Shown here one piece after another: positions 1-44,064 of a stretch of 44,064 bases of DNA (positions are counted from its first letter, which is position 1; each line of letters begins with the position of its first letter). The notes beneath the pieces are model-generated. The model was not told the DNA's origin. It saw only the letters and a list, made by a program, of their open reading frames with translations, and did no database searches. The DNA comes from Solirubrobacteraceae bacterium (GTDB lineage: Bacteria > Actinomycetota > Thermoleophilia > Solirubrobacterales > Solirubrobacteraceae). The position numbers and the translations under genes were made by a program. The stretch covers positions 1 through 44,064 of the forward strand of contig JAUYGN010000074.1 of NCBI GenBank assembly GCA_030690545.1, in the 5' to 3' direction.

Positions 1-69
1 GCCGTCGGCCTTGCGCTCCTGCCGTCAGCCCGCCGCGCGCTGGCCGCGCCCGTCGCCGCGCTGACATGA
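1..69 (+). CDS. C-terminal end of an upstream gene (partial)
   Basis: An open frame runs from the window edge to a TGA at 67-69 and encodes a 22-residue hydrophobic, Ala-rich tail. The TGA overlaps the ATG of the next gene (ATGA), the usual sign of translational coupling. The next gene starts with a TadG-like segment, so a Tad/Flp pilus or secretion gene is plausible, but the fragment is too short to identify. Confidence 0.35.
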   Translation, partial: AVGLALLPSARRALAAPVAALT

Positions 70-1496
70 CCGCTGGCGTCCGCACGGGTCGGCCGCGTCG
101 CTGCGGGCGTCCCGTCAGCCGCCGTCTGGGTCAGGCCCGCCTCAGCTCCGGTCGGCTGTGGCGCCGCGCTCGCCAGATCCGGCGCGCCGAGAGCGGGCAG
201 GCGACGATCCTGCTGCTCGGCGTGCTGCTCGCCGTCGTCGCCGGGGCGCTCGTGCTCGGCGCGATCGCGCGGGGGATCGGCGTTCGCAGCGACGAGCAGC
301 GCGCCGCCGATCTGGGGGCTCTCGCGGGTGCCCGCGCGATGCATGACGCCTACGCCGGGCTGTTCGAGCCGCCGGTGATCGCCGGCCGCCCGAACGGCGC
401 CCATCTCGCGCGGGCCGAGTACCTCGAGCGGGGTCGACGCGCCGCGGTCGCGACGGCGCGCCGCAACGGCGCGCGTCACGTGCGTGTCAGCGTTCCCGAC
501 GACGACACGTTCGCGCCCGTCCGCGTACGCGTCGAGGTGCGCGACGTGATCGAGGTCGGCAGCGGCGAGCGCGTCGCGGTGGGCGCGCGTGCGGAGGCCG
601 AGCTCGCCCCGCCCGCCGACGTTGCGCTGTGGTCCGCGGGGCCCGGCGAGTACCGCGGCCCGCTTGCCCACCGCCAGGGCAAGCCGATGCGCCCGGACGT
701 CGCCGCCGCGTTTGATCGCATGCACGCTGCGGCGCGTCGCGACGGGGTCTCGCTGATCGTCGTCAGCGGCTTTCGCTCCAACGCCGAGCAGGCCGTCCTG
801 TTCGCCCGTCGTCCCGATCCGAAGTGGGTCGCGCGGCCTGGTCACTCGTTGCACCGGCTCGGTACCGAGCTCGACCTCGGACCGCCGGCCGCCTACGGCT
901 GGCTGGCGGCGAACGCCAAGCGCTTTCACTTCATCCAGCGCTACTCCTGGGAACCGTGGCACTACGGCTTCACCCTGAACGCCGGCTCGTCCTCCGTCGG
1001 CTTCACGGCGAGCACGAGCGAGCATGGATCGGACGGTGCGGCCTCGCGCGCGCGCTCGCTTCCGTCGTTCGTTCCCGCGGCGTATGCCCCGGCGCTCTCG
1101 CGCGCGGCGCAGCGCTGGAACGTCTCCGCCGGTCTGCTCGCCGCGCAGCTCATGGCCGAGTCGAACTTCAACCCGTTCGCGCGCTCGCCTGCGGGCGCGC
1201 TCGGGATCGCGCAGTTCATGCCGGGCACGGCGCGAGCGATGGGCCTGCGCGACCCGTTCGACGCGGAGGCCTCGATCGATGCGCAGGCGCGCCTGATGCG
1301 CGATCTCCTGCGCCAGTTCGGCTCCGTGCCGCTCGCGCTCGCCGCCTACAACGCCGGTCCGGCGCGCGTCGCCGCCTGTGGCTGCGTGCCCCCGATCCGC
1401 GAGACGCGCGGCTACGTCGCGCGGATCCTCGGCCTGCTTGGCGGTGCTGGCGAGGCCGTCCCCGGCGGTGGGCTCGAGGTGCGCCTCGTGACGTGA
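66..1496 (+). CDS. TadG-like / VanY DD-peptidase / lytic transglycosylase fusion
   Basis: This 476-aa protein appears to have three modules. Residues about 40-75 hold a TadG/TadE-type start: a basic stretch, then ESGQATILLLG and one membrane helix. Residues about 200-310 look like a VanY/D,D-carboxypeptidase with zinc ligands in GHSLHRLGTELDLG and EPWHYG. Residues about 335-460 are a lytic transglycosylase (SLT) domain with the catalytic Glu in MAESNFNP, plus GALGIAQFMPG and LAAYNAGP. It is probably membrane-anchored and acts on peptidoglycan outside the cell, cutting both the peptide and glycan strands. The ATG at 66 overlaps the upstream stop. The exact N-terminus is uncertain because the first 40 residues are only Arg-rich. 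Domain calls come from motifs, not a search. Confidence 0.85.
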   Translation: MTAGVRTGRPRRCGRPVSRRLGQARLSSGRLWRRARQIRRAESGQATILLLGVLLAVVAGALVLGAIARGIGVRSDEQRAADLGALAGARAMHDAYAGLFEPPVIAGRPNGAHLARAEYLERGRRAAVATARRNGARHVRVSVPDDDTFAPVRVRVEVRDVIEVGSGERVAVGARAEAELAPPADVALWSAGPGEYRGPLAHRQGKPMRPDVAAAFDRMHAAARRDGVSLIVVSGFRSNAEQAVLFARRPDPKWVARPGHSLHRLGTELDLGPPAAYGWLAANAKRFHFIQRYSWEPWHYGFTLNAGSSSVGFTASTSEHGSDGAASRARSLPSFVPAAYAPALSRAAQRWNVSAGLLAAQLMAESNFNPFARSPAGALGIAQFMPGTARAMGLRDPFDAEASIDAQARLMRDLLRQFGSVPLALAAYNAGPARVAACGCVPPIRETRGYVARILGLLGGAGEAVPGGGLEVRLVT

Positions 1497-1521
1497 GCGC
1501 AGCGGCGCGGCGTCGCGGCCG

Positions 1522-3570
1522 ATGAGGACCGACCGGCTGCATGCGGCGATGCACCGACAGCGATGCCGCCATGTCTCTCAAGTTCTCCGCCGCTGGAGTC
1601 GATGTCTACCCATCGCCCTCGTTGCGCGCCCATCGAAGTCGTTGGATCACGCGCGCGTCGGTCGCCGGAGTGGCGCGCGGCGCGGACCCGGTCGCCTGCG
1701 TCGCGCGGCCGCCGAGCTGCCGCGCGGACGGCTGTTGCCCGATGCGATCTGGAGCCGGCGCCATCGCTCGATCGTGGTGCTGCTGTGGCTGCACGTCCCG
1801 CTGCTGGCGATCTTCGGCATCGCCCGTGGCTTCGGGGTGTGGCATTCGATCACGGAGCTGCTGCTCGTCGCGTCGTTCGCGATCGTCGCGTCGATCCCCG
1901 GCTTCGGGCGCGCGACGCGCTCGGCCTCGGCGGCGATCGGGCTCGTCGCCTGCTCGGCGCTGCTGATCCACTTCTGGGATGGGCAGATCGAGGGGCACTT
2001 CCACTTCTTCGTCGTCGTCTCGCTGCTGATCCTCTACCAGGACTGGCTGCCGTTCCTGCTCGCCTTCGGCTTCGTCGTCCTGCATCACGGCGTCCTCGGC
2101 ACGGTCGTCGCGGACTCCGTCTACGACCACGGCGCGGCGACCGCCAACCCATGGGCGTGGGCGCTCGTCCACGGCGGCTTCATCGCCGCCGCGTCGGCGG
2201 CAAACATCGTCACGTGGCGCGCGACCGAGCACCTGCTGCGCGACCCGCTGACCGGCCTCTCCGGCCGCGCGATCATGTTCGATCGGCTGCGCCTCGGCCT
2301 GATTCGCGCGCGCCGCCGCGGGCAGCACGCGGGCGTCATCTTCCTCGACCTCGATCGCTTCAAGCTGCTCAACGACTCGCTCGGCCATGCCGTCGGCGAC
2401 CGCGTGCTCGTGACGGCGGGCGAGCGCCTGCACGATGCCGTGCGCGCGGGCGACACGGCGGTGCGCTTCGGCGGCGACGAGTTCGTCGTCGTCTGCGAGG
2501 ATCTCGAGGCGCCCGCCGTTGCCGTTGAGATCACGCGACGCCTGATGACCGCGCTGCGCGAGCCGTACCGGATCGGCGACCACGAGATCGTGCTGACCGT
2601 CTCCGCCGGCATCGCGGTTTCGGAGCTCGGCGACGCGCGCAGCGCCGAGGACCTCATCCGCGACGCGGACGCGGCGATGTACCACGCCAAGGAGAGTGGC
2701 AAGGATCGCTACGTCGTCTTCGGCGAGGCGATGCGCGACCGCGCGCTGACGCGCTTCACCGACGAGATCGAGCTGCGGCGCGCGGTGGCGGGCGGCGAGC
2801 TGTGCCTGCGCTACGAGCCGCAGCTGGCGCTCCTCAGCGGGCGCCTGCGCGCCGTCGAGGCGCACGTGTACTGGCAGCACTCGCGGCGCGGCCTGCTCGC
2901 ACCGCGCGACGTCCTCGCGACGGCCGAGGAGGCCGGGATGGTCGTCCCGATCGGCGAATGGGCGATCACCGAGGCGTGCCGCCAGCTCAGTCGCTGGCGG
3001 CGATCGGGCGCCGCGGCGGATCTGACGATGTCGCTGAACGTGTCCGCCGAGCAGCTGCGCGATGAGAGTCTCGTCGCGGTGATCGAGCGCGCGCTGCGCG
3101 TCAACGAGCTCGAGCCGACGGCACTCTGCCTCGAGATCCCCGAAGCCGCGGTGACGGCCGATCCGGCGAGCGCCGGCGCGGCGCTCGGCCGGCTGCGTGC
3201 GACCGGCGTGCGGCTCGCGCTCGACGGGTTCGGCACGGGCCATCTGTCGATGAGCTGCCTGCGTCAGCTGCGCTTCGACACGATGAAGCTCAACCGCGTC
3301 TACGTGCGCGACCTCGATCAGCCCGGCGGATCTGCGGTGCTGCGCGGGATCGTCGAGATGGCGCACGCGCTGGGCACCCCGGTCACCGCCAAGGGCGTCG
3401 CAACCGGCGCGCAGCTCAGAGCGCTGCGCGCGATCGGCTGCGACGCGGCACAGGGTCCGCTGCTCGCATCGCCCGGACCGGCGGACGAGGTCGGCCGGCT
3501 CGTCACCTCGCCGCGCCGCGCCGCCACCCGCAAGCCCGAGCTCGTGGAGTCGCTCAGCACCGTCACGTAG
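1522..3570 (+). CDS. Membrane GGDEF-EAL protein with degenerate EAL domain
   Basis: The protein has up to 682 aa. After an Arg-rich N-terminus come about six membrane helices (residues 90-240) including a His-rich segment with HFHFF and VLHHG. A GGDEF domain follows, with an intact GGDEF at residues 317-321 and an upstream RAGD that fits the c-di-GMP inhibitory I-site. The C-terminal EAL domain is altered: EAL reads EAH, the DDFG pair reads DGFG, and the usual EGVE reads KGVA. I therefore expect an active diguanylate cyclase and an inactive phosphodiesterase that may act as a c-di-GMP sensor. The start is doubtful: the first 70 residues look unlike coding sequence of the family, and a later start near the first helix is possible. 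Confidence 0.85.
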   Translation: MRTDRLHAAMHRQRCRHVSQVLRRWSRCLPIALVARPSKSLDHARVGRRSGARRGPGRLRRAAAELPRGRLLPDAIWSRRHRSIVVLLWLHVPLLAIFGIARGFGVWHSITELLLVASFAIVASIPGFGRATRSASAAIGLVACSALLIHFWDGQIEGHFHFFVVVSLLILYQDWLPFLLAFGFVVLHHGVLGTVVADSVYDHGAATANPWAWALVHGGFIAAASAANIVTWRATEHLLRDPLTGLSGRAIMFDRLRLGLIRARRRGQHAGVIFLDLDRFKLLNDSLGHAVGDRVLVTAGERLHDAVRAGDTAVRFGGDEFVVVCEDLEAPAVAVEITRRLMTALREPYRIGDHEIVLTVSAGIAVSELGDARSAEDLIRDADAAMYHAKESGKDRYVVFGEAMRDRALTRFTDEIELRRAVAGGELCLRYEPQLALLSGRLRAVEAHVYWQHSRRGLLAPRDVLATAEEAGMVVPIGEWAITEACRQLSRWRRSGAAADLTMSLNVSAEQLRDESLVAVIERALRVNELEPTALCLEIPEAAVTADPASAGAALGRLRATGVRLALDGFGTGHLSMSCLRQLRFDTMKLNRVYVRDLDQPGGSAVLRGIVEMAHALGTPVTAKGVATGAQLRALRAIGCDAAQGPLLASPGPADEVGRLVTSPRRAATRKPELVESLSTVT

Positions 3571-3642
3571 CGCGACGGAGGCCGGATCGCTGCACCGGCG
3601 ACCCCGACCGCCGCGGCCGGGTGGCGCGCCGCCGCGGTCCGA

Positions 3643-4665
3643 TCAGCGCGGCGTGCCCGCCCAGCCGGCGCGCGGGTCCGGCAGCGGCGTCAGCCGCGCG
3701 GCGATCTCGTCGCGCCGCGGCTCGAGGAAGGGCGGCAGGATGAGCTTCGTGCCGAGCTCCTCGACCGGGCCGTCGACGGTGAAGCCGGGCTCGCGCGTCG
3801 CCAGCTCGTAGAGCACGCCGCCCGGCTCGCGGAAGTACAGCGAGTGGAAGTAGTGACGGTCGACGTAGCCGGAGTTCGGGATGCCGGCCTTCGTCACTCG
3901 CTCGATCCAGTTCGGCAGGTCGGCGTCGGTCGTCGCCCAGGCGACGTGGTGGATCGTGCCGGCGCTCTGGCGGCCGCGCGCGTCGGGCGGAGCGTCCCAG
4001 GCGATCCAGCCGCCACGGCGCTCGCCGCGCAGCTCGAACGTGGCGCTCTCGCCGGCCTCGTCGCCCTCGTCCCTGCCGTCGCCCGCATCGCCCGTCCGCG
4101 CGCCGCCGCTGCCGGCATCGGCGCGGTCGGGCCCGTCGGCGCGAGCCGCGCCCATCAGCCGTTCGAGCACGAGCGCGCTGTCGGACGGGCGGGCGCTGTA
4201 GGCGCGCACGCCCTCGAAGCCCTGCAGCGCGACCGCCGCCGGGATCTCGGGGTGCTCGGCGACCAGCGCCTCGTCGCTCGTCTGGTCGACGACGAGCTCG
4301 TGGTCGAGCCCCTCGGGATCGGAGAAGCGCAGCGAGCCGCCGTCACCGTGCTCGGTCGCGACGCCGTCGTCGCCGAGGCGCGCGGCCCAGAACTCGAGTG
4401 CCCTGGGCGAGGCGACGCGCCAGGCGATGCGGTGCACCATCCCGGCGCCGGCGCGGCCGGGCTTCGCGCCGGGGTACTCGAAGAAGGTCAGGTCGGCGCC
4501 CGGCTGCGCGTTCTCGTCGCCGTAGAAGAGGTGGTAGACGCTCGGATCGTCCTGGTTGACGGTCTTCGCGGTCATCCGCAGCCCGAGCACCCGCGTGTAG
4601 AAGTCGACGTTGCGCGGCGCGTCGCCGGTGATCGCGGTGATGTGGTGAATGCCGTCGAGGTTCAT
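3643..4665 (-). CDS. Ring-cleaving dioxygenase, MhqO-like (VOC superfamily)
   Basis: This 340-aa protein contains two vicinal-oxygen-chelate modules. The first begins MNLDGIHHITAITGD, and the second is marked by TIHHVAWATTDADLPNW and ends with GGVLYELATREPGF. This matches the MhqO/PcpA-like family of Fe(II) extradiol dioxygenases acting on hydroquinones. Likely metal ligands are the His of HHIT, the second-module HHVAW and the Glu in LYELA. The linker between modules carries an acidic, Gly/Asp-rich insert (about residues 205-240). The start is the ATG at 4663-4665; the longer open frame upstream is antisense to uvrC. A strong promoter with a MarR-type operator lies just upstream, fitting control by a quinone- or phenol-sensing MarR protein. 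It converges on the GGDEF-EAL gene. Confidence 0.9.
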   Translation of the reverse strand: MNLDGIHHITAITGDAPRNVDFYTRVLGLRMTAKTVNQDDPSVYHLFYGDENAQPGADLTFFEYPGAKPGRAGAGMVHRIAWRVASPRALEFWAARLGDDGVATEHGDGGSLRFSDPEGLDHELVVDQTSDEALVAEHPEIPAAVALQGFEGVRAYSARPSDSALVLERLMGAARADGPDRADAGSGGARTGDAGDGRDEGDEAGESATFELRGERRGGWIAWDAPPDARGRQSAGTIHHVAWATTDADLPNWIERVTKAGIPNSGYVDRHYFHSLYFREPGGVLYELATREPGFTVDGPVEELGTKLILPPFLEPRRDEIAARLTPLPDPRAGWAGTPR

Positions 4666-4710
4666 GGTCGTCCTTTGCTGCGGGAGCCGGGGAAGTCCTG
4701 TCTGCGTCCG

Positions 4711-4741
4711 ACTATACCCACGATAGTTGCGCAAGCAACCA
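4711..4741 (-). promoter_or_regulatory. Promoter with MarR-type operator for the dioxygenase gene
   Basis: On the minus strand TTGCTT (4733-4738), a 16-bp spacer and TATAGT (4711-4716) form a sigma-70-like promoter. Across the -35 box and spacer lies TAGTTGCGCAAGCAACCA (4724-4741 on the plus strand), an 18-bp palindrome with one mismatch and the TTGC-N4-GCAA core typical of MarR-family sites. A bound dimer would block RNA polymerase. Confidence 0.65.
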
Positions 4742-4788
4742 GATTGGTCGCGGCCGGCAGATGCGGACGTCGATCTATCCTCGAGGCG

Positions 4789-6675
4789 ATGGCCGTGACG
4801 CCCCCGCAGAGCTCCTCGACGCGCCTGCGCGAGCAGCGTCGCAGCCTGCCCGACGGACCCGGCGTCTATCTGTTTCGCGACCGTGCCGGCAAGGTCATCT
4901 ACGTCGGCAAGGCGAAGTCGATCCGCAAGCGCGTCGCCGGTCACTTCTCCAATCGCGTCACCCGCGGCGCGGTCGAGATGGTCGGCATGGTGCACAACAT
5001 CGAGTTCCTGCTCGTCTCCTCCGAGACCGAGGCGCTGCTGACGGAGAACCAGTTCATCAAGCAGTACAAGCCGCGCTTCAACATCCGCCTGCGCGACGAC
5101 AAGTCCTATCCGTTCCTGGCGATCTCGATCGACGAGGACTATCCGCGCGTCTACTTCACGCGCGAGCGCCATCGCCGCGACCGCCTCTACTTCGGTCCCT
5201 ACTCGAACGCCAAGAAGGTCCGCGGCACGCTCGACCTGCTGCAGAAGGTGTTCGCCTTCCGCTCCTGCACCGGCACGGTGCCCGGGCGGCGCAGCGGATC
5301 GCCGTGCCTGGACTTCTACATCAAGCGCTGCGGCGCGCCCTGCGTCGGCTATCAGTCCAAGGACGAGTACCGCAAGGCGATCGACGGCGTCGTCGACTTC
5401 CTGTCGGGTCGCTACCGCCAGATCGAGCGCGACCTCGAAGCGCGGATGAAGACCGCCGCCGCCGCGCAGGAGTTCGAGCAGGCGGCGCTGGAGCGCAACC
5501 GCCTGCGCTCCGTCCACAGCCTGCTCGAGCGCCAGCGCGTCGCCAACGAGTCGGTCGGCACGCTGGACGCCGTCGCGATCGCCGTCGACGGCACCGACGC
5601 CAACGCGCAGGTCTTCCAGATCCGCGACGGCGTCCTGTCCGACCGCCAGTCGTTCTACCTCGCCAACGAGGCCGGTCTCAGCAGCGGCGAGGTCGCCGAG
5701 GAGTTCCTGCTGCAGTACTACGGCGACGCGATGGCCGTGCCCGCGCAGGTCGTCGTCCAGCGCGAGCTGCCCGACCTCGACGCGCTCGGCGAGGCACTCG
5801 GCGCGCTGCGCGGCACGCGCGTCGAGGTGCGCGTGCCCGAGCGCGGCGACAAGCGCCGGATCCTCGAGCTCGCGCAGCGCAACGCGGCACTCGCCCTCGA
5901 CCAGGAGCGCCTCAAGGACGAGCGCCGTCGCCAGCAGCGCGTCGAGGCGCTCGACGGCCTGCAGGAGGCGCTCGAGCTCGACGCGCTGCCGCTGCGCATC
6001 GAGTGCTTCGACATCTCCAACCTGATGGGCACGAACACGACGGCGTCGATGGTCGTCTTCGAGGCCGGCGCGCCGAAGAAGAGCGACTACCGGCGCTTCA
6101 ACGTGCGCTCGACGACCGAGGGCGTGCCCGACGACGTCGCGGCGATCGAGGAGGTGCTGTCGCGCCGTCTCGCGCGCTGGGAGTCCGAGCAGGACCTCAG
6201 CCCCAACGACCCCAAGCGCAATGAGTCCTTCGCGACGCTGCCGAGCCTGATCGTGATCGACGGCGGCGCCGGCCAGCTGTCGGCCGGCCTGCGCGCGCTG
6301 CAGGGCTTCCGCGACCGCGGCGTGGCGGTCATCTCGCTCGCCAAGCAGCTCGAGGAGGTCTACGTCCCGGGCCGCCGCGAACCACTGCGGCTGCCCCACG
6401 ACACGCCTGCGCTGCAGCTGCTGCAGCGGCTGCGCGACGAGGCGCACCGCTTCGCGATCACCCACCACCGCGCGCGCCGCGACCGGCAGATGACGGAGTC
6501 CGTGCTGGACGGCCTGCCGGGCGTCGGGCCGAAGCGCAAGCGGGCGCTGATGAAGCACTTCGGATCGCCCGAGGCGGCGCTCGGCGCGTCGCGCGAGGAG
6601 CTCGAGTCCGTGCCCGGCCTGCCCTCCAAGACGGCCGGCGAGCTGTACGCCTACCTGAACCGCACGTCGGGATGA
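4789..6675 (+). CDS. uvrC: Excinuclease ABC subunit C
   Basis: UvrC makes both incisions beside a UvrB-marked lesion in nucleotide excision repair. The 628-aa product has the N-terminal GIY-YIG nuclease (GVY at 25-27, YVG at 38-40), a Cys-rich segment near residue 170 (CLDFYIKRCGAPC), a UVR motif for UvrB binding (AAQEFEQAALERNRLRS), an RNase H-like nuclease domain (IECFDISNLMG, VIDGGAGQL), and tandem helix-hairpin-helix motifs (LPGVGPKRKRALMKHFG, VPGLPSKTAGELY). Length is normal. The ATG at 4789 follows TATCCT (4776-4781) by 7 nt, implying a leaderless mRNA; the upstream open frame is non-coding. Its stop overlaps rapZ. Confidence 0.98.
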   Translation: MAVTPPQSSSTRLREQRRSLPDGPGVYLFRDRAGKVIYVGKAKSIRKRVAGHFSNRVTRGAVEMVGMVHNIEFLLVSSETEALLTENQFIKQYKPRFNIRLRDDKSYPFLAISIDEDYPRVYFTRERHRRDRLYFGPYSNAKKVRGTLDLLQKVFAFRSCTGTVPGRRSGSPCLDFYIKRCGAPCVGYQSKDEYRKAIDGVVDFLSGRYRQIERDLEARMKTAAAAQEFEQAALERNRLRSVHSLLERQRVANESVGTLDAVAIAVDGTDANAQVFQIRDGVLSDRQSFYLANEAGLSSGEVAEEFLLQYYGDAMAVPAQVVVQRELPDLDALGEALGALRGTRVEVRVPERGDKRRILELAQRNAALALDQERLKDERRRQQRVEALDGLQEALELDALPLRIECFDISNLMGTNTTASMVVFEAGAPKKSDYRRFNVRSTTEGVPDDVAAIEEVLSRRLARWESEQDLSPNDPKRNESFATLPSLIVIDGGAGQLSAGLRALQGFRDRGVAVISLAKQLEEVYVPGRREPLRLPHDTPALQLLQRLRDEAHRFAITHHRARRDRQMTESVLDGLPGVGPKRKRALMKHFGSPEAALGASREELESVPGLPSKTAGELYAYLNRTSG

Positions 6676-7607
6676 CCGACCGGCCCGCAACAATCGCGGG
6701 CATGACCGTGTCCGAGGAGGCGCCCGCGACGACGAGCCTCGAGGACGTCGTCGTCATCACCGGCTTCTCCGGCGCCGGCAAGTCGACCGCGATGAACGTG
6801 TTCGAGGACGACGGCTACTTCTGCGTCGACAACCTGCCGCCCGAGATGATCCGCGGGCTCGTCGACCTGTTCGTGCACGAGGGCGCCAAGGTGCGCCGCG
6901 CCGCGGTCGTCTCCGACGTGCGCGCGCGCGAGCTGTTCGAGACGCTCGGCGCCGTGCTCGACGACCTCGCCGAGCGGGGCATCGCGCACCGCGTCCTGTT
7001 CCTCGACGCCGACGAGACGACGCTGCTGGGCCGCTACAAGGAGACGCGCCGGCGCCACCCGCTGAGCCCGACCGGCTCGGTCGCGCAGGGGATCGCCGCC
7101 GAGCGCGCGGCGCTCGAGCACATCAAGGCGCGCGCCGACTTCGTGCTCGACACGAGCGGGATCGGGCCGGCGACGCTGCGCCGCCGGATCGCCGAGGAGT
7201 TCCTGCCGCGCCACGTGCGCGCCAAGCTCGCCGTCACGCTGACCTCGTTCGGCCACAAGCACGGCCTGCCACGCGACGCGGACATCGTGCTCGACCTGCG
7301 CTTCCTGCCCAACCCGCACTGGGAGCCTGGGCTGCGCTCGCTGACGGGCTTCGATCCGCGCGTCGTGCAGTACATGTCGCGCGGCGGCAAGCTCGACGCG
7401 TTCCACGAGCGCTTGGCGCCGCTGCTGGACTTCCTCATCCCCGAGTACATCGCCGAGGGCAAGGCGCACCTGGCGATCGCGATCGGCTGCACGGGCGGGC
7501 GCCATCGCTCGGTCGCGATCACCGAGGCGCTGGCCGCGCGCCTGCGCGCGCGCGACGACGTCGAGGTCGAGGTCGTCCACCGCGACGTCGGGCATTCGGC
7601 GCGATGA
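6672..7607 (+). CDS. rapZ: RapZ/YvcJ nucleotide-binding protein
   Basis: The product (311 aa) has a Walker A P-loop near the N-terminus (GFSGAGKST), the family-specific DDGYFCVDNLPPE, and the C-terminal IGCTGGRHRSV segment. RapZ is an RNase adapter for glmZ in enterobacteria; in Gram-positives YvcJ binds nucleotides with a less clear role. The ATG at 6672 overlaps the uvrC stop (ATGA). A second ATG at 6702 is also possible, since the residues before it are poorly conserved in type. The usual actinobacterial partners yvcK and whiA do not follow. Confidence 0.96.
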   Translation: MTDRPATIAGMTVSEEAPATTSLEDVVVITGFSGAGKSTAMNVFEDDGYFCVDNLPPEMIRGLVDLFVHEGAKVRRAAVVSDVRARELFETLGAVLDDLAERGIAHRVLFLDADETTLLGRYKETRRRHPLSPTGSVAQGIAAERAALEHIKARADFVLDTSGIGPATLRRRIAEEFLPRHVRAKLAVTLTSFGHKHGLPRDADIVLDLRFLPNPHWEPGLRSLTGFDPRVVQYMSRGGKLDAFHERLAPLLDFLIPEYIAEGKAHLAIAIGCTGGRHRSVAITEALAARLRARDDVEVEVVHRDVGHSAR

Positions 7608-7969
7608 TCGTCCACGTCGGATTCGAGGTCTCCGACCTGGAGCGCTCGGCGCGCTTCTACGACGCGGTCTTCTACGCGCTCGGCGCGCGGCGCACGTTCG
7701 TGAGCGCCCGCGCGCTCGCCTACGGCCGCGACCACGAGCAGTTCTGGATCGTCGCGCGCGGCCGCACGCCGGCGCCCGGCTACGGGCACATTGCGCTGGC
7801 GGCGGCCGGTCGTGCCGCGGTCGTCGCCGCCTACGAGGCGGGCCTGGCGAACGGCGGCAGCGACGACGGCAAGCCCGGGATGCGCCCGCAGTACGGGGCG
7901 ACGTACTACGCCGCCTACCTGCTCGACCCCGACGGGCTGCGCTTGGAGCTCGTCAACGGCGCGACCTGA
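7604..7969 (+). CDS. VOC/glyoxalase family protein
   Basis: This 121-aa protein is a single vicinal-oxygen-chelate module: it starts MIVHVGFEVSDLERSARFYD and ends YLLDPDGLRLELVN. The first His (HVGFEV), the internal His (YGHIAL) and the C-terminal Glu (LRLELV) are likely metal ligands. The substrate cannot be told from sequence. The ATG overlaps the rapZ stop (ATGA), so it is the third gene of a coupled uvrC-rapZ-VOC unit. Confidence 0.9.
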   Translation: MIVHVGFEVSDLERSARFYDAVFYALGARRTFVSARALAYGRDHEQFWIVARGRTPAPGYGHIALAAAGRAAVVAAYEAGLANGGSDDGKPGMRPQYGATYYAAYLLDPDGLRLELVNGAT

Positions 7970-7991
7970 GCCGGCCCGGCAACGGCAGCGC

Positions 7992-8492
7992 CTACAGGGG
8001 GCGCGTCGGCCTGATCTCCGACGGGACCGGGTCGGAAGCGGCGCTGGGATCCGTGGGGGCGGCGGTGAACGCGATCGAGATCCGTGCCACCGAGAGCACC
8101 GCGCCGGCCACCATCAGCACGGCGGAGACGAGCGCGAGCCACAGGCCGGTGCCGGGGTCGCCGTCGACGCTGGGCGTCAGCGGCGGCGGGTTGAGGAGCG
8201 CGAAGAGCACGATCACGAGCGCCGCGGCGGCCGGCGCGACCAGCCACGCCGGCGGTCGCGGCGGGCCGACGCCCATCCGGCTGGCGACCGCGAGGAGCGC
8301 GGCGAGCGCGACGAGGGCGAGCACGAGGTCCCACGCCTCGAAGATCGTCCAGGCGTCGATCCCGGGCTGGTACCACTCGAGAAACAGGCTGACGAGCAGC
8401 AGGATCGCGCCGGCGCCGATCAGCAGCAGCCCTGCCTCGAAGCTGCGAACGGCGGTCGGCGTCTCCTCATGGGCGGGCTCAGCGGTCGGCAT
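7992..8492 (-). CDS. Four-helix membrane protein, unknown function
   Basis: This 166-aa protein has four predicted membrane helices (about residues 20-38, 50-70, 84-102 and 115-135). The first is followed by SLFLEWY, a motif often seen in small actinobacterial membrane proteins. No enzymatic motif is visible. The ATG at 8490-8492 is preceded by GAGGAG at good spacing. The longer open frame upstream is antisense to the glucokinase gene. It ends convergently with the VOC gene. Confidence 0.8.
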   Translation of the reverse strand: MPTAEPAHEETPTAVRSFEAGLLLIGAGAILLLVSLFLEWYQPGIDAWTIFEAWDLVLALVALAALLAVASRMGVGPPRPPAWLVAPAAAALVIVLFALLNPPPLTPSVDGDPGTGLWLALVSAVLMVAGAVLSVARISIAFTAAPTDPSAASDPVPSEIRPTRPL

Positions 8493-8640
8493 CGGGTCTC
8501 CTCGTGTCGTTCGTCCCGAACGGCACGCTGCTACCCACCTCGCGTCCGGCGCGAAACGCCGACCCGCGGATCTGCCGGCGCGACGTTGCGCCGCTTCGAT
8601 CGGCACAGGTCCGGGCGAGACGGACACTAGGCTTGCGGCG

Positions 8641-9630
8641 ATGACGACGAAGCGAGCTCCCGTCGCACGATCGCCGTCGGCGGGGATCCGCGGTGGGATC
8701 GACCTCGGCGGCACGAAGATCCAGGCGGTCGTCGTCGACGCGCAGCACGAGGTGCTCGGGCAGGCACGACGTCCGACGCCGACGCAGGGCGGGCCCGCCG
8801 ACGTCGTCGCCGCGATCGCCGACGCGATGCGCGCGGCTGCCGTCGCCGCGGGACTGCAGACCTCCGAGCTGGCGCAGGTCGGCGTCGGCTCACCGGGCAC
8901 GGTCGACCCCGCGACGGGCGCCGTGTCGAGCGCGAAGAACCTGCCCGGCTGGACGGGCAGCCATCCGCTCGGCCCGCAGCTCGGCGACCAGCTCGGGACG
9001 CCGGTCGCGCTCGGCAACGACGTCCAGGTCGCAACGGACGCCGAGGCGGCGCTCGGCGCCGGCCGTGGCTATGACTCGATGCTCGGCGTCTTCTGGGGCA
9101 CCGGCGTCGGCGGTGGGCTCGTGCTCGGCGGCACGCCGTGGATCGGCCGCGGCGGCGCTGGGGAGATCGGCCACGTCGTCGTCAAGGTCGGCGGCGCGCG
9201 GTGCCCGTGTGGGCGACGCGGCTGCATGGAGGCCTACGCCGGGCGCAACGCGCTCGAAGCACGCGCGCGCGAGTTGCACGACAAGGGCGAGCCGACCGAG
9301 CTGTTCAAGATCGCGAGAAAGCGCGGCCGCGAGCGCCTGACGAGCGGCATCTGGGCGGCGGCGCTGGAGCGCGGCGACCCGCTCGCGACGAAGCTCCTGG
9401 ACCGTGCCGTCGCGATGCTCGGCGCCGGCGTCGCGTCGGTCGACAACATCCTCGACGTCGAGGTCATCATCCTCGGCGGTGGGCTCGGTGTCCGGCTCGG
9501 CCAGCCGTTCGCCGATCGCATCGCGCAGGCGATGGCGCCGCACCTGTTCTTCAGCGACCGGCCGCCGCCGGTCCGCGTCGCCGACCTCGGCGACCTCGGC
9601 GGCGCGATCGGCGCCAGCCTGCTCGCCTGA
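8641..9630 (+). CDS. ROK-family glucokinase
   Basis: The 329-aa product has the ROK phosphate-binding start (GIDLGGTKIQ), GNDVQVATDAEA, GTGVGGGLVLGG, the substrate site EIGHVVV, and the zinc motif CPCGRRGCMEAYAG. It probably phosphorylates glucose with ATP at the head of glycolysis, fitting the gap-pgk-tpiA-gpmI operon downstream; an N-acyl sugar kinase is a less likely alternative. The ATG at 8641 lies 7 nt after TAGGCT (8628-8633), implying leaderless translation. The open frame upstream of it is antisense to the membrane-protein gene. Confidence 0.93.
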   Translation: MTTKRAPVARSPSAGIRGGIDLGGTKIQAVVVDAQHEVLGQARRPTPTQGGPADVVAAIADAMRAAAVAAGLQTSELAQVGVGSPGTVDPATGAVSSAKNLPGWTGSHPLGPQLGDQLGTPVALGNDVQVATDAEAALGAGRGYDSMLGVFWGTGVGGGLVLGGTPWIGRGGAGEIGHVVVKVGGARCPCGRRGCMEAYAGRNALEARARELHDKGEPTELFKIARKRGRERLTSGIWAAALERGDPLATKLLDRAVAMLGAGVASVDNILDVEVIILGGGLGVRLGQPFADRIAQAMAPHLFFSDRPPPVRVADLGDLGGAIGASLLA

Positions 9631-11142
<1,512 letters not shown>

Positions 11143-11144
11143 CA

Positions 11145-12281
11145 GTGCGGACGCTCGATGATCTCGGCGCGGTCGAGGGCCTGCGCGGCCTCGTTCGCGT
11201 CGACTTCAACGTCCCGCTCGCCGACGGGGCGGTGTCCGACGACGCGCGCATCCGCGCCGCGCTGCCGACGATCGAGGAGCTGCGCGGTCGTGGCGCGCGG
11301 CTCTTGCTCGTGTCGCACCTCGGCCGTCCGAAGGAGCGCGAGCCGAAGTACTCGCTCGCGCCGGTCGCGGCGTACCTCGCCGACCTGCTCGGCGTCGAGG
11401 TCGGGCTCGCGACCGATCTCGACAGCGTGCCCGACGGCGACGTCGTCATGCTCGAGAACATCCGCTACGAGCCCGGCGAGACGAAGAACGATCCCGCGCT
11501 GTCCGCGCGCCTCGGCGCGCTCGCCGACTTCTACGTCAACGACGCGTTTGGCGCTGCGCACCGCGCCCACGCCTCGACGGTCGGCGTCGTCGCGCACGTC
11601 GGCACCTCCGCCGCCGGTCGCCTGCTGCAGCGCGAGGTCGAGACGCTGACCGGGATCCTCGCGGATCCCGGGCGCCCGCTCGTCGCGATCGTCGGCGGCG
11701 CGAAGGTGACCGACAAGATCGGCGTCATCGACGCGTTCCTGAAGGTCGCCGACACGATCCTCATCGGCGGCGCGATGAGCTACCCGTTCTTTCGGTCCCA
11801 GGGCCACGCGGTCGGCGGCTCGCTCTGCGAGGCCGAGGGCGTCGAGCCCGCCGCGCGCGCGCTCGCGCAGGCCGGCGGCAAGCTGCGCCTGCCGGTCGAT
11901 CACGTGCTCGGCGCCGAGTTCTCGGCCGACACCGAGGCGATCGGGCACGACGAGATCGACGTGCCGGACGGCCTCATGGGCCTCGACATCGGCCCGCGGA
12001 CGGCGGCGCTCTACGCGGCCGAGATCGCATCCGCCGGCACGGTCTTCTGGAACGGCCCGATGGGCGCCTTCGAGCTGCCGCCGTTCGCCGCCGGCACGCG
12101 CGCGGTCGCCGAGGCCGTCGCGGCGACGGACGCCGTCACGGTCGTCGGTGGCGGCGACAGCGCCGCGGCCCTCGCGCAGTTCGGGCTCGACGACCGGATC
12201 ACGCACATGTCGACCGGCGGCGGCGCCTCGCTGCAGCTGCTCGAGGGCAAGACGCTGCCCGGCCTCGAGGTGCTGTCGTAG
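11145..12281 (+). CDS. pgk: Phosphoglycerate kinase
   Basis: Phosphoglycerate kinase transfers phosphate from 1,3-bisphosphoglycerate to ADP. The 378-aa product shows RVDFNVPL, LLLVSHLGRPK, the substrate-site Arg in ENIRYEPGE, FYVNDAFGAAHRAHAS, GGAKVTDK, and the nucleotide-site VGGGDSAAAL and STGGGASLQLLEG. The GTG at 11145 is 2 nt after the gap stop, and its stop codon shares a base with the tpiA GTG, so expression is coupled. It is slightly short for the family but complete. Confidence 0.98.
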   Translation: MRTLDDLGAVEGLRGLVRVDFNVPLADGAVSDDARIRAALPTIEELRGRGARLLLVSHLGRPKEREPKYSLAPVAAYLADLLGVEVGLATDLDSVPDGDVVMLENIRYEPGETKNDPALSARLGALADFYVNDAFGAAHRAHASTVGVVAHVGTSAAGRLLQREVETLTGILADPGRPLVAIVGGAKVTDKIGVIDAFLKVADTILIGGAMSYPFFRSQGHAVGGSLCEAEGVEPAARALAQAGGKLRLPVDHVLGAEFSADTEAIGHDEIDVPDGLMGLDIGPRTAALYAAEIASAGTVFWNGPMGAFELPPFAAGTRAVAEAVAATDAVTVVGGGDSAAALAQFGLDDRITHMSTGGGASLQLLEGKTLPGLEVLS

Positions 12282-13054
12282 TGTCGTCGCGGACGCCCTT
12301 CATCGCCGGCAACTGGAAGATGCACAAGACGGTCGCGGAGGCCGAGCAGTTCATCGCCGGCCTGCTGCCGCGCGTGTACAGCGCCGACGCCGTCGACGTC
12401 GCGATCTGCGTGCCGTTCACGGCGCTGCAGGCGATGGTCGACTCGACGCGCGGCTCGCGCGTCGAGGTCTTCGCGCAGACCATGCACGAGGCCGCGAAGG
12501 GCGCGTTCACCGGCGAGGTCTCCGCGCCGATGCTGAGCGAGCTCGACGTCCACGGCGTCGTGCTCGGCCACTCCGAGCGGCGCCAGTACTTCGGCGAGAC
12601 CGACAAGGCGCTCGCGCAGAAGGTGCTCGTCGCGCTCGACGCCGGCCTGAAGCCGATCCTCTGCGTCGGCGAGACCGAGGACGAGCGCGAGCGCGGCGAC
12701 ACCGAGCGCAAGCTGCGCCACCAGGTCCAGGAGGGGCTCGAGCGCCTGTCGCCCGAGCAGATCACCGAGATCACGATCGCCTACGAGCCGATCTGGGCAA
12801 TCGGCACCGGCAAGGTCGCCACGCCCGAGCAGGCGCAGGACGCCGTCGCCTTCGTGCGCGCGCTGATCAAGGACAAGGCCCCGGAGGCCGCGCCTGTCGC
12901 GCGCGTCCTCTACGGCGGCTCCGTCTCGCCGGACAATGCCGCCGAGCTGCTCGCGCTGCCCGACGTCGACGGCGCGCTCGTCGGCGGGGCGTCGCTCGAT
13001 CCGGAGTCGTTCGGGAAGATCGTGGACGCCGCCGTGCACATCGCGGCGTCGTGA
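12281..13054 (+). CDS. tpiA: Triosephosphate isomerase
   Basis: This enzyme interconverts dihydroxyacetone phosphate and glyceraldehyde 3-phosphate. The 257-aa TIM barrel carries the N-terminal Asn-Lys pair (GNWKMHKT), the electrophilic His in LGHSERRQYFGE, the catalytic Glu in AYEPIWAIGTGK and the phosphate loop LYGGSV. The start is GTG, overlapping the pgk stop by one base. Confidence 0.98.
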   Translation: MSSRTPFIAGNWKMHKTVAEAEQFIAGLLPRVYSADAVDVAICVPFTALQAMVDSTRGSRVEVFAQTMHEAAKGAFTGEVSAPMLSELDVHGVVLGHSERRQYFGETDKALAQKVLVALDAGLKPILCVGETEDERERGDTERKLRHQVQEGLERLSPEQITEITIAYEPIWAIGTGKVATPEQAQDAVAFVRALIKDKAPEAAPVARVLYGGSVSPDNAAELLALPDVDGALVGGASLDPESFGKIVDAAVHIAAS

Positions 13055-13097
13055 CCGACAGGCCCGGCCGCCGCCCGCCGCTCGCTCGCGCCTTGTC

Positions 13098-14621
13098 GTG
13101 AGCGAGCTGCCGTCCTCGGCCTGCCTCGTCGTCCTCGACGGCTGGGGGCTGGCGCCGCCCGGACCCGGCAACGCCGTCTCGCTCGCCGCCACGCCGGTCT
13201 TCGACGGCCTCTGGGCGCGCTATCCGCACACGACGCTGACCGCGAGCGGCGGCGCGGTCGGGCTGCCGGACGGGCAGATGGGCAACTCCGAGGTCGGCCA
13301 CCTCAACCTCGGCGCGGGCGCGATCGTCAAGCAGGACCTGACGCTGATCGACGAGGCGGCGAAGCGTGCCGAGTTCGCCGCCAACAGCGTCCTGATCGAG
13401 GCGCTGCGCGGCGCGCCGCGCGTGCATGTCGTGACGCTCGTGTCCGACGGCGGCGTGCACTCGAGCATCGACCACCTGCGCACGCTGCTGCAGACCGCGG
13501 CCGGCGCGGCCGTCGAGGATCTCGTCATCCACGCCGTCACGGACGGTCGCGACACGCTGCCGACGAGCGGTGCCGGGTTCCTCGCGACGCTCGAGCGCTG
13601 GTGCGCGCAAGCCGGCGTCGGACGCGTCGCGAGCGTCGTCGGGCGCTACTACGCGATGGATCGCGACAGCCGCTGGGATCGGGTGCAGCGCGCCTACGAC
13701 CTGCTCGCCCACGGGATCGCCGACCATGCCGCGCCGACCGCGGCCGCCGCGGTGCTGGCGGCCTACGAGCGTGGTGAGACCGACGAGTTCGTCGGCGCGA
13801 CGCGGGTCGGCGAGGAGGGCGCGATCCGGCCCGGCGACTCGGTCCTCGCGTTCAACTTCCGGCCCGACCGGATGCGCGAGATCTCGTGCGCGCTGGCCGA
13901 GCCGGTCTGCCCCGAGATCGATCGCCGCGGCGCCGCGCCGGTCGCTCGCTACACGACGCTGACGGACTACGGCGGCGCGCTGAGCGACTATCCGGTGATC
14001 TTCCGCTCGATGCGACCGGCGGTCACGCTGCCGCGCGTCATCGCCGCTCACGGCGGTCGCCAGCTGCACGTCGCCGAGACGGAGAAGTACCCGCACGTGA
14101 CGTACTTCTTCGGCGGCGGCAAGGAGCGCCCGGAGGACGGCGAGCGGCGCGAGCTCGTGCCCTCGCCGCGCGACGTGCCGACGTACGACCACAAGCCGCA
14201 GATGAGCGCGGGCGAGGCGTGCGAGGCGTTCGTCAGCGCCTGGCACGAGGAGGACTTCCGCTTCGCGGTCATCAACTTCGCCAACCCGGACATGGTCGGT
14301 CACACAGGCGTCATCCCCGCGGCCGTGGCCGCGATCGAGACCGTCGACGCGTGCCTCGGGCGGATCGTCGAGGCCGTCCACGCGACCGGCGGCGTCTGCA
14401 TCGTCACGGCCGATCACGGCAACGCCGACCACATGCTCGAGCCGGACGGCTCGCCGAACACCGCGCACTCGCTCAACCCGGTTCCGCTGATCGTCACGCG
14501 CGACGGCGTCGCGCTCGATTCCGCGGGTGGGATCCTCGCCGATGTCGCGCCGACCGCGCTCGACCTGCTCGGCATCCCGCAGCCGTCCGAGATGACCGGC
14601 CGCTCGCTGCTCGCCGGCTGA
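13098..14621 (+). CDS. gpmI: Cofactor-independent phosphoglycerate mutase
   Basis: This metal-dependent mutase interconverts 3- and 2-phosphoglycerate. The 507-aa product has the alkaline-phosphatase fold motifs: LDGWG, the catalytic Ser in GQMGNSEVGH, VSDGGVHS, TDGRDT, FNFRPDRMRE, EKYPHVTYFF, NPDMVGHTG and TADHGNAD. The GTG at 13098 gives a start close to the conserved LDGWG segment; longer in-frame versions run into the tpiA coding region. It completes the conversion of triose phosphate to 2-phosphoglycerate within one operon. Confidence 0.97.
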   Translation: MSELPSSACLVVLDGWGLAPPGPGNAVSLAATPVFDGLWARYPHTTLTASGGAVGLPDGQMGNSEVGHLNLGAGAIVKQDLTLIDEAAKRAEFAANSVLIEALRGAPRVHVVTLVSDGGVHSSIDHLRTLLQTAAGAAVEDLVIHAVTDGRDTLPTSGAGFLATLERWCAQAGVGRVASVVGRYYAMDRDSRWDRVQRAYDLLAHGIADHAAPTAAAAVLAAYERGETDEFVGATRVGEEGAIRPGDSVLAFNFRPDRMREISCALAEPVCPEIDRRGAAPVARYTTLTDYGGALSDYPVIFRSMRPAVTLPRVIAAHGGRQLHVAETEKYPHVTYFFGGGKERPEDGERRELVPSPRDVPTYDHKPQMSAGEACEAFVSAWHEEDFRFAVINFANPDMVGHTGVIPAAVAAIETVDACLGRIVEAVHATGGVCIVTADHGNADHMLEPDGSPNTAHSLNPVPLIVTRDGVALDSAGGILADVAPTALDLLGIPQPSEMTGRSLLAG

Positions 14622-14622
14622 C

Positions 14623-15390
14623 GTGACCGTCGCGCTCGCGGCGCTGGCGGTCTTCGTCGGAGCGGCGCTGCAGTCGGCGACGGGCTTCGGCTACGCGCTC
14701 GTCGCGGCGCCGATCCTGTTCGCGCTGCTCGGACCGCAGCAGGCCGTCACGGCGGGCGTGCTGCTCGGGCTGCTGCTGAACCTGCTCACACTGGCCACGG
14801 AGCGGCGCCGGCCCGCGGTGCTGGGGCGTGACGCGACCGCGCTCGTCGGCTGGTCGCTGCCGGGGCTCGTGCTCGGCGCGCTCGCGCTGCGCGAGCTGCC
14901 GGAGCGGCCCCTGTCGGTCTTCGTCGCGCTCGCCGTCCTGACCGGGCTCGGGCTGCGTCTGCGCGCCGGCGGCGTCGATCGTCCCCGCCCCGCCGCGCGC
15001 ACCGGCGAGCCGGCGACACCACGGCCGCGCGCGCGTTCCTGGCAGCGTCCTGCCGCCGGCCTGGCGAGCGGCGCGCTGGCCACGTCGACCTCGCTGAGCG
15101 GCCCACCGCTCGTCTTCTACATGCTCGCCCGCGGCGCAGCGCCGGCGGCGCTGCGCGACACGCTCGCGGCGGTCTTCGTCGCGCAGGCGCTGATCGGCCT
15201 GCCGGTGCTGCTGGCAAGTGGCGCCTTCACGGTTCCCGACGGCGTCTGGGCGCTGCTCGGCGCGGGTCTTGCCGGGCAGGTGCTCGGTCGCCGCGCGTTC
15301 GCCTGGCTGCGTGGCGCGCGCTACGAGCATGCGGTGCTCGCGGTGCTCGCGGCGAGCGCGCTCGTGGCGCTCGGCGCAAGCGTCATCTAG
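14623..15390 (+). CDS. TSUP (TauE/SafE) family membrane permease
   Basis: This 255-aa hydrophobic protein has about eight membrane segments. The N-terminal ALQSATGFGYALVAAPIL and the mid-protein SLSGPPLVFYMLA are the two related TSUP half-motifs. Members export sulfite, sulfoacetate or other organic anions; the substrate here is unknown. The GTG at 14623 starts one base after the gpmI stop, so it may be read with the glycolytic operon, although a functional link is not obvious. Confidence 0.88.
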   Translation: MTVALAALAVFVGAALQSATGFGYALVAAPILFALLGPQQAVTAGVLLGLLLNLLTLATERRRPAVLGRDATALVGWSLPGLVLGALALRELPERPLSVFVALAVLTGLGLRLRAGGVDRPRPAARTGEPATPRPRARSWQRPAAGLASGALATSTSLSGPPLVFYMLARGAAPAALRDTLAAVFVAQALIGLPVLLASGAFTVPDGVWALLGAGLAGQVLGRRAFAWLRGARYEHAVLAVLAASALVALGASVI

Positions 15391-15547
15391 TCGTCTTCGT
15401 CGCTGGCGCAGCGACCGTTCGCGGCGAACGGGAGCGCAAGCGGGTCGAGACCGATGCGGGCGCCGCTCCGAAGTGTGCGATAGCGAATCGGGCGCGCGGG
15501 GTACGCGGCGCGGCGTGGCGAACCCAGAGGCAGACGAGAAGCTCCCC

Positions 15548-16348
15548 GTGAACCGCGAGCGCGGCGCTCGTCGTTCGCACGGAGCAGCTCCCGAATCGCG
15601 GCAGGCGGGGGTTCGACCGCGTCATCTCGCGCACGACCGTGGCCCCGCCGCAAGGGCCGGCGCCTGCGTGCGACGTCACGCCGGGACCGCCGCCGCGGCC
15701 GCTCTGCTGACCGTCTCCTACGGCGCGGCGCCCGCCTACGCCACGGGCGACCAGACGGTCGTGCGCATCCAGCACGACGCCCCGTTGCATGCGACTCCGG
15801 GCGGCACGGTGCTGCGGGCTGCCGGCGCCCCGATCTACGAGCGTGGCTCGGCATGGGTCGTTCGCCGCCGCGGCGACTGGCTGCAGATCCCGAGCGTCCA
15901 ACGCCGCAGCGGCGCGCTCGGCTGGGTGCGCAAGACGTCTTCGCAGCGGCTGACGAGCACGCGCATGCGGATCCGCGTCGACCTCTCGGATCGCCGCATG
16001 TGGGTCATGGACGGCACGCGGCGCGTGATGAGCGCCCCGGTCGCGATCGGCGCGCAGCGCACGCCGTCGCCCGTCGGCTCGACGAGCGTCTCCGGGCGGA
16101 TCGCGGTCACGCCGAGCAGCGCCTACAGCGCCCGTGCCTATGGTCCGGTCATCGTCGCGCTGCGGATGTGGCAGTCGCGGCCGAGTCCGGGCATGCCGTT
16201 CGGCGGCGTGATGGCCTTCCACGGCGGTGCCGACGAAGGGTCCGTCGGGACCGCGATCAGCGCCGGCTGCTTTCGGATGCGCAACGCCGACGTGCTGCGG
16301 CTGGCCCGGATCGTGCGCGCCGGCACGCCGGTGATCGTCAGTCGCTGA
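15548..16348 (+). CDS. Secreted L,D-transpeptidase (YkuD) with SH3-like domain
   Basis: The 266-aa protein has a long basic N-terminus, a hydrophobic signal segment ending PAYA, an SH3-like region (VRIQHDAPLHATPGG to LGWVRK) and a C-terminal YkuD domain with the His and Cys of the active site in MAFHGGADEG and ISAGCFRMRN. Such enzymes form 3-3 cross-links in peptidoglycan or attach proteins to it. The open frame reaches further upstream, but GTG 15548 has GAGAAG at good spacing; GTG 15515 is the alternative. The first 157 bases upstream hold no gene. Its 3' end overlaps the convergent esterase by 11 bp. Confidence 0.88.
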   Translation: MNRERGARRSHGAAPESRQAGVRPRHLAHDRGPAARAGACVRRHAGTAAAAALLTVSYGAAPAYATGDQTVVRIQHDAPLHATPGGTVLRAAGAPIYERGSAWVVRRRGDWLQIPSVQRRSGALGWVRKTSSQRLTSTRMRIRVDLSDRRMWVMDGTRRVMSAPVAIGAQRTPSPVGSTSVSGRIAVTPSSAYSARAYGPVIVALRMWQSRPSPGMPFGGVMAFHGGADEGSVGTAISAGCFRMRNADVLRLARIVRAGTPVIVSR

Positions 16349-17006
16349 CCGGCGCCCGGCCCTGCGCGAACCGCGCGGCGACCCAGGCGGTCATCGGCGG
16401 CAGCGCCCGGTGATCGATGTGGTGGCCACCCTGGTGCTCGTGGTAGTCGACGTCGAGCCCGGCGCTCTCCAGGCGCCGGCGTGCATCGCGCGCGAACTGC
16501 ACGGAGATGACCGGATCGCGGGAGCCGTGGGCGATGAAGACCGGCAGGTCCGCGCGCGTGTCGAGCTCGGGCTGCCAGCGCTCGACGGTCGGGATGAAGG
16601 CGCTCATCGCGAGGATCCCGGCGGGGGACGGGCGACCGGGTCCCAGGCCGGTCGCGTAGGACATCGCGCAGCCCATCGAGAAGCCGCCGATCACGGTCCG
16701 CGTCCAGGGAATCCCGCGTTCTTGCAGCCAGCCGTCGAGGAAGCTCGTCAGCTGGGCGTACGTGGCGTGGAACGTCGCCGGGTCGGGATAGCCGACGCGC
16801 GGCACCATGTACCACCAGCGTCCGCCCATCCCGCCGGGTCCGGGCAGCGGCGCGCCCGGCGTCAGGCCGACGAGTCGCCGCTCGGGATCGAGCTCGTCGA
16901 GCATCGGCACGAGGTCGTGCTCGTCGGCGCCGCGACCGTGCAGCAGGATCAGCGCTCCCGCGGGCTCGCCGGCAGCCTCGCGGACGACATGGACGAGGTC
17001 GAGCAT
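16338..17006 (-). CDS. Phospholipase/carboxylesterase family hydrolase
   Basis: This 222-aa alpha/beta hydrolase has the oxyanion segment LILLHGRGADEHDL, the nucleophile elbow GGFSMGCAMS, the Asp in FIAHGSRDPVI and the His near GGHHID. It resembles the YpfH/LysX-type cytosolic carboxylesterases. The substrate is unknown. No signal peptide is seen. The ATG at 17004-17006 starts about 60 bp from the divergent MarR promoter. Confidence 0.9.
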   Translation of the reverse strand: MLDLVHVVREAAGEPAGALILLHGRGADEHDLVPMLDELDPERRLVGLTPGAPLPGPGGMGGRWWYMVPRVGYPDPATFHATYAQLTSFLDGWLQERGIPWTRTVIGGFSMGCAMSYATGLGPGRPSPAGILAMSAFIPTVERWQPELDTRADLPVFIAHGSRDPVISVQFARDARRRLESAGLDVDYHEHQGGHHIDHRALPPMTAWVAARFAQGRAPVSD

Positions 17007-17062
17007 CGATGCGAACGGTAGTCAGTGCCGCGGGCGAAGGCTCGCAGCTCCGCGCGAGGTCG

Positions 17063-17091
17063 TTGTGTGCGCAATCAGAACGCACTACACT
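17063..17091 (+). promoter_or_regulatory. Promoter of the MarR gene with inverted repeat in the spacer
   Basis: TTGTGT (17063-17068), a 17-bp spacer and TACACT (17086-17091) form a sigma-70-like promoter. The spacer and its edges hold GTGCG (17067-17071) and CGCAC (17081-17085), an inverted repeat 9 bp apart, well placed for autorepression. The first in-frame GTG is 7 nt after the -10 box. Confidence 0.6.
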
Positions 17092-17098
17092 CGATCGG

Positions 17099-17584
17099 GT
17101 GGCGATGATCGGAGACGCACCCGAGCTGAGCCTGCTCGCACCGACCGAGCTGCGTGCTTGGCGGGGCATGCTGCGCGTCCACGCCGCGCTTGCCAAGGCG
17201 CTCGACCAGCAGCTCGAGGCGGCCCACGGGCTGCAGCTCAGCTCCTATGAGGTCCTCATGTACCTCGCCGACGCCGAGGACGAGCGCATGCGCATGTGCG
17301 ACCTCGCCTCGTCGATCCTGCTGAGCCGCAGTGGGCTGACGCGGCTCGTCGATCGCCTGCAGCGCGAAGGCCTGCTCGAGCGCGTCGCCTGCAGCGACGA
17401 TGCGCGCGGCGCGTTCGCGAAGCTGACGCCCGCCGGGCGCGACAAGCTGCGCGCCGCACGCGCGACGCATCTCGCCGGCGTGCGGGCGATGTTCCTCGAC
17501 CGCTTCAGCCCGGACGAGCTCGCGCAGCTCGGCGACGCCTGGGATCGCGTGCTCGACGCGACCGGCTGGGGCTGCTGCAAGTAG
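17099..17584 (+). CDS. MarR-family transcriptional regulator
   Basis: The product (159-161 aa) has the MarR winged helix: LSSYEVLMYLADAE, the recognition region LLSRSGLTRLVDRLQREGLLER and the wing VACSDDARGAFAKLTPAGR, with N- and C-terminal dimer helices. It ends GWGCCK, two adjacent Cys that could sense oxidants, though this is only a guess. GTG 17099 fits a leaderless message; ATG 17105 is the alternative start. It is a candidate regulator of the dioxygenase promoter at 4.7 kb, but its own repeat (GTGCG) differs from that operator (TTGC), so this link is weak. Confidence 0.92.
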   Translation: MAMIGDAPELSLLAPTELRAWRGMLRVHAALAKALDQQLEAAHGLQLSSYEVLMYLADAEDERMRMCDLASSILLSRSGLTRLVDRLQREGLLERVACSDDARGAFAKLTPAGRDKLRAARATHLAGVRAMFLDRFSPDELAQLGDAWDRVLDATGWGCCK

Positions 17585-17610
17585 CGCTCGCTCGCAGGGC
17601 TCGTTCTAAA

Positions 17611-17640
17611 CTTGACATGGAGAGACTCAAGTTTTATAAC
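17611..17640 (+). promoter_or_regulatory. Heat-shock promoter with HAIR (HspR) operator
   Basis: TTGACA (17612-17617), 17 bp and TATAAC (17635-17640) make the best promoter in the window. It overlaps CTTGACA-N7-ACTCAAG (17611-17631), which fits the HspR inverted repeat CTTGAGT-N7-ACTCAAG at 12 of 14 positions. HspR bound here would occlude the -35 box and spacer. Confidence 0.8.
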
Positions 17641-17679
17641 GGAGCGTAGTACGAAGAAGCACCCGTAGGAGGTATCGAC

Positions 17680-18186
17680 ATGGCACTTGTACGTTGGGAT
17701 CCGGTCCGCGAGATCGACACCCTTCAGGGTGAGATGAACCGCCTCTTCTCGACGTTCTTCGACACACCGACGAACCGCGGCGCCAACGGCGGCGCGGCCG
17801 CGCGCCGATGGATTCCCGCGATGGACCTGATCGAGACCGGCGAGCACTTCGTCCTCAAGGCGGATCTGCCGGGGATCGCCGAGTCCGACGTGAGCATCGA
17901 GGTCGAGAACAACGTCCTCACCGTCTCCGGCGAGCGCAAGACCGAGCGCGAGGACCAGCACGAGGGCTACTACCGCCTCGAGCGCTCGACCGGCGCCTTC
18001 TCGCGTTCGCTGACGCTGCCGGAGGGCATCGACGCGGCCGACGTCACGGCGGCGTTCGACAAGGGCGTGCTCGAGGTGCGCATCCCGAAGCCGGCGCAGC
18101 CGCAGCCGCAGCGCGTGCAGATCGCCGTCGGCGGCGAGCCGGAGGCGATCGAGGACGGCGCGGCCGCGACGAACGCCGACCGGTAG
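17680..18186 (+). CDS. Hsp20/alpha-crystallin small heat shock protein
   Basis: This ATP-independent holdase has 168 aa. The alpha-crystallin domain spans about residues 45-140 with FVLKADLPGIAESDVSIEVENN, LTVSGERK and the conserved AAFDKGVLEVRIPK. A C-terminal IPKP segment and an acidic/Ala tail follow. The start has an ideal AGGAGG with 7-nt spacing, in contrast to the many leaderless genes nearby. The HAIR promoter upstream predicts repression by HspR and induction by heat. Confidence 0.96.
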   Translation: MALVRWDPVREIDTLQGEMNRLFSTFFDTPTNRGANGGAAARRWIPAMDLIETGEHFVLKADLPGIAESDVSIEVENNVLTVSGERKTEREDQHEGYYRLERSTGAFSRSLTLPEGIDAADVTAAFDKGVLEVRIPKPAQPQPQRVQIAVGGEPEAIEDGAAATNADR

Positions 18187-18211
18187 GCCCGGTCCATAGT
18201 CTGCGGGGCGC

Positions 18212-19399
18212 ATGAGCGCCCTGCAGATCCTGCATCGCGACCCCGGCTCGCTCGCGCGCGCCGGGGTCCTGCGCACCGCGCACGGCGACGTGCGCACACC
18301 CGCCTTCGTCCCGCTCGCGACGAAGGCGACGGTCAAGGGCCTCGAGCCGCGCGAGGTCGCCGCGCTCGGCTACGACATCGTGCTCGGCAACACCTTCCAC
18401 CTCTTCCTCGAGCCCGGTGCCGACCTGATCGAGCGCTTCGGCGGGCTGCACGACTTCATGGGCTGGCAGCAGCCGATCGTCACCGACTCGGGTGGCTTTC
18501 AGGTCTTCAGCATGGGCTACGGGACCGTCGCCGACGAGGTCAAGGGTCGCGCGCCGAGCGGTCCGAACCGGATGGGACGCGTGCTGTCGATCGAGGAGGA
18601 CGGCGTGCGCTTCCGCTCCTACATCGACGGCTCGGAGCAGTTCATCGGCCCCGAGACGTCGATGCAGGTGCAGGCCAAGCTCGGCTCGGACCTGGCGCTC
18701 GTCTTCGACGAGTGCACGCCCTTCAACATCGACCGCGACTACACCGCGCGGTCGACCGAGCGCACGCACCGCTGGCTCGATCGCTGCCTGGCGTGGCATG
18801 ACGCGCAAGGACCGGCCGGACAGCTCGTCTACGGGATCGTCCAGGGCGGCGTCCACGAGGATCTGCGCGTCGAGTCCGCCCAGGCGGTCGCCGCTCGGCC
18901 GGTCGACGGGATCGCGATCGGCGGCTCGCTGGGCGCCGACAAGGCGCAGATGTACGAGGTCGTCGGCTGGGCGATCTCGGGCATCGACGAGGCGCGGCCG
19001 CGTCACCTGCTCGGGATCGGCGACATCGACGACCTGATCCGCGGCGTCGAGCTCGGCGTCGACACGTTCGACTGCGCGATGCCGACCCGCCTCGGTCGCC
19101 ACGGCGTCGCGATCGTGCCCGACCCCGCCAACCGCTGGCGCGTCGACCTGACCGCCGCCCGCCACCGCGAGTCGCACGAGCCGATCATGGACGGCTGCCC
19201 GTGCCCGGCCTGCGGCGGCGGCCACTCGCGCGGCTACCTGCGCTACCTCGTCAAGAACCGCGAGCTGACCGGCGCGCGCCTGCTGACGCTGCACAACCTC
19301 GCCTACGTCGCGCGCCTGATGGCCGGCCTGCGCGCCGCGATCGCCGGCGGCACGCTCGCCGCCTACGCGGCGGCGCAGCGCGCCGGCGCCGCGCCCTGA
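18212..19399 (+). CDS. tgt: tRNA-guanine transglycosylase
   Basis: Tgt exchanges guanine 34 for the queuosine precursor in tRNAs with GUN anticodons. The 395-aa barrel has the catalytic VTDSGGFQVFS, GIVQGGVHEDLR, AIGGSLGADK, RHLLGIGDIDDL, the nucleophile region GVDTFDCAMPTR and the zinc site CPCPACGGGHSRGYLRYL. TAGTCT (18197-18202) lies 9 nt before the ATG, so the leader is very short or absent. No other queuosine gene is in the window. Confidence 0.97.
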   Translation: MSALQILHRDPGSLARAGVLRTAHGDVRTPAFVPLATKATVKGLEPREVAALGYDIVLGNTFHLFLEPGADLIERFGGLHDFMGWQQPIVTDSGGFQVFSMGYGTVADEVKGRAPSGPNRMGRVLSIEEDGVRFRSYIDGSEQFIGPETSMQVQAKLGSDLALVFDECTPFNIDRDYTARSTERTHRWLDRCLAWHDAQGPAGQLVYGIVQGGVHEDLRVESAQAVAARPVDGIAIGGSLGADKAQMYEVVGWAISGIDEARPRHLLGIGDIDDLIRGVELGVDTFDCAMPTRLGRHGVAIVPDPANRWRVDLTAARHRESHEPIMDGCPCPACGGGHSRGYLRYLVKNRELTGARLLTLHNLAYVARLMAGLRAAIAGGTLAAYAAAQRAGAAP

Positions 19400-19517
19400 T
19401 GGATGCGGCTTATTCGGCTTGCGCTGTGCGGCGCGCCCGCCTCGATCGTTCAAGCCGGCCGATCCTCCACGCGTGCTAAGACTTCAGTGATGGCTCAGAG
19501 CCGAGATCGATGTAGTG

Positions 19518-20708
19518 ATGTATGAGCTGAGTGAAGCTGAGACGCAGGAAGCTCATCGTGCGGTCTCTGACCTGCTGGAACGACGGGAGGATCTGCGCCG
19601 AGCCTGCGAACGCGCTGTGGTTCGGTGGCAATGGGCCGCGGAACACTCAGATCTGCATCGCCCCCAGCCGCTGTATCGCGAGCGCAACGGGCTACGCCTC
19701 CCGAGACTGCTCGACAAGCCGCCGTCCTCGCCGCAAAATGAACAACGGTATGGCCTCGATGCGAACGGCGAGATCGTCGTCGCACGCGAGTACGTCGGAC
19801 CCGGGGAGTACCGGGAGGAGCTGCGGGTTCGTCGCGGCGAGACGGTCATTGGCTTTCGCTGGATGGAGACCGGCGAGCCGGCCGAGGTCAACATCGCGCG
19901 GTGTGTTGCGGGGCGAATGCAGTCTTACGTCACGATCTGGCCACAGATTGCCCCGGCCGCGGATATGCCGCACGGCTCGTTGGTCGAGCGCTACGAGTGG
20001 GATGGCGATCGGCTCGACGCCATTCACACCGAGACGGTAATCGCGTTCGCCGACATGCCCGCGCTGCCGGAGTCAGCGGAGATCCGGGCCTCGTACGACA
20101 CGGCGGGACGTCTCGTGGAGCTTCGAGAGCACAGCGATCGCGGGACGAAGACGCTGTATCGCGCGCCGGATGTCGGGCCGCCGATCGCACAACTGCGGCG
20201 GTCGGTCGAAGATCGCCTCGTCGAACTCCTGCCTGCCTTGCTGCGCGACCATGTCGTCGAGCCGATCTACTGCCTCGCGTTGCATTACCAGGCAGAGTGG
20301 CCGCTGCCACCGAACGTCGCCATCGGCGTCGAGCGCGACCGGCGCGCATGGATCCAGCAGATCCACGACTCCGAAATGCTACGCCTCACCGTGTGGAACC
20401 CGGCGGAGTTCAGCTCGTATGCCGGCGAGAGCCTCGGTGGGCGACCGCTGAGCGAGATCGACGTCGACCTCGCTCGCACGCTCGATGCCATCCCCGAGAA
20501 TTGTGCCGAAGCAGCGAGGCAGGGCCGCGTGACCCTGAACCGCGTGGCCCGACGCCTGCAGAAGCTCGACTGGCGCTCGATCTGTCCCGTCAGCGATGAC
20601 TTCGTCGTCTTCGCGGTGGATTTCGAGCTCGTCGACTTGGAGGACAATCTGCGTTTCAGCGTTCCGGTTGCGCTGCACAGGCAGCTGGCCGACCAGGGAC
20701 TATTGTGA
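19518..20708 (+). CDS. Protein of unknown function (396 aa)
   Basis: I do not recognise this protein. It has no membrane segment or signal peptide. The first 60 residues are helical and charged, the middle (about 75-220) is rich in beta-type segments with YD/YEWDG-like turns (RYGLDANGEIVV, RYEWDGDRLDAIH, SYDTAGRLVELRE) that recall RHS/YD-like sheets, and the rest is mixed. It ends in a helix-turn with DFELVDLEDNLRFSV. Codon use is less GC-biased than its neighbours, and decayed accessory genes follow, so it may have been acquired by transfer. A GTG just before the ATG is the alternative start. Confidence 0.75.
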   Translation: MYELSEAETQEAHRAVSDLLERREDLRRACERAVVRWQWAAEHSDLHRPQPLYRERNGLRLPRLLDKPPSSPQNEQRYGLDANGEIVVAREYVGPGEYREELRVRRGETVIGFRWMETGEPAEVNIARCVAGRMQSYVTIWPQIAPAADMPHGSLVERYEWDGDRLDAIHTETVIAFADMPALPESAEIRASYDTAGRLVELREHSDRGTKTLYRAPDVGPPIAQLRRSVEDRLVELLPALLRDHVVEPIYCLALHYQAEWPLPPNVAIGVERDRRAWIQQIHDSEMLRLTVWNPAEFSSYAGESLGGRPLSEIDVDLARTLDAIPENCAEAARQGRVTLNRVARRLQKLDWRSICPVSDDFVVFAVDFELVDLEDNLRFSVPVALHRQLADQGLL

Positions 20709-20806
20709 CCTTGCCTTTATGTTCACACGTGCGGTGGTGGTGGCCTGGGCGAACGACTGAGAACGGTGGTCCATCGTGCCTTCGCGACCGATGATGCTGC
20801 CGGCAA

Positions 20807-20905
20807 TCAGCTACGGAACCTTCGGATCCCGTCCCTATTGAGGTTCGCCTTTTCGAGGTTTGCTTGCCGGAAGTCCGCGTAATTTGAAAGAGGCGTTACA
20901 ACCAT
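20807..20905 (-). pseudogene. Decayed C-terminal end of a pentapeptide-repeat protein
   Basis: A 32-codon minus-strand frame encodes NYADFRQANLEKANLN, three consecutive A(D/N)(L/F)xx pentapeptide repeats, then a short tail and stop. A TGA lies four codons before its ATG, and no repeats continue upstream, so only the end of the gene remains. The bases from 20709 to 20806 hold nothing I recognise. Confidence 0.55.
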
Positions 20906-20996
20906 CGCCGACGACACTCAGCCATCGGCCGACAACCACCGACCAGCCGCCTGAACAACCTGCTCGGGTCTTATATCTAGTTGTTGCGCTCCCAGT

Positions 20997-21175
20997 TCAC
21001 TCGGGTGACGGCAATTGTCCGGTCGAGCGCATGGCTCGGGCCAGACCGTCGGCATCCGAGTTGCGCCGGCTTCGAAGGCTGCCACGCCCTCGGCGTGGGC
21101 GCGGACCAGTTCTGCGTCGGCGAGGACGTCGATCGTCTCGCGGCTGGTGTCGTGGGCGTCAGCGCGGGGCTTGAC
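20997..21175 (-). pseudogene. Frameshifted C-terminal remnant of a Phd/YefM-type antitoxin
   Basis: One minus-strand frame reads ETIDVLADAELVRAHAEG, matching the toxin-binding tail often found in Phd/YefM antitoxins (ET..VL.D.ELV..). It then continues in another frame as NSDADGLARAMRS, also typical of such tails, to a stop at 20997-20999. Joining them needs a shift at about 21063-21064. No N-terminal DNA-binding part remains, because the kinase gene begins at 21195. No toxin gene is seen. Confidence 0.45.
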
Positions 21176-21194
21176 CGATCCCGGCGGGTCGCCG

Positions 21195-22403
21195 TCAGCG
21201 CGTGTTGTCGTCGATCAGCCGGTTCATCTGCTCGACGAGCGTGCTCGTGTCGTCGCCGTCGATCGGGGCGAGGTCGATCGACGAGCCCTGCGAGCTGCCG
21301 ATCGCGAACGCGATCGCCGCGGCGACCAGCCCGGCGAGCAGCACGAGCCCGAGCGCCTTGCCCATGCGCCTGTCGCGCGGCGGCGGCGGGGTGTCGCGGC
21401 GCGACGGGGGGATCGACGGGATCGGCTCGTACTCCGACGGCACGAGCCCGCCGGGAGGCGCTTGGGGCTCCAGGCGCCGGCCGCTGCTCGGCGGCACCGC
21501 GCGGGTCGGCGCGGTCCACTCGTCGTGCACGAGCATCGCGGTCGCCGCGGTCTCGTCGCTGCCCGCCGGCGCGATCCCGCGGGCGCCGTCGTGCAGCGCC
21601 TGGCGCATGTCCTCGGCGCTCGCGTAGCGCGCTTCGGGCTCGAGCTCGAACGCCTTCTCGACCGCGAGCGCGAGCGCGGTGGGGACCTCCGGCGCGATCT
21701 GGTCCAGGCGCATCGGATACTCGCGCTGCTGCAGCATCGCGAGCTCGGTCAGCGAGCCGGCCTCGTAGGGAAGCCGGCCGGCGAGCAGCTGGTACGTGAC
21801 GACGCCGAGGCCGTACAGGTCGGCCGGCGGACCCACCTCCGAGCCGCTGGCCTGCTCGGGCGCGAGGTAGGCGGCGGTGCCGAGCACGGAGCCGACCTGG
21901 GTGATCTGCGAGGTCTGGCCGAGGGCCTTGGCGATCCCGAAGTCGGCGAGCTTCACGGCACCGTCGTCGGAGCGCAGGATGTTGCCCGGCTTGACGTCGC
22001 GGTGGATGACGCCGTTGCGGTGGGCGTGCATCAGTCCGCGGCAGGCGCCGTCGATCAGCTCCAGCGTGTCGGAGATGCCGAGGCGCGTCTCCTCGCGCAG
22101 GATCTCGGCGCCCGAGCGGCCGTGGATGTACTCCATCACGATGTAGTGCCGTCCGCTGATCTCGTCGAAGCCGAAATCGAAGACCTGGACGATGTTCGGG
22201 TGCACGAGTTGCGCGGCTGCCTGCGCCTCGCGCTTGAAGCGCGAGATGAACTGGCTGTCGTCGGCGAGGTGCTCGGCGAGCAGCTTCACGGCGACGGGGC
22301 GCTCGAGCCGCTGATCGACGGCGAGCTGGACGGTCGACATGCCGCCGTGGCCGAGACGCGCGCCGAGGACGTAGCGGCCGGCGATGACCGATTCGCTCGT
22401 CAC
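21195..22403 (-). CDS. Membrane serine/threonine protein kinase
   Basis: The 402-aa protein has an N-terminal Hanks-type kinase domain: glycine loop LGHGGMSTV, VAVKLL, catalytic HRDVKPGN, DFGIA, GTAAYLAPEQ and DLYGLGVVTYQLLAGRLPY. A Pro-rich juxtamembrane linker (residues about 290-340) leads to one membrane helix (GLVLLAGLVAAAIAFAIG) and a short 30-residue outer tail without PASTA repeats. It is likely a signalling kinase with its catalytic part in the cytoplasm. The GTG start overlaps the lipoprotein stop (GTGA). Confidence 0.95.
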   Translation of the reverse strand: MTSESVIAGRYVLGARLGHGGMSTVQLAVDQRLERPVAVKLLAEHLADDSQFISRFKREAQAAAQLVHPNIVQVFDFGFDEISGRHYIVMEYIHGRSGAEILREETRLGISDTLELIDGACRGLMHAHRNGVIHRDVKPGNILRSDDGAVKLADFGIAKALGQTSQITQVGSVLGTAAYLAPEQASGSEVGPPADLYGLGVVTYQLLAGRLPYEAGSLTELAMLQQREYPMRLDQIAPEVPTALALAVEKAFELEPEARYASAEDMRQALHDGARGIAPAGSDETAATAMLVHDEWTAPTRAVPPSSGRRLEPQAPPGGLVPSEYEPIPSIPPSRRDTPPPPRDRRMGKALGLVLLAGLVAAAIAFAIGSSQGSSIDLAPIDGDDTSTLVEQMNRLIDDNTR

Positions 22404-22948
22404 GGCTCGACCTCGGGCGCTATCCCGCCTCCGGGCGGTGCCGGCGGCACGGGCTCGAGTGGATCGGGCACCGGCTCGGGATCCGGCGGCGGCGGTGGCG
22501 GTGGTGGCGGCTCGACGGGCGGCGGTTCCTCCGGAAGCGTCGTCGTCTCGGTCGGCTCCGTCGTCTCGGTCGGGGGCAGCTCGGTCGTCGGCGTCGTCTC
22601 GGTCGTCGTCGTCTCCGTCGGATCCGGCGCGGTGCGGTTGGCCTCGCATTCCTCGACGGCGATGCGGCGCAGCTTGGCGACGCCGTCGCTCAGGGCACTG
22701 ACGATCTGCGCGTCGGTCGACGCGGGCAGGTCGTCGATCGCCTCGTCGACCTGCCTGAGCTGGCCGGGAAGGTCGCTGCAGCGGCTGTCCTCGGTCGCCT
22801 CGCGCACGTCCTCGATCTGGCTCTTCAGGTCGCCCGCGACGGCGGATGGCACGCCGCCCGGCGTGCCGCCCCCGCAGGCGGCCAGCAGCGCCGTGCCGGC
22901 ACCGAGCGTCAGCGCCAGCAGGTAGGGGATGGTCCGTCGCACGATCAC
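22400..22948 (-). CDS. Lipoprotein with Thr/Pro-rich tail
   Basis: The 182-aa product has a signal sequence with lipobox LLAAC, predicting lipidation at Cys25 and anchoring on the outer face of the membrane. Residues 35-105 form a helical domain with two further Cys (RCSDLP, EECEAN) that could pair. The last 75 residues are low-complexity Thr/Glu then Pro/Glu, probably a spacer across the wall. It overlaps both neighbours by 4 nt, so it may be a sensor or partner for the kinase encoded next; that is inference. Confidence 0.85.
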   Translation of the reverse strand: MIVRRTIPYLLALTLGAGTALLAACGGGTPGGVPSAVAGDLKSQIEDVREATEDSRCSDLPGQLRQVDEAIDDLPASTDAQIVSALSDGVAKLRRIAVEECEANRTAPDPTETTTTETTPTTELPPTETTEPTETTTLPEEPPPVEPPPPPPPPPDPEPVPDPLEPVPPAPPGGGIAPEVEP

Positions 22949-23682
22949 TGACCGTACCCGAGCCGCTCGGCAAGCGAATCAGGCAGGCGAGCCCCGCGAA
23001 TCGCGGCAGCGGCGCCGGCGACGTCGTACTCCACGCGCCGCCAGCGCGCGCGCCAGCGATCGAGGTCGAGCATCATCCACGCGGCTCGTGGATCGCCGTC
23101 GCGCGGCTGGCCGACGGATCCCGGGTTCAGCAGCCATTCGCCGGTGTCCGGCGCGATGTCGAGGTCGTCGCCATCGCGGCGTGGCTCGCCGGTCGCGACA
23201 TCGCCCTCGGGGCGGACGAACGACAGCGCGACGTGGGAGTGACCGATCAGCGCGACGCGCTGCAGCTGGCGGTCGAGGCACAGCTCGGCGAGCAGCGCGC
23301 TGAGCACGTACTCCCAGACGGGATCGCGCGGGCTTGCGTGGTAGAGGCCGACGGCATCCTCCTCGCCGGCCGGCTGCAGCGCGGCGAGGTACTCCATGTT
23401 CGCGTCGGTGATCGTCTCCTGCGTCCAGCGCGCCGCGATCGCCGCCCCGGTGGAGAACTCGTCGAGGCCGATCGCGCCGGTGACGCCCATGTCGTGGTTG
23501 CCGGCCAGGCAGATCGTCGCGTGGCGACGCGCCAGCTCGACGCAGGCGTCGGGCTCGGCGCCGTAGCCGACGAGGTCGCCGAGGCACCACAGCTCGTCGG
23601 CGCCGGCGGCTTCGGCGTCGGCCAGCACCGCCTCGAAGGCGTGGCGGTTGCCGTGGATGTCGGAGAGGATGGCGACCTGCAT
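22945..23682 (-). CDS. Calcineurin-like metallophosphoesterase (YfcE/MJ0936 type)
   Basis: The 245-aa protein has all core dimetal motifs: SDIHGNRHA, LGDLVGYG, LAGNHDMG, a His in LYHASPRDP, and GHSHVAL. The family hydrolyses phosphodiesters such as cyclic nucleotides or nucleoside phosphates; the physiological substrate is unknown. I chose ATG 23680-23682, 13 residues... directly before MQVAILSDIHGN, because the upstream extension is antisense to the divergent peptidase. It is the first gene of the operon with the lipoprotein and kinase. Confidence 0.93.
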   Translation of the reverse strand: MQVAILSDIHGNRHAFEAVLADAEAAGADELWCLGDLVGYGAEPDACVELARRHATICLAGNHDMGVTGAIGLDEFSTGAAIAARWTQETITDANMEYLAALQPAGEEDAVGLYHASPRDPVWEYVLSALLAELCLDRQLQRVALIGHSHVALSFVRPEGDVATGEPRRDGDDLDIAPDTGEWLLNPGSVGQPRDGDPRAAWMMLDLDRWRARWRRVEYDVAGAAAAIRGARLPDSLAERLGYGQ

Positions 23683-23698
23683 CTCGTAGGGTGAGACC

Positions 23699-24925
23699 GT
23701 GGACCGTGGACACCTGCGCTGGGGAGCGGCGATCGTCGCCGCCGTCGTCGTGGCGGAGATGGCAGTGGTGCTGCTTCGGCCGCGTAGCGGCGTGATCGAG
23801 CCCGCTGTCGTGCGCACCGAATCGTACTTCAGCGCTTCGGAGATCCAGCGCGCGCGTGACTATCGTCGCCCGCAGGTCCTGCTCTACGGCGGCGTGCTCG
23901 TCGCCGAGCTGGGGGTGCTCGCGCTGCTGATCGCGCGTCCCCCGCGCCGCCTGAAGGGCCCGTTCAGGCGTCCGATGCTGGCCGGCGCGGCTGCCGGCGC
24001 GGCGCTGTCGATCGCGGTCTCGGTCTCGATCCTGCCGCTGCAGGTCGTCTCGCGCGAGCGCGCCAGGGACGCCGGTCTCGTCACGCAGTCATGGAGTGGC
24101 TACGCGCGCGACAAGGGCGTCTCCTGGGGAATCGGCGCGGTCTTCGCCGGGCTCGGCGCCGGCGCCGCGGTCGGCCTGATCCGCCGCTACCCGCGCGGAT
24201 GGTGGATGCCGGCCAGCGCGATCGTCGCCACGTTCGGCGTGCTGAGCGTCTACGCGGGGCCGGTCGTGCTCGACCCGCTCTTCAACACCTTCAAGGCGCT
24301 GCCCGCCGGCCAGACGCGCGACGACGTGCTCGAGCTCGCGCGGCGCGCCGGCGTCGACGTCGGCGAGGTGTACAGCATCGACGCCAGCCGTCGCACGACG
24401 ACCGCCAATGCCTACGTCACGGGATTGGGGACGACGAAGCGCGTGGTCCTCTACGACACCCTGCTGGAGAACTTCGAGCGCGACGAGGTGCGTCTCGTCG
24501 TCGCCCACGAGCTCGCTCATGTGCACTACCGCGACGTGCCCTACGGGCTGCTGTACCTCGCGATCGTCGCACCCTTCGGGCTCTTCGCGGTCGCCCAGCT
24601 GACGCGCCGCCTGGCACCGGCGGATGGCGAGCCGGGTCCGGCGGTCCTGCCCGCGCTCGCGCTCAGCCTCGCCCTCATGACGACGACGATCACGACGATC
24701 TCCAATCAGCACAGCCGCGCGATCGAGGCACGCGCCGACTCCTACTCGCTGACGCTCACCGACCAGCCGGAGCCGTTCATCTCCTTCGAGCAGCGGATCG
24801 CGCGGCGCAACCTGTCCGATCCCGACCCGCCGGGCTGGCAGCGGTTCCTGCTCTCCACGCACCCGCCGACGATCGAGCGGATCGGGATCGGGGTGGCGTA
24901 CCAGCGCGGCGAGCGCGGTCGCTGA
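23699..24925 (+). CDS. M48-family (Ste24-like) membrane metallopeptidase
   Basis: The 408-aa protein has an N-terminal helix, three more membrane segments between residues 55 and 190, the zinc motif VVAHELAHVH at about residue 275, a further membrane pair, and the downstream Glu ligand in AIEARADSYSL. This matches CAAX-protease-like M48 enzymes, which in bacteria cut membrane proteins. The GTG start is 6 nt after TAGGGT (23687-23692), so the mRNA is probably leaderless. It is divergent from the phosphoesterase with only 16 bp between starts. Confidence 0.93.
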   Translation: MDRGHLRWGAAIVAAVVVAEMAVVLLRPRSGVIEPAVVRTESYFSASEIQRARDYRRPQVLLYGGVLVAELGVLALLIARPPRRLKGPFRRPMLAGAAAGAALSIAVSVSILPLQVVSRERARDAGLVTQSWSGYARDKGVSWGIGAVFAGLGAGAAVGLIRRYPRGWWMPASAIVATFGVLSVYAGPVVLDPLFNTFKALPAGQTRDDVLELARRAGVDVGEVYSIDASRRTTTANAYVTGLGTTKRVVLYDTLLENFERDEVRLVVAHELAHVHYRDVPYGLLYLAIVAPFGLFAVAQLTRRLAPADGEPGPAVLPALALSLALMTTTITTISNQHSRAIEARADSYSLTLTDQPEPFISFEQRIARRNLSDPDPPGWQRFLLSTHPPTIERIGIGVAYQRGERGR

Positions 24926-24928
24926 CCT

Positions 24929-24964
24929 CGCTCGTCAGCCGCGAGCGGGGGCCGCGACCCGCTA
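24929..24964. terminator. Hairpins between convergent genes
   Basis: Two short GC-rich inverted repeats, CGCTCG/CGAGCG (24929-24947) and AGCGGG/CCCGCT (24945-24964), overlap in the 49-bp gap between convergent genes. There is no T-tract, so termination is only suggested. Confidence 0.35.
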
Positions 24965-24974
24965 CCCGCCGCCG

Positions 24975-25292
24975 TCAGGAGTCGTCGTCGGCCGGCGCGC
25001 TGCCGCCGCCGAACTCGGGCAGGTTCTTGATCCCCTCGCGCGTGCGGTACTTCGAGTAGGAGTCCTCGAGCGCCTCGGCGAGCTCGCGCAGGAACTTCGG
25101 CGCGAGGTTGATGCGCGACACGACCACGCCCGGGATCTCGTCGGCTTCGATCTCGTGATCGACGCGAGCGAACGTGATCGTGAACTCGTAGTCCGAGAAC
25201 GAGACGTTCGCGAAGTTCGCGTAGACGCCGCCCATCATCTCGGGCGAGAAGTGGATGTTGATGTGCCGTTCGGTCTCGTCTTCTTCAGCCAT
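24975..25292 (-). CDS. DUF3467 domain protein
   Basis: The 105-aa acidic protein matches the DUF3467 pattern: HINIHFSPEMMGGVYANFANVS, SDYEFTITFARV, VVSRINLAPKFLRELAEALEDS. The function of the family is not established. It is soluble and probably a small beta-rich fold. Its ATG (25290-25292) is 19 bp from the divergent rlmH start, so the two share a compact promoter region. Confidence 0.9.
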   Translation of the reverse strand: MAEEDETERHINIHFSPEMMGGVYANFANVSFSDYEFTITFARVDHEIEADEIPGVVVSRINLAPKFLRELAEALEDSYSKYRTREGIKNLPEFGGGSAPADDDS

Positions 25293-25311
25293 ACGCGCCT
25301 AGTATCGCAGC

Positions 25312-25719
25312 GTGCGCATCACCGTCCTCGCCGTCGGGCGTCTGCGCCCGCCGTACGCCGACGATGTCCAGCACTACCTCAAGCTGCTGGCGCGCCACGC
25401 GCGCGTCGAGATGATCGAGGTGCGCCAGGAGGAGCGCGTCACCGGGCGCATCCCGCAGCGCGCCTTCGTCTCGCTGCTCGCGCGCGACGGCGAGCAGCTC
25501 AGCTCGCTGTCGTTCAGCCGCTTCCTGGAGGAGCGCCGCCGGCTCGGGCGCGACGTCTGCTTCGTCGTCGGCGGTCCGCCGGGCCTCGAGCTCGCGGACG
25601 TCGATCATCGCTTCTCGCTCGGTCCGCTCACGCTGCCCCACCAGCTCGCCCGCGTCGTCCTGCTCGAGCAGCTCTATCGCGGGCACAAGATCCTCGCGGG
25701 GGAGCCGTACCACTACTGA
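25312..25719 (+). CDS. rlmH: 23S rRNA pseudouridine-1915 N3-methyltransferase
   Basis: RlmH, a SPOUT-class enzyme, methylates pseudouridine 1915 in helix 69 of 23S rRNA. The 135-aa product carries the SAM-binding knot VVGGPPGL and the signature LPHQLARVVLLEQLYRGHKILAGEPYHY-like end (LYRGHKILAGEPYHY). It is about 20 residues shorter than E. coli RlmH, with the reduction in the N-terminal half. The GTG at 25312 is 6 nt after TAGTAT (25300-25305), suggesting a leaderless message. Confidence 0.95.
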   Translation: MRITVLAVGRLRPPYADDVQHYLKLLARHARVEMIEVRQEERVTGRIPQRAFVSLLARDGEQLSSLSFSRFLEERRRLGRDVCFVVGGPPGLELADVDHRFSLGPLTLPHQLARVVLLEQLYRGHKILAGEPYHY

Positions 25720-25743
25720 CGCTCGCGGCCCGCGCGGCGCGCT

Positions 25744-26874
25744 TCAGCGGCGCGTGGTGATGCGGAACGTGTGGCGCAGCGTCTTGCCGCGGCCGGTCGA
25801 CGTGCGCGGCGACGCGTAGAGGCGGTAGGTGCCGGTCCGCAGGCGCTTGCCGCCGACGCGGCCGCTGAAGCGCAGGGAGTTGTGGCCCTGGCGCCCGGGA
25901 TCGGTGTACGAGCCGCTCACGGGTTGGTAGCGCAGGCAGCGCTTGCGGTTGCGATTGGTCCGCGTGAGCGCGCGGCAACTCGAACCCACGCGCCTGCCGA
26001 CCCGCCGCACGGCGACCGTGAAGCGCACGCTCGCGGCGGTGTTGCCGAGCCGGTAGCTGACGCGCGTCGACGGGAAGCTGGTCGTCTTGAATCCGCCAGC
26101 CGGCCGCGCCACGAACGCCGACGGCGACACGTCCAGCGAGGTCAGGACCGGGACCGGAGGGACGATGTTCAGCACGGCGCTGGCGCTCGCCTCCGCGACG
26201 GCGTCGGAGCTGCTCTCCTGCAGCCAGGCGCAGAGCGTGTACTGACCGACGTCGCGGAACGGGCCTGCCAGGCGCGGCAGCCCAAAAGCGCCGCTGGCGG
26301 GCAGGGAGAAGGCGAACGAGTCCGTCGCGGGGTCAGCCGCCCGGCTCTGGCCGCATGGTCCGGCACCGATCGGCTTGGCCTTCGCGAACAGCGTGCGGCC
26401 CAACTCGGTCGTCCCGACGAGCGTCACCGGGACGCCGGCGCCCGGGTGCGCTCTCGGCGGGACGAGCAGCGCGAGCGTCGCGTTGTTGGGGCGGACGTTC
26501 ACGGGCAGGGCGAACTGCTCGCTGGGCGCCGCCGTGGAGCTGCTCGCCAGGTACGCGCACAGCAGGTACGCGCCCGGCTCGCCCTGCTGGGTCACCTTCT
26601 GCGTCCCGGACACGTCACGGAAGAAGAGGCCGGCGCCCGAGTCCGCAGAGTACGACGGTGCGCACGGCACGCCGCCCGCGGGGCGGAACTTCGCGTAGAT
26701 GTGGCTCGTCCCGCTCGTCGTGCCGGTCGCGATGAACGTCATCGGCCGGTCCTCGAGCGCGTCTCCGCCGACGAGCACCACGCTGAGCGCGGCCTGTGCG
26801 GCCGCCGGTGCCAGCGCCAGCGCGGCGACGGTGGCGATCGCCGTCCACGTGGATCTCCTGACGACGCCGCGCAC
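25744..26874 (-). CDS. Secreted two-repeat protein with Solirubrobacterales-type C-terminal module
   Basis: The 376-aa product has a signal peptide ending APAAAQA. Two related modules follow (about residues 35-120 and 140-235), each with a paired-Cys pattern (VPCAPSY to LLCAYL; GPCGQSR to TLCAWL) and a GxY.LCA(W/Y)L strand, probably Ig-like folds with a disulfide. The C-terminal 120 residues (DVSPSAF, VGSSCRALTR, RKRCLRY, TGTYRLYASP) resemble a beta-sandwich module I associate with secreted proteins of this order. Ligand and role are unknown. It converges on rlmH. Confidence 0.8.
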   Translation of the reverse strand: MRGVVRRSTWTAIATVAALALAPAAAQAALSVVLVGGDALEDRPMTFIATGTTSGTSHIYAKFRPAGGVPCAPSYSADSGAGLFFRDVSGTQKVTQQGEPGAYLLCAYLASSSTAAPSEQFALPVNVRPNNATLALLVPPRAHPGAGVPVTLVGTTELGRTLFAKAKPIGAGPCGQSRAADPATDSFAFSLPASGAFGLPRLAGPFRDVGQYTLCAWLQESSSDAVAEASASAVLNIVPPVPVLTSLDVSPSAFVARPAGGFKTTSFPSTRVSYRLGNTAASVRFTVAVRRVGRRVGSSCRALTRTNRNRKRCLRYQPVSGSYTDPGRQGHNSLRFSGRVGGKRLRTGTYRLYASPRTSTGRGKTLRHTFRITTRR

Positions 26875-26927
26875 GCGGCCAGCATGTCACGCCCGGCATC
26901 GCCACGCGCCGCCGGTACTCTGGCGAC

Positions 26928-28568
26928 GTGTCCGGTCCCCTCTCAGATCTGCGCGACGCCGTGATCGCCGCGTCTGGTGCCGTCGCCGGGCCGGACGGCG
27001 GCTCGTCCGCGCTGCCGACGCTCGAGCGCCCGAAGAAGGCCGGCTTCGGCGACTACGCGACGAACGCGGCGATGCTGCTCGCGCCCCGCGCGGGCGTCCC
27101 TCCGCGCGAGGTGGCCGGGCGTCTCGCCGCCGAGCTCGAGCGCCGCCTGGGTGACGCGCTCGATCGCGTCGAGATCGCCGGGCCGGGCTTCTTGAACCTC
27201 GTCATGTCCGACCGCTGGTGCGTGGCGGCGCTCGCTCATGTGCTGGAGGCCGGCGAGGCCTTCGGTGGCGGCGGCGCGGTCGAGCGCGCCGAGCGCGTGA
27301 GCATCGAGTTCGTGTCGGCCAATCCGACCGGTCCGATGACGGCCGCCGGCGGGCGCCACGCGGCCTACGGCGACTCGCTCGCACGGCTGCTGCAGTTCAG
27401 CGGTCACGAGGTGACGCGCGAGTACTACATCAACGACATCGGCGGCCAGATACGGCGCCTCGGCGAGTCGATCCAGGCCCGAGCCCGCCGCGAGGAGGTC
27501 CCCGAGGGCGGCTACGAGGGCGACTACGTGCGCGAGCTCGCCGATCGGATCCCCGGCGCCGCGCACGACGACGTGGCCGTCGTCGCCGAGCGCGGCGTCG
27601 AGCTGCTGCTGGATCGGATCCGCGCGTCGATGGAGCGCTTCGGCGTCCAGTTCGACGTCTGGTTCTCGGAGGGCTCGCTGCATGCCGGCGAGCCGTCGGC
27701 CGTGCGCCGCGCGTTCGCGCAGCTCGAGCAGCGCGGCGAGAGCTACCGCGCGGAGGGCGCGCTGTGGCTGCGCACGAGCGCGCACGGCGAGCCGAAGGAC
27801 GACGTGCTCGAGCGCTCGACGGGCGAGCCCTCGTACTTCGCGTCGGACATCGCCTACCACCTCGACAAGCTCGAGCGCGGCTTCGATCGGCTGATCGACG
27901 TCTGGGGCGCCGATCACCATGGTCACGTCGCGCGGATGCAGGCGGCGTTCGCGGCGCTCGGTGCGCCGGAGGGCGCGATGGAGCTGATCATCATGCAGTT
28001 CGTCAACCTCGTCGAGCGCGGCGAGCGCGCGTCGATGTCCAAGCGGCGCGGCGACTTCGTCACGCTCGACGACCTCGTCGCGCAGATCGGCGTCGACGCG
28101 GCGCGCTTCTTCATGCTGCAGCGCTCGCACGACACGACGGTCGACCTCGACCTCGACCTCGCGCGCGAGCAGTCCAGCGACAACCCGGTCTACTACGTGC
28201 AGTACGCGCACGCGCGGATCGCGTCGATCCTCGCCAAGGCGGGCGGCATCTGGCGCGTCACGAGCGCCCTCGAGGAAGCACCCCGCTACTCGGGCTCGCT
28301 GCAGGCCGCCGAGCGGACGCTCGCCAAGAAGCTGCTCGCGTTCCCCGACGAGATCGCCGAGGCGACCGCGCGCCGGGCGCCGCACCGGATCGCCGTCTAC
28401 GCGCTCGAGCTCGCGCAGACGTTCACCGCGTTCTACCGCGACTGCCAGGTCGTCGGCGCCGAGGGCGAGGGCGTCGAGTCCGTCCGGCTGGCGCTCAGCG
28501 TCGCGACGCAGCGGACGATCGCGCGCGCACTGGACCTGCTCGGGGTCAGCGCGCCGAGCAAGATGTGA
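26928..28568 (+). CDS. argS: Arginyl-tRNA synthetase with altered HIGH motif
   Basis: ArgRS charges tRNA-Arg. The 546-aa protein has the N-terminal Add-1 domain, the class I core (VSANPTGP, REYYINDIGGQIRRLG, FASDIAYHLDKLERG, DVWGADHHGHVARMQ), a KMSKS-like loop (RASMSKRRGDFVTLDDL) and the C-terminal anticodon-binding DALR domain (NPVYYVQYAHARI). The HIGH site, normally LHVGHGR after NPTGP, reads MTAAGGR (residues 137-143), so both signature His are missing. The reading frame is intact on both sides. The GTG is 6 nt after TACTCT (26916-26921), implying a leaderless mRNA. Confidence 0.96.
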   Translation: MSGPLSDLRDAVIAASGAVAGPDGGSSALPTLERPKKAGFGDYATNAAMLLAPRAGVPPREVAGRLAAELERRLGDALDRVEIAGPGFLNLVMSDRWCVAALAHVLEAGEAFGGGGAVERAERVSIEFVSANPTGPMTAAGGRHAAYGDSLARLLQFSGHEVTREYYINDIGGQIRRLGESIQARARREEVPEGGYEGDYVRELADRIPGAAHDDVAVVAERGVELLLDRIRASMERFGVQFDVWFSEGSLHAGEPSAVRRAFAQLEQRGESYRAEGALWLRTSAHGEPKDDVLERSTGEPSYFASDIAYHLDKLERGFDRLIDVWGADHHGHVARMQAAFAALGAPEGAMELIIMQFVNLVERGERASMSKRRGDFVTLDDLVAQIGVDAARFFMLQRSHDTTVDLDLDLAREQSSDNPVYYVQYAHARIASILAKAGGIWRVTSALEEAPRYSGSLQAAERTLAKKLLAFPDEIAEATARRAPHRIAVYALELAQTFTAFYRDCQVVGAEGEGVESVRLALSVATQRTIARALDLLGVSAPSKM

Positions 28569-28573
28569 GCCGG

Positions 28574-28596
28574 GCGCGGCTGCCGGTCCGCCGCGC
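28574..28596. terminator. Hairpin between convergent argS and ccmH
   Basis: GCGCGGC (28574-28580) and GCCGCGC (28590-28596) form a perfect 7-bp stem with a 9-nt loop in the 44-bp gap between convergent genes. There is no T-tract. Confidence 0.45.
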
Positions 28597-28612
28597 TGTC
28601 GCAGCCACGCGC

Positions 28613-29083
28613 CTACCGGTCGTAGCGCGCGAGGTCGGCCTCCAGCCGCGCCTCGTCGGTGTCGCTGAGGCCATCGTCGGCGGGGGTGTCGCCGGCTCCG
28701 ATGCCGGCCGGCGAGCGACGGCGCCAGCGCGGCGCCAGCAGCACGAGCGTCGCGACGAGGATCGCCCCCAGCGCCAGCGGGATCGCGTATGCGGTCAGCC
28801 CGACGCCGCTGGTCTGCGGAGTCGCGAGCACATCGATGCCGTACTGCGCGACGAGCGCCTGCTTGATCTGCTCCTTGGTCTGACCCTCGGCGATCAGCTC
28901 GCGGATGAACGCCCGCTGGCTGTCGGGCTGCGCGCCCTCGGCGATGTTCAGCGGCACCCGGCAGGTCACGCACATCACCTCGTCCTCGATGTCGACGAGG
29001 TCGGTCTTCGGAGCGGCGGCCAGCGCGGCGGGCGCGAGCGCGGTCGCGATCAGCACTGCCGCGAGCGCGAGCGCGCGGGTCAC
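28613..29083 (-). CDS. ccmH: Cytochrome c maturation protein CcmH
   Basis: CcmH is a membrane thioredox protein that prepares apocytochrome for haem attachment. The 156-aa product has a signal/first helix, the outer Cys pair in EDEVMCVTCRVPLNIAEG, the three-helix segment FIRELIAEGQTKEQIKQALVAQYG, and a membrane helix (YAIPLALGAILVATLVLLAP) followed by an acidic cytoplasmic tail. The GTG (29081-29083) overlaps the ccmG stop by 4 nt. The usual LRCxxCQ pattern is here VMCVTCR. Confidence 0.92.
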   Translation of the reverse strand: MTRALALAAVLIATALAPAALAAAPKTDLVDIEDEVMCVTCRVPLNIAEGAQPDSQRAFIRELIAEGQTKEQIKQALVAQYGIDVLATPQTSGVGLTAYAIPLALGAILVATLVLLAPRWRRRSPAGIGAGDTPADDGLSDTDEARLEADLARYDR

Positions 29084-29622
29084 GACTGCGCCTTCGCCAG
29101 CGCGCGGTCGATGAAGGCCTGGTCGATCGGGCCCCGGAAGATCGAGACGATCCTGCCGCGGCGATCGATCACGAACGTCTCGGGCACGTAGGTCGTGCCG
29201 TAGCGCTTGGCGAGCTTCGTACCGATGTCGCGCAGGCTCGGGAAGCTGACGCCGTGGTCCTGGATGAACTTCAGCGACGCCGGCGCCGCGTCGTCGTACG
29301 TCACGCCGAGCACGGTGCCCTGCCCCGAGCTCGTCAGCTTCTTGTGGGCGCGCTCGAGGACCGGTGCCTCGGCCTTGCACGGCCCGCACCACGAGGCCCA
29401 GAAGTTCAGCACGACGATCTGACCGCGCAGGTCGGCGACCGATCGCGTGCCGCTCTCGCCGAGCACCGGCAGCGGGCTGCTCGGCGCGGGCGGGAAGTCG
29501 CCGCGCGCGATCGCCTGCTCGATCGAGTCGTCGGTCGCGCCCGACAGCAGCCCGTAGGCGAGCAGCCCGATCAGGCTCGCCGCAGCGAGGGTCGCGAGCG
29601 TCGGGACGAGGAGGCGCTTCAT
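29080..29622 (-). CDS. ccmG: Thioredoxin-like cytochrome c maturation protein CcmG/TlpA
   Basis: The 180-aa product has an N-terminal membrane anchor and an extracellular TlpA-type thioredoxin domain with active site [15 protein letters not shown] and the cis-Pro region [14 protein letters not shown]. It would reduce the disulfide of CcmH or of the apocytochrome. On the minus strand TAGGCT (29632-29637) lies 9 nt before the ATG, so the leader is minimal. It starts the ccmG-ccmH unit, separate from ccmE-ccmF on the other strand 1.6 kb away. Confidence 0.93.
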
Positions 29623-29716
29623 CGGCCCTGCAGCCTAGTGACAGGCCCGCGGGGCTGAGCCGGGCGGATCGACGCGACCCCGACGTGCGCAGGCGACGTA
29701 GAATCGGTGCTTCGGC

Positions 29717-29789
29717 GCGGACGTAGCTCAGTTGGTAGAGCGCGAGCTTCCCAAGCTCGAGGTCGCGGGTTCGAGACCCGTCGTCCGCT
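29717..29789 (+). tRNA. tRNA-Gly (CCC)
   Basis: A 73-nt cloverleaf folds with a 7-bp acceptor stem (GCGGACG with CGTCCGC), D-arm GCTC/GAGC, anticodon stem CGAGC/GCTCG with loop TTCCCAA (anticodon CCC, reads GGG), and T-arm with TTCGAGA. No CCA is encoded. A -10 box TAGAAT (29699-29704) lies upstream. Confidence 0.95.
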
Positions 29790-29852
29790 TCGCGCGTCGT
29801 CGCGCGGAGGGCTCGCCGCGGCGACCGCGGGGCGGTATCGTCGCCTCGTCGG

Positions 29853-30326
29853 ATGGCCGCCTACAGCTTCCTCACGACGTGGTGCGTCGATGCGCCGATC
29901 CAGGACGCCTGGGACGTCATCGCTGCCAGCGATCGCTATCCGGAGTGGTGGAAGGGCGTGCGCGGCGTGACCGAGCTCGAGCCCGGCGGCGAGCACGGGA
30001 TCGGCGCGCTGTCGCGCTTCGAGTGGCGCGCCAAGCTGCCGTACTCGCTGGAGTTCGACATGCGCGTCACGCGCTCGGAGCCTCCTCACCTGCTCGAGGG
30101 GCACGCCAGCGGCGAGCTGGAGGGCGTCGGGATCTGGCGTCTCTACGAAGGCGCCGCCGGGACAGCCCTGATCTACGCCTGGGACGTGTCGACGTCGCGG
30201 CGCTGGATGAATCGCCTGGCGCCGCTCGCGCGTTCGGCCTTCACGTGGAACCACGATCTCGTCATGCGCCAGGGCGCCCGCGGGCTCGCCGACAGGCTCG
30301 GCGCACAGCTCGTCGCGCACGATTAG
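29853..30326 (+). CDS. SRPBCC-family protein (polyketide cyclase/START-like)
   Basis: The 157-aa protein has the SRPBCC pattern: an N-terminal strand FLTTWCVDAPIQDAWDVIAASDRYPEWW-type helix (AWDVIAASDRYPEWWKGV), then strands ending LIYAWDVST, and a long C-terminal helix (HDLVMRQGARGLADRL). These folds bind hydrophobic ligands in a deep cavity; the ligand is unknown. TATCGT (29836-29841) lies 11 nt before the ATG. The tRNA-Gly gene is directly upstream. Confidence 0.85.
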   Translation: MAAYSFLTTWCVDAPIQDAWDVIAASDRYPEWWKGVRGVTELEPGGEHGIGALSRFEWRAKLPYSLEFDMRVTRSEPPHLLEGHASGELEGVGIWRLYEGAAGTALIYAWDVSTSRRWMNRLAPLARSAFTWNHDLVMRQGARGLADRLGAQLVAHD

Positions 30327-30427
30327 CTTCCTCAAGCGTTGATAAGAAGTTCGCAAATCGCTGGACAGCGGCAGGCGACGGCATCACCATCCACCGTCCG
30401 AGCGCCGACGTCTGAAGCGAGGGCACC

Positions 30428-30850
30428 ATGGTTGCTGTGCAGAGCGAAGGTCCACACCTCTTCGAGCTCACCCACGAGGACACGAAGATCCTGTACCGCC
30501 CGAGCGCGGAGGGCGCACCGCAGCTGGAGTACGCCGGGCCGCTGGGCAGGTACCGCTTCGAGGGCGACGAGATCCAGACCTACGACAGCGCTCGTGGCCG
30601 CGAGGTCAGCGTGACGCTCGATCGCGTCTCGCATCTGCGCACGATCACGCTGACGGTCTTCCTGCCGGACCTCGAGTTCGAGGACGATGCGGCGGGCGAG
30701 CTGAGCTTCCGCACCGTCGGCATCCATTCGACTCGCCGGCGAGCGAAGACGGCGAACGTCGGCGCGGCGATGACCTCCGAGCCGCTCGAGTTCGAGGGCC
30801 TCGCCCGCAACATCGAGTTCCAGAGCACCGGCTCGACGGTCCTGCTCTAG
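30428..30850 (+). CDS. Small beta-rich protein of unknown function
   Basis: I cannot name this 140-aa protein. It begins MVAVQSEGPHLFELTHEDTK and is dominated by beta-type segments (ILYRPSAEGAPQLEYAG, ITLTVFLPDLEF) with no membrane helix or catalytic motif. GAGGG precedes the ATG at good spacing. The 100 bp upstream, after the SRPBCC stop, contain no gene. Confidence 0.75.
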   Translation: MVAVQSEGPHLFELTHEDTKILYRPSAEGAPQLEYAGPLGRYRFEGDEIQTYDSARGREVSVTLDRVSHLRTITLTVFLPDLEFEDDAAGELSFRTVGIHSTRRRAKTANVGAAMTSEPLEFEGLARNIEFQSTGSTVLL

Positions 30851-30866
30851 CGCCGCTGGCGCTGCG

Positions 30867-31109
30867 CTACCAGGCCTGCGTCGCGTCGCAGTGCGGGCAG
30901 CGCACGGACGTGGTGACGGGGGCGACGAAGACGAAGCCGCATCCGCAGGCGTAGCAGGCGCGGTCGTCCGGACCGCCGGCGTCGCGCATGCGCCGCTCGG
31001 CGGGATGCATCGGCTCGGGCCGGGGCTGCGGAGCGGGCACGACATGCAGCCGCCGGTGGGGCGGAGCCTGCGGGGCGAGGGGGAGATGTCGGACGGTCAT
31101 CGGGGTCAT
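30867..31109 (-). CDS. Small zinc-ribbon protein
   Basis: The 80-aa product has a Pro/Arg-rich N-terminal half and a C-terminal zinc ribbon with CYACGCGF and VRCPHC. It may bind DNA, RNA or a protein partner; function is unknown. ATG 31107-31109 is chosen; ATG 31100 is the alternative, and upstream codons look non-coding. A weak minus-strand promoter (TTGACG at 31137-31142 and ATAGAT at 31112-31117, 19-bp spacer) lies before it. It is divergent from ccmE. Confidence 0.65.
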   Translation of the reverse strand: MTPMTVRHLPLAPQAPPHRRLHVVPAPQPRPEPMHPAERRMRDAGGPDDRACYACGCGFVFVAPVTTSVRCPHCDATQAW

Positions 31110-31236
31110 CGATCTATCGAGAAGGACTCCGCAGCCCGTCAAAGGTTTCTGTCTGCAGCCGATATTTCCTCGTCTGACGCGACCACAATCCCGACCGGCC
31201 GGTTCGCGGGTCCGGAATGCGATACTTCGCGACCCC

Positions 31237-31641
31237 GTGCCGCCCGCTCGCAAACGCAAGGTCCGCCTCGTCGCGGCGCTGTCCGCCGCCGTCGTGCTCG
31301 CCTGTGCGCTCGTCTACACGAGCCTGCTCGGCTCCAGCGAGGTCGTCACGCCGAGCGATCTGGTGACCGCCACGGCCGGCACGTCCTACCAGCTGACCGG
31401 CAAGGTCGTCAACGACTCGGTGCGTACGACCTCCGACGGCGTCGACTTCCGCGTCCGCGATCGCGATGGCTCGACATCGGTGCCGGTGACCTACAGCGGC
31501 GCCGTCCCGGACCCCTTCCGCGAGGATCGGGAGGTCATCATCACCGTGCGCAAGGAAGGCGCGACGTTCGTCGGCGAGCGCGACTCGCTCGTGACGAAGT
31601 GCCCGTCGAAGTTCACCGAAGACGCCACGCAACGCTCCTGA
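31237..31641 (+). CDS. ccmE: Haem chaperone CcmE, Cys-type variant
   Basis: CcmE carries haem covalently on the outer membrane face and passes it to CcmF. The 134-aa protein has one N-terminal helix (VRLVAALSAAVVLACALVYT), an OB-fold with YQLTGKVVND, FRVRDRDG and the family hallmark VPVTYSGAVPDPFRE, then the haem-attachment end. Instead of the usual HxxxY it reads CPSKF (Cys122, Phe126). The GTG at 31237 puts the basic N-terminus directly before the helix. ccmF starts 30 bp downstream. Confidence 0.88.
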   Translation: MPPARKRKVRLVAALSAAVVLACALVYTSLLGSSEVVTPSDLVTATAGTSYQLTGKVVNDSVRTTSDGVDFRVRDRDGSTSVPVTYSGAVPDPFREDREVIITVRKEGATFVGERDSLVTKCPSKFTEDATQRS

Positions 31642-31671
31642 GGGGCGACCACGAGTGAGCGGGAGTCCCTG

Positions 31672-33858
<2,187 letters not shown>

Positions 33859-33878
33859 GCGGATCGCGCGGCAACGCC

Positions 33879-34166
33879 GTGGACATCGTCGCCCTGCTCG
33901 TGATCATCGCCGCGCTCGGTGCCGTCGTGGTGCTCGTCAGCGCGCCGCTGCGCGGCGCGACCGGCGAGCGCGTGCGCAGCGAGTCGGCCGACGAGATCGC
34001 CGAGCTCGAAGCGCGCAAGGAGGCCAAGTACCGCGAGATCCGCGACGCGGAGATGGACCTGCGCACCGGCAAGCTCTCCGACGAGGACCATCGCGCGCTC
34101 GATCGCCAGCTGCGCGCCGAGGCCGTCGAGATCCTCAAGGCGCTCGACGAGGCCGGCGGCGGCTGA
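33879..34166 (+). CDS. CcmI-like small membrane protein
   Basis: The 95-aa product has one N-terminal helix (VDIVALLVIIAALGAVVVLV) and a cytoplasmic coiled-coil segment, EIAELEARKEAKYREIRDAE then MDLRTGKLSDEDH, which strongly resembles the N-terminal part of CcmI. The TPR domain of long CcmI proteins is absent. It probably assists haem ligation with CcmF. The GTG at 33879 starts 20 nt after the ccmF stop, and no clear ribosome site is seen. Confidence 0.75.
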   Translation: MDIVALLVIIAALGAVVVLVSAPLRGATGERVRSESADEIAELEARKEAKYREIRDAEMDLRTGKLSDEDHRALDRQLRAEAVEILKALDEAGGG

Positions 34167-34180
34167 GCTAATCTGAGCGC

Positions 34181-34405
34181 ATGGAGTCGATCCTCTTCCT
34201 CGTCCAGATCGCGCTCGCGATCATCGTGATCTTCCTCGTGCTGATGCACTCGGGCAAGGACGCGGGACTGTCGGGCGCCTTCGGCGTCGGCACCGGCGCC
34301 GGTCCGTTCGGCGGCGGCTCGCTCGTCGAGCGCAACCTGAACCGCTGGACGGTCGCCTTCGCGCTCGCGTTCGTCCTGAACACGCTCGTCCTGCTGAAGC
34401 TGTAG
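34181..34405 (+). CDS. secG: Protein translocase subunit SecG
   Basis: The 74-aa protein has two membrane helices (LFLVQIALAIIVIFLVLM and VAFALAFVLNTLVLL) separated by the SecG hallmark HSGKDAGLSGAFG and a Gly-rich loop. It belongs to the SecYEG channel. In many actinobacteria secG follows tpiA; here it is about 21 kb away. TAATCT (34169-34174) is 6 nt before the ATG, inside the end of the previous gene, so it has its own leaderless promoter. Confidence 0.93.
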   Translation: MESILFLVQIALAIIVIFLVLMHSGKDAGLSGAFGVGTGAGPFGGGSLVERNLNRWTVAFALAFVLNTLVLLKL

Positions 34406-34418
34406 CCGGGCGCGCGCC

Positions 34419-35405
34419 TCAGGACGCGGCGGCGTAGAGCGCGCGCAGCTCGGCCCGGTCGGGACGCGGCGGGGTGTTGTCGAGCTCGGCGCGCTGGGCG
34501 GCGGCGTCGGCGCACGCGTCGAGCGTCGCCTCGTCGACGCCGAGCGCGCCGAGGCTCGTCGCATGCGCGCGCCGCGCGAGGTCGCTCGCCAGTGCGACGA
34601 GCTCGCCGGCTCCCGCCACCGCGCGACGCTGCAGCGCGACGAGCGTGTGGGGCAGCATCACGGCGTTGGCCGCACCGTGCGCGACGCCCGCGAGTCGCGC
34701 GAGCGTCTGCGCGAGGACGTGGTGCAGGCCGTAGCCGGCGCTGTCGATCGTGTAGCCCGACAGCAGCGCGGCGAGCGCGAGCGTGTCGCGATCGGGCTCG
34801 CCGTCGTCGCCGGCCGCCGCATAGGCGGCCCCGATCAGCCGCGCCGCCTCGGCCCCGGCCAGCGCGGGGACGGGGCTCGCGCGACGGGTGATCGGGCCTT
34901 CGGCCGCATGGGCGAGCGCGTTCGCGGCGCTCGCCGCGAGCGCGGCCGCGGGCTGCGAGGCGCTCAGCGCGGGATCGTTGACGACGAGCGCCGGGCGCGC
35001 GCCGGGCAGCGATCCGTCGGCGCCGGCGGCGCGGCGATGCACGACCGTCATCTCGGCGGCGCTGAGCGTCGTCGGGAGCGCCGCGCCGCGCGGGCGCGCG
35101 CCGGGCCGGCGCGCCGCGGCGAGCGCCTTGGCGGTGTCGATGACGCGTCCCCCGCCGAGCGCGACGATCGGCTCGCCGAGGTCGACGCCGTCGAGCAGCG
35201 CGCCGGCGAGCTCGTCGACGCGTCCGGCCGGCACCTCGTGGATCGCGCCGGCATGGTCGGCGAGGCTCGGCGCCATCGCGAGCGCGCGAGCGGTCGTCAG
35301 CAGGGCGTAGCCCTCGCCGAGCGACGGCAGGGCCGCTGCGAGCGCATCGCGCCCGTAGTGGATCGTGCGCTCGCCGTCCTGCCAGGTGAAGCTCGCCGGT
35401 GCGAT
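34419..35405 (-). CDS. Maleylacetate-reductase-like iron-containing alcohol dehydrogenase, start unclear
   Basis: The protein has the NAD site ALGGGRVIDTAKALA, LPTTLSAAEMT, the metal-site helix SAANALAHAAEG and the second metal motif GYGLHHVLAQTLARLAGVAHG. The Asn-Ala-Leu-Ala-His form fits maleylacetate reductases, which convert maleylacetate to 3-oxoadipate in hydroxyquinol or chlorocatechol degradation. The conserved coding region begins FTWQDGERTIHYG, but no ATG, GTG or TTG precedes it: only ATC 35403-35405, after a TGA three codons upstream. The first standard start is ATG 35274-35276, which would drop 43 residues. A rare start or a 1-2 base frameshift near 35410 is likely. Confidence 0.8.
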   Translation of the reverse strand: MAPASFTWQDGERTIHYGRDALAAALPSLGEGYALLTTARALAMAPSLADHAGAIHEVPAGRVDELAGALLDGVDLGEPIVALGGGRVIDTAKALAAARRPGARPRGAALPTTLSAAEMTVVHRRAAGADGSLPGARPALVVNDPALSASQPAAALAASAANALAHAAEGPITRRASPVPALAGAEAARLIGAAYAAAGDDGEPDRDTLALAALLSGYTIDSAGYGLHHVLAQTLARLAGVAHGAANAVMLPHTLVALQRRAVAGAGELVALASDLARRAHATSLGALGVDEATLDACADAAAQRAELDNTPPRPDRAELRALYAAAS

Positions 35406-35452
35406 CGTCCCATCTCATCATGCCGCCGCGTCGCGACCGCGTCGCGTGCGGA

Positions 35453-35773
35453 CTATGCGCGGACGGCGACCGGTCGCAGGAGCGCGGCGACACGCCGGCT
35501 CAGCGAGCCGGCGGCGCGCGGAGCGCCGTGCGCGCGGCGGGCGTGCAGCGCCAGCAGCTCGACGAGCTCGGCGGTAGGGGCGAACGGGTCGGCGGCGACG
35601 CTGCCGTCGTGCAGGTCCAGGGCGGCGCGCGCGACGCCGTCGAGCTCGGCGATCAGCGCCGGCCCGCTCAGCGGCGGGCGGCTGTCGAGCGCCGCGAGGT
35701 CGGCGAGCAGGCGGGTGTCTGCGTCGGTGGCGTGGCGGATGACGATCGCGTCGGCGTGGGGGAAGGCGGTCAT
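35453..35773 (-). CDS. Small GNAT-like protein, probably truncated
   Basis: The 106-aa product begins like an acetyltransferase of the GNAT family (IVIRHATDADTRLLADLAALDS) and continues through the segment that usually carries the first two strands and helices, but lacks the acetyl-CoA binding R/Q-x-x-G-x-G/A. The remainder is helical and Arg/Ala-rich. It is probably a stand-alone non-catalytic form known in actinobacteria rather than a fresh truncation, since the frame is clean. It is divergent from the LysR gene. Confidence 0.7.
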   Translation of the reverse strand: MTAFPHADAIVIRHATDADTRLLADLAALDSRPPLSGPALIAELDGVARAALDLHDGSVAADPFAPTAELVELLALHARRAHGAPRAAGSLSRRVAALLRPVAVRA

Positions 35774-35808
35774 GTCGGGAGTCCTCGTGCGGCGGGTGGG
35801 CGTGCTGC

Positions 35809-35822
35809 TTGATCGCGATCAA
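35809..35822. promoter_or_regulatory. Perfect 14-bp palindrome between divergent genes
   Basis: TTGATCGCGATCAA is fully self-complementary and lies 36 bp before the start of the GNAT-like gene and 63 bp before lysR. A minus-strand -10-like TACTCT sits upstream of it, so a bound protein would act as a roadblock on that transcript. It does not have the T-N11-A form of typical LysR boxes. Confidence 0.45.
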
Positions 35823-35885
35823 CTGTGCCAGCGTGAGAGTATGAGCACAAATGAGATTTGAACCCGATGGTGATAAGTTGCGCTA

Positions 35886-36821
35886 ATGCTCGACGTGAAG
35901 CGGTTGCGCGTCCTTCGCGAGGTCTCGCTGCGCGGTTCGTTCTCCGCCGCGGCCGAGGCGCTCTCCTACACGCAGTCGGCGGTCTCCCAGCAGATCGCCG
36001 CGCTCGAGCGCGAGGCCGGGACGGTGCTCGTCGAGCGTCGCGCCCGCGGGGTGCAGCTGACCGACGCCGGCCGCGCGCTCGTCGCGCACGCCGACGTGAT
36101 CCTCGCGCGGCTCGTCGACGCCGAGGCCGAGCTCGAGGCGATCGCCGGCCTGCGCGGGGGTCGCCTGCGGATCGTCTCCTTCCCGACCGCCGGGGCGACG
36201 ATCGCGCCGCTGGCGATCGCGCGCTTCCGGGAGCGCCATCCCGGCGTCGAGCTGACGCTTGCGCCGCGCGAGCCCGACGAGGGGCTGGACTGCCTGAAGG
36301 CCGGCGAGTGCGACATCGCGCTGACGCTCGAGGCGGGCTTCGCGCCGATCTCCGACCCCGCGATCGCACGTCACCGGCTGCTCGACGACCCGATGTACCT
36401 CTGCCTGCCCGCCGGCCATCGCCTCGCCGAGCGGGCGCGGGTCCGGCTCGCGGATCTCGCCGAGGACTCGTGGATCGTCGGCACGACCGGCCGCTGTCCG
36501 GACGGGGTCGTGCTCGAGCGTGCCTGCCGGGCCGCGGGCTTCGAGCCGCGCGTCGCGTTTCAGTCCGACGACTACAACGCGATCCAGGGCTTCGTCGCGG
36601 CCGGCGTCGGCGTCTGCCTGATCCCGGACCTCGCGCTCGTCGCCGTCCGCGACGACGTCGTCATCCGCTACCTCGAGGGCATCGCCCCTGCGCGCCATGT
36701 GCTGGCGGCGACGCTTGCCGGCGGCTACCTCGGTCCCGCGGCCGCGGCGATGCTCGACATCCTCCGCGAGATCGGGACCGAGTGGGTCGCGCGGCAGGGC
36801 GCGCTCGCGCGCGCCGGCTGA
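35886..36821 (+). CDS. LysR-family transcriptional regulator
   Basis: The 311-aa protein has an N-terminal winged helix (LRVLREVSLRGSFSAAAEAL then YTQSAVSQQIAALEREAG) and a two-lobed effector domain (GRLRIVSFPTAGATIAPLAI; GVGVCLIPDLAL). The effector is unknown. LysR genes usually control a divergent neighbour, here the GNAT-like gene and possibly the reductase after it. TAAGTT (35874-35879) is 6 nt before the ATG, implying leaderless translation. Confidence 0.95.
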   Translation: MLDVKRLRVLREVSLRGSFSAAAEALSYTQSAVSQQIAALEREAGTVLVERRARGVQLTDAGRALVAHADVILARLVDAEAELEAIAGLRGGRLRIVSFPTAGATIAPLAIARFRERHPGVELTLAPREPDEGLDCLKAGECDIALTLEAGFAPISDPAIARHRLLDDPMYLCLPAGHRLAERARVRLADLAEDSWIVGTTGRCPDGVVLERACRAAGFEPRVAFQSDDYNAIQGFVAAGVGVCLIPDLALVAVRDDVVIRYLEGIAPARHVLAATLAGGYLGPAAAAMLDILREIGTEWVARQGALARAG

Positions 36822-36922
36822 CGCCGGCGCGCCATCGGCGCTCACGGTGATCCAACCGCCGCTCCGCTCCGATATTGACAGCAGCGGACGCCGAGCCCCT
36901 TGGGCGTCCGATCACGCAGACA

Positions 36923-36957
36923 GCGCGGCCGCCCTCCTCCCCTGCGGGCGGCCGCGC
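36923..36957. terminator. Strong hairpin between convergent genes
   Basis: GCGCGGCCGCCC (36923-36934) and GGGCGGCCGCGC (36946-36957) form a perfect 12-bp stem with an 11-nt loop in the gap between lysR and the convergent hydrolase gene. No T-tract follows on either strand, so it may be a bidirectional, U-less terminator. Confidence 0.6.
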
Positions 36958-36984
36958 CGCTGCTTCGCAGCGCCGTCGGACGGG

Positions 36985-38250
36985 TCAGACCGGGCTCGGC
37001 GGCAGGTCGTTCTCGAAGAAGATGCCGTCCGGCGGGTCCTCGACGGCCTCGTGCTGCTCGACGAGGGCGTCCTCGGCGGCATCAGCCTCCAGCGCCGCCT
37101 CCTCCTCGGCCGCGATCCGGTCGAGGAGCTCGTCGGAGAGCAGGTCGTCGCTCGGCGCGAAGCGGTCGTCGATCGCGGCGCCGACGCTCGGATGCGGGGC
37201 GAGCATGAGCTGGTCCTCGGGTGACAGCTCCGTCGCGAGCTCCGCCTCGGCGGCGAGCTTCTCGGCCAGCTCCTCGGGCGACAGCTCGTCGAGCGGCGTC
37301 GGGACGACCGGCGGCATGGTCGGATCGTCGAATGGGGGGATGGTCGGATCGTCGAACGGCGGCACGCTCGGCTCGTCGATCGGCGTTTCGATGTCGACGA
37401 CGTGATCGACGAGCGCGAAGCCGGTGATCTCCGTGCGATAGCGGCGGCGCCGGAAGGCGCCGCCGCCGTTGGACTGCGAACCGCTGATGCCCGACGAGGT
37501 GTTGCCGCCGTGCGTGATGACGCTGTCGCTCAGCACCTCGACGACCGTCTCGACGTGCACGCCGGAGCCGCCGATGACGACCTGGTCGCCGGGCAGCACG
37601 CCGCGCGTGTCGAAGCCGCTGCGCCAGCCGCGGTAGCAGCGCTCCCCGCGTCGCGCCTTCTGCTCGATCGTCGCAACCGAGGCCATCCACCAGGTGTCGA
37701 TCTTCGGCACGCCGGCACGCTGCAGCGCCCGCCAGCACCAGACGCCGCACCAGGGCTGGCCGACGAGACCCTGCCCGCCGCCGGCACAGGCGACCTGCGC
37801 CGCGCGGATCCCGTCCGCGCGGTTGTCGGTGTTGGAGTTGCGGGGCTGCTCGGTGATGCCCGTGCGATCGGCCAGCCATGCCAGCGCGCGTGCGCGCGAG
37901 GACCCCGACGCGGTCGGCAGCGGAGCGCCCGTGCGCGGGTCGTGCGTCGCCTTCCAGACCTCGTAGGCGGTGCCATGGCTCGTGGCGATCGACAGCGCGT
38001 GGTAGCGGTCGCGACGGTTGGAGACGTTCCAGCCGCTGTCGCGGGCGAGCCCGAAGAGCTGCTTGCGGCGCCGGACCAGCCAGTCGACGTTCGCCGTCTT
38101 GCGCGCGCGCTGGGCATCGGTCGTCGACGTGAAGCCGAGCAGGACCCCGCGCTCACCGATGTAGGCGGCCTCGGTCGGCGTGCAGCCCGCCGCGGGCAGG
38201 CGAACCTCGCGCTGGGCGCTCGCCGTCAGCAGCCTGCCGGGCGTCAGCAT
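36985..38250 (-). CDS. CHAP/NlpC-like cysteine hydrolase with acidic tail
   Basis: The 421-aa protein has no signal peptide. Residues about 20-140 are of unknown type. Residues about 145-280 resemble a CHAP or NlpC/P60-like amidase: the candidate nucleophile Cys is in GQPWCGVWCWRALQRAGV and the His in GSGVHVETVVEV, with ITHGGNTSSG after it. A linker carries the tandem PPFDDPTI / PPFDDPTM repeat, then a strongly acidic helical tail (SPEELAEKLAAEAELATE) follows. It could be a phage-derived or phage-tail lysin, or a substrate of a specialised export system. ATG 38248-38250 is the start; alternatives downstream exist. Confidence 0.7.
   Translation of the reverse strand: MLTPGRLLTASAQREVRLPAAGCTPTEAAYIGERGVLLGFTSTTDAQRARKTANVDWLVRRRKQLFGLARDSGWNVSNRRDRYHALSIATSHGTAYEVWKATHDPRTGAPLPTASGSSRARALAWLADRTGITEQPRNSNTDNRADGIRAAQVACAGGGQGLVGQPWCGVWCWRALQRAGVPKIDTWWMASVATIEQKARRGERCYRGWRSGFDTRGVLPGDQVVIGGSGVHVETVVEVLSDSVITHGGNTSSGISGSQSNGGGAFRRRRYRTEITGFALVDHVVDIETPIDEPSVPPFDDPTIPPFDDPTMPPVVPTPLDELSPEELAEKLAAEAELATELSPEDQLMLAPHPSVGAAIDDRFAPSDDLLSDELLDRIAAEEEAALEADAAEDALVEQHEAVEDPPDGIFFENDLPPSPV
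37316..37363. repeat. Tandem 24-bp repeat, two copies
   Basis: Two near-identical 24-bp units (37316-37339 and 37340-37363) lie inside the hydrolase gene and encode PPFDDPTM and PPFDDPTI on the minus strand. A third degenerate copy may precede them. The unit is a multiple of three, so copy number could vary in frame. Confidence 0.75.
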
Positions 38251-38280
38251 CGCGTAGCGCCTGCGCCGATCCTGATGCTC

Positions 38281-38478
38281 TCAGCCTGCCTGGACGCCGG
38301 CGACGTTGCCCTCCGCGCGGCGGAAGATGTCCTTGCGCTGGGCCTCCAGCCACGCCCGCGCCGCGTCGCGCCGGTTGCCTTGCGCGGCCGCGAACCCGGG
38401 CCAGTCGCTGATCGAGCGCAGCTTGCAGTACTCGTCGTGGTGGGCGCGTTCAGCGCTCGTCAGATGCTCGTAGCCCAT
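38281..38478 (-). CDS. Small protein of unknown function, co-transcribed with the hydrolase
   Basis: The 65-aa product is charged and helical (MGYEHLTSAERAHHDEYCKL ... AARAWLEAQRKDIFRRAEGN) with no membrane segment. GGAGG lies at good spacing before ATG 38476-38478. Its stop is 30 bp upstream of the hydrolase start on the same strand, so the two probably form an operon. The longer open frame upstream is antisense to the dehydratase gene. Confidence 0.65.
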   Translation of the reverse strand: MGYEHLTSAERAHHDEYCKLRSISDWPGFAAAQGNRRDAARAWLEAQRKDIFRRAEGNVAGVQAG

Positions 38479-38654
38479 CGTGCCTCCGTCTGGTTCGGGG
38501 CACCGGCCGCGGAGCCCCGCGCGTCGTCGTCGGCGCGACCGTACAGAGGGCTGAGCGCGGCCTTGTGTGAGATCCGGCACACGCCGTGCCGTGAGGTGAG
38601 GGAGTCCCGAGCAGCTATCGTGGCGGACGCTAACCGAACCAGGGAGATCCTCGG

Positions 38655-38681
38655 ATGGGCGGAGCGCTGGTCGGTCTGTGA
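38655..38681 (+). other. 8-codon leader ORF overlapping the dehydratase start
   Basis: AGGGAG (38641-38646) is well spaced for ATG 38655, which opens the peptide MGGALVGL; its TGA (38679-38681) overlaps the dehydratase GTG (38678). Ribosomes ending here could restart on the GTG, coupling the two. The frame could also be chance. Confidence 0.4.
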
Positions 38682-39892
38682 GCGTCGTCGTCGCAGCGGA
38701 CGTCGAGCGGGCGCGCGTCGCGGTCTGCGACGTGGCGCGACACACGCCGGTGCTGCCGTCGCAGGCGCTTTCGGAGCTCTGCGGCGCGCGGGTGGCGCTG
38801 AAGGCCGAGAACCTGCAGCGCACCGGCTCGTTCAAGCTGCGTGGCGCGCTCAGCAAGCTGGCGGCGCTGGGAGCGGACTGCGAGCGCGGCGTCGTGGCCG
38901 GCAGCGCAGGCAACCACGCCTGGGCGCTGGCCGATGCGGCGCGGGCGCGCGGCGTGCCGTGCGAGGTGTTCATGCCGGCACAGGCGCCGATCGCCAAGAT
39001 CGAGGGCTGCGACGCGCTGGGGGCGCTGGTGCGTCTGGTCGGGGACTCGCTCGAGGACTGCTTCGCGGCGGCGACCGCGCGGGCGCAGGAGGGCGGGCTC
39101 GCGTTCGTGCACCCCTTCGACGACCCCGACGTCGTCGCCGGCCAGGGCACCATCGGGCTCGAGCTGCTCGAGGACGTCGAGGACCTGGCGAAGGTCGTCG
39201 TTCCCGTCGGCGGCGGAGGACTGGCGAGCGGCATCGCGATCGCGGTCAAGTCGGCTCGTCCGGACGTCGAGGTCGTCGGCGTGCAGGCCGGGGCCTGCGC
39301 GCCGTTCGCCGACTCGCTGCGGCGTGGCCAGCCGGTCGGTGTGCCGTCCGCGCTGACGATCGCCGACGGGATCGCGGTCAAGCGGCCCGGCGAGCTGACG
39401 CTCGGGTTGGTGGCGCACTGGCTGGACGACGTCGTCGCGGTGGGCGAGGACGAGATCGCCGAGGCGATGGTGCGGCTGATGGAGCGCAGCAAGCTGGTCG
39501 TCGAGGGGGCGGGGGCAGTGGGCGTGGCAGCGCTGCTGGAGGGCCTGGTCGCGCCCGCGCAACGCGGGACCACGGTCGTCGTGCTCTCCGGTGGCAACGT
39601 CGACGCCGGACTGCTCGCAGCGGTGACCCGCCGCCATGAGACGCAGGTCGGGCGGCGGCTCGCGCTCATCACCCGCGTCTCCGACCGGCCGGGCTCGCTG
39701 GCACGGCTGCTGACGTGCGTCGCGGGTGCCGGTGCCAACCTCGTGACGGTCGAGCATGTCCGCGAGGGCGTCGACCTGCACGTTCGCGAGACCGCCGTCC
39801 ACCTCGTGCTGGAGACCCGCGGGCGCGAGCACGCCCAGCAGGTGCTCGCGGTGGTCGCACGCGAGGGCTACGTGGCGCGGATCCTCGGCTGA
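38678..39892 (+). CDS. ilvA: Threonine ammonia-lyase (dehydratase)
   Basis: This PLP enzyme turns threonine into 2-oxobutanoate, the entry to isoleucine synthesis. The 404-aa product has the PLP-Lys motif ENLQRTGSFKLRGAL, GSAGNHAWALADAAR, the phosphate loop VPVGGGGLASG, and a C-terminal ACT-like domain (LALITRVSDRPGSLARLLTC) of the single type found in the shorter, IlvA2/TdcB-like forms. That domain may bind an allosteric ligand. The GTG has no good ribosome site of its own; see the leader ORF. Confidence 0.93.
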   Translation: MSVVVAADVERARVAVCDVARHTPVLPSQALSELCGARVALKAENLQRTGSFKLRGALSKLAALGADCERGVVAGSAGNHAWALADAARARGVPCEVFMPAQAPIAKIEGCDALGALVRLVGDSLEDCFAAATARAQEGGLAFVHPFDDPDVVAGQGTIGLELLEDVEDLAKVVVPVGGGGLASGIAIAVKSARPDVEVVGVQAGACAPFADSLRRGQPVGVPSALTIADGIAVKRPGELTLGLVAHWLDDVVAVGEDEIAEAMVRLMERSKLVVEGAGAVGVAALLEGLVAPAQRGTTVVVLSGGNVDAGLLAAVTRRHETQVGRRLALITRVSDRPGSLARLLTCVAGAGANLVTVEHVREGVDLHVRETAVHLVLETRGREHAQQVLAVVAREGYVARILG

Positions 39893-39948
39893 CCGGCCGC
39901 CGGGGCGAGATGGAAGACGCCACCGTTCTTGACACGCCGACCTCGGCG

Positions 39949-39975
39949 CGCGCTGACGGAAGGCCCGTCAGCGCG
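39949..39975 (+). terminator. Perfect hairpin after the dehydratase gene
   Basis: CGCGCTGACGG (39949-39959) and CCGTCAGCGCG (39965-39975) form an 11-bp perfect stem with a 5-nt loop, 57 bp after the stop. The T-tract is missing. The rest of 39893-40087 holds nothing I recognise. Confidence 0.5.
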
Positions 39976-40087
39976 TAGGTCGTAGCCACGGCTCCAAGCT
40001 ATCGGGCGGTACGAGACTGCTGCATTCGCGACAGGTGAGCGTGGCGACGCCGTGTCTCGTTCCAGGTCGAGCGCTGTGTTGGTCCGT

Positions 40088-40378
40088 TCAGGCGATCAGG
40101 TCGCGGAGGTCATCGCGTCCGAGTTGGAGCTGTCGGCCGTCGCGGAGGGTGGCGGTGAGCACACCGTCGCGGTCGAGCAGCCATTTGGCGTTGATCGCGG
40201 TGAGGTGGGTGATCTGTCCGTCGGCTCCGAGCCGGACGGCGTGGCCTTCCGGGGTTTCCTGGGCGGGGCCGGCCTTGTCGTCTCCTGGGGCTGAGAGGTA
40301 GAGCACGTCGCCGGTGGGCTCGTAGGAGCCGGTGAGCCGGAGGTCGGCGGCGGTGACGTGGACGGTGGTCGAGGGCAT
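40088..40378 (-). CDS. DUF2283-like protein, probable antitoxin
   Basis: The 96-aa product has the DUF2283-type core: SYEPTGDVLYLSAPG, then EGHAVRLGADGQITHLTAINAKWLL. Such proteins often sit next to a small nuclease-like toxin in two-gene loci. Here the gene starts 4 nt after the stop of the adjacent gene on the same strand. A transport or DNA role is not suggested by any motif. The antitoxin role is inferred from pairing and size. Confidence 0.7.
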   Translation of the reverse strand: MPSTTVHVTAADLRLTGSYEPTGDVLYLSAPGDDKAGPAQETPEGHAVRLGADGQITHLTAINAKWLLDRDGVLTATLRDGRQLQLGRDDLRDLIA

Positions 40379-40382
40379 CGTG

Positions 40383-40880
40383 CTAGGACGGCGGTCGGTG
40401 GGCGGAGAAGACGGTGACGATGATCGCAGGAACCTCGCCGAACTCAACCACGGCGAGGACCCAGAGGCCGTCCTCTTGGCGGAAGAACCGCTCCCGGCTC
40501 GGACGGATGTCCGGCTGCTGCTCGTGCGGCTCGCGGATCGTGCGGTCGATGAGCTCGAGGTCGGCGACTACCGGGTGCTCCTCGAGGACCTTGGCGTAAA
40601 CGAGTGCCGGCAGGACGACGTCGACGCCGTCGGGGGTTCGGGTTCGCAGCACGATCTCCACGCGATCACGATGACCGTCTGGCCGGACAAGCTGGGTGCC
40701 CGTGCGGATCTCGATCCCGGAGCCGCGGCGACGAAGATCGCTCGCGTTCTCGTGCGGAGCCCGTTCATTGCTTTGGGACCGCCACTCGCGACGTGTGACG
40801 ACGCCCGAGCAGAAGTGGGACGAGCGGATCCTTCTCCTCAGCGACGTCCCGCGTTGCTGGCTCTCCGGCAGCATGGTCAA
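40383..40880 (-). CDS. Probable BECR-fold nuclease-like toxin, start unclear
   Basis: The conserved part is about 95 residues: VEIVLRTRTPDGVDVVLPAL, then VYAKVLEEHPVVADLELIDR, RPSRERFFRQ and VLAVVEFGEVPAIIVTVF. This layout (a short strand pair, a helix with EHP, a charged Arg/Glu strand and a last hydrophobic strand) resembles barnase/EndoU/colicin/RelE-type (BECR) phage and toxin domains. It lies 4 nt before the DUF2283-like gene, a toxin-then-antitoxin order. The open frame reaches ATG 40880, but the first 50 residues look unconserved; an in-frame GTG before VEIVLRT would give about 95 aa. Confidence 0.6.
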   Translation of the reverse strand: MTMLPESQQRGTSLRRRIRSSHFCSGVVTRREWRSQSNERAPHENASDLRRRGSGIEIRTGTQLVRPDGHRDRVEIVLRTRTPDGVDVVLPALVYAKVLEEHPVVADLELIDRTIREPHEQQPDIRPSRERFFRQEDGLWVLAVVEFGEVPAIIVTVFSAHRPPS

Positions 40881-41183
40881 TCAACACTTTGCCCCGCCGT
40901 GGGCGAGCAGCCGGCGGTCCTCCGCGTCGCGGAGCTCGATGAGGAGGTCGGGCGCGATCGCGCGCTCCCGGCCCTTTCGCCCTTTGAACGGCTCCCGGGC
41001 AAGCACGTCGGCTCGGCGTGTCGGCCCGCGGGTTCGAAGGCCTCTTCCTGGCAGGAGCCGCGGATCTGTTGCCCGCAATCGCTGCGGACAGCCGATCCGG
41101 TCCGTACGAGCCGTTGCCACTTGCGTTACCGGCCCTCGGAGCCCCCGGCGGCAACTGCCCGGACGGGATCCGGAAACGCGAAA
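40881..41183. other. Gene-free stretch beside tRNA-Leu
   Basis: No reading frame here has convincing protein character. The longest, 40881-41120 on the minus strand, encodes an Arg-rich sequence ending DLLIELRDAEDRRLLAHGG that I cannot place. The 3' end of tRNA-Leu borders the stretch, but I see no repeat of the tRNA end, so no attachment site is supported. Confidence 0.4.
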
Positions 41184-41203
41184 GGCCCCGCAATCACGGG
41201 GCC
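41184..41203 (-). terminator. Rho-independent terminator after tRNA-Leu
   Basis: On the minus strand GGCCCCG and CGGGGCC (41184-41190 and 41197-41203 on the plus strand) form a 7-bp stem with a 6-nt loop followed by TTT. It starts 8 bp past the tRNA 3' end. Confidence 0.8.
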
Positions 41204-41211
41204 CTTCGTCA

Positions 41212-41297
<86 letters not shown>

Positions 41298-41323
41298 AGG
41301 GCGGCGCCCAGTATAGGCAGGAC

Positions 41324-41370
41324 TTGACTTCCGTCCGGCCACCCGTCTAGCTTGTACGAACAGATGTTCG
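41324..41370 (+). promoter_or_regulatory. lexA promoter with SOS box
   Basis: TTGACT (41324-41329), 18 bp and TAGCTT (41348-41353) form the promoter. The SOS box CGAACAGATGTTCG (41357-41370) fits CGAAC-N4-GTTCG and covers the expected start of transcription, giving autorepression by LexA. Confidence 0.85.
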
Positions 41371-41410
41371 CCCCGCTCGACACCCGATCACCCGTCAAGG
41401 AGCCTGCGCC

Positions 41411-42031
41411 ATGGATCTCGACCTGACCAAGCGCCAGCAGGAGATCTTCGACTTCATCAAGCGCCACTCGGCGAAGCACGGCTATCCGCCCACCGTGCGC
41501 GACATCGGCAAGGCCGTCGGCCTCGCCTCGTCGTCGACGGTTCACGCCCACCTCGCGAACCTCGAGAAGCTCGGCCTGCTGCGCCGCGATCCCTCCAAGC
41601 CGCGGGCGATCGAGCTGCTCGACCGCGCCGTCGAGCAGGTCAAGTCGATCGTGCGCCCGGACGGGCTGCCGCTCGTCGGCCAGGTGGCGGCAGGCTCGCC
41701 CGTCCTCGCCGAGGAGAACATCGAGGAGTACGTGGCCGTGCCGTCGCTCGCCGGCGGCGAGGACGGCGAGTACGTCCTGCGCGTGCGCGGCGAGTCGATG
41801 ATCGACGCCGGCATCCTGCCCGACGACTACGTGGTCGTCCGCAGGCAGGACACCGCCGAGGACGGCGAGATCGTCGTCGCGCTCGTCGGCGAGGAGGCGA
41901 CGGTCAAGCGCTTCTTCCGCGAGTCCGACCACATCCGGCTGCAGCCCGAGAACCTGTCGATGGAGCCGATCCGCTCGCGCGACGTGCAGGTGCTCGGCCG
42001 CGTCGTCGGCCTCTTCAGGAGCGTGCCGTGA
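41411..42031 (+). CDS. lexA: LexA repressor
   Basis: LexA represses the SOS regulon and cleaves itself when stimulated by RecA-ssDNA. The 206-aa product has the N-terminal winged helix (LTKRQQEIFDFIKRHSAKHG, VRDIGKAVGLASSSTVHAHL), the cleavage site Ala-Gly in GQVAAGSPVLA, and the Ser-Lys dyad in VRGESMIDAGI and EEATVKRFFRE. AAGGAG precedes the ATG at good spacing. Its stop overlaps the next gene. Confidence 0.98.
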   Translation: MDLDLTKRQQEIFDFIKRHSAKHGYPPTVRDIGKAVGLASSSTVHAHLANLEKLGLLRRDPSKPRAIELLDRAVEQVKSIVRPDGLPLVGQVAAGSPVLAEENIEEYVAVPSLAGGEDGEYVLRVRGESMIDAGILPDDYVVVRRQDTAEDGEIVVALVGEEATVKRFFRESDHIRLQPENLSMEPIRSRDVQVLGRVVGLFRSVP

Positions 42032-42264
42032 TGGCCGTCATCGACCTGCAACGGATGGCGACGCCGCGAGCGGCGTCGTTCCTACGGGCGTCCCCGCGCG
42101 AGGGTCGGACGCTGGAGGACGTGCTCTCCGGCGCCTGGGAGGACCTCACCGCGCACCGCACCGCGACGTGCCCGATCTGCGACGGGGCGATGGAGCCCCG
42201 CTACGGATCCGGGCCGTCGGCGGTCGGGGGGCGCTGCGGTGGGTGCCGGGGCGAGCTCGCCTGA
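42031..42264 (+). CDS. Small zinc-ribbon protein downstream of lexA
   Basis: The 77-aa product has a helical N-terminal half (SPREGRTLEDVLSGAWEDL) and a Cys4 ribbon, CPICDG and CGGCRG, separated by about 23 residues. Function is unknown. The ATG at 42031 shares a base with the lexA stop (TGATG); a GTG three bases earlier is in frame too. Coupled expression with lexA implies SOS induction. Confidence 0.75.
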   Translation: MAVIDLQRMATPRAASFLRASPREGRTLEDVLSGAWEDLTAHRTATCPICDGAMEPRYGSGPSAVGGRCGGCRGELA

Positions 42265-42342
42265 GCTGCCCTGTGCTGCCGGCGCTCGCCGCTCAGCCTG
42301 GAACCACGGCTGGGATTCGCCGCGAGAATCGGTGATGCAGGC

Positions 42343-42840
42343 TCAGCGCAGAACCTGCGCGAGGACCTCGTCGTCGTCGGGTGGTGGCGGCGGTGGAGGA
42401 TCGTCGGCCGGCGACTCGTCGACGGCGACGACGCGGGTCTTGGCGGCCATGTCGCCGAGGCGCTGGCGCCGCGACCCGGTCGCGAGGATGACGAGCAATC
42501 CGACGACGTAGAAGAGCAGTCCGTCGACGGCGCGCAGGAGCGTGCGCACGAAGGTCGCGCCGACCGTCGCCTTGGAGCCGTCGACGCGCTCGACGCGAAT
42601 GCGCATCGCGCGCTTGCCGAGCGTCTGCGCCCAGATCGCTTCCGTGCTCCAGAAGTAGCCGAACACGAGAACGAGGACCAGGAGGCGGTCCAGCGGTCCG
42701 AAGCTCTCCGAGACGGGAGCGTCGGCAGCCGTCTCGTCCCCGAAGATCCCGCCCACGAGCAGGATCAGGACGAAGGTGATGCCCAGATCGATCAGGCCCG
42801 CGGCGATGCGCCGGCCGAGGACATCGTCGGATTGCTGCAT
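42343..42840 (-). CDS. RDD-family membrane protein
   Basis: The 165-aa protein has three membrane helices and the RDD features: RRIAAGLIDLGITF with the Arg and Asp of the first helix, QTLGKRAMRIRVERV, RTLLRAVDGLLFYVVGLLVI and RQRLGDMAAKTRVV. The C-terminus is Pro/Asp-rich and cytoplasmic. Roles of the family are poorly known; transport has been proposed for some. It is convergent with the zinc-ribbon gene and upstream of rnpB on the other strand. Confidence 0.9.
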   Translation of the reverse strand: MQQSDDVLGRRIAAGLIDLGITFVLILLVGGIFGDETAADAPVSESFGPLDRLLVLVLVFGYFWSTEAIWAQTLGKRAMRIRVERVDGSKATVGATFVRTLLRAVDGLLFYVVGLLVILATGSRRQRLGDMAAKTRVVAVDESPADDPPPPPPPDDDEVLAQVLR

Positions 42841-42936
42841 GGCTAGACCCTATCCGCGCCGACGACCCGGTGCCCTCCGGCGCAGCCGGGGCGCTTCGAG
42901 AGCCGCGCGGTCCACTGGCAATGCTGCGGCATCCTC

Positions 42937-42942
42937 TAGGCT
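42937..42942 (+). promoter_or_regulatory. -10 box of rnpB
   Basis: TAGGCT ends 6 nt before 42949, the first base of helix P1, so transcription would begin exactly at the mature RNA end. The -35 region is weak (ACTGGC, 17 bp upstream). Confidence 0.6.
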
Positions 42943-42948
42943 GAGCAC

Positions 42949-43263
42949 GCAGGCCAAGCAGCCGCGGAGGCTCGCCCCTTCGAGGAAAGTCCGGACATCA
43001 CAGGGCAGGGTGGTCGGGAACCCGACCCGGGGAAACCTGCGGGAAAGTGCCACAGAAACACACCGCCGATGGCGCGTCATGCGCACAGGCAAGGGTGAAA
43101 AGGTGCGGTAAGAGCGCACCGGCGTCGTGGCGACACGGCGGCCAGGCAAACCCCACCCGATGCAAGGCCAAGCAGGACCGCTTGCAGGTTGCCCGCCAAG
43201 GTCCAGGTCGGCCGCATCAGATGGATGGCTGCTCGACGACAGAATCCGGCTTACAGGCCTGCT
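42949..43263 (+). ncRNA. rnpB: RNase P RNA, bacterial type A
   Basis: This is the catalytic RNA that trims tRNA 5' ends. The 5' part has GAGGAAAGTCCGGAC and the 3' part AGAATCCGGCTTAC, the conserved halves of P4 and the core. GCAGGCC (42949-42955) pairs with GGCCTGC (43256-43262) as helix P1. The length of about 315 nt is slightly short for the type. A terminator follows directly. Confidence 0.96.
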
Positions 43264-43268
43264 AAGGG

Positions 43269-43293
43269 AAACCCCCGCTCACGCGGGGGTTTT
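43269..43293 (+). terminator. Rho-independent terminator of rnpB
   Basis: AAACCCCCGC (43269-43278) and GCGGGGGTTT (43283-43292) form a 10-bp stem with a TCAC loop, ending in a run of four T. It is the clearest intrinsic terminator in the window. Confidence 0.92.
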
Positions 43294-43350
43294 CTATGCC
43301 CGGCTCAGATGTCGTGCAGCGGTCGCCCTTGTGCCGCCCTTCGACCGATG

Positions 43351-43364
43351 CGAACATCTGTTCG
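43351..43364 (+). promoter_or_regulatory. SOS box of the ImuB-like gene
   Basis: CGAACATCTGTTCG fits CGAAC-N4-GTTCG. With its flanks it is, on the other strand, the same 18 bases (GTACGAACAGATGTTCGC) found at the lexA promoter. It ends 4 nt before the ATG at 43369. Confidence 0.85.
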
Positions 43365-43368
43365 TACG

Positions 43369-44064
43369 ATGATCGTCTGCGTCCTGCTGAAGCGCTTCGA
43401 GCTCGCCGTCGCGGCAGGCGGCCGGGCGGGGCTGCTGGGCGAGCCCGCGGCGCTCGCGCCGGAGCCCGGCCGCGAGCTGTTCGTGGGAACCGTCTCACGG
43501 GCCGGGGAGGCGTTCGGGATCCATGCCGGGATGCGGATCGGGGAGGCGCTGTCGCGCTGCCCGCGCCTGGCGCTCGTGCCGCCCGACCCGGTCGGCGTCG
43601 TCGAGGCATGGGAGCGCGCGCTGATGCGGCTGGAGAGCCTCGGCGCGGCGGTCGAGTCGCTGCGGCCCGGCGAGGCCTGCTTCGACGCACGCGGCCTGGA
43701 GCGCCTGCACGACGGCCGGGTCGTGCGGATGCTCGCCGACGGCTATCTCGCCGCGCAGGGCTCCGAGCGCCTGCGCCGCGTCCTCGCCGGCCCGCGGATC
43801 GGGCAGGGGCCGACGCGCTTCTGCGCGCTCGTCGCCGCCTCCGGCGCCCGCGTCAAACGGCCCCGGCGGGTCGCCGGCGCGGCCGACCTCGCGTCGCATC
43901 CGGTCGCGCTGCTGCGCCGTCGCGCGGAGACGGCAGCGCTCGTCGAGCCATTCGAGCGTCTCGGCATCACGACGCTCGGCATCCTCGCCGCGCTGCCGCG
44001 CGGCGCGGTCGCCGACCGCTTCGGCCGTCCCGGCCTGCTCGCCCACGACCTCGCGCGCGGGCAC
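43369..44064 (+). CDS. ImuB-like Y-family polymerase, partial (window edge)
   Basis: The 232 residues present cover a Y-family N-terminal half with no stop. The palm does not have the usual acidic motifs: the DMDxFF region reads VLLKRFELAVA, and the SIDE region reads RPGEACFD. The later segment FERLGITTLGILAALPRGAVADRFG is the helix-hairpin-helix of the little finger boundary typical of ImuB/DinB proteins. ImuB is a non-catalytic partner of DnaE2 in SOS mutagenesis. It is LexA-controlled by the box just upstream. The start is uncertain: TACGAT overlaps the ATG, so a downstream start is possible. Confidence 0.88.
   Translation, partial: MIVCVLLKRFELAVAAGGRAGLLGEPAALAPEPGRELFVGTVSRAGEAFGIHAGMRIGEALSRCPRLALVPPDPVGVVEAWERALMRLESLGAAVESLRPGEACFDARGLERLHDGRVVRMLADGYLAAQGSERLRRVLAGPRIGQGPTRFCALVAASGARVKRPRRVAGAADLASHPVALLRRRAETAALVEPFERLGITTLGILAALPRGAVADRFGRPGLLAHDLARGH

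What the first reader, a model, noticed from the sequence alone, without database searches (positions are those of the whole stretch)
27321..27365. Arginyl-tRNA synthetase without HIGH histidines
After NPTGP, where class I ArgRS has LHVGHGR, this protein has MTAAGGR. The two His that contact ATP are Thr and Gly, yet all other motifs, including a MSK loop, are kept and the frame is clean. Either the lineage uses other residues or the enzyme is altered in function.
Basis: partly seen in the sequence, partly recalled or inferred. Interest (0 to 1): 0.7.

Follow-up and report, generated by a model that had tools for sequence, protein, structure and literature searches.

The report
Arginyl-tRNA synthetase lacking its HIGH motif
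This soil actinobacterium charges its arginine tRNAs with a single, otherwise normal enzyme whose textbook 'HIGH' catalytic signature has lost both histidines and its glycine, and related bacteria from several phyla have made the same kind of change more than once, so a motif taught as near-invariant is replaceable in this branch of the family.

Summary
In detail: ORF 26928-28568 (+) is a full-length ArgRS (546 aa) reading NPTGP-MTAAGGRH where canonical relatives read NPTGP-LHVGHARN. It is not a sequencing error (three species of the genus share it), not a decayed copy (dN/dS about 0.3, every other domain and motif intact, confident ArgRS fold) and not shadowed by a canonical enzyme: the 98.6%-complete genome has no other argS. 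It is also not peculiar to this genome. Of 112 ArgRS sampled in the class, 56 lack both HIGH histidines, 18 only the second, 2 only the first. Histidine-free versions (TVGN, TLGN, TAAS, TMAN, VVVQ, NVVN) also occur in Chloroflexota, Patescibacteria, Bacillota and Armatimonadota, all in the 'NPTGP ... MSK' type of ArgRS; 20 sampled ArgRS of other types all keep HxGH. A single origin of the histidine-free state is rejected (AU p about 1e-46). Best reading: the housekeeping ArgRS, working with a small polar residue in place of the His side chain plus the MSK lysine. This is a new variant of a known kind. The closest precedent is the GXHH motif of IleRS2, which this same genome also has. The catalytic detail is inferred; no assay was possible.

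The parts
26928..28568 (+). argS, arginyl-tRNA synthetase, 546 aa, GTG start
   Evidence: NCBIfam TIGR00456 367 bits vs cut-off 261.65; only argS in the genome
26967..27203 (+). Arg_tRNA_synt_N domain (PF03485), residues 14-92
   Evidence: Pfam 66 bits
27306..27335 (+). strand and loop before the motif, residues 127-136 (E127 ... N132-P-T-G-P136); E127 and N132 invariant in the 31-sequence alignment, arginine/adenylate-site positions
   Evidence: yeast N153 equivalent by alignment and PMC5919687
27339..27350 (+). T138-A-A-G141 in place of the class I H-x-G-H motif, at the N-terminus of helix 139-157
   Evidence: sequence; alignment; helix from AlphaFold model, pLDDT 93
27357..27359 (+). H144, where canonical relatives mostly have Asn or Gly; more frequent in histidine-free motifs, but the link is not significant once kinship is allowed for
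   Evidence: 49/83 vs 6/145; phylogenetic pairs 3.3 vs 0.1, p 0.25
28032..28055 (+). MSK loop, residues 369-376 (S-M-S-K372-R-R-G-D), counterpart of KMSKS; K372 retained
   Evidence: K372 in 82 of 83 H1-less sequences
28197..28565 (+). DALR_1 anticodon-binding domain (PF05746), residues 424-546
   Evidence: Pfam 104 bits

Best explanation
This is the genome's only, working, housekeeping arginyl-tRNA synthetase, in which the class I HIGH signature has been replaced by T-A-A-G. The fold, arginine pocket, MSK loop and anticodon domain are ordinary. In this NPTGP/MSK type of ArgRS the two imidazoles are not indispensable. A small hydrogen-bonding residue at motif position 1 or 4 (here Thr138), at the N-terminal tip of helix alpha-1, together with the backbone there and Lys372 of the mobile MSK loop, holds the ATP phosphates during arginine activation. 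Shown here: sequence, sole copy, purifying selection, recurrence across phyla, rejection of a single origin, K372 retention, and a polar residue at position 1 or 4 in all 83 His1-less sequences. Inferred: that the protein is catalytically active, and which atoms do the work.
For: Only argS in a 98.6%-complete genome: one PF00750 locus (two stretches of one ORF), one TIGR00456 match, and NF045898 hits only this locus. One-contig relatives with VAAS, TTAS or TVAS motifs also have a single argS (G087, G098, G136, G157). dN/dS 0.29-0.37 within the genus with the motif held. Full domain set. AlphaFold model pLDDT 93 matching Campylobacter ArgRS 3fnr at Z 41.5, 2.3 A over 437 residues. In the class 56/112 lack both His; TVGN/TLGN/TAAS/TVGA/TMAN/VVVQ/NVVN in other phyla. 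Single origin rejected, delta lnL 260, AU 1.3e-46. Position 1 or 4 is T/S/N/Q/H in 83/83. Actinomycete isolates with H-x-G-G and one argS, e.g. Mycobacterium, Rhodococcus, Corynebacterium, show that the second His alone is dispensable.
Against: No enzyme assay exists. In several class I synthetases, mutating the first His cuts the activation rate about 1000-fold (PMC10485003), so an unusual compensation must exist, and no single compensating residue passed a kinship-corrected test. The polar rule rests on few independent origins (p 0.017 without correction). Most H-less genomes are MAGs, so a missed second argS cannot be excluded one by one; g15 relatives do have a second, canonical-type ArgRS, and the Conexibacter isolate has an ArgS-like catalytic-domain paralog (relatives' copies).
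Confidence: 0.8

Rival explanations
1. Inactive or repurposed copy: this protein no longer charges tRNA and another ArgRS does the work.
For: Loss of the catalytic signature; relatives of genus g15 carry an H-less copy plus a HIGH-bearing E. coli-type ArgRS.
Against: No second argS in this genome at 98.6% completeness; single-contig H-less relatives also have only one; purifying selection and all other motifs intact.
Confidence: 0.06
2. Assembly or sequencing error at 27335-27350.
For: Draft genome of 149 contigs.
Against: The same residues with different synonymous codons occur in independent genomes of the genus (L004, L005) and the frame is open throughout.
Confidence: 0.01
3. The changed motif was selected as resistance to a natural adenylate-site inhibitor of ArgRS, as GXHH is in IleRS2, and switches back when the pressure is gone. 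This concerns why the motif changed, and is compatible with the best explanation.
For: Direct precedent: GXHH in IleRS2 raises mupirocin Ki up to 1000-fold, arose at least twice and reverted once (PMC10485003); this genome's IleRS has GVHH; the ArgRS motif also switches repeatedly.
Against: No inhibitor of this kind acting on ArgRS was identified here; H-less motifs also occur in lineages such as Patescibacteria with no obvious exposure; drift under relaxed constraint explains the pattern equally well.
Confidence: 0.12
4. The seven-codon block was moved between relatives by short-tract gene conversion rather than by repeated point changes. This concerns how the motif spread, and is compatible with the best explanation.
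For: The window differs from L009 in 7 of 8 motif residues but 8 of 26 flanking ones; flanking DNA is near-identical among relatives.
Against: Intermediates exist (MTAAGARH, LTVAHGRH, ITVAHARN, MHIGHARH); within the family one clade of H-less rows is not rejected, so no transfer is needed there; recurrence in other phyla is unexplained by it.
Confidence: 0.15

Closest known systems
IleRS2 with the non-canonical GXHH (G/AXHH) signature (Nat Commun 2023, PMC10485003)
   Same: A class I synthetase whose HIGH motif is altered at the most conserved positions 1 and 3, tolerated only in one subtype of the enzyme, gained more than once and reverted at least once.
   Different: There the His moves from position 1 to 3 and takes over the same role; here no histidine remains in the four-residue motif, and no drug link is known.
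Canonical NPTGP/MSK-type bacterial ArgRS (TIGR00456), e.g. Campylobacter jejuni 3fnr
   Same: Same catalytic and anticodon domains, fold, NPTGP loop and MSK lysine; 35% structural identity, Z 41.5.
   Different: HIGH present there (LHIGHAR), TAAG here.
Actinomycete ArgRS with H-x-G-G (Mycobacterium, Corynebacterium, Streptomycetaceae)
   Same: Second His already replaced by Gly.
   Different: First His and the Gly at position 3 are kept.
E. coli/yeast-type ArgRS with the HIGH-loop lysine (Sekine et al. 2001, cited in PMC8318970)
   Same: ArgRS is known to re-distribute catalytic residues: there the KMSK lysine is lost and a lysine before HIGH replaces it.
   Different: The opposite case: those keep HxGH (20 of 20 sampled ArgRS of other types) and lose the KMSK lysine.
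Bacterial TrpRS of the TIGN type (from memory; the paper was not read here)
   Same: Thr at position 1 as in T-A-A-G.
   Different: Keeps Gly at position 3 and Asn at 4.

Membership tests
Arginyl-tRNA synthetase (TIGR00456, argS equivalog) | Score above the curated cut-off over the whole model | tested here: met
   367.3 vs 261.65 bits, residues 26-546
Arginyl-tRNA synthetase (TIGR00456, argS equivalog) | N-terminal Arg_tRNA_synt_N, class I catalytic (R) and DALR anticodon domains | tested here: met
   PF03485, PF00750, PF05746 all over cut-off
Arginyl-tRNA synthetase (TIGR00456, argS equivalog) | ArgRS fold | tested here: met
   Model pLDDT 93; top 15 structural matches are all ArgRS, Z 27-41.5; next is CysRS, Z 26
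Arginyl-tRNA synthetase (TIGR00456, argS equivalog) | Charges tRNA-Arg with arginine | not testable with these tools
   Being the sole argS in the genome implies it
Class I synthetase HIGH signature (H-x-G-H) | His at positions 1 and 4, Gly at 3 | tested here: not met
   T-A-A-G; a PROSITE-style class I pattern written from memory also fails, while 142 of 145 His1-keeping relatives match
Class I synthetase KMSKS signature | Lysine of the MSK loop | tested here: met
   K372 present
IleRS2-like GXHH altered motif | His swapped into position 3 | tested here: not met
   Ala at position 3
NrtL (NF045898), ArgS-related non-synthetase | Score above the family cut-off of 340 bits | tested here: not met
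   134 bits

The most novel reading that the evidence does not exclude
In NPTGP/MSK-type ArgRS the HIGH motif is a reversible, dispensable feature: it has been lost and also re-gained several times, arginine activation runs without any HIGH histidine, and the switching is driven by selection (for example by natural adenylate-mimic inhibitors), as in IleRS2.
Probability: 0.25. Interest if true: 0.8.

Novelty: new variant of a known kind. Interest (0 to 1): 0.55.

Why it matters
HIGH is one of two motifs that define class I synthetases and is used to argue about their origin and transition-state chemistry. An essential synthetase that lacks both histidines and the glycine, in many lineages and with canonical sister sequences 60-65% identical, gives a natural series of mutants for asking what HIGH really does. 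It also shows that motif-based calls of 'inactive' synthetase can be wrong.

Tried and rejected
Second argS in the genome: none. Sequencing error: excluded by two sister species. Compensated local frameshift turning HVGHARN into TAAGGRH: by eye on the codons, a one-base shift does not give the observed residues. A single compensating residue: scan of all columns; Q398, R/K374 after MSKR, His144 and others are enriched, but none survives kinship-aware pairs. Coupling that held up best: loss of His1 with replacement of the motif Gly (18/83 vs 144/145 keep Gly; pairs 6.5 to 0, median p 0.03) and, more weakly, with His2 loss. My first reading that the window genus is nested inside a HVGH clade, hence a recent local loss, was withdrawn: one clade of H-less sequences within the family is not rejected (AU 0.57). 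Loss-only evolution fits much worse than loss plus regain (lnL -82.5 vs -64.2), but on one approximate tree, so I do not rest on it. Literature searches found no paper describing HIGH-less ArgRS in the library held; most subscription papers are not in it. Atom-level inspection of the active site was not possible because coordinates are not given.

Full report
What is there. The window ORF 26928-28568 (+) codes for a 546-residue protein that scores 367 bits against the NCBI argS equivalog (cut-off 262), with all three expected Pfam domains. Codons 27336-27359 read M137-T-A-A-G-G-R-H144 straight after NPTGP. In canonical relatives this block is L-H-V-G-H-A-R-N. So position 1 (His to Thr), position 3 (Gly to Ala) and position 4 (His to Gly) of the HIGH signature are all replaced. 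E127 and N132 before the motif, the Y303/D307/Y310 and GADHH regions and the MSK lysine K372 are retained.

It is real. The two other species of the genus (82% and 75% identical) read MTAAGGR and MTAAGAR with different synonymous codons. Within the genus dN/dS is 0.29-0.37, as for a constrained gene. The AlphaFold model has mean pLDDT 93, places the motif at the start of helix 139-157, and its best structural matches are all ArgRS: C. jejuni 3fnr Z 41.5, 2.3 A over 437 residues; yeast, P. horikoshii, E. coli and T. thermophilus ArgRS Z 29-33.

It is the only ArgRS. PF00750 finds one locus, the full-length argS model one, and the NrtL model only this locus again in a genome rated 98.6% complete. 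Four one-contig relatives with histidine-free motifs (G087, G098, G136, G157) also have one argS each. Exceptions exist nearby and should be kept in mind: genus g15 carries an H-less ArgRS plus an E. coli-type one with HIGH, and Conexibacter-like genomes carry an extra protein with an ArgS-like catalytic domain and HIGH but no detected DALR or N-terminal ArgRS domain. The window genome has neither.

It is widespread. Among 112 class members read, 56 lack both histidines, 18 only the second, 2 only the first, 36 none. Variants are TAAG, TVAS, VAAS, TAAS, TVAT, TVGS, TIGS, TVAA, TTAS, VVAN, TAAQ and others. Outside the class: Chloroflexota TVGN, TLGN, TAAS, TAGN, TVGA, TVGH; Patescibacteria TMAN, TLGN; Bacillota VVVQ; Armatimonadota NVVN; Bacteroidota SVGH; Actinomycetes HIGG/HLGG. 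All of these are the NPTGP type. Twenty ArgRS of other types sampled (HIGH-loop lysine with KTR, or MSSR-type) all keep HxGH. These samples are not random: loci were the best matches and many genomes are MAGs.

It arose more than once. With the motif columns masked, a tree of 228 NPTGP-type sequences needs at least 14 changes of His1 and 17 of His2 (labels shuffled: mean 67 for His1). A mixture-model tree of 47 rows needs 7 changes of His1. Holding all H-less sequences of the class in one clade costs 260 lnL units (AU 1.3e-46), and including other phyla 300 (AU 3e-67). Inside the window's own family one origin is not rejected, so parallel change at that depth is not claimed. A loss-only model fits worse than loss plus regain by 18 lnL units, but on an approximate tree; regain remains a suggestion.

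What goes with it. Loss of His1 goes with replacement of the motif Gly: Gly is kept in 18 of 83 His1-less against 144 of 145 His1-keeping sequences; among kinship-independent pairs 6.5 to 0. It goes more weakly with loss of His2 (78/83 vs 50/145). K372 of the MSK loop is present in 82 of 83. Every one of the 83 has T, S, N, Q or H at position 1 or 4; when position 1 is Val, position 4 is always S, N or Q (14 of 14). A basic residue right after MSKR (42/83 vs 8/145) and His144 (49/83 vs 6/145) are enriched but not significant after correction for kinship. Other class I synthetases of the genome that were read keep ordinary signatures (ValRS HMGH, LeuRS HIGH, MetRS HLGH, TyrRS HLGH, CysRS HVGN, TrpRS HLGN), except IleRS, which has GVHH; GluRS was not read.

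How it most likely works. In class I enzymes the HIGH histidines act on the ATP phosphates in the transition state (PMC5919687), and removing the first usually costs about 1000-fold (PMC10485003). ArgRS is known to shift catalytic duties: the E. coli/yeast type lost the KMSK lysine and uses a lysine before HIGH (Sekine 2001, as cited in PMC8318970; the role of that lysine is from general knowledge of that paper's title and topic). The NPTGP type keeps the KMSK lysine and, I infer, can afford to give up the imidazoles, with a small hydroxyl or amide at the helix tip plus K372 doing the job. That is an inference from conservation; no coordinates with ligand were available.

Compared with what is known. 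The nearest described case is GXHH in IleRS2 (PMC10485003): an altered HIGH confined to one subtype, gained at least twice, reverted once, and linked to mupirocin hyper-resistance. The ArgRS case is more radical (no histidine left in the motif) and taxonomically broad, but without any known drug link. It is a member of ArgRS by every test but the HIGH motif itself. I found no description of it in the library searched, which lacks most subscription papers, so it may be known to specialists.

Noticed in passing
G000:C90:10256-12100 (-), locus L273: The genome's IleRS carries GVHH (PPTANGPPGVHH), the GXHH altered signature described for mupirocin-hyper-resistant IleRS2.
   Followed up: partly
L053, L054, L056, L057, L058, L059, L060: Relatives (genera g10, g2, g14) carry extra 560-600 aa proteins with the ArgRS catalytic domain, an intact HIGH and an SSSKG- or ASSEG-like loop; the two scanned (L053, L059) have no detected DALR or N-terminal ArgRS domain and score far below the argS cut-off. 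Function unknown; possibly an arginine-activating enzyme not acting on tRNA.
   Followed up: partly
L063, L064, L065, L066: Genus g15 genomes (G154, G232) have two full ArgRS: an H-less NPTGP type and an E. coli type with HIGH and KTR.
   Followed up: partly
L068: argS of the one-contig genome G009 is broken into two frames at a repeat-like insert (GVRSRVLR..NTRDLTP) between catalytic and anticodon domains.
   Followed up: no
25312-25719 (+); 28613-29077 (-); 29080-29622 (-): Neighbours of argS: an RlmH-type SPOUT methyltransferase, a CcmH-type cytochrome c maturation protein and a thioredoxin-like protein; an intervening 376 aa protein (25744-26874, -) has no Pfam match.
   Followed up: partly

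What the first reader, a model, noticed from the sequence alone, without database searches (positions are those of the whole stretch)
31237..31641. Cys-type CcmE with CxxxF, kept with CcmG and CcmH
The haem-binding HxxxY is replaced by CPSKF. CcmE with CxxxY is known from Desulfovibrio and some archaea, where CcmG and CcmH are absent; here both are encoded nearby and the Tyr is Phe as well. This is an uncommon combination.
Basis: partly seen in the sequence, partly recalled or inferred. Interest (0 to 1): 0.6.

Follow-up and report, generated by a model that had tools for sequence, protein, structure and literature searches.

The report
Cysteine-type haem chaperone CcmE (CPSKF)
This is an ordinary gene for a haem-carrying helper protein used to build cytochromes c; its odd-looking cysteine and phenylalanine are the usual form in this group of bacteria, and the combination was already noted in a 2011 review.

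Summary
ORF 31237-31641 (+) is a CcmE ending KCPSKF, with ccmG/ccmH on the other strand at 28613-29622, and ccmF plus a short CcmI-like ORF downstream. The genome has one PF03100 match only, so no second His-type ccmE was found. It also has ccmABC, a CcmD-like ORF and a CcdA/DsbD-like gene elsewhere: a full System I.

In the host's class (named relatives are Solirubrobacteraceae, Thermoleophilia) all 128 CcmE termini read, from 119 of 159 CcmE-positive genomes, are Cys-type; 62 end in Phe. CcmH is found in 138 of those 159 genomes. Across Actinomycetota, CxxxF recurs in other families. [quoted passage not shown]

Likely mechanism: Cys122 carries haem as in System I*; Phe126 removes the optional Tyr iron ligand. 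Side result: the CcmH thiol site differs strictly between His-type and Cys-type systems (30 of 30 versus 0 of 60 canonical), but phylogeny may explain it.

The parts
31237..31641 (+). ccmE, Cys-type haem chaperone, 134 aa (GTG start): one N-terminal TM helix, OB fold, flexible tail
   Evidence: PF03100 E 4.3e-14; profile match to 2kct, 8ce8_E, 1sr3; AF2 model pLDDT 83.7 with the five best Foldseek hits all CcmE
31600..31614 (+). CPSKF motif: Cys122 (31600-31602), presumed haem-attachment residue; Phe126 (31612-31614) at the Tyr134 (E. coli) position
   Evidence: alignments; Cys in all 128 class reads
31672..33858 (+). ccmF, haem lyase subunit, 728 aa
   Evidence: PF01578 1.4e-35, PF16327 3.1e-55; T. 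thermophilus CcmF 6zmq E 6e-89, WWD region aligned
33879..34166 (+). short CcmI-like ORF, 95 aa; named by position and by recalled resemblance to the CcmI N-terminus only
   Evidence: no Pfam/NCBIfam match above cut-off; a profile built from it hits 173 of the fetched loci
29080..29622 (-). ccmG (DsbE/ResA-type thiol-disulfide oxidoreductase, WCGPC)
   Evidence: sequence printed
28613..29083 (-). ccmH, thiol site EVM-CVTC-RVPLN
   Evidence: PF03918 1.7e-14; only CcmH of the genome; motif

Best explanation
A standard cytochrome c maturation System I with the Cys-type (System I*) CcmE, in a Solirubrobacteraceae-type actinobacterium. Shown: the gene set (CcmABC and a CcmD-like ORF on another contig; CcmE, F, G, H and a CcmI-like ORF in the window; a CcdA/DsbD-like protein; five CxxCH cytochrome domains as clients) and conservation of the haem-handling residues of CcmC. 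Inferred: CcmC presents haem at its WWD site, Cys122 of CcmE attacks a haem vinyl to give a thioether-linked holo-CcmE, CcmAB releases it, and CcmF with CcmH/CcmI takes the haem for the apocytochrome, whose thiols CcmG and CcdA keep reduced. Phe126 cannot give the tyrosinate iron ligand, so the iron is held by another ligand or water, perhaps with Phe stacking. This is a tolerated, repeatedly arisen variation, not a new mechanism.
For: Family and fold. Single CcmE. Full Ccm set. Clients. CcmC WWD and both P-His positions align with E. coli CcmC (7f02). Clade-wide Cys and recurrent F/Y; at least 8 F/Y changes on a CcmF tree of 178 genomes. Known kind: PMC3601427 section 8, which describes Desulfovibrio Cys-CcmE binding haem covalently; the same review says the E. 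[quoted passage not shown] M. acetivorans C120A loses haem on CcmE (PMC9084895 passages).
Against: I found no biochemical test for this clade. For D. vulgaris CcmE, PMC3884852 (passages) reports non-covalent ferric haem binding through the Cys, so covalent attachment is not certain. [quoted passage not shown] The CcmD-like match is weak (13.1 bits against a cut-off of 24) and the CcmI-like ORF matches no curated model.
Confidence: 0.88

Rival explanations
1. A functionally distinct Cys-type system: the Cys-type CcmE has co-evolved with a modified CcmH thiol site (M-CxxC, CxCGC or Cx7C), and CcmH takes over part of the haem hand-off, which frees the Tyr ligand so that Phe is allowed only where CcmH is kept.
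For: Of the CcmH sequences read, 30 of 30 from His-type genomes have CxxC followed by xxx[S/T/D][V/I/L], and 0 of 60 from Cys-type genomes do. In the 178-genome tree set, Cys-type Phe or Met is 68 with CcmH to 2 without, Tyr 40 to 37; one further Phe row was of unknown state and left out (naive Fisher 6e-11).
Against: Not independent: the tree holds only 4 CcmH changes and 2 Cys/His changes, and independent-pair tests give 0-1 informative pairs. G035 (96% complete) and G477 (94%) have Phe and no CcmH found even at E 10. His-type systems keep both CcmH and Tyr, so CcmH alone does not free the Tyr.
Confidence: 0.25
2. CcmE here is a degenerate or non-functional copy and a different, His-type CcmE serves the genome.
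For: None found beyond the altered motif.
Against: One PF03100 match only in the genome; the ORF is conserved at about 82% identity in the nearest relatives and sits before ccmF; OB fold predicted well.
Confidence: 0.02
3. The Cys is a redox thiol, working with CcmG/CcmH in thiol exchange, rather than the haem-attachment residue.
For: CcmG and CcmH with CxxC motifs are encoded nearby.
Against: The Cys is at the haem-His position of the family, and in M. acetivorans and D. desulfuricans it is needed for, or carries, haem (PMC9084895, PMC3601427). CcmH-less lineages keep the same Cys (14 of 14 reads in family f6).
Confidence: 0.05

Closest known systems
System I* CcmE (Cys-type CcmE; Desulfovibrio, archaea, Chloroflexi, Firmicutes)
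   Same: CPSK motif with Cys at the haem-His position; CcmE fold; D. vulgaris CcmE 2kct is the best sequence match in the PDB and among the best fold matches.
   Different: Phe instead of Tyr, and CcmG/CcmH are kept; Phe and CcmH retention are both mentioned for this group in PMC3601427.
Canonical His-type System I (E. coli, R. capsulatus; also 32 of the 72 motif reads outside the class)
   Same: Gene set CcmA-H, CcmI-like ORF, CcdA-like reductant, CxxCH clients.
   Different: Cys instead of His in CcmE; CcmH site EVM-CVTC-RVPLN instead of [R/K/A]CxxCxxx[S/T/D][V/I/L].
Archaeal streamlined CcmABCEF (Methanosarcina acetivorans)
   Same: Cys-type CcmE.
   Different: Archaeal systems lack CcmD/H/I and keep CxxxY (PMC9084895 passages); here CcmH is present and the residue is Phe.

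Membership tests
CcmE family (PF03100) | profile match over the curated cut-off | tested here: met
   53.1 bits against 24.6
CcmE family (PF03100) | N-terminal TM helix and OB-fold domain | tested here: met
   AF2 helix 3-32 plus strands, pLDDT 83.7; Foldseek's five best matches are CcmE chains
CcmE family (PF03100) | covalent haem on the conserved His or Cys | not testable with these tools
   needs haem stain of purified protein
System I* (Cys-type CcmE) | Cys in place of the haem-binding His | tested here: met
   Cys122
System I* (Cys-type CcmE) | CPSKY motif with Tyr (majority form, not obligatory) | tested here: not met
   Phe126; PMC3601427 counts F-for-Y cases within System I*, so it does not exclude membership
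System I* (Cys-type CcmE) | absence of CcmH and CcmG (original description) | tested here: not met
   CcmH and CcmG present; the 2011 review states absence of CcmH is not characteristic
Canonical System I | His in CcmE HxxxY | tested here: not met
   CPSKF, and no second CcmE
Canonical System I | CcmABC(D)EFGH and a CcdA/DsbD reductant | tested here: met
   CcmD only by a sub-threshold match

The most novel reading that the evidence does not exclude
In Actinomycetota the haem-attachment residue of CcmE and the thiol site of CcmH form matched sets: His-type CcmE with canonical [R/K/A]CxxCxxxS[V/I] CcmH, Cys-type with non-canonical CcmH (mostly M-CxxC-xxxL, else CxCGC or a spaced Cx7C). The pairing would reflect a different thiol step in releasing a thioether-bound haem, with the Tyr iron ligand dispensable there.
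Probability: 0.25. Interest if true: 0.5.

Novelty: new member of a known kind. Interest (0 to 1): 0.2.

Why it matters
It corrects a premise: Cys-type CcmE is not a marker of CcmH-less systems, and Phe at the iron-ligand position is common and recurrent in Actinomycetota. That supports the view that the Tyr ligand is dispensable. The sharp split in CcmH thiol sites between His-type and Cys-type systems gives a testable lead on how a thioether-held haem is released, an open question raised in PMC3601427.

Tried and rejected
A Phe-only-with-CcmH rule: striking in raw counts (68 to 2 against 40 to 37) but not independent on the tree (0-1 informative pairs), and G035 and G477 break it. G175, a same-genus genome lacking CcmH, is an assembly break: its ccmG is cut at the contig start. 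G175, G451 and G439 (the last two 66% and 64% complete) were set to unknown for the tree; one such row was in the tree set.

Coverage: motif reads cover 119 of 159 CcmE-positive class genomes and 70 of the 125 CcmE-positive genomes outside the class in the phylum sample (152 of 346 in all, 27 of them in the class). The rest were not read. In one search one duplicate row (L053) and one fragment without motif (G080) were dropped, 78 rows gave 72 motif reads, the other six being second domains without motif. CcmH sites were read in 90 genomes, a convenience set, not all CcmH-positive ones. Several fetches aimed at guessed contigs without a known hit (L037, L055, L056, L136-L138) gave nothing used.

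Other phyla were not surveyed: the one genome-contig scan kept 80 loci (of 163 relatives), nearly all titled as Thermoleophilia-type or plain actinobacterial MAGs. No paper found studies CcmE of this class: (one hit, a soil survey seen only in the listing). Allen 2006 and Goddard 2010 are known to me only through their citation in the papers read; Goddard 2010 is not held.

Full report
Observation. The GTG ORF at 31237-31641 (+) encodes 134 aa ending TKCPSKFTEDATQRS. It is a CcmE by Pfam (53.1 bits, cut-off 24.6) and by fold: an AlphaFold2 model from 19 sequences has pLDDT 83.7, and its best five PDB matches are the CcmE chains 8ce8_E, 1lm0, 1sr3, 2kct and 1j6q. The Cys of CPSKF aligns with the Cys of the D. 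vulgaris CcmE 2kct.

Surroundings. ccmH (28613-29083) and ccmG (29080-29622) overlap by four bases on the minus strand. ccmF (31672-33858) and a 95-aa CcmI-like ORF (33879-34166) follow ccmE on the plus strand. Elsewhere, contig C145 carries ccmA, ccmB, ccmC and a CcmD-like ORF, followed by a gene that reads like hemA (recalled resemblance only). The genome has one CcmH match, one DsbD/CcdA-type match, and five cytochrome c domains, each with a CxxCH. CcmC keeps the WWD motif and both periplasmic haem-ligand His positions in alignment with E. coli CcmC.

Who it is. The closest named relatives are Solirubrobacteraceae MAGs (about 77-84% identity), with Thermoleophilaceae and Patulibacter further out.

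Survey of the class. PF03100 is found in 159 of 199 genomes and PF03918 in 146 of 199. 138 genomes have both, 21 have CcmE only and 8 have CcmH only. The 21 are all 14 CcmE-positive genomes of family f6, three of f8, and four single genomes, one of them (G175) explained by a contig break. I read 128 CcmE motifs in 119 of the 159 genomes: all are Cys-type; 62 end in Phe, 60 in Tyr and 6 in Leu, the last being second copies in f8. In the window's family f1 the count is 16 Phe and 5 Tyr.

Survey of the phylum. PF03100 is in 152 of 346 genomes and PF03918 in 102 of 346. Outside the class I read 72 motifs in 70 genomes: HxxxY 32 (all with CcmH), CxxxY 25 (5 with CcmH, 20 without), CxxxF 14 (11 with, 3 without), CxxxM 1. 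CxxxF occurs there in families f12, f17, f18, f21, f45, f48 and f75. On a FastTree CcmF tree of 178 genomes the F/Y state changes at least 8 times, CcmH presence 4 times and Cys/His twice. So the Phe is a recurrent, tolerated replacement.

Does Phe track CcmH? Raw counts suggest so (68 to 2 for Phe or Met against 40 to 37 for Tyr; naive Fisher 6e-11), but pairs on branch-disjoint paths give only 0-1 informative contrasts, and two near-complete genomes (G035, G477) have Phe and no detectable CcmH. I do not claim the link.

CcmH thiol site. In 90 genomes read, CcmH from His-type genomes has CxxC followed by xxx[S/T/D][V/I/L] in 30 of 30. From Cys-type genomes this is 0 of 60: 40 have CxxC with another tail (31 of them Met-CxxC, including the window), 12 have a spaced Cys pair (SP[F/Y]-Cx7C) and 8 have CxCGC. 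The tail rule was written after seeing the sequences. This could be two inherited module types rather than functional matching, since Cys/His changes only twice on the tree.

Literature. PMC3601427 (FEBS J 2011; [quoted passage not shown] It also says that the E. [quoted passage not shown] PMC6204919 (passages) gives Phe in about 3% of CcmE and calls Tyr134 important though not essential. PMC9084895 (passages) shows Cys dependence in M. acetivorans. PMC3884852 (passages) reports non-covalent binding for D. vulgaris. PMC9616876 (passages) proposes a ligand switch to Tyr134 on release, which a Phe variant cannot use.

Verdict. True observation, ordinary meaning: a member of the Cys-type CcmE group in a full System I, usual for its clade and already described in kind. 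Interest is low; the CcmH thiol-site split is the one lead worth following.

Noticed in passing
L002, L003, L004, L007, L011, L013, L014 (family f8 genomes): Tandem second CcmE-like gene beside the CPSKY copy, in six genomes ending CPDKL or CPSKL (CxxxL) and in one CPSKY; the CxxxL copies have neither Tyr nor Phe.
   Followed up: partly
L175, L182, L185, L198, L193, L196, L205, L331-L333, L336, L337: CcmH homologues whose CxxC is replaced by a spaced Cys pair (SP[F/Y]-Cx7C), in families f12, f17, f45, f48.
   Followed up: partly
L063, L069, L076, L088, L092, L177, L334, L335: CcmH homologues with a CxCGC site, in families f8, f21, f54, f72.
   Followed up: partly
L180, L186, L189, L206, L192, L194: ORFs with two CcmE domains, one with CPSKY and one without any haem motif, in families f30, f44, f50; these genomes have no CcmH match.
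   Followed up: no
L145 (genome G509): A His-type CcmE (HDENY) in a family whose other members read are Cys-type; the genome has two CcmE matches and about 5% contamination, so it may be a contaminant contig.
   Followed up: no
window 29717-29789: tRNA-Gly (CCC) between the ccmG/ccmH pair and the ccmE operon.
   Followed up: no
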